Below are positions 1 through 33,561 of a stretch of 33,561 nucleotides of DNA, one piece after another. Positions within the stretch are counted from its first letter, which is position 1, and each line of letters starts with the position of its first letter. The translations under genes were made by a program, and so were the position numbers. Source of the stretch: a virus; the IMG/VR virus record IMGVR_UViG_3300033149_001893, positions 1 through 33,561 of that record, one strand, 5' to 3'. The notes beneath the pieces were generated by a model. That model saw nothing but the letters and a program-made list of their open reading frames with translations, was not told the origin of the DNA and made no database searches.

Positions 1-4
1 AATA

Positions 5-1714
5 ATGGCAATTTCTGTGCCTGAAATTCACGATTTACTTTTGTATTACAAGGATGAGCTATACGCAGAGACACGCAAGTTACAAAAAGAAGAAGACGAT
101 TTTTACAAGGACAAATTCGGCGTTGAGTGGATTAAAGAACCCTATACGCTGATACACACGGGCAGGGCGGCAAGGCTGGTTGATAGCCCTTCCGAGCACA
201 TCATAACCGACAACCCGCAGGCGTTCCGCAACACGGGCAACAAGGACAGGGACGAGAAAATCGCCAAGATGATTAACCAATCCTGGATACCCGTGATGAA
301 GCGGATGAATCCCAACCCCTTCAAGGAGCATCCCAAGAAGAACCTATTGCGTGGCGAAGCGTGGATACACCCCGTTCACAACCCCTCCTGGGTAACTGGC
401 AAGCGTGAGAAGCGGGGGCTACCCGTGCTGTTTCTAATACCCGACCCGATGATAATCTATGCCAGTCCCAACGAAGACGAAAACGGCATACCAGAGCAAG
501 CTATTGTCTACTATATGCGCCACCCGGGGGCGGTCAAGTCAGCCTATCCCAACTGGACCAATCCCGAAAACAAGGGGGGTGGGAAAGAGCCGTCTGTTGT
601 TTGGATGGAGTATTGGCGGAGTGCTGTCAGGTATTTTGAGGCGGACGGCGAACCCATACTTGTAGACCACAAGGGGCGTCCAGCCAATGGAGATGGTATT
701 CAAGAAAACATTTACGGCTTTAATCCGTGGATTCACAAATATAGTGGCTTCGGCACATCTTCCTTTGAGGGCAAGCCCGAAGATTTGATTGTCGGCAGGC
801 TTCGCAAGGTCAAAGATAAACTACGGGAAGAGTGCGGTATGACCACCGACATCGCCAACATAATCCACCTGTTTGCCAATCCGAGGTTAGACATCTACAC
901 TGCAGGGCAGGAACTCCCCCCCGACTTTGCTAATGAATACGATATGGGGGCGGGTGCACTCAATATCGTTCCCCTACCCCCAGACAGTATAAAAGAGGGC
1001 GTTCAATCGCTTCCCAGACCCGAAGTCTTTGCCCACCTAGCCAACATCAGGGCTGAAATTGAAAGAGAAGACCCTCTTGTTATGGCGGGCTATCCCATAG
1101 GCGGAAGTGGCAGACAGCAGGATATGACCTATGTCAATGCTTTGAGGCGATACGACACCGTTGTTGAGAATACGGAAGTCGCATTTTCAACTGCTTTCGG
1201 TATGGCGCTTCAGATGATTGAGAAGGTGCCAGGGCTGAAGCCCGACGAACTCCGAGCCGACGATATACGGGGCAACTATGATGTTAGGGTTATGCTGAAA
1301 GCCTCCGACCCCGCCGAGGCGGATAGGCTGGCTACGCTTGGTTCTAGGCTTTTTGCGCAGAGAGAAATAGACCTGATGACCAACCTAACACAATACAAGG
1401 GCTACACGCAGGACAAGGCGCAGGAAGTCATAGTTCAGATGCTGGCTGACGCAGTTACCATCAATAACCCCTATGTAGCCCAGTATCTCGGTATGGTGGC
1501 AGCCAAAGAAATGGGTATGGAAGACGCCATCGAGTGGATGAAACAGCAGGCACAAGCGCAGGGTGGAATAGTTGAGCCACCCTCTCCCACCGAGCAAAGG
1601 CGCAGGGCTGGCGAAGTTGAAACACCGCAGGGCGAAGAGATGATTGACGAGTCGCTTCGCAACCGAGGGGCGAGGCGACCACCACAGGCATATTTTAGGG
1701 AGAGTCCGCTGTGA
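5..1714 (+). CDS. Phage portal protein
   Basis: Predicted portal (head-tail connector) protein of 569 residues, forming the ring through which DNA enters and leaves the capsid. The length, acidic/amphipathic composition and position at the head of a capsid gene block fit a podovirus/siphovirus portal. The middle region (about 330-400) has the usual portal pattern of alternating helices before an insert rich in Gly and Gln (GYPIGGSGRQQ). The C-terminal 60 residues are Gln-, Pro- and Arg-rich and probably disordered. The ATG lies at the window edge, so its ribosome binding site and a neighbouring terminase gene, if present, are outside. The stop overlaps the next start (GTGA). The family call rests on general resemblance and gene order, not on a diagnostic motif. 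Confidence 0.75.
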   Translation: MAISVPEIHDLLLYYKDELYAETRKLQKEEDDFYKDKFGVEWIKEPYTLIHTGRAARLVDSPSEHIITDNPQAFRNTGNKDRDEKIAKMINQSWIPVMKRMNPNPFKEHPKKNLLRGEAWIHPVHNPSWVTGKREKRGLPVLFLIPDPMIIYASPNEDENGIPEQAIVYYMRHPGAVKSAYPNWTNPENKGGGKEPSVVWMEYWRSAVRYFEADGEPILVDHKGRPANGDGIQENIYGFNPWIHKYSGFGTSSFEGKPEDLIVGRLRKVKDKLREECGMTTDIANIIHLFANPRLDIYTAGQELPPDFANEYDMGAGALNIVPLPPDSIKEGVQSLPRPEVFAHLANIRAEIEREDPLVMAGYPIGGSGRQQDMTYVNALRRYDTVVENTEVAFSTAFGMALQMIEKVPGLKPDELRADDIRGNYDVRVMLKASDPAEADRLATLGSRLFAQREIDLMTNLTQYKGYTQDKAQEVIVQMLADAVTINNPYVAQYLGMVAAKEMGMEDAIEWMKQQAQAQGGIVEPPSPTEQRRRAGEVETPQGEEMIDESLRNRGARRPPQAYFRESPL

Positions 1715-2064
1715 AGCAGAATATAATGGATGGTGTTGCCGATGAAATAAGGAAGCGTATGGCTGGCGTTTCTGAGTTTCTACACGGCGAGTTCAAAAAT
1801 ACAAAACCCTTCCGCAAGCAACCTGCGACAAGGCAGGAACAGGAAAGGCTGTATTATTCCCTGACTCCGAGGCAGATTATATCTTCTCTGGGCAAGCACT
1901 CGGATTACTACACTCAGAGGATACAAGAAATTAGGCAACAGTTCCCTAATATACCCCTTGAACAGATTAAATCGCCAGAGGAGTTAGCCAAAGAAGACCT
2001 GAACGATTTTCTGAAAGAGCAATACAGGTTGTTTGAGGAAGGCGGATATAGGAGAAAAGAATGA
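1711..2064 (+). CDS. Small hypothetical head-module protein
   Basis: 117 residues, not recognised. It starts at GTG, overlaps the portal stop by 4 bases, and has an AGGGAGAG ribosome binding site inside the end of the portal gene, so translation is probably coupled. The protein is basic in its first half and largely helical, with Tyr/Gln-rich stretches (YYSLTPRQIISSLGKHSDYY). No signal peptide, membrane segment or Cys motif is visible. Its position between portal and capsid genes suggests a structural or assembly role, but that is inference. Confidence 0.6.
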   Translation: MKQNIMDGVADEIRKRMAGVSEFLHGEFKNTKPFRKQPATRQEQERLYYSLTPRQIISSLGKHSDYYTQRIQEIRQQFPNIPLEQIKSPEELAKEDLNDFLKEQYRLFEEGGYRRKE

Positions 2065-3290
2065 CGACTCCTAGATGGAATTGGAATATATTTCCGTGGC
2101 AGACTCCTGAAGGCGAGGGGTTTAGGGCACCGTGGTCAGCCCCCGCCCAACCCGAATTTTGGCAGACTACACCAACGGCTACCTACGGCGCAGAGATGAA
2201 CCCCGAACTATATCTCACCCTTCTTGACCAAGAGTTAGTGCGTGAGGTTGAAGAGGCATATCTCAAGGGTAACAAGCAGGGCAAGGATGCCGAGAAAAAG
2301 GCCCAACTTGATATGCAGCGAGCTGAGGAAATGGTTACTCGGGGGCTATGGAATACCGACCTGCGAATGATGTTGCCCCGTTATTCTACTATCCGCTCTC
2401 AGTATTCTAGTTATCTTGCTACACTACCCCCCTCGCAAGAGCAAATCCAAGCCAGTTATGATGAGGAGTTGCGTAAGGTTTCTGCCCAGCAGGGTGCATT
2501 ATCTCAAGCACAGCAGGAGTGGCAGAAAGGTGAGGAAGCCAAGCGGTTTTGGTATCCCAAGATGGCCAAGGCGGAGTCGCAACGGCGAATGCAAGCGAAG
2601 AAGGCACAAACCCTATCACGGGCAGAATTGGCTAGATTGTGGGAGCAGCGAGAATTGCCAACTAACTGGATTGAGCGCTACCTAGCCCAGCAAGAAGAAA
2701 ACCCATTCCTGCCCCCCGAAAGAAAAGAGCCTGGGGCTGTTAAGAATTTAAGATTGGCATTGGAACAAGGGCCGAAATATATTGGAGACGTAAGCGCTTA
2801 CGCCTCCTATGGGGGGCCGCTCACAATTCAACAGCATATGGAAGCAGTTCAGCGTAGGCAGGAAGAATACGAAGATTATGTCGCTCGTATGCAGGAGAGT
2901 GCCGAAAAGCAGGGCTATACCATTGAGGGCGGAGAAATCACTAAACCCAAAGAACGAGAGCCGAGTTCCTATGTAAAAAGACGCCAGAGAGAACAACAAT
3001 TACAAGCTAAATGGGAAGCCAAACATCCGCCCGCCCTAGAATGGATGAAGAAATGGTTGCCCGAAGCTACCGAGACACGCAAGGGTTATATGGGCGTGAT
3101 TAAGTCTGCAATCGGTGCGCCCAGCGGTCAAATGTGGTCTAGCTTGCTTCCGAGCCAGCAACAGCAATGGGGAGAATACGCTTCTTGGGCGGGCTTAAAA
3201 CCCGAAGATTTACTCTACCAAATGGGGCAGATGCTACCCAAGAGAACGCCGAGGGTGGGAACTTGGCGCCCAGCAAGGCAAAGGGCTTAA
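2061..3290 (+). CDS. Gln/Trp-rich hypothetical virion protein
   Basis: 409 residues, not assigned to a family. It overlaps the upstream gene by ATGA. The first 50 residues are rich in Trp, Pro and aromatic residues (PRWNWNIFPWQTP). The middle (about 65-300) is long charged helix with many Glu, Gln, Arg and Lys, typical of coiled coil. The C-terminus returns to Trp/Gln-rich sequence. There is no membrane segment. In this position it could be an internal head or assembly protein. That is inferred from place and composition only. Confidence 0.55.
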   Translation: MTTPRWNWNIFPWQTPEGEGFRAPWSAPAQPEFWQTTPTATYGAEMNPELYLTLLDQELVREVEEAYLKGNKQGKDAEKKAQLDMQRAEEMVTRGLWNTDLRMMLPRYSTIRSQYSSYLATLPPSQEQIQASYDEELRKVSAQQGALSQAQQEWQKGEEAKRFWYPKMAKAESQRRMQAKKAQTLSRAELARLWEQRELPTNWIERYLAQQEENPFLPPERKEPGAVKNLRLALEQGPKYIGDVSAYASYGGPLTIQQHMEAVQRRQEEYEDYVARMQESAEKQGYTIEGGEITKPKEREPSSYVKRRQREQQLQAKWEAKHPPALEWMKKWLPEATETRKGYMGVIKSAIGAPSGQMWSSLLPSQQQQWGEYASWAGLKPEDLLYQMGQMLPKRTPRVGTWRPARQRA

Positions 3291-3291
3291 T

Positions 3292-6015
3292 ATGCCAGCA
3301 CCTAAAACATTTAGAACAAAGGGTGCCACGCAACCAATTGATATATCAAAACTATCCGCTAAAGAAATTGCCGAACTGATACAGCCGATACAGGCCGAAA
3401 CTTACCCCGAAGAATGGTCGTGGCGCCAGATACAACAATACAAGCAGGCGAAGGGCGAACTCGCCCCGCCTAACATTTTGGACATAGCCCGCCCCTTAGA
3501 TTGGATGGGCGAGGCTATGGCAGCCACCCTTTGGTCTCCATTCTACCAGAGAGCGGGCGCACCCGCCGTTCAAACTGCTACACTTGGCCAGCTTCCCCAA
3601 ACAATGGAAGCCTACAAGGAATGGGGGGCTCCCGCTGCCGAAACCCCATTCCCCCTATTTCGCTTCCCGTGGACACCCCCCACGGAACAAGAACCTTGGG
3701 AAGTTGGAGTTAAGGGCTGGATTGAATTCCTGCCGTGGTTATTGCTCGGTGGTAGTGCTGCCAGCCCTCGCACAAGCCGAATTCTATCCAAGATAGAAAA
3801 GGGCAAGCCTATAACCAAAACCGAAAAGAGCATAATCCAGAGGGCTATGGCGCAGGAGGGGGAAATTCGGGCTATCGGCAAACAACCCCTACCCGCTTCT
3901 AGGCAATTGCCCGCAGGCGAAACTAAGATGCCGATTACCGCACAACAGGTTAAACTGCCCGAAGGTGGCATAACTGAGGTTCTCGGCCCAGCCGACCTTG
4001 CCCCTGTTACCACCCAACAGATAGCCCGTGCTCACGCTATTGCTAGAGAGAAAATGCTACTCAACGCTGCGGGCAAACCCAAGCCTCAATATAGAAGACT
4101 AGCGAAGGCACTCACTGGCGAAACCAGCATAGCCAAGATGACCGAAACCGAGGCAAATACCTTCATCAATGCGCTTGATAGACTTGTAATGAGGGGCAAT
4201 AAACCACCCCGAATACCCAAGAATGCTTTTATTATTACTAAAGAATTTGCCGATAAGATACCACTACTGAATGAAATCGGAGCCATTGAAAGACTACGCC
4301 CTGCCCGACAGGTCTTTGAGAAGGTGGGCTTGGGCGAAGAGATATTCTGGAATGCGCTTGAGAAGGAAGCCCTTTATGGTGTTGAATATGGTGCTTTTGA
4401 GAAGCAGTTATACAAATTAGCAAAGGGCATCGGCAGGGATAGAAGGCAGGCAATATTCCGTTGGCTTGAGGGAGACAAGAAAATTAAATTAACCCAGCCC
4501 GAAGAAGATGCCGCCAAGTTTATTAAAGAATTTATGGATGGTGCTGCTAATAGGCTTGGTCTGCCGATGGAGCAGAGGCGCAAGAATTATATCACCCACT
4601 TATTTGAAAGGTCTATCGAGGAAGACCTGAAAGCCAAGCACCCGATAGACGGTGAACTTGTCAGGGCTTTGGATTACATCACTCCCAAGACGATATTTCA
4701 CCCCTATTTGCAGAAGCGATTGGGCAAGAAGGTTGGCTTGCTGGAAGACCCATTTCTGGCTACCGATGTCTATGCCCGCCGAACATTTAGAAAACTACAC
4801 TATGAACCGCTTATCCGCAAAATCAGAGTATATGAGCCAATACTAGCCAGCACGGGCAGGCCAAATGCTGCCCGCTATCTACGCAGTTACATTACAAGGA
4901 TTACAGGCAGACCATTACAGATAGACCGAGAAATGAACACTTCGGTCAGGCAGGTGGCCGATGCGCTGGGTAAATCAAATGCCCCCTTTGCGAAAAAGCT
5001 AGCGAGCCTATTAAAGCAGGGCGATTTTGCGGGGCTAGCAGCCTACCAATATACCTCATTCTTGTACTTCTCTTGGCTCGGCTTCAAGCCCTCATCCGCT
5101 ATCAGGAACTTGAGCCAGCAGGCGCTGACAATATGCGATGTTGGCCCGCTTCAGTTTGCTAGGGGCATCGGGTTAAAACACACCGCCGAGGGCAAGTGGG
5201 CGCTAAAACAATCTGTATTACTCAAGTCAAGATATAGGGCATTCGTGCCAGGGATTGACGCCTCGTTTACCAGTAGATGGTCTGATGCCGTGAGGGAAAA
5301 ATCGCTATGGATGTTCCGTAGGGCTGACCGAACGAATGTAGAGAATTCATTCCTTGCTGGCTATGCCGAGGCTCGGTCTTTCGGTTTATCCAAAGAGTGG
5401 GCAGTCAAGCGGGGTGATGAAGTCGCCGCTGATACACAGTATGTTTATACCCGATTTGGAAGCGCTGAATGGTCGCAATCAACAATCGGGAGAGTTCTGT
5501 CGCCTCTCACCACCTGGCCCGCTAATTGGCTTGAATTGATGGGCAAGTGGATTGGTGGCAGGGGCTCGTATGTCTACAAGCGCTATCAAGCCCAAATGGG
5601 CAAGAAGATAGCCCAAGCATCTTGGGGAGATAGGAAGAGGGCGGTTTTAGCCTACATTGCTCTGGTCAGTATGGCCTACGGCATCCAGACGGGAACGCCC
5701 TTAAGGGCTTCGGAATACACGGGCTGGACTTCTACTCGCTACCTTAAGGATATTATTGGGGGTGAACTACCCGCCCTAGACTTACCGAGGGCGTTTGCGC
5801 AAGTGATATTTGGTGCGTTGCAGGGAGATAAGGCATCGGTGAATGCTGGCCTTAATAGATTACGCCCCACTCAATGGATAAACATTATCAGGCAGCTTGA
5901 AAGGATTGCTCAGGGTAAGACAGATTGGTTGAGTCTGTTCTTCTACATAGACCCAGAGAAGATGGAAGCCCCCGCACCAACAAAGGGCGGGATTAAGACG
6001 TTTCGGACTCGTTAA
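3292..6015 (+). CDS. Large putative internal virion (ejection/polyvalent-type) protein
   Basis: 907 residues, one of the largest products here. The N-terminal third is Pro/Ala-rich with a hydrophobic patch near 145-160 (FLPWLLLGGSAA). The central part (about 350-560) is helical. The C-terminal third (about 590-850) is hydrophobic and aromatic, with a stretch near 700-750 (RFGSAEWSQSTIGRVLSP, then TTWPANWLELMGKW) resembling the C-terminal region of phage large polyvalent or internal virion proteins. Such proteins are carried in the capsid and often ejected with the DNA. The start is ATG one base after the previous stop. No catalytic motif was found, so the role is inferred from size, region and partial resemblance. 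Confidence 0.5.
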   Translation: MPAPKTFRTKGATQPIDISKLSAKEIAELIQPIQAETYPEEWSWRQIQQYKQAKGELAPPNILDIARPLDWMGEAMAATLWSPFYQRAGAPAVQTATLGQLPQTMEAYKEWGAPAAETPFPLFRFPWTPPTEQEPWEVGVKGWIEFLPWLLLGGSAASPRTSRILSKIEKGKPITKTEKSIIQRAMAQEGEIRAIGKQPLPASRQLPAGETKMPITAQQVKLPEGGITEVLGPADLAPVTTQQIARAHAIAREKMLLNAAGKPKPQYRRLAKALTGETSIAKMTETEANTFINALDRLVMRGNKPPRIPKNAFIITKEFADKIPLLNEIGAIERLRPARQVFEKVGLGEEIFWNALEKEALYGVEYGAFEKQLYKLAKGIGRDRRQAIFRWLEGDKKIKLTQPEEDAAKFIKEFMDGAANRLGLPMEQRRKNYITHLFERSIEEDLKAKHPIDGELVRALDYITPKTIFHPYLQKRLGKKVGLLEDPFLATDVYARRTFRKLHYEPLIRKIRVYEPILASTGRPNAARYLRSYITRITGRPLQIDREMNTSVRQVADALGKSNAPFAKKLASLLKQGDFAGLAAYQYTSFLYFSWLGFKPSSAIRNLSQQALTICDVGPLQFARGIGLKHTAEGKWALKQSVLLKSRYRAFVPGIDASFTSRWSDAVREKSLWMFRRADRTNVENSFLAGYAEARSFGLSKEWAVKRGDEVAADTQYVYTRFGSAEWSQSTIGRVLSPLTTWPANWLELMGKWIGGRGSYVYKRYQAQMGKKIAQASWGDRKRAVLAYIALVSMAYGIQTGTPLRASEYTGWTSTRYLKDIIGGELPALDLPRAFAQVIFGALQGDKASVNAGLNRLRPTQWINIIRQLERIAQGKTDWLSLFFYIDPEKMEAPAPTKGGIKTFRTR

Positions 6016-6157
6016 TCCTGAATAATCTTTTAAGGAAACGTTTAGTGGCTTGGTATATATAAACCAAGCCGATGTATATTGCAACCAAGATACCCAGCAA
6101 TAGAAATAAGGTCGCTACGCTGACCATATAATACAAGAGAGAACCGCCGTCGCTCAT
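5993..6157 (-). CDS. Possible small antisense membrane protein
   Basis: 54 residues from ATG, or 66 from a TTG at 6193. One strong membrane segment (VSVATLFLLLGILVAIYIGL) is followed by a positive tail (KRFLKRLF). This is protein-like and lies in the only plus-strand gap of more than 300 bases. It runs against all neighbours and overlaps the end of the 907-residue gene by 23 bases. No ribosome binding site precedes the ATG, but TTGACA lies 18 bases upstream of TATGTA just before it, so a leaderless transcript is possible. Part of it is encoded by a perfect inverted repeat (6047-6070), which weakens the coding case. Confidence 0.35.
   Translation of the reverse strand: MSDGGSLLYYMVSVATLFLLLGILVAIYIGLVYIYQATKRFLKRLFRINESETS
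6047..6070. other. Perfect 8-bp inverted repeat
   Basis: GGCTTGGT (6047-6054) and ACCAAGCC (6063-6070) form a perfect stem with an 8-base AT loop, 32 bases after the stop of the 907-residue gene. No T-run follows on either strand, so it is not a typical intrinsic terminator. It could be an mRNA 3'-end stabiliser or an operator between the upstream gene and the next promoter. Confidence 0.5.
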
Positions 6158-6227
6158 ACTAAATACATACACTACATCTAGTGGCTTTGTCAAGTTTTGA
6201 GGCTAGATATAGGCTAAAAATAAAGTA

Positions 6228-6236
6228 TGGTAAAAT
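6228..6236 (+). promoter_or_regulatory. Extended -10 promoter-like element (copy A)
   Basis: TGG-TAAAAT fits the extended -10 pattern TGnTANAAT, inside an AT-rich stretch. No convincing -35 lies 17 bases upstream. It sits in the 340-base gap before the scaffold-like gene and shares TGGTAAAATA with the elements at 9225 and 19247. It probably drives the scaffold/capsid transcript. Between it and the gene is a hairpin (6274-6305). No other gene is seen on this strand in 6016-6355, apart from a 17-codon ATG frame at 6245 of doubtful meaning. Confidence 0.5.
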
Positions 6237-6273
6237 ATAAGTAGATGGTTCGTGCAAGCGTGCCGTCTCAAAG

Positions 6274-6306
6274 AAGGGGGCGTTACCCAGGAGGTTAGCC
6301 CCCTTT
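6274..6306 (+). terminator. GC-rich leader hairpin (attenuator-like)
   Basis: AAGGGGGC (6274-6281) pairs with GCCCCCTT (6298-6305) around a 16-base loop that has its own ACC/GGT pairing. A weak T-rich tail (tttccttttg) follows. It lies about 40 bases downstream of promoter-like copy A and before the scaffold-like gene, so it may act as a partial terminator, attenuator or mRNA stabiliser. A similar but stronger hairpin follows promoter copy C. Confidence 0.45.
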
Positions 6307-6355
6307 CCTTTTGGGTGCGCCTCCCTCTTGTAGAACATTAACAGGAGGAATTTTA

Positions 6356-6733
6356 ATGCCTAAAGGCGAAGAGACCAACGAGGAAACCGCAAAAGCGGAG
6401 GAAACTTCTACCGAACCCCAGATACCAGATGAAATAAAGGCAGAACTAGAAAAGTTAAAGGGCGAGGTGGGCCAGCTTAATATAGGCTTGGCTCGCAAAG
6501 AAGGGTTAATCAGAAGGCTGAAAGAACAGCAGACACAGCCGTCGGGTTATCCCGCAACAGATAGTTTAGAGCAACTAGCTGAAGAAGTGGGGCGACTTGG
6601 GGGCGAGTATGGCGATGCGGGTTCAGCTGCCAGAATACAGGCGCTGACGCAGGCCATCAGACAGGAAAAGGATAACATCGCCAGAGAACAATCGCCAGAG
6701 AACATTATACTCGGCAGAAGAAGGACGAGCTAA
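6356..6733 (+). CDS. Scaffold-like protein, N-terminal part (frame broken)
   Basis: 125 residues from an ATG with a strong ACAGGAGGA site. The first 30 residues are Glu/Thr-rich, followed by heptad-like helix (KAELEKLKGEVGQLNIGLAR). Its place just before the major capsid gene, with acidic and coiled-coil composition, fits a capsid scaffolding protein. The frame ends early because a 14-bp segment is duplicated (6677-6704). With one copy removed, the frame runs on through KKDELIAKFDEAGLDPNADE to the stop at 7122, giving about 250 residues. The last 14 residues of this piece are therefore out-of-frame sequence. A TTG 15 codons upstream is possible but has no ribosome binding site. Confidence 0.65.
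   Translation: MPKGEETNEETAKAEETSTEPQIPDEIKAELEKLKGEVGQLNIGLARKEGLIRRLKEQQTQPSGYPATDSLEQLAEEVGRLGGEYGDAGSAARIQALTQAIRQEKDNIAREQSPENIILGRRRTS
6677..6704 (+). repeat. Exact 14-bp tandem duplication
   Basis: atcgccagagaaca occurs twice in direct contact (6677-6690 and 6691-6704). Fourteen is not a multiple of three, so the second copy shifts the frame of the scaffold-like gene and produces the stop at 6731-6733. Removing either copy restores one continuous reading frame. Confidence 0.9.
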
Positions 6734-6861
6734 TCGCCAAGTTTGACGAGGCGGGGCTTGACCCCAATGCCGACGAGTTTGAGGGCGTATGGGATACCTT
6801 TGACCTTGGTGCTTATCTCGGCCCCACTCAGTTTGACAAGGCTTTCAAAAAGGCTGACAGG

Positions 6862-7122
6862 GTGATTGCGAAACACAAAACGCAAGTCCCCGAAAAGAAG
6901 CCAGCCGAAAACAAAGAGCCTACCCTCGAGGAATTAAAGGCGAAAATTGCCGCCCTAGAAGACGAGCAAAAACGGAAGAAAGCCGAAGAAGAGGGTTTGT
7001 TAGAAAGTGAGACTGGTGGCCCTTCGGCAGTCTCAAAAAGCGTTACGCAGGCGATGGATGACTTTATTGAGGGTAAAATCTCAGCATCCGAAGCCAAGAA
7101 GCGTGGCGTGAAGTTTAGTTAG
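6862..7122 (+). CDS. Scaffold-like protein, C-terminal part (frame broken)
   Basis: 86 residues from the first usable start (GTG 6862). The same frame is open back to about 6676 and clearly codes there (FDEAGLDPNADEFEGVWDTF), so this is most simply the C-terminal half of the gene beginning at 6356. It has a charged coiled coil (TLEELKAKIAALEDEQKRKK) and a Lys-rich C-terminus (ASEAKKRGVKFS). A basic helical tail is the usual capsid-binding end of scaffolding proteins. Ribosome binding before GTG 6862 is weak, so it is unlikely to be a separate gene by design. Confidence 0.6.
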   Translation: MIAKHKTQVPEKKPAENKEPTLEELKAKIAALEDEQKRKKAEEEGLLESETGGPSAVSKSVTQAMDDFIEGKISASEAKKRGVKFS

Positions 7123-7158
7123 TGGAGGGCAACAACCAAATAAAAGGAGTGTGCAAGA

Positions 7159-8055
7159 ATGGGCTACCAGACTGCAACACTCGGCGACCTTGAGCACGCA
7201 CAGCGTATCGTGGTCGCTCAGTGTGAATACGAAGCCGAACACAATGCTCCTTGTATCCACCTAATCCAGCGATACAAACTGGGTAAGGGTGAAAAATCAA
7301 TCACCGTGCCAAAGGTGGGGCAGGTAACTGCCTCCGACCTGACCGATGGCGTTGATATGGTAGATGAGCAGGACGTCGGGATGAGCTATGTCAGCCTCAC
7401 GCCGAGTGAGGTCGGCTTGAAGTTTATCTTGACCGACAAGCTTGTTCGCCAGTTCAACGAGGATGTGTTTAGGGTAATCGGCCAACAGATGGGTGACGCT
7501 ATGGCAAGGAAGCGGGACGAGGATGTAATCGCCCTGTTCTCTGCGCTTAACGGCGGAACCACCCTCGGCGCCGACGACCTGAACCTGTCATTCTCGCTTC
7601 TATCCAAGTGCGCTGGTGTGGCGACGGCAAAGAAATACCGCAATCCCATTTTTATCGTTCATCACCCCAATGCCCTATCTATTGCCGCAATGGGCAGAGC
7701 AGGCATTTACAACAACGATATGAATGTGACAATGGGCTTTGGCGGACTAACCGAGGATGCCCGCAACGCCCTGCGCCAGTTCTTCAAGATGGAAGTGAAC
7801 GGTATCGGTTGCTATCAGGATGGTAACATTGACAAGATTTCTGGTTCTGATAGTGGCTACGGTGCGATTTTCTCCAAGTCCGCAATGGCTATGGTTGAGT
7901 CACTGGCACCGACAACCGAGCGAGAGAGGGATGCGTCCCTCCGTGCTTGGGAGATTAATATGGTGTCCGACTATGGTATGTTCGAGATTTGGGATACACA
8001 GGGAGCACCAATGCGATACGAAATACTCGACCTGTTAACCACGTCAACCAAGTAG
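7159..8055 (+). CDS. Major capsid protein (HK97 fold)
   Basis: 298 residues, with an AAAGGAGTG site before the ATG. It follows a scaffold-like gene and a portal and precedes a decoration-like gene. The sequence has the capsid pattern: an N-terminal arm, then LTPSEVGLKFILTDKLVRQF and the helix VFRVIGQQMGDAMARKRDED (spine-helix-like), a central segment with FIVHHPNALSIAAMGR, and a C-terminal beta-rich P-domain strand (MVSDYGMFEIWDTQGAPMRY). This matches HK97-fold capsid proteins of the short type without a protease domain. The family call is from resemblance and gene order. Confidence 0.82.
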   Translation: MGYQTATLGDLEHAQRIVVAQCEYEAEHNAPCIHLIQRYKLGKGEKSITVPKVGQVTASDLTDGVDMVDEQDVGMSYVSLTPSEVGLKFILTDKLVRQFNEDVFRVIGQQMGDAMARKRDEDVIALFSALNGGTTLGADDLNLSFSLLSKCAGVATAKKYRNPIFIVHHPNALSIAAMGRAGIYNNDMNVTMGFGGLTEDARNALRQFFKMEVNGIGCYQDGNIDKISGSDSGYGAIFSKSAMAMVESLAPTTERERDASLRAWEINMVSDYGMFEIWDTQGAPMRYEILDLLTTSTK

Positions 8056-8071
8056 TAAAAGGAGGTATTGC

Positions 8072-8383
8072 GTGGATAAGGAACAAATTAGGGCACTTAA
8101 AGAGGTTGGCGCAGTGTGGGGTTGGCTCAAAGAAGGGCCAACTCAGCCCAAAGCCACCTATTTTAAGAGAGACGACAAGGGAGAAATTATCCCGTTACCC
8201 AACCTGCCCGCAGATGCCGAGTCAATACGTAAATACCATACTAGGGGAATTGTTTTAGACAAAGCAATGCTTGCGCCGCAGGCGGTTGAGAAATCACAGG
8301 AGGGCGCACTCGCCTGCGAAGTCTGCGGTAAAAGCTTTACCCACAAGATTGCCTTGGCTGGGCATAAAAAGAGCCATAAATAA
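8072..8383 (+). CDS. Small protein with C-terminal C2H2 zinc finger
   Basis: 103 residues from GTG with a strong AAAAGGAGGT site 17 bases after the capsid stop. The last 23 residues form a canonical C2H2 finger: Cys-x2-Cys-x12-His-x3-His with the core Phe and Leu in place (CEVCGKSFTHKIALAGHKKS). The N-terminal 75 residues are of unknown fold and carry an IRKYHTRGIVLD motif. A protein of this kind directly after the capsid gene could bind nucleic acid or form part of the virion. Function unknown. Confidence 0.7.
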   Translation: MDKEQIRALKEVGAVWGWLKEGPTQPKATYFKRDDKGEIIPLPNLPADAESIRKYHTRGIVLDKAMLAPQAVEKSQEGALACEVCGKSFTHKIALAGHKKSHK

Positions 8384-8404
8384 AATCCTGTTGGAGGGAT
8401 AAAA

Positions 8405-9217
8405 ATGAGTTTTCCTGCTTCAGTCCTATTGAAAGCTGGAGAGGAATACAACCAGTCCTCAAGCCAACAGCATCCGTTGGGTACGAGGGGCTATACCAGA
8501 GATGGTAGGGTCTTTCGTTACGCTCAGGCGGGTGCTGCACTAACCGTTGGCAGGCTGTGCCAATGCCGTGCACCGTCAAGCTGGTCGGATGATATGGTCT
8601 TCAAGCAGGCCTACACATCTGGCACCACGCAGGTAGTCGTTCTGGTCGCCTGTGCCTCAACTGGCGCAAAGTCCAGTGATGGCACGACTGACTACTATAA
8701 GGAAGGCTTCCTGTTTGTGAACGACGGTAGCGGTGAGGGTATGTATGTTCCCATCAAATATCAGGGCGGGTGGTCAACCGATTCAACGGCGAACCATTAC
8801 AGCACTGTTCATTTCCAGGATGGGGCAGAGCTTACCACGGCCGTATCCAGTGGCACCGAATGCGGTTTCGTGCTGAACCCCTATAAGAAGGTGGCGATGC
8901 ACCCCAAGACGCAGACCAGTATCCCCATCGGCGTAACACCAAGAGCCGTCACCAACGCCTACTACTTCTGGTTGCAGACTTGGGGGCCAGCCGCAGTCAG
9001 GTTCGGCGGGACCTGCTATGTCAGCCGCCTTGCCTTCCCCGACCTTGGCACCAACACTGGGTATGTGACCATTGAGTCCTCAGACTGGGGTGTAGTGGGT
9101 TCTTCGTTCACCTCGGAGCCTGGGCTAATCCACAGTGGTCTTAACCCCGTCGGCACCATAATGGAAGTCGGCACAAGTGGCGAGACTGGTATCGTATTCC
9201 TCAACATAGCACCGTAA
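8405..9217 (+). CDS. Putative capsid decoration / structural protein
   Basis: 270 residues, ATG with a TTGGAGGGAT site. The protein is beta-rich and Gly/Ser/Thr-rich, with the region TRDGRVFRYAQAGAALTVGR near 28-47. That pattern is common in phage structural proteins encoded just downstream of the major capsid gene (head fibre or decoration type). There is no signal peptide or membrane segment. It ends the head module. Promoter-like copy B lies directly after its stop. Confidence 0.6.
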   Translation: MSFPASVLLKAGEEYNQSSSQQHPLGTRGYTRDGRVFRYAQAGAALTVGRLCQCRAPSSWSDDMVFKQAYTSGTTQVVVLVACASTGAKSSDGTTDYYKEGFLFVNDGSGEGMYVPIKYQGGWSTDSTANHYSTVHFQDGAELTTAVSSGTECGFVLNPYKKVAMHPKTQTSIPIGVTPRAVTNAYYFWLQTWGPAAVRFGGTCYVSRLAFPDLGTNTGYVTIESSDWGVVGSSFTSEPGLIHSGLNPVGTIMEVGTSGETGIVFLNIAP

Positions 9218-9224
9218 CAAAGTG

Positions 9225-9284
9225 TGGTAAAATAGTAATAGGGGTTCCCTAGCCCAAACAATAGGGTGGAGTCCGAGAGGGCGA
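9225..9284 (+). promoter_or_regulatory. Extended -10 promoter-like element (copy B) and leader
   Basis: TGG-TAAAAT (9225-9233) has the same core as copies A and C. The 50-base leader that follows has CCCTA/TAGGG complementarity around an AAACAA-containing loop and ends in a GAGAGGGCG ribosome site before ATG 9285. It marks the left edge of the sugar cassette and probably gives it its own transcript. Confidence 0.5.
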
Positions 9285-9755
9285 ATGAAAGTCTTAATTC
9301 GTGATGCACATAGAGGGGATTTGCCGCTAATGATGAGTTGGCGGTCAAATCCCCTTTTGTATTTAGGCTTCTACTCCCAGCAAAATCCCCTCACTTGGGA
9401 AGAGCACACCGATTGGTTTTCCCACCGCAACAAAGACTGGCGAACTTTTATCGTTTTGGTTCAGGTGGACACAAGTTTGCGGGAAGTCGGTGTTGTCACA
9501 ATAGGGCAACTGGACAGCTGGTCGCCCGAAATCGGGTATTATATAGGTGAATTATCTCTGTGGGGCAAGGGTGTGGGCAAGAAAGCGGTAGAACTTGCTA
9601 TGGATTGGTTGCGGGCGAGGGATTACAAATATGTGCATACCACAGTCTTGAAAGACAATACTCGGTCTATTGGGCTACTCAAGGCTTGTGGTTTTAAGTA
9701 TGCCTGCGAAGCAAGGAAGGGTGAGGAAAGGTGGGAGAGGGAACTATATGGCTGA
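9285..9755 (+). CDS. GNAT N-acetyltransferase, PseH-like
   Basis: 156 residues, a complete single GNAT domain. Visible motifs are the N-terminal IRDAHRGDLPLMMSWRSNP, the PseH/RimJ-type TWEEHTDWF at 37-45, the acetyl-CoA loop WGKGVGKKA (93-101), and the end motif NTRSIGLLKACGFK (125-138). PseH and LegH acetylate the 4-amino group of a UDP-linked amino sugar in nonulosonic acid synthesis, and the dehydratase and aminotransferase that would make that substrate are in the same cassette. GNATs are broad, so the specific role comes from context. It is the first gene after promoter copy B and overlaps the next gene by 8 bases. Confidence 0.75.
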   Translation: MKVLIRDAHRGDLPLMMSWRSNPLLYLGFYSQQNPLTWEEHTDWFSHRNKDWRTFIVLVQVDTSLREVGVVTIGQLDSWSPEIGYYIGELSLWGKGVGKKAVELAMDWLRARDYKYVHTTVLKDNTRSIGLLKACGFKYACEARKGEERWERELYG

Positions 9756-10341
9756 AATTCAAGAACTTATTATTGATGACAGGGCTACCCAAGGGCGCTT
9801 GAATAAGGCGGTTGAAAATTATCTTGCTCTAAAGGAGGATGTGGAAAAAATTAGGCCGACGCAACCCCGTGAACTTTGGAGTGTATCCCGAACCCAAAAG
9901 GCGCTTATGGACTCACTTAAGAACGCAAGGTGTCGTATATGGTGGGAAATACCCTTGGGGTGTGAGGGGGGGCTAATCATTACCGATAAGTACAAAATAA
10001 AGCAAGAGTATAACGGAGATGAGCCACAAATAATTAAATGCGAAACCCCAGAGGCAAAAGTAGGAGTATGGGGGCGTAGCAAAAAGAAGGGAGGTAAAAA
10101 TAAGGTGGCGAAATTTATCACAAACACATTCTGGCTGGCGATGGTTACTTCGGGGGCGTTCTTCACGCTAAAATTGCTTGGTTTCTTGACTTGGAATTGG
10201 GGGCAAGTATTTATCCCGCTGTATATCTGGGGTGGGCTTGCCTTGCTTGGCGTGGTGCTAGGGGCTTCCTTGGTAGGCATTGTTATTAAAACGCTAGGGG
10301 GTAGCAAAGATGCTAAACGAATTAAGGCAAAGGGTAAGTGA
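9748..10341 (+). CDS. Hypothetical membrane protein
   Basis: 197 residues from ATG 9748, chosen over an upstream TTG (9670) because GGGAGAGGGAA stands before it. Residues 1-110 are soluble and charged. Two membrane segments lie in the last third (near 132-150 and 158-182), followed by a Lys-rich tail (SKDAKRIKAKGK). A second ribosome site (GGGAGG at about 10090) precedes an in-frame GTG near 10105, so a shorter two-segment product is possible. No family recognised. Confidence 0.55.
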   Translation: MAEIQELIIDDRATQGRLNKAVENYLALKEDVEKIRPTQPRELWSVSRTQKALMDSLKNARCRIWWEIPLGCEGGLIITDKYKIKQEYNGDEPQIIKCETPEAKVGVWGRSKKKGGKNKVAKFITNTFWLAMVTSGAFFTLKLLGFLTWNWGQVFIPLYIWGGLALLGVVLGASLVGIVIKTLGGSKDAKRIKAKGK

Positions 10342-10495
10342 ATTTGTTGATGACATTAAATCTGATGGTGTCATTAGATCTGATGTGGATGCCCTAAGGG
10401 ACAAACTGGATGAAATTCTAGGAGATGAAAAAATGAAGCTAGTTATTGTGGCGATTGCGGTTTACATTGTTTACCGTATGCTAAAAAGGAGATAG
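10310..10495 (+). CDS. Small membrane-anchored protein
   Basis: 61 residues, overlapping the upstream gene by 32 bases. Residues 1-40 form an acidic amphipathic helix (SDVDALRDKLDEILGDEKMK). Residues 42-57 are a membrane segment (LVIVAIAVYIVYRML) ending in KRR, so it is probably a single-pass protein. No family recognised. Confidence 0.5.
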   Translation: MLNELRQRVSEFVDDIKSDGVIRSDVDALRDKLDEILGDEKMKLVIVAIAVYIVYRMLKRR

Positions 10496-10545
10496 CAACG
10501 GTGGGAGCGAAGGTTATAATTCAAATCCCGTGATGCGAGGGAATT

Positions 10546-11391
10546 TTGGGTAAAGAAAAAACTATAATCTTATTGGGCACGGGGTTCAGCTGTCGTTTCT
10601 GCGACTTTCAAAAAGATGCTGAAATCTACGGGGTCAATGGGGCTTACCGCATAATTGATATGATGCCAGAAAAGCTCAAGAAGCACTTCCGTATAGACAA
10701 GCTGTTTATGACTGATTATATGTGGAGTCCAGAGGGACGGATGTGCTTTGACGTTGATGATATGAACGAGCAGATAGCCAAATACGGCGGGACAATGTTC
10801 AGTATGCACGAATTGAGGCTCGGCAAGCACAGGCTGAACGCCAGGCGCTACCCCTACCACCAGATAGTAAAGCACTTCAGCGGGCTTGGCTACGAGAAGG
10901 GTGGCGAGGGGGCGGACTACTTTACCGACACCATAACCTATATGATAGCCTACGCCCTCTACAAGAACACCTACCTTGCCCAGAACGAACAGGGTGTTGT
11001 CAGGTTGGAGCTGAGCAGACCGTTGAAGTTCAGGCTGTTCGGCGTTGATATGTGCACCACCGTTGAGTATCAGGTATCAAAGGGCGGTGTTGAGTGGTGG
11101 CTTGGTATCGCAAGGGGTTTGGGTTGTGATATTGAGGTTTCCTACGGCTCGGCAATTCTGGCTAATCCGAGGGGTATGCCCTACGGGTGGAGAAAGAAGA
11201 TGGATTTGAGTCAAGTTGACCCCTACAACGTGCTGGGCAAAAGGAAGCCACCCCAGAAGAAGAAGTCATTGAATTTAGCCACTGGTTCGGAAAAGATACA
11301 GGCGATTATGGCAAGGTCGGCGCAGGAGGGGGCATACAAGGATGAGGCCGAGGGTGGAGAGGGTGTGATGCCCTTACATAGCACAAGATAA
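10546..11391 (+). CDS. Conserved phage Rossmann-like protein, possible glycosyltransferase
   Basis: 281 residues from TTG with GAGGGAA just upstream. The start ILLGTGFSCRFC is a nucleotide-binding-like loop. The centre has YFTDTITYMIAYAL, followed by RLFGVDMCTTVEY and a helix GVEWWLGIARGLGCDIEV. This order (GxGxS loop, then a TxSITxMxALA-like helix, then GVDM plus EY) recurs in a phage family of unknown function that resembles DUF115/sialyltransferase-type folds. It overlaps the first NeuB gene by one base, so it could act on the activated sugar made here. That is inference. The C-terminal 60 residues are basic and probably disordered. Confidence 0.5.
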   Translation: MGKEKTIILLGTGFSCRFCDFQKDAEIYGVNGAYRIIDMMPEKLKKHFRIDKLFMTDYMWSPEGRMCFDVDDMNEQIAKYGGTMFSMHELRLGKHRLNARRYPYHQIVKHFSGLGYEKGGEGADYFTDTITYMIAYALYKNTYLAQNEQGVVRLELSRPLKFRLFGVDMCTTVEYQVSKGGVEWWLGIARGLGCDIEVSYGSAILANPRGMPYGWRKKMDLSQVDPYNVLGKRKPPQKKKSLNLATGSEKIQAIMARSAQEGAYKDEAEGGEGVMPLHSTR

Positions 11392-12473
11392 TGTGGATAA
11401 GAAATAAAGAAATCACGCAGGATAAATTATTCATTATCTCGGAAGTCGGCAACCAATTCGGCGGTTCGGTGGAAAAAGCCAAGCGCCTTATTGATGTAAC
11501 CAAAGAGGCTGGGGCGGATGCGGTCAAGTTCATATTCTGGTTTCCCGACGAGATACTTGCTGATAAAAGCATAATCTACGAATACGAAACCAACTTCGTT
11601 CACCCCAACTACCCGAACACCAAGCCCGTTAAAACGAAGGTAGCCGAGCTGATGTTTGGATTGCTGGACAAGCTGAGGCTGACGGATGGTGAGTGGCGGG
11701 AAGTTCGGGATTATGCGCTGAACAAAGATGTGATATTTATGTCTACAATAATCTCTCCTGGCGGGATAGACCTTGAGAACTTCATTTTAATGGATGCAAT
11801 CAAGATTAGCTCGTGGGACTACAACTTTCCCGACCTGTGGCGGTGGATAGCGTGGCAGGGCAAGCCGATGCTGATAGACCTCGGCCCAGCCGACGAGGAA
11901 CTGCTGGCTAAAAATCTGTCTATCCTGAAGAGCGAATACAACACGAACTATGCCCTGCTACACTGCTTCCACACTCAGAATTATAACGAGATGAATATGC
12001 TGACCATACCCTATTTAAGGGAAAAGTTCAAGTGCCCTGTGGGGTATAGCTCAATAGACTACAACGATGAAACGGACATTATGGCGGTGGCGCTGGGGGC
12101 TTGTATCCTTGAAAAGAGATTAACACTGGACAGGAAGGGCGGTATTCTCCACGACAGCATCAGCAAAGAGCCAGACGAGTTCAAGGCTTATGTGGAGAAG
12201 ATGCGCCAGTGTAAGGAAGCGATGGGTAAAATGGGCGTGTTCCCCAGCCCAAACGACATTGAGCAAAGCAAAAAGTGGTTTCGGCGCATAGTCGCCGATG
12301 TAGATATAAGGAAAGGCGAAACGATAACTAGAGATATGCTGGAGGCAAAGCGTGGCAGAACAGGAATTGAGCCAGAACGCATCTGGGAGTTCGTTGGTCG
12401 GAGAGCCAGCCAAAATATCCCCAGAAACACAACCCTCACTGAAGAAATGGCAAGAGCTGAAGCTGACAATTGA
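11391..12473 (+). CDS. NeuB-family protein with SAF domain, degenerate active site
   Basis: 360 residues: a TIM-barrel NeuB domain (about 10-285) and a C-terminal SAF (antifreeze-like) domain (about 298-353), the full NeuB layout. NeuB enzymes condense phosphoenolpyruvate with an amino-hexose to make a nonulosonic acid. Kept here are ISEVG (Glu18), AVK (Lys46), LLHC (189-192) and the SAF-domain Arg region KRGRTGIEP (320-328). Changed are NHxG to NQFGG, KxQ to KFIF, YPTP absent, SDHT to SSIDY (220-224) and EKHF to EKRL (241-244). The last two normally supply both metal-binding histidines. Self-sufficient catalysis is therefore doubtful. It may be a partner for the second NeuB (16389-17063) or have a changed reaction. 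Confidence 0.85.
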   Translation: MWIRNKEITQDKLFIISEVGNQFGGSVEKAKRLIDVTKEAGADAVKFIFWFPDEILADKSIIYEYETNFVHPNYPNTKPVKTKVAELMFGLLDKLRLTDGEWREVRDYALNKDVIFMSTIISPGGIDLENFILMDAIKISSWDYNFPDLWRWIAWQGKPMLIDLGPADEELLAKNLSILKSEYNTNYALLHCFHTQNYNEMNMLTIPYLREKFKCPVGYSSIDYNDETDIMAVALGACILEKRLTLDRKGGILHDSISKEPDEFKAYVEKMRQCKEAMGKMGVFPSPNDIEQSKKWFRRIVADVDIRKGETITRDMLEAKRGRTGIEPERIWEFVGRRASQNIPRNTTLTEEMARAEADN

Positions 12474-13191
12474 GACGAAGGGTAAGCCCGACTGCTTCAT
12501 ACCCGCCAGAAAGAACAGCAAGAGGTTGAAGCATAAGAACAAGCAAGTGCTCTGTGGCAAGCCGTTGGTTCAGTGGGCGATTGATACTGCCCTTGAAGCG
12601 CAGATATTCGGCAAGATAATTGTTTCTTCCGATGATGAGGAAATCGTGGAGATGGCTTATGACAGCAGGGTGAAGCCGATGGAACTCTATCACAAATATG
12701 GGCTGGTCATACCTCACTACCGCCCGAAGTCGCTAGCCGAAGACAATATACAGATTAGACAATTGGTCAGGTATTTAATCTCCACCTATTCCTGTGGGCC
12801 GATATTCTGTGTGCTAACCCCCTGCAACCCGTTTAGAACAGCCCAAGACATAAGGGAGTGCTACGACCTGATATTCAAGAAGAAAGCCAACTATGTGATG
12901 AGTGTTAAGCGAGCCTCACCTCCTCCTCAGTGGGCTTGTAGGATAGAGAACAAGTTCCTTGAGATGTGGCAGGGGCACAGGGACTTGAAAAGGGCGCAGG
13001 AGCTAGAACCCCTATACTACCACGATGGTGGGGTAATCTTTGCGGTTACCGAGGCGTTTTTGCACGAATTTGACAAGGACTTTCACGGCACGAGGTGCTA
13101 CCCCTACTTTATGAAGCACAGCCTTGATATAGATACCAAAGAGGATTTAATGTTGGCTGAAGTAATAATGGCGAGAATAGGCGATGGATAG
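12352..13191 (+). CDS. CMP-nonulosonic acid synthetase (NeuA/PseF/LegF-like)
   Basis: 279 residues. It activates a nonulosonic acid with CTP to the CMP-sugar used by transferases. The nucleotide-binding motif CFIPARKNSKRLKHKN is at 48-63, followed by CGKPLVQWAI (68-77), IIVSSDDEEI (89-98), and near the C-terminus SLDIDTKEDLMLAE, which carries the Asp residues of the metal site. The GTG start has GGAGG 6 bases upstream, inside the NeuB gene, giving a 122-base overlap. It adds about 45 residues ahead of the normal family start, and these look unstructured. No in-frame ATG exists before the motif. Sugar specificity cannot be read from sequence. Confidence 0.88.
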   Translation: MAEQELSQNASGSSLVGEPAKISPETQPSLKKWQELKLTIETKGKPDCFIPARKNSKRLKHKNKQVLCGKPLVQWAIDTALEAQIFGKIIVSSDDEEIVEMAYDSRVKPMELYHKYGLVIPHYRPKSLAEDNIQIRQLVRYLISTYSCGPIFCVLTPCNPFRTAQDIRECYDLIFKKKANYVMSVKRASPPPQWACRIENKFLEMWQGHRDLKRAQELEPLYYHDGGVIFAVTEAFLHEFDKDFHGTRCYPYFMKHSLDIDTKEDLMLAEVIMARIGDG

Positions 13192-13534
13192 CAAGGTAAG
13201 AAGCTGGACTAAGTCAATAGTGTGGAGGCTGATAGGCGTATTCATACTCGGCGCTATCGTTTGGCTGTTCACACACAGCTGGGCGGAAACAACGCTTATC
13301 ACGATAGTATTCCACGCCATCAGAACCGTTCTCTACTACTTCCACGAACGGGTGTGGATGAAGATAAGCTGGGGCAGAAACGACATTATGCCCATCGAGC
13401 TGGGGTTGCTGTTCTTGAATAAGCTGACATCGGTAAACCCGAAATCTATGGCGGAATATTATAGCATACCCGAAAGCGAAGCAAGGGCTTGGATAGACCA
13501 AGCGAAGGAGTTGGCAGATGAACTTTCTGACTAA
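13184..13534 (+). CDS. DUF2061 membrane protein
   Basis: 116 residues, ATG overlapping the synthetase stop by 8 bases. The first 65 residues match the DUF2061 pattern: basic start RSWTKSIVWR, two membrane segments (about 16-31 and 38-52) and the signature YYFHERVWMKISWG. The rest is a soluble helical tail (IPESEARAWIDQAKEL). In bacteria DUF2061 is often next to or fused with sulfate-assimilation genes, and here the next gene is a CysH-type reductase. The molecular function of the family is unknown. Confidence 0.8.
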   Translation: MDSKVRSWTKSIVWRLIGVFILGAIVWLFTHSWAETTLITIVFHAIRTVLYYFHERVWMKISWGRNDIMPIELGLLFLNKLTSVNPKSMAEYYSIPESEARAWIDQAKELADELSD

Positions 13535-14180
13535 AGTGGACAAGGCAAAGGAACTCATTGAGCAAACACTTAAAACTTACAAGAGGGTGGCGGTGGCGTG
13601 TAGCTTCGGCAAGGACAGTATGGTCGTGCTTCACCTGTGCCTTGAGGTAAACCCCAGATTTCAGGTTTTTTCCATTATGACACCCTTCAAGTTCCGTGAA
13701 ACCTACCTCTACAAAGCCAAGATGGAGGCACTGTGGAGACTCAATATCAAGACCTACTGTGAAAACAAGATACCCGATGAATTCTACGACCTCTATCTTA
13801 CCAACCCCGATGCCTGCTGTAACCGATACAAGGTTGAGCAGACCAAGAAAGCAATCAAGGAACTCAATCTTGACGCTTGGATTACTGGGCTTCGCAGGAC
13901 AGAGGGCAGAACCCGAACCAACTATGACTTCGTAGAGGAGAAGGGCGGGCTAATAAAGGTAAACCCGATACTTGATTTTACCGAGTTAGACGTATGGAGG
14001 TATATAGCGGTTAACGAAATCCCGATAAACCCCTTATACGGACAGGGATACAGAAGTCTGGGCTGTGAGCCGTGCAGCCACAAGGAGAAGGATGAAAACG
14101 AAACCGAAAGAGAAGGCAGGTGGCAGGGGACTTCAAAGTGTGGGGGGGAGTGCGGAATTCACACTCAATTATTGCGCTAG
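13518..14180 (+). CDS. cysH: APS/PAPS reductase (CysH family)
   Basis: 220 residues. It reduces adenylyl sulfate or its 3'-phospho form to sulfite. The PP-loop is SFGKDSMVVLH (29-39). CC at 100-101 and GCEPC at 182-186 give the CC-x~80-CxxC pattern that holds a 4Fe-4S cluster in APS-type reductases. GLRRTEGRTR (124-133) and EREGRW (197-202) are conserved, and ECGIH (211-215) holds the catalytic Cys. All key residues appear intact. It overlaps the DUF2061 gene by 17 bases and the next gene by 89. Why it lies in a sugar cassette is unclear: it could support host sulfur metabolism or a modification. A DNA-phosphorothioation role seems less likely because no other dnd-like gene is seen. Confidence 0.82.
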   Translation: MNFLTKVDKAKELIEQTLKTYKRVAVACSFGKDSMVVLHLCLEVNPRFQVFSIMTPFKFRETYLYKAKMEALWRLNIKTYCENKIPDEFYDLYLTNPDACCNRYKVEQTKKAIKELNLDAWITGLRRTEGRTRTNYDFVEEKGGLIKVNPILDFTELDVWRYIAVNEIPINPLYGQGYRSLGCEPCSHKEKDENETEREGRWQGTSKCGGECGIHTQLLR

Positions 14181-15255
14181 GTGCTGTCAGCCAGATACCC
14201 GCCCGAAGATAGTTTTCAAAGACGGGGTGTGTGGGGCTTGCCTCTGGGAAGACGAGAAGGAGCGGATAGACTGGAAGGGGCGCAGGATAGCCCTGCATAT
14301 GCTTGCCCACAAAGCAAAAGAGAAAGCCGAAAAGAGAGGAACATACGACTGCGCCATTGGAGTATCTGGTGGCAAGGACAGCACCTTTCAAGCCCTGTAT
14401 GCCAAAGAAGAACTGGGCTTGAACTGCTTGCTGGTAAGCGTTGCGCCTGATTTACTGACCGACATCGGCAGGCATAACTTTGAGAACCTTGTCAATCAGG
14501 GCTTTGATTGCATCAGAATATATGTTAATCCGCAACTCCTGAAGCAACTGATGAGGCGGGACTTCCTCAAATACTGCCACTTCAGGAAGGCAACCGAGTA
14601 TCCTTTGTGGGCAAGCGTCTATCGGGTAGCCAGGGAGAAGAACATACCATTGATTATTCAGGGGGAGAACGCAGCGCTGACATTGGGTGTTTCCGAGGAT
14701 ATGAATACCGATTGGGATGCCGCCACCATCTACAAGACAAACACTCTCGCTGGGGCTACTGCGGGTGAGCATTACCCTGAAATTGACCCCGCCTATTTAC
14801 AACTATACATGTTCCCCGACCTATCTGATTGGGACGGCAAGGCTATCTGGCTGAATTACTTTCTGGAGGAATGGTCGCCGAGGCACAATGCGATGTTCGC
14901 TTTCAACCGAGGCTTGAAATTCAGGCAGGACAACCCCGAAGAGTTGGGCAGGATACACCCGTGGACTTGCCTTGATAGCGACTTCCATATCGTCAGCCAG
15001 ATGCACAAGTATTACAAATACGGCTTCGGGTTTGCTACCGATGAGGTTTGCTATGATATACGAGAAGGATGGCTGACAAGGGAACAAGGCTTTGAACTTA
15101 TAAAGAAATATGATGGGAAGTGTGCCCACAAGTATATCCAGAAATTCTGCGATTATATCGGTATAACCGAGAAGGAACACTGGCAAACAGTGGAGAAATT
15201 CAAGAGATACGACCCCTATGGGAGATGGGGAAATCAAACGGGAGGTGTGCTGTGA
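14092..15255 (+). CDS. N-acetyl sugar amidotransferase (PseA/WbpG-like)
   Basis: 387 residues from ATG with AAGGAGAAGG upstream. A GTG nine codons earlier is less likely. A zinc-binding set YCARC and VCGAC (Cys28, 31, 47, 50) and the IDW motif are followed by the ATP-pyrophosphatase loop VSGGKDST (91-98), as in the PseA/WbpG/LegA-type family, which turns an N-acetyl group on a sugar into an acetamidino group. Residues further on (QGENAALTLG, HPWTCLDSD) fit the same family. Known members need ammonia from HisH/HisF-like partners, and none is seen here. In this cassette it probably modifies the nonulosonic acid or a precursor. The N-terminal ~25 residues before the zinc motif are extra. Confidence 0.8.
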   Translation: MKTKPKEKAGGRGLQSVGGSAEFTLNYCARCCQPDTRPKIVFKDGVCGACLWEDEKERIDWKGRRIALHMLAHKAKEKAEKRGTYDCAIGVSGGKDSTFQALYAKEELGLNCLLVSVAPDLLTDIGRHNFENLVNQGFDCIRIYVNPQLLKQLMRRDFLKYCHFRKATEYPLWASVYRVAREKNIPLIIQGENAALTLGVSEDMNTDWDAATIYKTNTLAGATAGEHYPEIDPAYLQLYMFPDLSDWDGKAIWLNYFLEEWSPRHNAMFAFNRGLKFRQDNPEELGRIHPWTCLDSDFHIVSQMHKYYKYGFGFATDEVCYDIREGWLTREQGFELIKKYDGKCAHKYIQKFCDYIGITEKEHWQTVEKFKRYDPYGRWGNQTGGVL

Positions 15256-15389
15256 CAAGTGCGTTCAAGCTGGCGCTAAAAATGTTCGGGGCGATACTGG
15301 CAGTCATTGTGCTGGCGGTATTGGTAGTTCCAACGCTGGGACACAGTGGTAATTGGCTTCAGAAACCGCTTGAGTTCATTATGAGATGA
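15252..15389 (+). CDS. Small single-pass membrane protein
   Basis: 45 residues from GTG with GGAGG 6 bases upstream, overlapping the amidotransferase stop by 4 bases and the dehydratase start by 4. One strong membrane segment (MFGAILAVIVLAVLVVPTLG) is preceded by a short basic start and followed by a short tail. No family recognised. The tight coupling on both sides supports it as a real gene. Confidence 0.6.
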   Translation: MTSAFKLALKMFGAILAVIVLAVLVVPTLGHSGNWLQKPLEFIMR

Positions 15390-16210
15390 AGAACAAAACT
15401 ATTCTCATTACTGGTGGGGCAGGCTCGCTTGGGCAATCTCTAGCCGAAAAGCTCCGTGAATATGAGCCGAAGTCAATCCGCATCCTAGACCACAGCGAAT
15501 ACTTCCAGTATGAAATGGTAGAGCACTTCAAGAACTACGAAGTATACCGCTTTCTAGTGGGGGATATACGGGACTTGCGGAGACTCAAGCGTGCCTTTGA
15601 GGGTGTGGATATTGTGATACACGCCGCCGCCCTCAAGCACGTTCACCTGTGCGAGTATAATCCGATAGAGGCAATACGAACAAACGTGGAGGGTTCGGTC
15701 AATGTAGCTGACGCCGCCTTAGATTGCGGGGTTGAGAAGGTTCTCGGAATATCCAGCGACAAGGCGGTTCACCCTATCAACATCTACGGTGCTTCAAAAC
15801 TCACTATGGAGAAATTGTTTACCCACTCCAATGTCTACGGCAAGACCAAGTTTAGCTGTGTCAGGTTCGGTAACTTTGGGGGCAAGGGCAGCTTCCCCGA
15901 AAGGATTAAGAAGTGTGCCGAAACAGGTGAGCCGATAGAGTTGACCAACAGGTTTATGGTGCGCTACTGGATACCAATAATTGATGCCGTGGAGTTCTCC
16001 ATAAGGTGCGTTGAGATGATGCAGGGTGGCGAGATATTCGTGCCCAAGATGGAAGAGAAACACATCGGCAGAATGATAAAAGAGCTTGCGCCCAATGCTG
16101 AAGTCAAGATGGTGGGTTCGCGGGTTGGCGAAAAGGTGGTTGAGAAATTGTGGGTTGCAGGCTACGAGAAAGCCGAGGACAAGGGGGACTATTGGGTAAT
16201 AGGAGCCTAA
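15386..16210 (+). CDS. UDP-N-acetylglucosamine 4,6-dehydratase-like (PseB/LegB)
   Basis: 274 residues, short-chain dehydrogenase/reductase fold. It would convert a UDP-N-acetylhexosamine to the 4-keto-6-deoxy sugar, the first step to pseudaminic/legionaminic-type sugars. Visible are the NAD(P) loop TGGAGSLG (9-16), the PseB/CapD-type AALKHVHLCEYNPIEAIRTN (81-100), the catalytic SSDKA (123-127) in place of the usual TDKA, the YGASK motif (Tyr134, Lys138), and FGNFGGKGS (about 162-170). Length and motifs fit PseB-like soluble enzymes rather than the long membrane-bound CapD type. Whether it also epimerises at C5 cannot be told. The ATG overlaps the previous stop. Confidence 0.82.
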   Translation: MKNKTILITGGAGSLGQSLAEKLREYEPKSIRILDHSEYFQYEMVEHFKNYEVYRFLVGDIRDLRRLKRAFEGVDIVIHAAALKHVHLCEYNPIEAIRTNVEGSVNVADAALDCGVEKVLGISSDKAVHPINIYGASKLTMEKLFTHSNVYGKTKFSCVRFGNFGGKGSFPERIKKCAETGEPIELTNRFMVRYWIPIIDAVEFSIRCVEMMQGGEIFVPKMEEKHIGRMIKELAPNAEVKMVGSRVGEKVVEKLWVAGYEKAEDKGDYWVIGA

Positions 16211-16212
16211 CA

Positions 16213-16401
16213 ATGAAATGCGATAGATGTGGCAAGAAACTAACACTGGGGCATCTGACGCTGGCCCATTTTTACCCCAAGTTTTTCCCCAACCCTCCGC
16301 CAATTGTTCGTGGGGACAAGCATTGGGTTGTTTGGAACAAGGATGGGGATTGGGTTTATTGCTCCAAGAAATGCGCAAAGGCAGACGGATGGCGATTATA
16401 A
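16213..16401 (+). CDS. Small Cys-rich zinc-binding-like protein
   Basis: 62 residues, ATG two bases after the dehydratase stop, with GGAGCC as a modest ribosome site. KCDRCGKKL at the start and YCSKKCAKAD near the end give four Cys (CxxC and CxxxC), a treble-clef or zinc-ribbon pattern. The middle is aromatic and Pro-rich (FYPKFFPNPPP). It overlaps the second NeuB gene by 13 bases. Function unknown. Confidence 0.6.
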   Translation: MKCDRCGKKLTLGHLTLAHFYPKFFPNPPPIVRGDKHWVVWNKDGDWVYCSKKCAKADGWRL

Positions 16402-17063
16402 TAGCTGAAATCGGGCAAAACCACTGCGGGGACATCGGGCTTGCGAGGAAACTGATACTCCTTGCCAAGAATAACAGGGCTACATATTGTAAATTTCAGC
16501 TCTACGACCACAATATGTTGTATGGGGACACTGATATACCAAACGTAGAGCTGTCTAAAGAGCAGGCATTTGAACTATTCAACTTCGGCAAGGACAACGG
16601 CATTGAGGTGTTCTTCTCCGTGTTTGATGTGGAGAGGGTGAAGTGGTGTGAGGAAATGGGAGTTAAGAGATATAAGGTAGCTTGCGATAAACACACAAAC
16701 ACAAATTTAATGGGGGCGCTACGGGATACGGGTAAAATGATTTACATTTCAAGTAGTTGCTATTATGTGCCCTGGGATTTCAGCAAAGCAATGGTTTTAT
16801 ACTGTGTTCCCCGTTATCCCACCCCCCCAGATATACTTGAACTGGACTATGGCCTCAACTGGGAGGCAGGGTGGGCACAGGGTTTCTCCGACCACACCAT
16901 AGGGTTAGACTGCGCCAAGATAGCAATAGCAAGGGGCGCACAGATTATAGAAAAACATTTTGCCATAGACCACAAGACGGGCATAGACGCAAGGTGGAGT
17001 ATGGCACCAAGGGAACTTCGTGAATTGAGGCGCTGGGCTGATGTGTGTAAGGAGGTATTATGA
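16389..17063 (+). CDS. Short NeuB-family synthase lacking the SAF domain
   Basis: 224 residues from ATG 16389. An upstream in-frame start exists, but that stretch is the out-of-frame shadow of the zinc gene. It is only the NeuB barrel; the usual C-terminal SAF domain is absent and no room is left for it. It keeps the active-site motifs: IAEIGQNHCGD (Glu7, His12), CKFQ (34-37), YPTP (143-146), FSDHT (His169) and EKHF (His190), so both metal-binding histidines are present. The usual family length is about 330-360. It lies in the cassette between a zinc-like gene and the aminotransferase, and overlaps the next gene by ATGA. It may depend on the SAF domain of the 11391-12473 product. Confidence 0.85.
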   Translation: MAIIIAEIGQNHCGDIGLARKLILLAKNNRATYCKFQLYDHNMLYGDTDIPNVELSKEQAFELFNFGKDNGIEVFFSVFDVERVKWCEEMGVKRYKVACDKHTNTNLMGALRDTGKMIYISSSCYYVPWDFSKAMVLYCVPRYPTPPDILELDYGLNWEAGWAQGFSDHTIGLDCAKIAIARGAQIIEKHFAIDHKTGIDARWSMAPRELRELRRWADVCKEVL

Positions 17064-17263
17064 AGTATTACCCTATACAGTGCCCCAGTTGCACCTATTG
17101 GCGGGGGGAGTGCCAACGTGATAACCCTCGTGTTGTTAGGCTCGTTCAGGGGCTTTATGGCGACCACAAGAAGGGGCTGGGTGAAATTAGGCGACGGGTT
17201 AAGGACACAGATGGGAAAATCAAAGAGGTAGAGATTTGCCCCGACTTTGAGCAAAAGATATGA
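17060..17263 (+). CDS. Small Cys-containing hypothetical protein
   Basis: 67 residues, ATG overlapping the NeuB stop with AAGGAGGT upstream. It has CPSC at 8-11, Cys18 and Cys60 (EICPDFE), a possible metal-binding set. The rest is basic and helical (GLGEIRRRVKDTDGK). It is coupled to both the short NeuB gene and the aminotransferase (4-base overlaps), suggesting a shared role, but it matches no family I know. Confidence 0.55.
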   Translation: MKYYPIQCPSCTYWRGECQRDNPRVVRLVQGLYGDHKKGLGEIRRRVKDTDGKIKEVEICPDFEQKI

Positions 17264-18387
17264 TTGCCAAAGAGGAAATCAGAGCTGTAACCGAAGTATT
17301 GCGTTCTGGGATGCTGAGTGGCTTCCGAGCCAAGCCCGATTACTTCAAGGGTGGCAAGGCGATAAACGAGTTTGAGGAACGCTTTGCCGAATACATCGGC
17401 TCAAAGCACGCCGTGACATTCAACTCGGCTACCTCTGCGCTACATACAGCCCTGCTCAGTTGCGATATTAGACCAAGTGACAGGGTTTTAGTCCCCTGCT
17501 ATACATTCAGTGCTTCGGCGTCCTGTATTTTGATGTGCGGCGCAGAACCCGTGTTCTGTGATATTGACCCCCTCTCCTTCAATATGCACATTGATATACC
17601 CCGCATACAAAGCCTTGACCCCCTTCCCAAAGCTGCAATTATTGTTCACCTTCAGGGGCACCCAGCGCATAAGGCGCTGATAAGGGCGAAGGGTATTTTC
17701 TTGGGCAAGTGGGCAAGCAGAAAGAATATAAAGATAATTGAAGACGCCTCGCAATCAATCGGTGCATCTTATCTTGGTAAGAACACTGGCACTTGGGGCG
17801 ACTGCGGGGTATTCTCCTTCAATCAGTTCAAGCACATAAACTGCGGTGAGGGCGGAATGCTTGTAACTGACAATGACGACATAGCGCACAAGGCAAGGCT
17901 GATACGAAACCACGCTGAAAACTTTACTGATATGCTGGGCTACAACTATCGTATGACCGAAGTAACGGCGGCAATCGGGATAGAGCAGTTAAAGAAGCTC
18001 CCCGATGAACTATATCGGCGCAGGTGCATTGCGCTGAAACTCAACCACGAACTGGACAAGATAGATGGATTAACGCCCCCTATCGTCTACCCCGATTGCT
18101 CGCACTCTTGGTATACCTATGCGGTGAAATACAATAATCCTTTTATGACGAGGGAGAAATTCCAGGCCGAGATGGACAAGAATGGTATCTACTTCGGGGG
18201 TAAATATGTAACCCCGCTTCACCTTCTGCCCCTATTCCAGCAGTATGCGCCTGAAGGCGGTTGCCCCGTAGCAGAACGAATGTGGAAGACCGAACTCATC
18301 GTTACTGATTTCAAGAAGTGGTCTTATAACCCTGACAGGGTAGCGGGCACAGTTAGGAAAGTTCTAGGGGTTGACAACCCCTTGTGA
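17260..18387 (+). CDS. DegT/DnrJ/EryC1-type PLP aminotransferase (PseC/LegC-like)
   Basis: 375 residues, full length for the family. It would transfer an amino group to the 4-keto sugar made by the PseB-like enzyme. Motifs are NSATSALHTALL (55-66, phosphate-binding), VPCYTFSASAS (78-88), IIEDASQSIGA (159-169), and FSFNQFKHINCGEGG with the PLP-binding Lys191. The C-terminal HSWYTYAV and the Pro-rich ending also fit. It is the last biosynthetic gene of the cassette. A sigma70-like promoter starts within its final codons. Substrate choice is inferred from neighbours. Confidence 0.88.
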   Translation: MIAKEEIRAVTEVLRSGMLSGFRAKPDYFKGGKAINEFEERFAEYIGSKHAVTFNSATSALHTALLSCDIRPSDRVLVPCYTFSASASCILMCGAEPVFCDIDPLSFNMHIDIPRIQSLDPLPKAAIIVHLQGHPAHKALIRAKGIFLGKWASRKNIKIIEDASQSIGASYLGKNTGTWGDCGVFSFNQFKHINCGEGGMLVTDNDDIAHKARLIRNHAENFTDMLGYNYRMTEVTAAIGIEQLKKLPDELYRRRCIALKLNHELDKIDGLTPPIVYPDCSHSWYTYAVKYNNPFMTREKFQAEMDKNGIYFGGKYVTPLHLLPLFQQYAPEGGCPVAERMWKTELIVTDFKKWSYNPDRVAGTVRKVLGVDNPL

Positions 18388-18400
18388 TTTGTGATAATAT
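18371..18400 (+). promoter_or_regulatory. Sigma70-like promoter (TTGACA-N18-TAATAT)
   Basis: A perfect -35 hexamer TTGACA (18371-18376) lies 18 bases from TAATAT (18395-18400), and TGA before the -10 adds an extended -10 match. It overlaps the 3' end of the aminotransferase gene and precedes the small gene at 18419 and the HNH gene, so these two may be transcribed on their own. It is the best-formed promoter in the window. Confidence 0.65.
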
Positions 18401-18418
18401 ATGATGGGGAGGTGGGAA

Positions 18419-18601
18419 ATGAGCAAGCCCAAAACCACAAACATTATAGACTTCATAGATAAGCCTGAATTTGTAGTTATAGCGGGCAGGGCAAAAGATG
18501 CCAAGCACCTTTTCTCACCAGCACCAAGATGCAAAGGTTACCTTAAAGTTGGTTTACTGGAACACCTTTTGAAATCCATTTTGGGGAAGGGGGCAAAATG
18601 A
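18419..18601 (+). CDS. Small hypothetical protein
   Basis: 60 residues from ATG 18419, chosen over ATG 18401 because GGGGAGGTGG stands just before it and the earlier ATG lies in the promoter region. It is basic, with a central EFVVIAGRAKDAKHLF and a helical end. No domain recognised. It overlaps the HNH gene by 4 bases. Confidence 0.5.
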   Translation: MSKPKTTNIIDFIDKPEFVVIAGRAKDAKHLFSPAPRCKGYLKVGLLEHLLKSILGKGAK

Positions 18602-19263
18602 AACAAGCGCCACTAACTAAAATCTGTGCCACTTGCGGATTAGAAAAGCCCCTATCTGCTTTCGCCAAAGACAGCTATGCCCCAATGGGGCGAAGGGGGC
18701 AATGCTATAATTGCATTAATGCCCGGCGGCGCAAATATTATGAAAAAACTGCGCAAACCCGCAGGGATTACGCCAAAGAATATTACTACCAAAACCACGA
18801 ACATTTGCTTAATATGGCCAAGGGGCGGTATTATGGAGTTAATCACGATAAAATTCTTGCCCAAAATCGGGTTTCTGGTAAAAAGTGGCGTGAATTACAT
18901 TTAACGAAGGTGCGAGAAGTAGCCAAAATACGCTGTCGCAAGAGCCGAGCAAGAAATAGAATTTATGTGTTGTCACTTTTGTGCAGTGGGAAACCTCAAT
19001 GCGTTATGTGCGGAACAACCGATATAAATACATTAACTATTGACCACATAAACAATGACGGTTACAAAGAGCGCAAAAACGGGCGGGCGGGCAATGGGCT
19101 GTATTCACGGATTATGGCGCAATATAGAAGGCAGGGCTATATCCCGCCCGACCTGCAATGTTTGTGTTATAACTGTCAAGCGTTAAAGGCGAGGAAGTAT
19201 TGGGGACAAACTGACCTAAATGATTTTTACTGTGAAATAAAAGATATGGTAAAATATAGATAG
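18598..19263 (+). CDS. HNH endonuclease with zinc-finger N-terminus
   Basis: 221 residues. Residues 10-39 have a CATCG...CYNC zinc-binding module, common in phage HNH nucleases. A basic Tyr-rich helix spans about 45-120. The nuclease core has CVMCG (135-139), LTIDHINNDG (146-155, His150) and a closing CLCYNC pair near 192-197. This is the layout of free-standing HNH nucleases, many of them homing or DNA-cutting enzymes. It stands at the right edge of the cassette before promoter copy C, so it may have helped move the cassette. That is inference. Confidence 0.8.
   Translation: MKQAPLTKICATCGLEKPLSAFAKDSYAPMGRRGQCYNCINARRRKYYEKTAQTRRDYAKEYYYQNHEHLLNMAKGRYYGVNHDKILAQNRVSGKKWRELHLTKVREVAKIRCRKSRARNRIYVLSLLCSGKPQCVMCGTTDINTLTIDHINNDGYKERKNGRAGNGLYSRIMAQYRRQGYIPPDLQCLCYNCQALKARKYWGQTDLNDFYCEIKDMVKYR
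19247..19255 (+). promoter_or_regulatory. Extended -10 promoter-like element (copy C)
   Basis: TGG-TAAAAT, identical in core to copies A and B and sharing ATATGGTAAAATATA-like flanks with copy A. It lies inside the last codons of the HNH gene and points into the tail module. A strong hairpin (19302-19327) follows 47 bases later. Confidence 0.5.
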
Positions 19264-19301
19264 AGGGGATTATTCCCAGATAATTCTGGCGACCACCCTT
19301 A

Positions 19302-19338
19302 AGAGGGGGCAAAACAATGCCCCCTCTATTATTTTATT
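19302..19338 (+). terminator. Intrinsic terminator or attenuator hairpin
   Basis: AGAGGGGGC (19302-19310) and GCCCCCTCT (19319-19327) form a perfect 9-bp stem around AAAACAAT, followed by ATTATTTTATT. This has the form of a rho-independent terminator. It lies 47 bases downstream of promoter-like copy C and directly before an ATG, so it may end the cassette transcript and also attenuate the tail-module transcript. Confidence 0.7.
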
Positions 19339-19605
19339 ATGCCAAAGTATTGGCCTGTTATCAAAAGTTTCAAGGTAACCCACGAAAATCGGGAGATGGA
19401 TGTTTTCTACCCTGAAACGGGCGACCGCATCTATGACGAAGAGATAGAGGCCACCGAGAGAGAAAAGACACTGGAAGAACTCAAGGCGAAGCCCCCCAAA
19501 CACAAGGCTACCCCGAAAGAACGGGAAGATATAATCGGCGCAATGCGTGAAATTCAGGAATTCACAAGGCGCAAAAAAGAAAGTCCAAATCGGAGATTTT
19601 TTTAG
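19339..19605 (+). CDS. Small hypothetical protein
   Basis: 88 residues from ATG directly after the terminator-like hairpin. No ribosome binding site precedes it, so ATG 19396 (20th codon, after CGGGAG) is an alternative start. The N-terminus is beta-like (WPVIKSFKVTHENREMDVFY). The rest is strongly charged and helical. It is followed by AGGAGGAGG for the next gene. No family recognised. Confidence 0.5.
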   Translation: MPKYWPVIKSFKVTHENREMDVFYPETGDRIYDEEIEATEREKTLEELKAKPPKHKATPKEREDIIGAMREIQEFTRRKKESPNRRFF

Positions 19606-19615
19606 GAGGAGGCAA

Positions 19616-19861
19616 ATGAGGGAGCAGTTGATACAGGAAGGCAAGATATTTGCAAGTGGCAACGGCAATTTGCCGTGGGCTTGGTGGCAAAGTAGGACAC
19701 CTGCCAAGATAGAGGAAGGGGATTTAATCGCCTTTTTTACAGATGAAGTAGACGAAAGTGGCGAACCCAAAGAACGGGTTTGGGATAGGCGCAATAAACA
19801 ATGGCTAACAACGGCGGAGGCTGAAGACGGCCTCGATATTATCCTTCGGGGTGGCAAGTAA
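19616..19861 (+). CDS. Small hypothetical protein
   Basis: 81 residues, ATG with a very strong AGGAGGAGG site. It is acidic, with Trp residues (LPWAWWQS) and a middle patch KIEEGDLIAFFTDEVDESGE. No Cys motif or membrane segment. It lies at the start of the tail module. Role unknown. Confidence 0.55.
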   Translation: MREQLIQEGKIFASGNGNLPWAWWQSRTPAKIEEGDLIAFFTDEVDESGEPKERVWDRRNKQWLTTAEAEDGLDIILRGGK

Positions 19862-19892
19862 AATAACAAAATACTACTGATAGGAGGGAAAG

Positions 19893-20465
19893 ATGGCAAG
19901 AACCAAACCATCGGCTGGCGACGAGGCAATCCTGCGGGGGTACCACTCAAGCGAGGAAGCCCACGAAGTCATAATGAAGAACTACCCCTATGTTCGCCAC
20001 CCGTTTGTCACCACGGGCTACCTCACCACAGACGGCGTTCAGTATTCAACTATCACATCTGGCTCAACGGGCGTGACCTCAAAGTCCACCGCAGTTGTAA
20101 CATCCCAAGTCACCACACTGAACTGGCCTGGGCTTGATGGAGAGTATGTGGATGAGATGGAGGCTGGGCTGACAATTGCATTAGCCAGCTCGGGTGTAGT
20201 GTCTTCTAGTGCAAGCACTCTTGGCTGGGTCTGGGAGATGAAAGACAGCGATGAGTCAACTTGGACCATCATCAGTTCAGGGGCTGACGTAGCAGGCGTT
20301 GATGCTTGGACAGAACGAACTAATAGTGGCTATGTTAAATGTAACTCTGGTTACAACAAACTGCCCCTACATCTTAGGCTCAAGGGCTGGGGCAAGACAG
20401 CATCTCACCTGCAAGTAAAAATCAAGAACTCATCCTATGTCAAGATAAAACCGAAGAAGGTCTAG
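19893..20465 (+). CDS. Putative virion structural protein
   Basis: 190 residues with an ATAGGAGGGA site. After a short helical start (residues 1-35) it is Ser/Thr/Gly-rich beta sequence (STITSGSTGVTSKSTAVVTS), ending in a basic strand KIKNSSYVKIKPKKV. This composition is usual in phage head-tail or tail accessory proteins. It has no diagnostic motif. Confidence 0.5.
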   Translation: MARTKPSAGDEAILRGYHSSEEAHEVIMKNYPYVRHPFVTTGYLTTDGVQYSTITSGSTGVTSKSTAVVTSQVTTLNWPGLDGEYVDEMEAGLTIALASSGVVSSSASTLGWVWEMKDSDESTWTIISSGADVAGVDAWTERTNSGYVKCNSGYNKLPLHLRLKGWGKTASHLQVKIKNSSYVKIKPKKV

Positions 20466-20474
20466 GAGGGCAAT

Positions 20475-21827
20475 ATGGGAACCACAACCCTTAGCACCCT
20501 CATCCAGCGCCTCTCCGAGCAACTTGGCGATTGGCTACAAGAAGATACCAGCACGCTGGTCAAGTCCAGCTCGGCTTCGTTTCTCTGCACCGACCTCAAC
20601 AAGTGGGATGACGGGCAAGACGGCTATTTCAACACCTGGTGGGCTTACTTTACCGAGGGCAACAACTCGGGAACAGAGCGCAAGATATACGATTATGTTA
20701 CCGCAAGTGGTCTGGTCTCCGTCAGGGGCGGAAACCTGTCTGCCGAGACAAGCCAGATTACCGTTGACTTCCACCGCTACCAGAGGGAATACTACAAGAA
20801 GGCAATCAACGATGCCATCAGGGAAATCTACCCCGCCCTCCACAGAAAGATAGAAGCACGAAGCCTAACTACGGGTAACATTCTTCCCCCCGAAGATTGG
20901 TGGCCGACCACCTCCACGCTTAAGTTTTACTCACAGCAAGGCACAAGCGCAAGCATAGACCAGTCCACCGGCTCTGGTTTGTATTACGGGGAGTTGGGTT
21001 CCAGGGCGATTAAGTTTACTGCTGGGGCAGGCACAACCGATGATTACCTCTACATATCGGCGAAGGACTACCCTAGATTACTTGACCTGATGGACAGAAG
21101 TGTAGATTTCAAGAGCTGGATTTACACCAACTGCACCCGCTCTACCGCCAGCAACGAGCCGTGGCTTCAGATATATACCAAGAACAGCACGGGGGGCGAG
21201 CAGACCCTGCCCTCCACAACCGCTTCCCACGATGCGCTGTCATCGGAGTGCTGGAATTTACTTGAGTTAGAAAGTCAGTCATTAAACGATGACCTGACCG
21301 ATGTCCAGATTCGCTTCAGGGTCAACCCGAAGGGTAAATATATCATACTGGACAAGCCCAGAGTGGTGGGCAAGCACCTCTATGAGTATATGCTCCCCTA
21401 CAACTTCCAGAACGGCGAACTGCATCAAGTGTGGATACAGACTTCAGGTTATTCAGACGACCCCTGTGATGACATACAGCCGAGAACTTGGGAACGAGTA
21501 TACGGCTACTCAGTAAAAGACGACGGCACATATAAGTGGATTAGGATGCCCTTCTTACCCTCAAATAACAGACAGATTTGGCTTATCGGCACAGCTCCCC
21601 TGTCCACCCTATCAAGCGACACCGACACAGTTGAGATAGACGGCGAAAGGATTAACCTTCTAGTTGCCCTCGCCAAGTATAAATTCTACCAGCAGTTAAG
21701 CGAGCCCGCTGGGGCACAGGATGTTTCAAGATACAAGAACGCACTGGCGGAGGCTTATGGTGAATATCTGCGGTTGCTTCGTTCCCACAGGATGCCGATG
21801 CCTAGTGGAACGATGAAATTACCTTAA
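20475..21827 (+). CDS. Putative head-tail adaptor with lectin-like insert
   Basis: 450 residues. Residues 1-130 and about 340-450 are helical and match the pattern of adaptor/neck proteins (LSTLIQRLSEQLGDWL at the start, INLLVALAKYKFYQQLSE near the end). Between them, about 145-300, is a beta-rich segment with RAIKFTAGAGTTDDYLYIS and SWIYTNCTRSTASNEPWLQI. It resembles a carbohydrate-binding jelly roll inserted into the adaptor. Good ribosome site (TAGGAGGG). Its place before tail fibre genes supports the adaptor call. Confidence 0.55.
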   Translation: MGTTTLSTLIQRLSEQLGDWLQEDTSTLVKSSSASFLCTDLNKWDDGQDGYFNTWWAYFTEGNNSGTERKIYDYVTASGLVSVRGGNLSAETSQITVDFHRYQREYYKKAINDAIREIYPALHRKIEARSLTTGNILPPEDWWPTTSTLKFYSQQGTSASIDQSTGSGLYYGELGSRAIKFTAGAGTTDDYLYISAKDYPRLLDLMDRSVDFKSWIYTNCTRSTASNEPWLQIYTKNSTGGEQTLPSTTASHDALSSECWNLLELESQSLNDDLTDVQIRFRVNPKGKYIILDKPRVVGKHLYEYMLPYNFQNGELHQVWIQTSGYSDDPCDDIQPRTWERVYGYSVKDDGTYKWIRMPFLPSNNRQIWLIGTAPLSTLSSDTDTVEIDGERINLLVALAKYKFYQQLSEPAGAQDVSRYKNALAEAYGEYLRLLRSHRMPMPSGTMKLP

Positions 21828-21837
21828 GGAGGATTAA

Positions 21838-22218
21838 ATGGCAGAGTTTTCGGATTATATGGAGAACGCAATCATCAATGTAATGAGGAGCACTGACTTC
21901 ACGGGGGTAGCTGCTTATGTCGCACTTTACACCGCAGCGCCGAGTGATGCTGGTGGCGGCACGGAAGTTAGTGGCGGTTCATACGCAAGGCAACTTGCGG
22001 GCTTGTCAGCCCCATCTGGTGGCGCAAGCTCCAATGCTTCTGACATTACCTTCCCTACCGCAACGGCGGATTGGGGAACGGTAACCCACGTGGGGCTGTT
22101 TGATGCCTCTACTGCTGGCAACCTGCTGATGTGGAGTGCTTTAGATGCCTCAAAAGCAGTTGGTAACGGCGATACTTTCAAAATTAACGCTGGCGAACTA
22201 GATGTAACTGTTGCGTAG
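21838..22218 (+). CDS. Conserved phage tail/virion protein
   Basis: 126 residues with TTAAGGAGGAT before the ATG. The pattern YVALYTAAPSDAGGGTEVSG, then GGSYARQLAG, FPTATADWGTVTHVGLFDA and a Gly/Asp end is a widely shared phage virion family near tail fibre genes. It is beta-rich with no membrane segment. The exact place in the particle is not known from sequence. Confidence 0.6.
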   Translation: MAEFSDYMENAIINVMRSTDFTGVAAYVALYTAAPSDAGGGTEVSGGSYARQLAGLSAPSGGASSNASDITFPTATADWGTVTHVGLFDASTAGNLLMWSALDASKAVGNGDTFKINAGELDVTVA

Positions 22219-22227
22219 GAGTGAGTT

Positions 22228-23466
22228 GTGGCGACTGAACGACAAAGCCCAGATGCCATAATCACCCAGACCAATCTGAGCGGTGTAATTGGGGATATTC
22301 AGGATGACCCAGATAGCCCAGATGCTAATTGGTGGACAGCGGTAACCGAGGGCAGTGATACCTTATGCCACGTAAGTTTCCCTGCTCCAACGGGTAACCC
22401 TACAACTGGTGCTGACTTACAAGAGTTCAAAATCTGGGTAAGGCAAACTCCTGGCTCGGCCAAAGACCCCGATGTCAGGATAGAGCTTTATGAAAATGGC
22501 GGGCAAATTGCCGTTTTACTGGCTGACACTACGGTTACCAGCGAAACAGGAGTTTTGCACTCAGGCACTTGGGATGCCAGCTCCCTAGCTAACGCTGATG
22601 GCTCTGGTGTTGAGATTTATATCTACGGCACTGGTGCAAGTGCTGGCCCCAACAAGGGGACACTTGAGGTTGGTGCTGCTGAGTGGAATGTAACCTACGA
22701 CATCGGGGGCACCACCCATTATGGCTCAGCAACCCTATCTGGCACGGGCACCCTAGCTGGCAATGGCAGGGTAATACTTACTGGCAAGGCCACTTTAGAT
22801 GGCTCTGGTTTGCTCTCGGCAATAGGGCGAGGCACCTATGTAGGTAAAGCAACCCTTGCGGGAACGGGCAGCCTCTCCGCTATTGGTAGAAGGATTGTAA
22901 CTGGCATAGCAACACTATCAGGAACGGGCGCATTAAGTGCTATAGGTAATGTTTTCAAACTCGGTGCTGCCACCCTTTCTGGTGTGGGAAGCCTGACAGC
23001 CAAAGCCGTTGTAGCTCTTAGGGGCAAGGCTACGCTGGCAGGCACAGGTTCGCTGTCGGCAATAGGCAGGAGAATAACAAGGGGGGCAGCTACATTGAGT
23101 GGTATCGGCACACTATCTGCTATTGGTAGGCGGGTGGTTACTGGTGTGGCTACCCTGTCGGGAAGCGGAAGCCTTGGTGCCATTGGGCGACGTGTTGTAA
23201 CTGGGACAGCCACTCTATCTGGAGTTGGCACGCTGGTTGCTGGTGGAGTGAGAACACTTGTCGGCAAAGCCACCCTAAGTGGAACAGGTGCGCTATCAGC
23301 CATTGGCACAATAATAGGGCAAACACTTGACCGAATATTAAAAATCCACACGGGGCTTACCATTAGCCGAGATTTGAATATCACCGCCTCGCAAACAAAG
23401 GCGGTTTCAATAACGCCGTCTTTAAGTGTGGGGCTTTCAATAACTCCGAACACAGAGGAGAAATAA
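22228..23466 (+). CDS. Fibre-like protein with ten 20-residue repeats
   Basis: 412 residues from GTG with TAGGAGTGA upstream. Residues 1-160 form a beta-rich domain (LQEFKIWVRQTPGSAKDPDV region), perhaps jelly-roll. Residues 165-364 are ten repeats of exactly 20 residues with consensus TGxATLSGTGxLSAIGRRxV. The last 48 residues are beta-rich (ITPSLSVGLSITP). Regular Gly/Ser/Thr/Ala-rich repeats with aliphatic positions fit a beta-solenoid or triple-stranded fibre. It is probably part of the receptor-binding apparatus. Family not recognised. Confidence 0.6.
   Translation: MATERQSPDAIITQTNLSGVIGDIQDDPDSPDANWWTAVTEGSDTLCHVSFPAPTGNPTTGADLQEFKIWVRQTPGSAKDPDVRIELYENGGQIAVLLADTTVTSETGVLHSGTWDASSLANADGSGVEIYIYGTGASAGPNKGTLEVGAAEWNVTYDIGGTTHYGSATLSGTGTLAGNGRVILTGKATLDGSGLLSAIGRGTYVGKATLAGTGSLSAIGRRIVTGIATLSGTGALSAIGNVFKLGAATLSGVGSLTAKAVVALRGKATLAGTGSLSAIGRRITRGAATLSGIGTLSAIGRRVVTGVATLSGSGSLGAIGRRVVTGTATLSGVGTLVAGGVRTLVGKATLSGTGALSAIGTIIGQTLDRILKIHTGLTISRDLNITASQTKAVSITPSLSVGLSITPNTEEK
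22720..23319 (+). repeat. Ten tandem 60-bp coding repeats
   Basis: Ten units of 60 bp, each encoding 20 residues, with no gaps. The protein pattern is well kept (ATLSGTGxLSAIG), but DNA identity between units is moderate because of silent change, so selection on the protein is suggested. Units 3, 6 and 7 are closest to each other; unit 5 is the most divergent. Confidence 0.85.
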
Positions 23467-23751
23467 ATGAATACCTTTGATATTGGCGAAACTGTAATCT
23501 GCACCTGCGAAGTAAAGGGTGATGACGGCAACTACAAAGACCCATCTACATCTATGCAGATAGTTATAAATCAAGTTGACCCGATGCGTGCCGAGAAGGT
23601 CAGCGCCACCGATATGACCAAAGACTCAACAGGCAATTACCACTATGATTGCCAGACCGCAAATTATTCGGCAGGTAAATACGAAGTCACCTACACCGCA
23701 ACCGATGGCACAAGGATAACCATTGAGAAGGAAAACTTTGCCTTGGAGTAA
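23467..23751 (+). CDS. Small Ig-like/beta-sandwich virion protein
   Basis: 94 residues, ATG one base after the fibre stop. The strand pattern TFDIGETVICTCEVKGDDGN, then a NYHYDCQTANYSAGKYEVTY end region, fits a single immunoglobulin-like or similar beta-sandwich domain. It is encoded between the repeat fibre and the tail propeller-like gene, so it is probably a tail accessory protein. No family match certain. Confidence 0.5.
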   Translation: MNTFDIGETVICTCEVKGDDGNYKDPSTSMQIVINQVDPMRAEKVSATDMTKDSTGNYHYDCQTANYSAGKYEVTYTATDGTRITIEKENFALE

Positions 23752-23754
23752 GCC

Positions 23755-25164
23755 GTGGCTGATAGTTATAACAAGAACAAGCACCACTGCGCAATCAAGG
23801 ACACCTCTACTGGCGACCTTGTCGGTCTGGTGCTGGTAACAACCGACAAGAACGGCAAGCCCATACCCCCAGTGTGGGCGGAGAGCGATGATGAATACCT
23901 AGCCAAGCAGATGATAACCGACATCGGTTATTCTGGCGATGACCCACAGAAAGAGCTTGCGTTGAGACAGAACGATTGGCGCTCTGGCTTCGGGGAATAT
24001 GTCTATGACAGCGACGACCCGAAGCGATATTTCTCATCTATCAACTGCGACGCAAGGTTCAAGAATATGGTGATATGCGGGCCGAAGGCTACCGCAATAG
24101 CACTACCCACAATAGATACCGCTACCGTAACCAATGGCGATATGGAGTTAGATGCCAACTGGACTACGGGGGCGGGAACGGCTGGGCGAGACGCTAATAA
24201 CCCACGAAACGGAACATATGCTTGGCGGTGTGATAGCTCCGCCGCTGGTGTAGACTCTTGGGCATACCAAGATGTTAGCTGGGATGCCGATTGGGCTGGT
24301 TTAACCTTCAAATTCCAGTGCTACGCCTCTACGGGAACTGCGGGGAAAATAAAGGTTGGTATCAATGATGGAGTGGGAACAACCTACGGCACTGCCCATA
24401 CTGGGGGTGGTGGATGGGAACTGCTGACTGTTACTCGCAGACTAGATGCCAGCGCCACAAGACTGCGCCTTATTCTTATGACCGAAAACGCAGGGGGTGC
24501 GGTAGGAGACTTTGATGACGCTTCAATGGCCGACCAGTCCACCGTAAGCAACCCCGTAGATTTTGAGGAATTCAACGATGAACTCTATGTGGCTGCTGGG
24601 GAGATACTGTTAAAGCTAAACGGCACGGGTGATGGTTTCACAACGGTTTGGGGAACTTTGGAAGCCATAACCGACTTGGAGGCTTTTACCGATGACAACC
24701 TGTATATCGCAAGGGGAACATCACAAAATTATTACTATATGTCCACCGCCGAAGCGTTTACCGAAAGCACTGCCACCGACAAAACCTATCAATTTTTTGA
24801 GACAGTCCACACCACAGCCCCCACCCTATACGGCAACGATGGGGTAAACACAATAAGGTCAACCGTTGACCCACTCAACGGCGGGACGGCTTGGTCAGCG
24901 CAGACAACTGTAGGTAGCTCTTGGCATAGTATCACCAGACTATTAAGTTTTAGCGGCGCACTCTACATTATGAAAGGGGATATGCCTTACTACCTTGATA
25001 GCTCTGGTAATGTCCAGAACGATTTAGCGCCAGAACTTGAGATGATTACCGACAGCAACAAGGGCAAGAACTCCGATGTCTGGCTGAATAAACTATACAT
25101 ACACGCTGCTACTTCATTATTAGAATACGATAACGGCACCTGCTTTCTGCACCAATGCTGGTGA
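23755..25164 (+). CDS. Tail protein with lectin-like domain, N-terminal part (frameshifted)
   Basis: 469 residues from GTG. Residues about 120-255 resemble a carbohydrate-binding module (NGDMELDANWTTGAG, then YAWRCDSSAAGVDSWAYQDV and ending VGDFDDASM). Residues 260-460 have repeated propeller-like blades (NDELYVAAGEILLKLNGTG, TDDNLYIARGTSQNYYYM). The last residues, after EYDNG, are out of frame: a one-base excess between 25124 and 25161 moves the reading into the frame of the next entry. The intact protein would be about 766 residues. Role: probably a tail tip or receptor-binding protein. Confidence 0.65.
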   Translation: MADSYNKNKHHCAIKDTSTGDLVGLVLVTTDKNGKPIPPVWAESDDEYLAKQMITDIGYSGDDPQKELALRQNDWRSGFGEYVYDSDDPKRYFSSINCDARFKNMVICGPKATAIALPTIDTATVTNGDMELDANWTTGAGTAGRDANNPRNGTYAWRCDSSAAGVDSWAYQDVSWDADWAGLTFKFQCYASTGTAGKIKVGINDGVGTTYGTAHTGGGGWELLTVTRRLDASATRLRLILMTENAGGAVGDFDDASMADQSTVSNPVDFEEFNDELYVAAGEILLKLNGTGDGFTTVWGTLEAITDLEAFTDDNLYIARGTSQNYYYMSTAEAFTESTATDKTYQFFETVHTTAPTLYGNDGVNTIRSTVDPLNGGTAWSAQTTVGSSWHSITRLLSFSGALYIMKGDMPYYLDSSGNVQNDLAPELEMITDSNKGKNSDVWLNKLYIHAATSLLEYDNGTCFLHQCW

Positions 25165-25246
25165 TTTTGACGGCGATGTTCAGGCTATATACCACGACGA
25201 GGAGTGGCTGTTCGCTATCATAGACAACTCCACCAAGGTTGAGGTA

Positions 25247-26056
25247 TTGGCGGGTAGGCTTGAGACCATAGATAGCACTACATCTTGGGTGTGGCATCCG
25301 ATAACCGAGATAACACTTGCGGGTTGCGAAACGGCGTTTATCTCCAGCGTTTATAAAAAGCGCTTGTGGATTGCCTCAACCTCAAGCTCGGATAGCGTGT
25401 ATCACATAGACCTGTATGCCAGCTACGGCGATGTAACCAGCGATGCCAACCGACAGTATGATACATCGGCGACCAAGACATTTGAAACCCCGTGGCTACA
25501 CGGCAACTTCCAAGCCTCATCTAAAGGCTACATCAAGCTGACCCTGACCACCGAGGACTGCGATAGCAATGTCTACATCACGGGCAAGTATAAGAAGCTG
25601 GGTGATAGTAGCTGGACTTCACTGGGCAACTTCACAACCTCGCCAACCACGACCAAATACTTCGGCACGACTGCGGTAACTTCCAATATGATTAGGTTCC
25701 AGTTCACCTTTGTTACCAACTCGGCAACCGCCACGCCGAAGCTGTTAGACTACGACTGCCGTGCTATCCTGTATCCCGACCAGCGCAAAATCATAACCTG
25801 TCAGGTAAGGTGCGCCGATGAGTTAACCTGCAAGGACGGCTCAATAGAGAAGATGAACTATACCACGATTAAAAATGCGATAGACAGGTTCAGGGCAGCC
25901 ACCTACCCCGTTGAGTGCAGGGACATAGATGATAATACGATTTACTGCCGTGCTCTGCCAATGAGTCCCGTGGGGACACTAACCGCAGATGAGAAAGGCA
26001 GGCAGAATAAAGAGCGCATCTATAACCTTGCGATGCAAATAGTGAGTTTAAGCTAA
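25247..26056 (+). CDS. Tail protein, C-terminal part (frameshifted)
   Basis: 269 residues if begun at TTG 25247, but the same frame is open from 25124 and codes there (NAGDFDGDVQAIYHDEEWLF), so this is the C-terminal part of the gene starting at 23755. Sequence in the same style continues: WVWHPITEITLAG, KRLWIASTSS, and a beta-rich end with several Cys (CQVRCADELTCKDG). No ribosome site precedes the TTG. It ends in TAA overlapping an ATG. Confidence 0.65.
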   Translation: MAGRLETIDSTTSWVWHPITEITLAGCETAFISSVYKKRLWIASTSSSDSVYHIDLYASYGDVTSDANRQYDTSATKTFETPWLHGNFQASSKGYIKLTLTTEDCDSNVYITGKYKKLGDSSWTSLGNFTTSPTTTKYFGTTAVTSNMIRFQFTFVTNSATATPKLLDYDCRAILYPDQRKIITCQVRCADELTCKDGSIEKMNYTTIKNAIDRFRAATYPVECRDIDDNTIYCRALPMSPVGTLTADEKGRQNKERIYNLAMQIVSLS

Positions 26057-26071
26057 TGAGCGAGCACGTTA

Positions 26072-26215
26072 ATGACGGAAAGTTCACCTATATGTTTCCA
26101 TTTGACTTCTACGTTGCAATACACAAATAAGGGCGAAGCAGATTGGGTAGCCCGCAAGATATATGCAGGTTGCTACGACGAAGTGCTGGAAATAATCAAC
26201 GCCCCAGAGGATTAA
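26072..26215 (+). CDS. Small hypothetical protein
   Basis: 47 residues from ATG 26072, ending 2 bases before the tailspike start. The second half is well formed (KGEADWVARKIYAGCYDEVL). The ribosome site is weak. A second frame starting at ATG 26056 gives 24 residues and stops at 26130. The two could be joined by a frameshift, but the 47-residue frame needs none. Function unknown. Confidence 0.45.
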   Translation: MTESSPICFHLTSTLQYTNKGEADWVARKIYAGCYDEVLEIINAPED

Positions 26216-26217
26216 AG

Positions 26218-27675
26218 ATGGGAAGGATACACCACAACCAAACCAGACTGGTTACACGCTGTGAGCAGGACGATTGGGAGTCTACCTCAATCCACAGGGA
26301 CAGCCAAGACAACATACTGGAACTCAGCCGAAGCGCAACCCTAGTCGTGGCAGCCAATGATAGTCCTGCAAAAAGCAAGGCTGGGGCGGATTATGTCTGT
26401 GATGGCACCGCTGATGATGTAGAGATACAGGCAGCGATTGATGCTCTTTCGGGTAATGCTGGTAGTATAATGCTCTTAGAGGGCACCTTTAATATAAGCA
26501 CCACATTAGACCTAAACAACACCCCCGTAAAATTGTGTGGGCAGGGAATAAATAGAACAATTCTTCAGCTTGCTAATTCAGCCAACACTAAATTACTCGT
26601 AGATAACGATGCCATTACGGGTGTTGAGATATGCGGAATTGATTTTAACGGCAACGGGGCTAACCAAAGTGATGCGGCGAGTAGGGCGGAAAGAAACCTT
26701 GTTGAGTTTGACTACAAAACAGACTCCCAAATCCACCACTGTCGGTTTCGTAATACTAGACACGGTGGCGCCCTAAGTTTTCAGTATGGTGCAAGGGTGA
26801 ATATCCACCATAATCATTTTGTGAACAACAATGTATCAGGTGTTCATAACTGTGACCACCTCTTTACGGGCATAAACAACAATATTATTATACAATCCAA
26901 CCACTTTGACACCTGCACTGATGTTGCGATTGCATCTGATAACAACCGAGAGGTTGTTATATCTAATAATGTAATTGATGGTTGTGCTAGGGGCAGTATA
27001 AGCCACTGGAACGCCGATGATGACTTACAAACTCCTACTCGCTCTATAATTCAGGGCAACTGGATACGGGGAGATTGCCTCTACGGTATTATTATAGGCA
27101 GAGCTTCTGGAGAATCTAAGGTTGCCGAGAGGGTTATCGTCACGGGTAATTACATTGAGGCTCATACTACAGCGGGGAATGTAGGCATTGATTGGCGTGA
27201 CGGAGCCTATAATGGTGTAATTACGGGGAATTTTATTTATGCTGATACGGGTTGTATCGGTATCTATATTGCGGGGAGCACACTCTTTGTTACAGATAAT
27301 CTATTTAGCGGTGCTGGCGATGGCATTGAGACCATAGCAGGCTCAGACTATGTTTATGTGTTTGATAACTACTTTCAGGGCGGAACCATAGTAGAAACTG
27401 TTGCACCTAGTAATAAGAAATATCGTGGCAATCTAGGCTACACCACAGAAAACTCAGGCACGGCTACACTTGCTAATGGGAATACTTCTATAGCAGTAAA
27501 TCACGGGCTTGATGTAATCCCCGCTGCGGGGGATATTGTGGTAACACCAATTGAAGCTTGGGGCGCTATGACTCAGTTTTATATTGATACCTATACCTCA
27601 ACGCAATTCACAATTCACGCCGACCAAGACCCAGGGCAGGATGTTGATTTTGCTTGGAAGGCAATAGTGTTGTAA
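26218..27675 (+). CDS. Tailspike-like protein with parallel beta-helix
   Basis: 485 residues from ATG 26218; the upstream in-frame start is less likely. The motif DYVCDGTADDVEIQAAIDAL (about 60-79) marks the start of a pectate-lyase-like parallel beta-helix. Right-handed helix rungs follow (HHCRFRNT, IHHNHFVNNN, IQSNHFDTC, VISNNVIDGC, ITGNFIYAD), to about 420. A short C-terminal beta domain (residues 425-485) may be for trimer formation or binding. Such proteins bind or cut surface polysaccharides and set host range. No catalytic residues can be assigned with certainty. Confidence 0.8.
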   Translation: MGRIHHNQTRLVTRCEQDDWESTSIHRDSQDNILELSRSATLVVAANDSPAKSKAGADYVCDGTADDVEIQAAIDALSGNAGSIMLLEGTFNISTTLDLNNTPVKLCGQGINRTILQLANSANTKLLVDNDAITGVEICGIDFNGNGANQSDAASRAERNLVEFDYKTDSQIHHCRFRNTRHGGALSFQYGARVNIHHNHFVNNNVSGVHNCDHLFTGINNNIIIQSNHFDTCTDVAIASDNNREVVISNNVIDGCARGSISHWNADDDLQTPTRSIIQGNWIRGDCLYGIIIGRASGESKVAERVIVTGNYIEAHTTAGNVGIDWRDGAYNGVITGNFIYADTGCIGIYIAGSTLFVTDNLFSGAGDGIETIAGSDYVYVFDNYFQGGTIVETVAPSNKKYRGNLGYTTENSGTATLANGNTSIAVNHGLDVIPAAGDIVVTPIEAWGAMTQFYIDTYTSTQFTIHADQDPGQDVDFAWKAIVL

Positions 27676-27715
27676 TTCTACAAATAGTAGAGATGGCAGA
27701 TTAGAATAATCGGTG

Positions 27716-27724
27716 TGATAGAAT
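27716..27724 (+). promoter_or_regulatory. Extended -10 promoter-like element (copy E)
   Basis: TGA-TAGAAT in the 67-base gap between the tailspike and LamG genes fits TGnTANAAT. Upstream sequence has no clear -35. It may start a transcript for the LamG and small membrane genes. Weaker than the other copies. Confidence 0.35.
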
Positions 27725-27742
27725 TATATTAGGAGCAACTTT

Positions 27743-28387
27743 ATGGATGATGTCATTCGGGATAGCTACCTCGTATTAGATTTACCACTGTATCTATTAG
27801 ATGGGCAGGAGTTCCAGTCTAAGGATGCTTATGGGCACCCGTGCACAGTCACCGATGCAGTATGGAGACCCAGTGGGCGCTACTTTAACAATACCCCTAG
27901 TTTTATTACTGTCCCGCATAGTGCTGAGTTGAAAACCGCCAATGGCACGCTTGAAGCATTTGTCAAGCCAGATTCTATTACTTCCTCTTACGGCTTTATG
28001 AGCAACGAACTGGGTGCCGCTGGTGCAGGAGATTTTTACCTTGGCTTTGATGGCACAGCTATCCCCTACTTCGGGTTTATGATTGATGATGGGGCAGAAC
28101 ACACACTTGCGTCAAGTAGCAAACCTAGTGCTGGCCAATGGTATCACGTTGCCGCCACCTTTGGGGCGGAAGGAATGAAATTATATATTGACGGAAGACC
28201 CGATACCACGGATGCCTCTATAACCCAAGGCACAGAGGGCAATTCTCAGAGCATCCTAATCGGCTCAAGGCGAACTGACAAGTGGGGATTTGATGGTTTA
28301 ATCGGCGAAGCCCGAATATACTCTCGTGCCCTCACCCCGCAGGAGATACAACACAACTACCTTGCAACTCGCTGGAGATACCGATGA
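27743..28387 (+). CDS. LamG/concanavalin-like tail protein
   Basis: 214 residues with TTAGGAGCAA before the ATG. It is a single jelly-roll of the LamG/concanavalin A-like lectin type: SFITVPHSAELKTANGTLEAF, then AGQWYHVAATFGAEGMKLYI and DGLIGEARIYSRALTPQEI, which is the classic LamG_3 ending. It is complete in one domain with a short N-terminal arm (about 45 residues) that may attach it to the tail. It probably binds a glycan. Confidence 0.8.
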   Translation: MDDVIRDSYLVLDLPLYLLDGQEFQSKDAYGHPCTVTDAVWRPSGRYFNNTPSFITVPHSAELKTANGTLEAFVKPDSITSSYGFMSNELGAAGAGDFYLGFDGTAIPYFGFMIDDGAEHTLASSSKPSAGQWYHVAATFGAEGMKLYIDGRPDTTDASITQGTEGNSQSILIGSRRTDKWGFDGLIGEARIYSRALTPQEIQHNYLATRWRYR

Positions 28388-28593
28388 ACGGACAAGACAA
28401 GGATATTCTGGCGGGCTTTGACATCCGCCTTGAAAACCTAGAGGGCGCAGTGGAAAAGATAACCACCAACGATTTGCCCCACTTGGACAGCAAGATAAGC
28501 GACATTAAGGGGCAGATGAAGGTTTTAATCCCACTTGTGGTCAGCACATTCGTTGCGGTGCTGGGTATGATAATTCTATTTGTGATGGGGTAG
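28384..28593 (+). CDS. XhlA-like small membrane protein
   Basis: 69 residues, ATGA overlap with the LamG gene. It has a coiled-coil N-terminal part (IRLENLEGAVEKITTNDL) and one C-terminal membrane segment (LIPLVVSTFVAVLGMIILFV). This matches the haemolysin XhlA / phage holin-accessory arrangement. Role in lysis is inferred. Confidence 0.6.
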   Translation: MNGQDKDILAGFDIRLENLEGAVEKITTNDLPHLDSKISDIKGQMKVLIPLVVSTFVAVLGMIILFVMG

Positions 28594-28594
28594 C

Positions 28595-28765
28595 GTGGAG
28601 AACCGTGAGCTGTTGGAGGAAAACCGAAAGTTACTGAAGCAAAATGCCAAGCTAATTCATTCCCTAACACTACTCAAGAAAGAGAATGAAGGCTTGGTCA
28701 GTATGCTCAGTGACATTATGGAGATTTGCCACAAGCGCATCTATAAGGATGAGAAGCCGAAATGA
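28595..28765 (+). CDS. Small coiled-coil protein
   Basis: 56 residues from GTG 28595, one base after the XhlA-like stop, with GGGGTA as ribosome site. Nearly all of it is heptad helix (NRELLEENRKLLKQNAKLIH). No membrane segment. It overlaps the next gene by ATGA. It might work with the flanking membrane proteins, but that is only from position. Confidence 0.6.
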   Translation: MENRELLEENRKLLKQNAKLIHSLTLLKKENEGLVSMLSDIMEICHKRIYKDEKPK

Positions 28766-29004
28766 ATTTGTATCGTGAGCTTTGGTCAAGAATTGGCGGG
28801 CGTCCGTGGACTTTCATCCTCCGTGATATATGGCATAAGTTTGAGTTCTTCTGGATAGTTGGCCTAATCGGTGTCGGTATCTGGCTGGGACACGCCTGTG
28901 ATGGCATTGAGATATTAAAGCTATTCGGTGCTTTCTGCGCTGGCTACATTGGTGGCCATCTTTTCTGGGGGCGGGATTATATTCCCAACCAAAGGGGTAA
29001 GTGA
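28762..29004 (+). CDS. Small two-segment membrane protein (holin-like)
   Basis: 80 residues with two likely membrane segments (FFWIVGLIGVGIWLGHAC, and LKLFGAFCAGYIGGHLFW) joined by a short loop, and a polar N-terminus. Size and layout fit a class II-type holin, and the neighbours are the XhlA-like and coiled-coil genes. No lysin gene is in the window, so lysis function is uncertain. Confidence 0.55.
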   Translation: MNLYRELWSRIGGRPWTFILRDIWHKFEFFWIVGLIGVGIWLGHACDGIEILKLFGAFCAGYIGGHLFWGRDYIPNQRGK

Positions 29005-29327
29005 AGATGCGAGGCGACCTTGACTGGCGGTATCACCCAACAAGGGGATTATACTTGGTATGGATTAGCCCCAACGGGGAGGTTAATCCGTTAGTGCCCG
29101 ATGTAACCTTTGAGGAGTTAGAGCTTATTGCCCAGCGCACCATAATGATGCTTCAGAGGATACAGATGCTGATGCAGCCCCAGACCCACATATACCTTGT
29201 CAATATAGAAGAAAAAGAGAAACACGAAGCCCCACAAACCCAGCAGAGATACACCTTCCCGCTAACCGACCTTGATAGAAAACACTTCTCCAAGTTCATT
29301 GAAGCCTTTGAAAACAACGAGGGCTAA
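29001..29327 (+). CDS. Hypothetical protein, last plus-strand gene
   Basis: 108 residues from GTG (overlapping the previous stop), or 106 from ATG 29007. Residues 1-35 are beta-like (YHPTRGLYLVWISPNGEVNP), then an amphipathic helix rich in Met and Gln (MMLQRIQMLMQPQ), then a charged end. The stop codon overlaps the stop of the first minus-strand gene. No family known. Confidence 0.5.
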   Translation: MKMRGDLDWRYHPTRGLYLVWISPNGEVNPLVPDVTFEELELIAQRTIMMLQRIQMLMQPQTHIYLVNIEEKEKHEAPQTQQRYTFPLTDLDRKHFSKFIEAFENNEG

Positions 29328-29566
29328 CCCTTCTTCTTCTCCAAATCTTTCAGCTGGTCAAGTGCGTCTAAAATCGCCTCGCTTATTTCGTCAATCTTAT
29401 CGTGCTCTATTATCGGCAGATACCACTCCACAATAGCGTGTATAATCCGCTCGGTTTTAATCCTCTTTGATAGTCTTTTGTCCACGTGGATTTCCAAACT
29501 TGGGATAGCATATTCTCCCCCAGTAAGTGCGGTATGCCCCGTATCCCTCAAAACTTTAATATTCAC
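29324..29566 (-). CDS. Small protein, possibly degenerate zincin-like
   Basis: 80 residues. The layout (strand with EYAIPSLEIHVDKRLS, then helix ERIIHAIVEWYLP, then a last helix after HDKI) resembles small phage zincin-like proteins in which the helix carries HExxE/H. Here the motif reads HAIVE, without the catalytic Glu, so a metalloprotease activity is unlikely. It overlaps the upstream minus-strand gene by ATGA. Family call is tentative. Confidence 0.5.
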   Translation of the reverse strand: MNIKVLRDTGHTALTGGEYAIPSLEIHVDKRLSKRIKTERIIHAIVEWYLPIIEHDKIDEISEAILDALDQLKDLEKKKG

Positions 29567-29895
29567 CTCAGCAATTTACCTCTCTGCCTATACGCAATAT
29601 ACCCACAAAATAGGCAACAAATGTTTCCCTCTTCGTCTCGGAACGCCCACTTCTTGCGCTCACAGTGCGGGCACTCCCCGTTTGCCGTGATTTTTGCGCC
29701 GAGTAATATCTCTTTGTCAATTCGGCTCACGTGTCTCCCTGCCCTCTCAAAGATACACGCCTGAAGCGGACATTGGTTGCAGATTATTATTGCCAGCGGG
29801 TCGTCTGTTTCGGCACTCAGGTTAGCCGACAGCCCATACTTCTTCAGTAGCGGGCATTCCTTTGGTTTTGACTTGGGCTTCTTTTCGGTTCTCAT
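29563..29895 (-). CDS. Zinc-ribbon protein
   Basis: 110 residues. CPHC (residues about 74-77) and CCLFC (about 93-97) form a zinc ribbon near the C-terminus. CNQCPLQAC lies in the middle as a second Cys cluster. The N-terminus is Lys/Pro-rich. Such proteins often bind nucleic acid, but no direct sign of function is seen. It overlaps both neighbours by 4 bases. Confidence 0.55.
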   Translation of the reverse strand: MRTEKKPKSKPKECPLLKKYGLSANLSAETDDPLAIIICNQCPLQACIFERAGRHVSRIDKEILLGAKITANGECPHCERKKWAFRDEEGNICCLFCGYIAYRQRGKLLR

Positions 29896-30134
29896 AATTC
29901 TTCTATCGCATCAATAATAATTGCGACCTGCCTCATTGTCAGCTCTCTCCCGCACAGCATCACGGCGTCAAGGCGCAGGGTTTCCTCTTTTGTTGTCGGA
30001 TTAACGAACTTCCCGTTGCCCAGACTGGCAATTATCCGCCCGTATCTCTGGCGGAGTTTGGGGTTGTCAATCAGTTTCTCCATTAACCTGCGGAACTCAG
30101 GCGGGACTTCACTTAATTGCGTTCGCTTCTTCAT
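29892..30134 (-). CDS. Small hypothetical protein
   Basis: 80 residues, ATGA overlap with the next gene. It is basic in the first half (PEFRRLMEKLIDNPKLRQRY) and then has ETLRLDAVMLCGRELTMRQV and an acidic end. It is mostly helical, with no metal or membrane motif. Unknown. Confidence 0.5.
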   Translation of the reverse strand: MKKRTQLSEVPPEFRRLMEKLIDNPKLRQRYGRIIASLGNGKFVNPTTKEETLRLDAVMLCGRELTMRQVAIIIDAIEEL

Positions 30135-30147
30135 CAGTTCTTTCTTA

Positions 30148-30336
30148 TCACGCTCTTATATTGTGTTCTATTATTCCGTGCCTAGCGCTGTGGCATCTAG
30201 CACATAAAAGCTGGCAATTACCCGCATCGGTCTTCCCGCCCCGTGCCAGTGGTATAGCGTGCGAGAGTTGAAGTCCCCGCCAGTCTGGTTTCTGCTTACA
30301 CTTGGCACACTTACCGCCCTGCTCTATCATAAGCAT
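30148..30336 (-). CDS. Small HNH nuclease
   Basis: 62 residues from the first ATG, or 60 from ATG 30330, which has better spacing to AGGGAG. It is a minimal HNH core: CAKCKQKPDW, then LQLSHAIPLARGGKTDAGNC and LLCARCHSARH. Both Cys pairs and the central His are present. Upstream the frame stays open about 30 codons (KQAKEIELRIIVRE) without a usual start, so a longer form with a rare start is possible. Small phage HNH proteins of this type often help in DNA packaging or cutting. Confidence 0.75.
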   Translation of the reverse strand: MLMIEQGGKCAKCKQKPDWRGLQLSHAIPLARGGKTDAGNCQLLCARCHSARHGIIEHNIRA

Positions 30337-30340
30337 CTCC

Positions 30341-30625
30341 CTAACAATTATGCGCAGTTCTATTTCTTTCGCTTGCTTCTCTGATACTCGCCTTATAATT
30401 TCTTCGGTGGATTATGTTATTATTCTCGTCTAATACCAACTCGTTGTGTATCATATACCCCACGGGTTCAAAGGCAAGCCTTTCAATGTTCCCCGCCACC
30501 ATCGGGGGAAAATAGGGCACACAGACAATTCGGGCTTCGGGATATTTCTCAAACTCTCGCCTCGCAACTTCCCTTGCGTGTTTGCGTGCCTTTCTATATG
30601 TTTCTTCCCAAACTTGTCTCATCAT
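30341..30625 (-). CDS. Small hypothetical protein
   Basis: 94 residues, ATG overlapping the upstream stop (ATGATG). The first 30 residues are a basic amphipathic helix (ETYRKARKHAREVARREF). Then comes a hydrophobic beta region (RIVCVPYFPPMVAGN) and a basic end (RRNYKASIREASERNR). No family recognised. Confidence 0.5.
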   Translation of the reverse strand: MMRQVWEETYRKARKHAREVARREFEKYPEARIVCVPYFPPMVAGNIERLAFEPVGYMIHNELVLDENNNIIHRRNYKASIREASERNRTAHNC

Positions 30626-30888
30626 ATTTTAAACTTCGCCTTCACCAACTCTAGTAGTTCATCAATGTCCCGCAAATCCTCATCGTGCCTGTTTATCGCT
30701 GATATGTAGAAGCGGTAGATTGGATTGTGAACATCGTTCTCCATCAGCCAATTTATCTTCTCTTGCATATCCTTGATGTCTTTCACGTGGCGCTGTCTTT
30801 CGTCCATCAGGAAGGCACGATATGCCTGCGCTTCCCTCGTGTCCATTGAGTCTAGGATAACTTTGTGCGTTTCTTCATTGAATTCCAT
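30622..30888 (-). CDS. Small helical hypothetical protein
   Basis: 88 residues from ATG 30888; a TTG at 30903 would add 5. It is strongly charged and helical (AFLMDERQRHVKDIKDMQEK), with a central NPIYRFYISAINRHDEDLRD motif typical of small coiled-coil proteins. The start overlaps the SemiSWEET-like gene by 37 bases. Unknown function. Confidence 0.5.
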   Translation of the reverse strand: MEFNEETHKVILDSMDTREAQAYRAFLMDERQRHVKDIKDMQEKINWLMENDVHNPIYRFYISAINRHDEDLRDIDELLELVKAKFKI

Positions 30889-31130
30889 AACAACAACCCC
30901 CAAATTACTGCGTTAGTAGTAAGGTTAATTGATTGCGCCCAGATAAATACAATTGCGTGAATATGAATGGCGTGGATAAGATAGCATATAAGGCAACAAA
31001 CAAGCAGGGTGTAAGTGCCAAGAGAAACATCCTCCAAGCGTTTAGTCTTAAATATCTTGTATAACTGCGGTAGGGGAACGCAGACGCCAAAGCCAAGTCC
31101 AATCCACCCCACAAGGTATCCCAAATCCAT
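30852..31130 (-). CDS. SemiSWEET/PQ-loop-like membrane protein
   Basis: 92 residues. Three membrane segments are visible: about 4-20, 40-60 and 67-84. The end of the first segment carries the PQ-loop signature PLPQLYKIFKTKRLEDVSLG (Pro21-Gln22), and the third has Asn69 and Asn73 where sugar-transport SemiSWEETs keep Asn. Bacterial SemiSWEETs are 3-helix half-transporters that dimerise to move small sugars. The length fits exactly. A transporter of this class in a phage is unusual. Sugar substrate and real transport are unproven. Confidence 0.7.
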   Translation of the reverse strand: MDLGYLVGWIGLGFGVCVPLPQLYKIFKTKRLEDVSLGTYTLLVCCLICYLIHAIHIHAIVFIWAQSINLTTNAVIWGLLLWNSMKKRTKLS

Positions 31131-31131
31131 T

Positions 31132-31317
31132 TCATTTAACCTTCAAGTCCTTTATTCTGTCGTCAATCGCCCGCCTCAACATAAACTCAAGGTAGGGGGT
31201 GAGGCTGTCGTGAACCCACTTAATCAATTCTTTGCGCTGGTCTATATCAATCATACTCATCCTTCCCTTCTGGTAGCCCTCTAGATAACTGATTGCGTCT
31301 GTTGTCCTGTGTTTCAT
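31132..31317 (-). CDS. Small hypothetical protein
   Basis: 61 residues, ending one base before the SemiSWEET-like start. It is helical and charged (QRKELIKWVHDSLTPYLEFM) with a basic end (DDRIKDLKVK). No recognised domain. It is part of a tightly packed minus-strand operon. Confidence 0.5.
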   Translation of the reverse strand: MKHRTTDAISYLEGYQKGRMSMIDIDQRKELIKWVHDSLTPYLEFMLRRAIDDRIKDLKVK

Positions 31318-31326
31318 TACTTGCTC

Positions 31327-31593
31327 CTATGTCGGGTGCGCCCCTATGACATCATTGTCATTTTCTATTACCTTGCGCCAGCCCGCCCCAAGCAATATCC
31401 TGTCCCTCTCTGCTATAATGTGAACGATGTCCTTTCTGGGTATTGGCGGCAATTCCGCATCGGGTTTAACCAGCGCTATCTGCCACCCATCACCCCAGAG
31501 AGATAGGATGTGTTTAGCGCAAAACCACGCAGGATAACCATACGCTATCAGGTTTCTAATTTGTTCAAGTGCCTCTTCATATTCCTTGTTCAT
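31327..31593 (-). CDS. Small hypothetical protein
   Basis: 88 residues in a tightly spaced gene chain. The N-terminal half is helical (EEALEQIRNLIAYGYP) and the rest is mixed, with WFCAKHILSLWGDGWQIALV. No motif or membrane segment is certain. Unknown. Confidence 0.5.
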   Translation of the reverse strand: MNKEYEEALEQIRNLIAYGYPAWFCAKHILSLWGDGWQIALVKPDAELPPIPRKDIVHIIAERDRILLGAGWRKVIENDNDVIGAHPT

Positions 31594-31605
31594 TACTTAC
31601 CCCCC

Positions 31606-32448
31606 TTACATACTTGCGTGATAGTCCATATATCTAGTGGTTGCGCCCGCCTTGAACTCAATCAGTATTCTCGGCGTGCCCAAGTCCTGCGGGACATAAC
31701 CCTTGCGCTGAACATATCCACCATAGTCAACAAACCCCCCTGTATTTATCAGTAGCCTGCGCCGAGTTATAAGATAGTTTGGACGCTCAACCGACACTCT
31801 GCTTCTGGGCGGGGCGACAACGTTGAGCCTGTGAATAGCCTGCGTGTGGTCGTGGGCGACGGCAATTATATCTGCGTCAACAGCCAACGCTATTTCCTCT
31901 GGCTTCTTGACCTTTGCGCCAACCGTCCTTGCGCCACCCCAACCGTGAGTGCCATAGAACGAAGCAATGGCGTGGTGGTTGGTGGTGTCGCCTAGTCGCA
32001 TAAGAAGCATACCGCCGTCTGGCTTGTAGGGGATGTCGCCCAATTCCCTCGCAAGGTGTGCCGTATAGTCAGTTCCAGAGTGTCGCCATATCATCTCTTC
32101 GTGGTTGCCCCTGACTGCCATCAATATCTTGTGCTTAATCGGCGCAAGTAGTTTCTTTGCCCAATCGTAGCAGTCGTCTGGGGTAACGAGGGCTTCGTAT
32201 AAATCGGGGACAGAGTATTTGGTGGCGCACTCCATCATATCGCCCATCAAGACCGTATATGCGTTGTAGTGGTTCTTTATCCAGTCAATGTAGCCCTGAA
32301 TAATGTCTATCCTTGCGAATTTGTTGCCGATGTGAAAATCGCCGAGTGGGACGAGGTAAATTTTGCCGAACTTAACCAAATCCGCCATAACTATTTGTTG
32401 GGCAAATCCCCGCTGTCTCATCTTATATGCCTGCTGTTTAGTGGCCAT
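31606..32448 (-). CDS. Metallophosphoesterase
   Basis: 280 residues, calcineurin-like fold with all metal motifs: GDFHIG (36-41), GDMMEC (69-74), RGNHEE (113-118), THGWGG (167-172) and AHDHTQ (198-203). Two-metal enzymes of this kind cleave phosphodiesters or phosphomonoesters; in phages they can act in DNA repair, recombination or nucleotide handling. The substrate is not evident. The gene overlaps the upstream zinc-ribbon gene by 11 bases. Confidence 0.85.
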   Translation of the reverse strand: MATKQQAYKMRQRGFAQQIVMADLVKFGKIYLVPLGDFHIGNKFARIDIIQGYIDWIKNHYNAYTVLMGDMMECATKYSVPDLYEALVTPDDCYDWAKKLLAPIKHKILMAVRGNHEEMIWRHSGTDYTAHLARELGDIPYKPDGGMLLMRLGDTTNHHAIASFYGTHGWGGARTVGAKVKKPEEIALAVDADIIAVAHDHTQAIHRLNVVAPPRSRVSVERPNYLITRRRLLINTGGFVDYGGYVQRKGYVPQDLGTPRILIEFKAGATTRYMDYHASM

Positions 32449-32728
32449 CTCTTCCCCTCTTCAATGCCTTAATTTGGGCATCTACCGCCAATAGTTTATC
32501 CTCTAATTCTTTCACGCCTGGGATTTGATAATGATAGGGTATAATCCAGTATGGCTCGGTTTTCCCACCACACTTGGGGCAGGGGTAGTTGTCCCACGGC
32601 GCATTTTCGCCATCGTCAATAAAACCCCTATTCCATTGCTTCTTCTTAAAAAGCGGGCACAAAACATTCATACAAACAATTGCTTGGTTAGCCACAAATT
32701 GTCCCCCCAAACACCTCCCACAATTCAC
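32438..32728 (-). CDS. Zinc-ribbon protein (perhaps longer at the N-terminus)
   Basis: 96 residues from GTG 32728, with no ribosome site. CGRC at 3-6 and CPKC near 50-53 suggest a zinc ribbon, with additional Cys between (AIVCMNVLCPLF). Reading on upstream, the frame closes two codons before a C5 run (minus strand). If one C is surplus, the neighbouring 38-residue frame (32688-32804) joins it and gives about 121 residues with CVNCGRC at the join. Confidence 0.55.
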   Translation of the reverse strand: MNCGRCLGGQFVANQAIVCMNVLCPLFKKKQWNRGFIDDGENAPWDNYPCPKCGGKTEPYWIIPYHYQIPGVKELEDKLLAVDAQIKALKRGRDGH

Positions 32729-32804
32729 ACAGTGGGGGCTTTAGTGTTAAAAGAATTAGATAGGGCGCATAATCATCAGCCGAAACCTCACAATATTTAG
32801 CCAC
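32688..32804 (-). CDS. Small ORF, probable N-terminal part of the zinc-ribbon gene
   Basis: 38 residues from GTG 32804 with a strong AAGGAGAT site. VSADDYAPYLILLTLKPP is clearly coding. It then reads out of frame over the zinc-ribbon start and stops at 32688. Loss of one base in the G5 run at 32734-32738 would fuse it to the zinc-ribbon frame. Confidence 0.45.
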   Translation of the reverse strand: MAKYCEVSADDYAPYLILLTLKPPLCELWEVFGGTICG

Positions 32805-32807
32805 AAA

Positions 32808-33041
32808 TCATCTCCTTAAGAATAAGATATACCAACAAATCGCTGTCAGCGAAGTTGCAAAAGCCGCCAAATATAGTTGGAGTAAAATATAACAAGCCAC
32901 AAAGGCGGTCAATACAAGGGCGGTAGGCAGCGTAGTAGTAACTGGCATTTTGACCTTACGTTTGATAGAAAACACTAAACTCGGCGCAAAAATGAAGCCG
33001 CCCACCATAAACACTAGGTCGCAAATTGTATGTATCCCCAT
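32808..33041 (-). CDS. Small three-segment membrane protein
   Basis: 77 residues from ATG 33041 with AAGGAGATGAT upstream. Three membrane segments: about 5-24, 35-54 and 56-74, with a basic KRKVK loop after the first. A family of small phage/prophage membrane proteins looks similar, with unknown function. The stop lies just before the next GTG. Confidence 0.55.
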   Translation of the reverse strand: MGIHTICDLVFMVGGFIFAPSLVFSIKRKVKMPVTTTLPTALVLTAFVACYILLQLYLAAFATSLTAICWYILFLRR

Positions 33042-33097
33042 ATCATCTCCTTTAGCCGAAGCCACATAGCCCACAGAAACATCACGAACTGTTCCAT
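33014..33097 (-). CDS. Possible 27-residue hydrophobic peptide
   Basis: ATG overlaps the predicted stop of the neighbouring frameshifted gene (TAATG), and the peptide MEQFVMFLWAMWLRLKEMIW is hydrophobic and aromatic. It overlaps the next membrane-protein gene by 28 bases. Translational coupling is possible, but evidence is only the start context. Confidence 0.25.
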   Translation of the reverse strand: MEQFVMFLWAMWLRLKEMIWGYIQFAT

Positions 33098-33137
33098 TAC
33101 TTCAAAGCCTCAAGCATCTTCTCTTTCATTGCTTGGG

Positions 33138-33332
33138 CTACCATCTGGTCGTATTTGTCAGCTCGCACTTCTCTATCTCGGCTCGGACTTCAGAGAGGAT
33201 TTCCGCCTCAACAAAGTTGCAATATACGCCTCGGGCATCAGGGCGCAGTTCATCCCAACTTTCGGGGTGACACCTATCAAAAGGCACTTTAGCGTGTAAT
33301 TGTTGTGCTATCCGCTCCCTCAATTCACTCAT
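33138..33332 (-). CDS. Small hypothetical protein, probably frameshifted at its C-terminus
   Basis: 64 residues as read, with an ATG overlapping the upstream stop region by 8 bases. The last residues (KCELTNTTRW) look unnatural. In the -1 frame the sequence continues VRADKYDQMVAQAMKEKMLE and stops at 33097-33099, exactly against a new ATG. The intact gene would run 33097-33332, about 78 residues, with a helical end. The body (HPESWDELRPDARGVYCNFV) is not a known family. Confidence 0.5.
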   Translation of the reverse strand: MSELRERIAQQLHAKVPFDRCHPESWDELRPDARGVYCNFVEAEILSEVRAEIEKCELTNTTRW

Positions 33333-33540
33333 CTTTTGTTACCCGCCCTGTTATAATGTTGAAATCTTCCTGCCATTTATCAACAAACTCAAAATCAGTA
33401 TTGCCTTGTTTTATTTCATAGAGAATCATAGCTAACATACATTCAGGGCAATGGCAATCGCCTCCATCCCCAACAAATCTTTCATAATAAACACCAAGTC
33501 TCGGTATCTTGGTTTCGCAATAACCATTGTCATCATACAT
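33325..33540 (-). CDS. Small Cys-containing hypothetical protein
   Basis: 71 residues from ATG 33540. CHCPEC at 29-34 and Cys8 are possible metal ligands. The rest is acidic and mixed (FEFVDKWQEDFNIITG). It lies at the window edge; the upstream operon continues outside. Confidence 0.5.
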   Translation of the reverse strand: MYDDNGYCETKIPRLGVYYERFVGDGGDCHCPECMLAMILYEIKQGNTDFEFVDKWQEDFNIITGRVTKDE

Positions 33541-33561
33541 ATCTTTGGGGGCGCACCTACG

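Follow-up and report, generated by a model that had tools for sequence, protein, structure and literature searches.

NeuB enzymes are considered to require a SAF (antifreeze-like) domain contributed by a partner subunit, together with one essential arginine within it. Neisseria meningitidis NeuB (1xuu/1xuz, 2wqp), whose residue numbering is used here for all NeuB comparisons, has the same fold as both members of a pair of phage proteins described below, but each member departs from it in a different way. The short protein keeps His215, His236, Asp247, Lys53 and Lys129 and lacks the SAF domain, whereas the long protein keeps the SAF domain and the equivalent of Arg314, with Arg in place of His236, His in place of Asp247 and no His215. 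The best structural match of the long protein is the Campylobacter jejuni pseudaminic acid synthase PseI (8h2c; Foldseek 3e-30, TM 0.83-0.87), and the likeness extends to the surrounding operon, which has PseB, PseC, PseF and PseH-like genes. However, the long protein is 27% identical to PseI, scores 165 bits on the PseI NCBIfam model compared with a cut-off of 340 bits and has lost the metal ligands. For the short protein, the nearest solved structure is the SAF-less sialic acid synthetase of Leptospira borgpetersenii (6ncs; 28% identity, TM 0.92), which is bacterial and has 285 aa compared with 224 aa in the phage protein.

Both proteins are encoded by the viral IMG/VR record IMGVR_UViG_3300033149_001893 (positions 1 to 33,561), referred to here as the window, i.e., the whole 33,561-nucleotide stretch that was analysed; all features given below lie on its + strand. 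The pair is embedded among sugar genes, which include a PseH-like GNAT acetyltransferase scoring under the PseH cut-off (9285..9755), a PseF-like CMP-sugar synthetase next to the long copy (12352..13191), a PAPS-reductase-like (CysH) protein within the operon (13518..14180), a WbuX/PseA-type N-acetyl sugar amidotransferase (14065..15255), a PseB-like UDP-GlcNAc 4,6-dehydratase (15386..16210) and a PseC-like aminotransferase (17260..18387). A conserved protein of no known function (10546..11391) adjoins the sugar operon here and in syntenic phages. PseB, PseC, PseH, NeuB/PseI and PseF-like genes thus occur together, as in a pseudaminic-type nonulosonic acid operon, although all of them fall below the equivalog cut-offs and do not fix the exact sugar.

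The long copy (11391..12473; 360 aa) consists of a NeuB TIM barrel (PF03102, 134 bits) and a C-terminal SAF domain (12288..12449; PF08666, 32 bits, residues 300-353), and its structure is predicted with high confidence (pLDDT 94.4). The SAF motif KRGRTGIEP is present, including Arg321 (codon 12351..12353), the equivalent of Neisseria Arg314. The canonical metal site (12054..12119) is lost, with Ile222 (12054..12056) in place of His215 and Arg243 (12117..12119) in place of His236; the corresponding motifs read SSID for SDHT and EKRL for EKHF, NQFGG stands for NHxG and YPTP is absent. Asp247 is replaced by His254 (12150..12152) and Tyr186 by His194 (11970..11972). Among 101 other NeuBs, His215 is found in all 101 and His236, Asp247 and Tyr186 in 100 each, and the loss of all four from the long copy is far beyond chance. 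Because Ile222 and Arg243 occupy the metal-histidine sites, we class the long copy as a homologue rather than as a NeuB synthase. Furthermore, since it lacks the known metal ligands while keeping the SAF arginine, it probably does not act as an ordinary synthase, in agreement with the earlier note.

The short copy (16389..17063; 224 aa) forms a complete eight-strand TIM barrel (PF03102, 110 bits; model pLDDT 92.8) with intact metal ligands (16893..16958), namely His169 (16893..16895, SDHT) and His190 (16956..16958, EKHF). It also contains the motifs NHCGD, CKFQ and YPTP, and equivalents of His215, His236, Asp247, Lys53, Lys129 and Tyr186 are all present. PF08666 is absent from the protein and there is no SAF domain with Arg314, which excludes only the two-domain type of synthase, because SAF-less NeuBs such as 6ncs exist. 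Its scores lie well below the NCBIfam equivalog cut-offs (NeuB_NnaB, 114 vs 399.65 bits; PseI, 99 vs 340.25 bits). ORF tools lengthen the protein to 278 aa (start 16227), but the added residues overlie a small ORF that lies upstream in a different frame, and residue 3 of the 224-aa version is where homology begins. At the other end, the stop is overlapped by the start of the next ORF (ATGA), and a relative in the contig L085, 52% identical, shares the terminal residues CKEVL. The early end of the short copy is therefore not a random truncation, and truncation or frameshift was rejected as the source of the missing SAF domain. Taken together, sequence and Pfam matches confirm the complementary pattern described in the earlier note, that of a long copy with SAF and altered metal motifs and a short copy with metal motifs and no SAF.

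The long and short copies are two separate protein families. As single-protein queries against IMG/VR, the long copy yielded one relative and the short copy one distant match; further NeuB relatives were recovered with pair and family alignments, while INPHARED phages gave weak matches only. The long copy belongs to a well-supported clade (SH-aLRT 99), termed EKR for its motif, which comprises the window, L088, L089, G233, L001, L006, L007-L012, L043, L121 and L135 and includes three Desulfobacterota genomes. In the 12 tabulated EKR proteins, His236 is always replaced by Arg and Asp247 always by His, and Tyr186 is replaced by His in 11. The long copy shares these features, and EKR proteins as a group keep Glu25, Lys53, Lys129, Glu234 and Arg314, and usually Ser213. 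Invariant columns are commoner in their pocket than elsewhere (8/17 vs 30/303, p = 2e-4), and dN/dS in three pairs is 0.06-0.07. Across 395 Desulfobacterota genomes, EKR proteins were separated from all other NeuBs by a score gap of 513 vs 278 bits, and order-level searches near these matches found no further EKR. Plasmid matches to the L088 EKR protein, compared by identity rather than by the EKR motif, were at most 34% identical.

The short family numbers 17 records, of which 15 encode no second NeuB, the viral records being all linear and possibly fragments. In these 15, a search for SAF domains (PF08666), including stand-alone proteins, found none. The four nearest members (L085 and L167-L169; 45-53% identical) resemble the short copy in length and share operon position and head genes with the window, their major head protein being 34-57% identical, but unlike the window these records contain neither an EKR protein nor a SAF domain. 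The L085 contig terminates within the sugar operon. In L167, L168 and L169, by contrast, the operon is contiguous from the dehydratase to the aminotransferase and includes a short NeuB and a CTP-transferase-like gene, without an EKR gene. His215, His236, Asp247, Lys53, Lys129 and Glu234 are kept in all 16 tabulated short proteins. SAF-less NeuBs are also common without EKR in the wider viral set, as the Arg314 column is missing from 32 of 104 other NeuBs.

The earlier note had proposed that the long copy is a non-catalytic subunit whose SAF domain serves the short catalytic copy. At least for the window and for L001, which is a diverged contig with both proteins (EKR 42% identical to that of the window), such lending would fit the complementary residue losses, as well as the SAF arginine retained in every EKR protein. 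The window EKR has also lost 8 of 42 clade-conserved barrel positions, the most of any member, yet none of four scored SAF positions, which faintly suggests that it is drifting towards use of the SAF domain alone. Nevertheless, the matched loss expected among related phages does not appear. The short family mostly lacks an EKR cousin, even in syntenic phages, so the short protein probably needs no borrowed SAF, and the proposed dependence on the long copy is not supported; a host NeuB could, however, be a source of SAF for short-family phages. Conversely, since 13 of the 15 EKR partners keep a SAF domain of their own, the SAF and metal-site losses are not matched, the SAF-less partner in the window being an exception to this pattern. 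Furthermore, the long-copy pocket has its own conserved residues under selection, which is not expected of a pure SAF donor. We therefore regard SAF lending as unlikely, and at most as a local feature of the window phage and a single relative. Distinctly doubtful, too, is a combined scheme in which EKR proteins would be obligate non-canonical subunits of NeuB oligomers in phages and Desulfobacterota, with a true split enzyme, its SAF supplied by EKR alone, in the window phage and L001. A difficulty for a working SAF-less synthase is that SAF Arg314 is essential in Neisseria NeuB, according to PMC6795526 (citing Joseph 2013), and nothing in this analysis accounts for its replacement in a SAF-less enzyme.

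One part of the co-occurrence prediction did stand, in that a His-intact NeuB is present at all 15 EKR loci, compared with 15 of 76 other loci with two NeuBs (Fisher p = 8e-8 for 12 loci, ignoring kinship of the loci). This is compatible with a heteromer, and EKR might be a general regulatory or structural pseudoenzyme that forms mixed oligomers with His-intact NeuBs, whether SAF-bearing or not. The EKR ORF running into the partner ORF in L007-L012 and L135 points the same way, but in L088, L089 and G233 the two genes are ~2-3 kb apart and PseF and PseG-type genes follow EKR, co-occurrence is equally expected of two enzymes in one pathway, and the PEP-side residues of the EKR pocket are invariant; we consider this explanation somewhat improbable. 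Alternatively, EKR may be an enzyme that binds metal at a new site (His247, often His246, His248 and His186) or works without metal, and that makes or modifies a different nonulosonic acid. This we would entertain seriously, if tentatively, given the fixed new residues at the old metal positions, the purifying selection, the retained PEP-side Lys53, Lys129, Glu234 and usually Ser213, and the position of PseF directly after EKR in five loci (window, L001, L088, L089 and G233). Against it, the window retains one His of the GHHH motif (ILHD) and L001 has a changed version (GHHQ), which weakens the case for GHHH as a new metal site throughout the clade; His186 is missing in G233, and EKR has no known activity. 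As for a functionless, decaying duplicate, loss of the canonical metal ligands might suggest one, but the clade with its fixed replacements, the confidently modelled fold and the long open frames at 15 of 15 loci make this most improbable, and the low dN/dS led us to reject a pseudogene reading for the clade as a whole. In the open-access literature searched, outside of which most subscription papers lie, we found no description of a NeuB pseudoenzyme, heterodimer or SAF-less synthase, consistent with the earlier note, to which no NeuB heterodimer of this kind was known.

On balance, the short protein is probably a working synthase and EKR a separate paralogue rather than a mere lender of SAF. 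From the families, their residues and distribution, and the modelled barrels, we infer a phage pathway for a pseudaminic-acid-like nonulosonic sugar in which the two NeuB proteins would have separate roles. The short protein, a minimal, SAF-less TIM barrel, would use the customary metal site with its two histidines to condense PEP with the sugar and, judging from its relatives, would require no SAF from another protein. In EKR, new residues have become fixed where the metal site was, while the PEP-side residues and the SAF arginine are retained. EKR is most likely a conserved paralogue acting beside a normal synthase in the same pathway, either as an enzyme whose chemistry has changed or as a subunit with a regulatory role.

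A phage family with a catalytic barrel and usually no SAF domain anywhere makes the SAF requirement of NeuB enzymes directly testable in small proteins. EKR, in turn, is a NeuB paralogue that is conserved and has a rebuilt metal site; it is likely to carry the plain annotation sialic acid synthase, a label that would lead to wrong pathway predictions for nonulosonic acid clusters.

Re-reading of the window bears out the two NeuB proteins described in the earlier note, together with their motifs. In the 360-residue long copy (11391-12473, + strand), Neisseria NeuB positions 215, 236, 247, and 186, which are invariant or almost so across 101 other NeuBs, are occupied by Ile, Arg, His, and His, respectively, and Glu25, Lys53, Lys129, Glu234, and the SAF residue Arg314 are kept. 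The 224-residue short copy (16389-17063, + strand) has His215, His236, Asp247, and Tyr186 and ends ahead of any SAF domain. Its predicted structure is a full eight-strand barrel (pLDDT 92.8), with the SAF-less Leptospira protein 6ncs as its closest Foldseek match (TM 0.92), while the long copy is predicted to form a barrel plus SAF domain (pLDDT 94.4), closest to C. jejuni PseI. Previous work covers the NeuB fold, swapping of the SAF domain, and also SAF-less NeuBs such as 6ncs. Neither a NeuB carrying the changes of the long copy nor a heteromeric NeuB was found described in the open-access library searched; NeuB specificity residues are treated in PMC7371886, in passages that do not mention such a variant.

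Scans using an alignment of the long copy collected a group, termed EKR after its motif, of 15 loci including the window, several of them near copies of one another: 11 viral contigs (L001, L006-L012, L043, L121, and L135) and three Desulfobacterota genomes (L088, L089, and G233). The 12 non-redundant members form a single clade (SH-aLRT 99), and a wide score gap separates EKR from all other NeuBs in the Desulfobacterota genome scan (513 vs 278 bits). The tabulated EKR proteins all have Arg for His236 and His for Asp247 (12/12), and all except that of G233 have His for Tyr186 (11/12). Invariant positions are concentrated in the pocket (8/17 vs 30/303 elsewhere, p = 2e-4), and dN/dS, 0.06-0.07 in three pairs, is similar to that of the partner genes (0.03-0.07). 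Judging from these sequence features, EKR is a family under selection with active-site residues of its own rather than a decayed duplicate.

A His-intact NeuB is also present at all 15 EKR loci; in the first scan, the figures were 12/12 for EKR loci vs 15/76 for other loci with two NeuBs, related loci not being independent. At 13 of the 15 the partner has its own SAF domain (for G233 judged from a profile match that extends across the SAF portion), a SAF-less partner occurring only in the window and viral contig L001. The EKR ORF passes straight into that of the partner in L007-L012 and L135, and a PseF gene comes after EKR in the three Desulfobacterota genomes, as it does in the window and L001. 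We also encountered other arrangements of multiple NeuBs. Many viral contigs (L020, L023-L026, L033, L038, L041, L042, L044, L047, L064, and L123) carry a SAF-less NeuB with GYSGHE/ERHI motifs next to another, longer one, and one viral locus (L049, 8542-17774) encodes three NeuB proteins, one with Asn for the second metal histidine (EKN).

Scans using relatives of the short copy yielded 17 records with a SAF-less NeuB in sugar clusters (open frames of 211-238 residues), L174 and L175 being near copies and L171 very diverged. Whole-record searches found no second NeuB in 15 of the 17, the viral records being linear and possibly fragments, and these 15 also proved devoid of SAF domains when searched with the Pfam model. 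SAF-less NeuBs are common in the viral set, where the Arg314 column is missing in 32/104 other NeuBs. The nearest relatives of the short copy (L085, L167, L168, and L169; 45-53% identical) share head genes and operon position with the window. The L085 contig stops right after the short NeuB. L167-L169 have a contiguous operon with a dehydratase, short NeuB, CTP-transferase-like gene, and aminotransferase, but without EKR; behind it, L167 and L168 have tail-side homologues. In L169, PseF lies directly after the conserved upstream gene, whereas the window has EKR in between. The window and L167-L169 form a natural experiment in which one operon occurs either with the long copy or lacking it, albeit among linear records that may be fragments.

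In the window, both NeuB genes lie within a phage operon flanked by head genes on one side and tail-side genes on the other, accompanied by PseH-like, PseF-like, PAPS-reductase-like, WbuX/PseA-type, PseB-like, and PseC-like genes. Since every Pse-type match falls below its equivalog cut-off, the product is assigned as a pseudaminic-like sugar without further detail. A small cysteine-rich ORF lies on either side of the short NeuB (16214-16401 and 17060-17263) and overlaps the start or stop codon of that gene. The PAPS-reductase-like (CysH) gene (13518-14180) is 47% identical to that of L001 (6703-7401); these are exactly the two records with both EKR and a short NeuB, and BLAST of the window CysH protein found no further match among the other virus loci searched. 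A repeat of ~15 residues, of the type ATLSGTGSLSAIGRR, recurs many times in tandem in a 412-residue protein (22228-23466) adjoining the tail-side genes. Proteins that we take to be LmbE/PIG-L-like recur in sugar clusters with either NeuB family (L087, 12362-13075; L009, 13540-14265) and match each other by BLAST (32-42% identity).

The earlier note proposed that the long copy lends its SAF domain to the short one, and looked to matched loss across relatives as a check. No matched loss was seen: SAF is missing from short-family proteins where EKR is absent, and the EKR metal-site change co-occurs with SAF-bearing partners. In a biased comparison that used 14 EKR loci, EKR partners tended, if anything, to have lost SAF less often. 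A split enzyme is conceivable as an arrangement peculiar to the window and L001. It gains slight support from the window EKR protein, in which 8/42 barrel positions conserved in the clade are lost, more than in any other member, with 0/4 SAF positions lost. Arg314 is essential in Neisseria NeuB (PMC6795526), which poses a problem for any SAF-free enzyme: the short family must substitute for it somehow, and no replacement was seen in this analysis. The best reading of the sequences is that the two NeuBs serve two functions within one pathway. The short copy would be a self-sufficient synthase, and the long copy a conserved paralogue with either altered chemistry or a regulatory role.

Follow-up and report, generated by a model that had tools for sequence, protein, structure and literature searches.

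The window analysed here is an entire virus record of 33,561 bases. An earlier note on this DNA had reported a 92-residue ORF at 30852-31130 and proposed that it encodes a SemiSWEET-like sugar transporter. The ORF is present, on the minus strand and with an ATG start, and the frames at the locus are the following:

30852..31130, minus strand: gene for a PQ-loop protein of the SemiSWEET half-transporter fold (hereafter the window PQ-loop gene); ATG start, 92 aa
31132..31317, minus strand: upstream small ORF of the same minus-strand gene run; 61 aa, no family
30622..30903, minus strand: downstream ORF overlapping the window PQ-loop gene; 93 aa, TTG start, no family above cut-off

The ATG of the window PQ-loop gene lies 1 nt past the stop codon of the upstream ORF, and an AAGG motif stands 9 nt 5' of it. 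The gene belongs to a tight minus-strand run of short genes, which includes a metallophosphoesterase and an HNH gene and is otherwise mostly made of genes lacking a family. An overlapping frame of 76 aa (30905-31135, minus strand), which starts 5 nt before the PQ-loop start at an ATGA formed with the upstream stop, is probably a shadow frame. A second small membrane protein, noticed by eye from its hydrophobic stretches, is encoded at 32808-33074 (minus strand). It has no Pfam family and no match among phage records, and its resemblance by eye to a second PQ-loop gene was rejected, as the PQ-loop profile gives it -0.3 bits.

Two further parts of the record deserve mention. The major capsid protein (7159-8055, plus strand) has distant kin (29-31%) in the Pelagibacter phages HTVC026P, 111P, 112P, and 202P, in phage DSL-LC06, and in Microcystis phage Mae-JY09. 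At 26143-28387 (plus strand), a right-handed beta-helix protein is followed by a laminin-G/concanavalin-like protein, and the two are likely to be a tail-spike or glycan-binding pair.

After the capsid gene, the plus strand carries a cassette (9285-18387) with matches to PseH, PseI/NeuB (twice), PseF, WbuX, PseB, and PseC. The WbuX amidotransferase match passes its cut-off and those to the Pse proteins fall short of their equivalog cut-offs; from its sequence matches the cassette looks like a near-complete pseudaminic-acid-like (nonulosonic-acid) pathway. Inside it, at 13184-14180 (plus strand), we found a DUF2061 membrane protein and a phosphoadenylyl-sulfate (PAPS) reductase, the latter above the PRK02090 cut-off. 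The earlier note had considered a tie between the PQ-loop gene and this cassette, in which case the protein would move a sugar precursor or product of the pathway. The presence of PseB, PseC, PseH, PseI, PseF, and WbuX-like genes on the same record (9.3-18.4 kb) speaks for such a role. However, about 12 kb separate the cassette from the PQ-loop gene, which is on the opposite strand, and the annotated stretches inspected around four other phage PQ-loop genes show nothing of the kind. The pseudaminic-acid pathway begins with cytosolic UDP-GlcNAc and ends as a CMP-sugar, so that no sugar facilitator is needed. Hence, the tie finds no support in the data and a role in the cassette is very improbable.

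Family and predicted fold

The window PQ-loop protein matches the Pfam PQ-loop family (PF04193) with 42.3 bits (E 6e-11), well above the cut-off of 22, the match spanning residues 3-56 and profile positions 1-54. It has the Pro-Gln pair in helix 1 (P21-Q22) by which the family is recognised, as part of the PLPQ motif at residues 19-22 that had been pointed out earlier. The earlier note had also called for a search against the MtN3/SWEET family, and there the outcome is different: Pfam MtN3_slv gives 17.2 bits, under its cut-off of 23.7. The NCBIfam SemiSWEET profiles are likewise matched below cut-off, SemiSWEET_2 with 38.2 bits (E 1e-9; cut-off 80) and SemiSWEET_1 with 16.7 bits (cut-off 200). 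There is a match to PHROG 25992, of unknown function (E 1e-4), and a sequence match to the solved SemiSWEET 4rng (E 1.6e-4), the other solved SemiSWEETs matching more weakly. Two profiles built without the window protein both detect it, the score being slightly higher with the cellular one (69 members, 52 bits) than with the viral one (48 members, 45 bits).

The structure was modelled using an alignment of 52 rows (the window protein, 34 cellular and 17 viral sequences), which gave a pLDDT of 92.5 and a pTM of 0.77. The alignment helped the model, and its 34 cellular SemiSWEETs favour a SemiSWEET-like outcome; the model made from the single sequence is weaker (pLDDT 79.6, pTM 0.46) and has helices 2 and 3 merged. 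In line with the three membrane segments described in the earlier note, three transmembrane helices are predicted, the first of them broken at residue 18, right before the PQ. In a Foldseek search against the PDB, the best 12 rows consist entirely of crystal chains of SemiSWEETs (TMq 0.76-0.88, with 0.78 to 4rng_A and 0.88 to 4x5n_A). VIA-align superposes residues 2-92 of the model on residues 2-92 of the E. coli SemiSWEET (EcSemiSWEET) chain 4x5m_C (91 residues, 1.5 A, Z 13.2), and ranks next the eukaryotic SWEET repeats and the mitochondrial pyruvate carrier (Z about 8-10). Middling Z values are common among helical bundles in such comparisons; here the superposition is backed up by the sequence match and by the identical register. 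The predicted fold thus agrees with the SWEET three-helix bundle (Z 13.2 to EcSemiSWEET), the comparison on which the earlier proposal had been made to depend.

Since the numbering is the same as in EcSemiSWEET, Pro21, Gln22, Trp50, and Asn66 of the latter map onto P21, Q22, Y50, and Q66 of the window protein. The Lys/Arg-rich stretches at 25-31 and 86-90 would fit the SemiSWEET topology, with the N-terminus out and the C-terminus in. One may ask whether the ORF is a chance open frame with no real gene behind it, given that the overlapping 76-aa frame begins 5 nt upstream at ATGA. This is refuted by the family match (E 6e-11), and the register is the same as that of EcSemiSWEET along the full length; the probability of a chance frame is negligible. 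The window PQ-loop protein is a SemiSWEET-fold PQ-loop half-protein, and its residues do not justify the label "sugar transporter".

Pocket, gate, and hinge compared with cellular SemiSWEETs

According to the accessible part of the EcSemiSWEET study (PMC4309421), Pro21-Gln22 is the hinge of that protein, and Trp50, Asn66, and Thr15 surround the bound polyol. Sucrose uptake was down almost to the control level in P21A, lowered in N66A, kept in W50F, and raised in W50A. In AtSWEET1, transport was abolished by Y57A, G58D, and N73A (PMC5742349, accessible part), and the columns of Tyr53-Gly54 would be the counterpart of the outer gate of AtSWEET1 when matched by spacing.

We compared these columns with those of cellular loci collected with SemiSWEET-like peptide patterns, of which 69 of 73 were aligned (L050, L058, L061, and L070 were dropped as cut or broken). 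The codons concerned are:

31065..31070, minus strand: codons of Pro21-Gln22, the PQ hinge, kept; P21 and Q22 in 69/69 cellular relatives
31086..31088, minus strand: codon of Gly15, column of the pocket Thr15; Thr in 64/69 cellular relatives
30981..30983, minus strand: codon of Tyr50, column of the pocket Trp50; Trp in 69/69 cellular relatives
30969..30974, minus strand: codons of His53-Ala54, columns of the outer-gate Tyr-Gly; Tyr-Gly in 69/69 cellular relatives
30933..30935, minus strand: codon of Gln66, column of the pocket Asn66; Asn in 69/69 cellular relatives

Ser36, Pro21, and Gln22 are common to the window protein and all 69 relatives. In contrast, Trp50, Tyr53, Gly54, and Asn66, invariant in the 69 cellular SemiSWEETs, are Tyr, His, Ala, and Gln in the window protein, and column 16, a Thr in 65 of them, is a Val. 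The "conserved-type Asn" that the earlier note saw in the third helix is not the conserved one: the pocket Asn is in column 66 (69/69), where the window protein has Gln, and its own Asn69 and Asn73 occupy columns that have Asn in none of the 69 relatives.

Two controls address the choice of relatives. The first consists of 39 cellular loci picked by Pfam family alone, without any pocket or loop motif: 9 loci from 34 genomes (the phylum of an Aenigmarchaeota genome) and 30 of 40 rows from 61 genomes (the phylum of a Bacteroidetes genome). In these, Trp50 and Gly54 are each present in 38 loci and Tyr53 in 37 (His in the other 2), while column 66 is Asn in 36, Gln in 2, and a gap in 1. Even where a protein of this control has Gln66 or His53, as the window protein does, Trp50 is retained. 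The second control used a loop motif that is blind to helices 2 and 3 (PQ..K..KTK...D.S) on 891 genome rows from three phyla. The motif matched 13 rows, all 13 with Trp50, Tyr53, Gly54, and Asn66; two of the matching genomes were search centres known to have such a gene, and some loci are shared between the sets. Among the Aenigmarchaeota-phylum loci, L223 (1189-1467, minus strand) and L225 are half-size PQ-loop proteins with Gln66 and with Trp50 and Gly54 intact, and L223 has in addition His53, and Asp-Gln instead of Pro-Gln.

All four pocket and gate columns are changed in the window protein, a combination absent from the cellular and viral sets examined. Going by these residues, the window gene is a variant of the SemiSWEET fold with a combination of pocket and gate changes that is new among the sets examined here. 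The earlier identification as a SemiSWEET-like sugar transporter therefore holds in part: Pfam, the model, and the superposition agree with it on the fold, whereas the sugar transport is not supported, as the pocket and gate residues are replaced.

PQ-loop half-proteins in viruses and the relatives of the window gene

The earlier note knew of few such phage genes. This impression was mistaken: a scan of IMG/VR with the same loop motif returned at least 119 loci, in which 116 frames are open, 114 match the PQ-loop profile, and 113 are long enough to be read. Counts in this set are not frequencies, owing to the selection by motif and to shared descent. Among the matches listed, Trp50 is found in 2 of the 113 copies (L164 and L186) and Tyr50 in another 2, Gly54 in 3 (L164, L186, and L190), Tyr53 in 109, and His53 in none. 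Removing near-copies leaves 63 of the copies listed, still with 2 Trp50 and 3 Gly54. The first 80 of the at least 119 loci give 78 open frames and 76 profile matches, and once near-copies and short ones are removed (n=43) there is no Trp50, no Gly54, and 41 Tyr53. At column 66, 31 of these 43 have Tyr and 7 have Asn, for the most part as an Asn-Tyr pair shifted by one column. Five further viral copies, which include those of named phages, also lack Trp50.

Half-size PQ-loop proteins are thus common in phages, and nearly all in our sample differ from the cellular ones in the residues of the pocket. The mostly missing Trp50 and Gly54 suggest that the role of the viral copies is a different or an altered one. 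The contig L186 is the only one with the full canonical set (Trp50, Tyr53, Gly54, and Asn66) among the 113 copies of the matches listed, and may be either a genuine SemiSWEET of a virus or host DNA filed in error. Another record, MT837855 (L003, "Bacteriophage sp."), was rejected as a phage since its ORFs look, by eye, chromosomal and bacterial (glycosyltransferases, a transporter, a sugar kinase, and a thioredoxin-reductase-like protein); its PQ-loop protein is labelled cellular in the tree and was left out of both residue counts. Viral PQ-loop genes had already been annotated in three phages of Bacillus-like hosts and in several giant viruses, and one myovirus record is titled "SemiSWEET, PQLC, membrane protein, sugar". 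We found no paper on viral PQ-loop proteins or on a phage-borne SemiSWEET in a literature search whose coverage excludes most subscription journals.

The window protein stands rather alone in these data. Its nearest sequences by phmmer are cellular SemiSWEETs (33-39% identity, 42.5 bits to L008), while its best viral pairwise score is 33.8 bits (L112). Close relatives were absent from 50,697 phage records at E 10; in IMG/VR, 9 and 12 stretches fitted peptide patterns in two scans with none confirmed, and in genome contigs, with the window protein alone as query, 65 matched and none was confirmed. A tree of 118 rows and 93 columns, with 30 open forks and viral rows from the first 80 loci only, parts viral from cellular rows with modest support (92/44 on the viral side). 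It does not place the window protein, which has a very long branch (2.45). The only related phage that a neighbouring gene brought up is L002/G001 (39 kb): against the 47 window ORFs compared it has one strong match, the metallophosphoesterase (55%), and two weak ones, and there is no PQ-loop gene in its 39 kb, which may be an incomplete sequence.

Proposed function and comparison with known systems

The explanation we favour, which we hold to be probable, is that the gene encodes a phage PQ-loop half-transporter with a recut pocket, passing a small polar metabolite that is not one of the usual sugars. Two copies of the 92-residue protein would form a homodimer in the host inner membrane, with a central path between them, and bending at Pro21 would open this path now to one side and now to the other, as happens in E. 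coli SemiSWEET. The phage copy retains the hinge and the predicted fold; its pocket is recut at three positions (Thr15 to Gly, Trp50 to Tyr, Asn66 to Gln) and its outer gate at two (Tyr53-Gly54 to His-Ala). A small polar solute would then pass down its gradient in the course of infection. With the hinge and fold kept and the pocket and gate rebuilt, a substrate other than the usual sugars is most likely; the protein probably moves a non-sugar small molecule, or sugars in a different manner, across the host membrane. The earlier note had offered a PQ-loop protein other than a sugar transporter as its alternative, and this is what fits the data best, with Trp50, Tyr53, Gly54, and Asn66 all replaced. 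Some points go against it. Taken one by one, the substitutions are mild (Trp to Tyr, Asn to Gln), the W50F mutant of EcSemiSWEET retained its sucrose uptake (PMC4309421, accessible part), and, as no close relative was found, there is no sign that selection maintains the gene.

These substitutions could also be read as the conservative changes of a true sugar transporter, a host-derived SemiSWEET by which the flux of sugar or the osmotic balance of the infected cell is altered. The sequences nearest by phmmer are cellular SemiSWEETs (L008, 42.5 bits), the W50F and W50A mutants kept or raised sucrose uptake (accessible part of PMC4309421), a Gln is still able to form hydrogen bonds, and Gln66 is present in 2 of the 39 cellular PQ-loop loci sampled by Pfam. 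Viruses can also carry a sugar-type SemiSWEET, if one goes by the canonical set in 1 of the 113 viral loci of the matches listed (L186). However, Trp50, Tyr53, Gly54, and Asn66 are changed together, each of them invariant in 69/69 relatives, and the MtN3_slv and SemiSWEET_2 scores (17.2 against 23.7 and 38.2 against 80) are below cut-off. We consider such a sugar transporter unlikely. A small membrane protein that does not transport at all, and that would block the host SemiSWEET by pairing with it, alter the membrane late in infection, or exclude other phages, would account for the loss of the sugar pocket while the fold is kept. It would also suit a place among short minus-strand genes mostly without known function, typical of accessory phage genes. 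Yet the Pro21-Gln22 hinge, Ser36, and the charged inner loop are kept and would be needless in a protein that does not move, which makes this reading quite unlikely.

If the window protein is, as we favour, a half-transporter with a recut pocket, one may wonder about the viral copies at large. It is possible, though doubtful, that phages hold a large and diverse class of PQ-loop half-transporters distinct from SemiSWEETs, in which the hinge is kept and the sugar pocket abandoned, and that the window protein was recut independently (His53, Gln66). Such a class would consist of virus-shaped transporters for a solute relevant to infection, e.g., a nucleoside, a nicotinamide compound, an amino acid, or an organic acid. 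If its members transport, phages carry a ready set of facilitators of about 90 residues that are easily expressed and assayed, and that would reveal the limits of change in a two-fold PQ-loop pocket and the solutes that phages want moved. As for annotation, phage PQ-loop genes should not be labelled "SemiSWEET sugar transporter" before the Trp/Asn pocket is checked.

Bacterial SemiSWEETs (EcSemiSWEET 4x5m/4x5n, 4rng, and 4qnc) agree with the window protein in length, residue numbering, and predicted fold, and likewise have three helices, the first of them with a break at the PQ. They differ from it in that its Trp50/Asn66/Thr15 pocket and Tyr53/Gly54 gate are replaced, and it scores below the SemiSWEET and MtN3 cut-offs. 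The "PQ loop repeat protein" of Geobacillus phage GR1, Bacillus phage vB_BcoS-136, and Sporosarcina phage Lietuvens is half-size like the window protein and, like it, lacks Trp50, Tyr53, Gly54, and Asn66, at 23-26% identity to it. The copies of GR1 and Lietuvens lie in a nucleotide-metabolism region, whereas the window gene has another context. In these two phages, the PQ-loop gene is adjacent or close to one for a nucleoside 2-deoxyribosyltransferase, and the region also encodes ribonucleotide reductase. The PQ-loop gene of vB_BcoS-136 has, at a distance of 3-4 kb, genes for a ribose-phosphate pyrophosphokinase and for a nicotinamide phosphoribosyltransferase. The 2-deoxyribosyltransferase neighbour of GR1 and Lietuvens gives a possible hint at a nucleoside-related solute. 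Neighbours were discarded as a functional clue for the viral loci in general: among 348 ORFs around 43 loci of the matches listed, no neighbour recurs at over 6 of the loci, and the single recurrent one with a metabolic look (4 of the 43 loci of the matches listed) is GDP-mannose-dehydratase-like by eye.

The viral half-proteins of IMG/VR are half-size, with PQ and loop motif kept (by selection of the set), as in the window protein, but 109 of 113 among the matches listed have Tyr53, unlike its His53, and they are not close kin. Phage PnuC nicotinamide riboside transporters appear as weak BFVD rows for the window model (E 2.5-3.7, not significant). The PnuC fold is related to that of SWEET, and cellular PnuC proteins are full-size. 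Finally, the mitochondrial pyruvate carrier (MPC1/MPC2) is absent from the sequence matches of the window protein but has the same three-helix half-transporter fold, with Z 8-9 to the window model, and works as a heterodimer (PMC12007569, accessible part).
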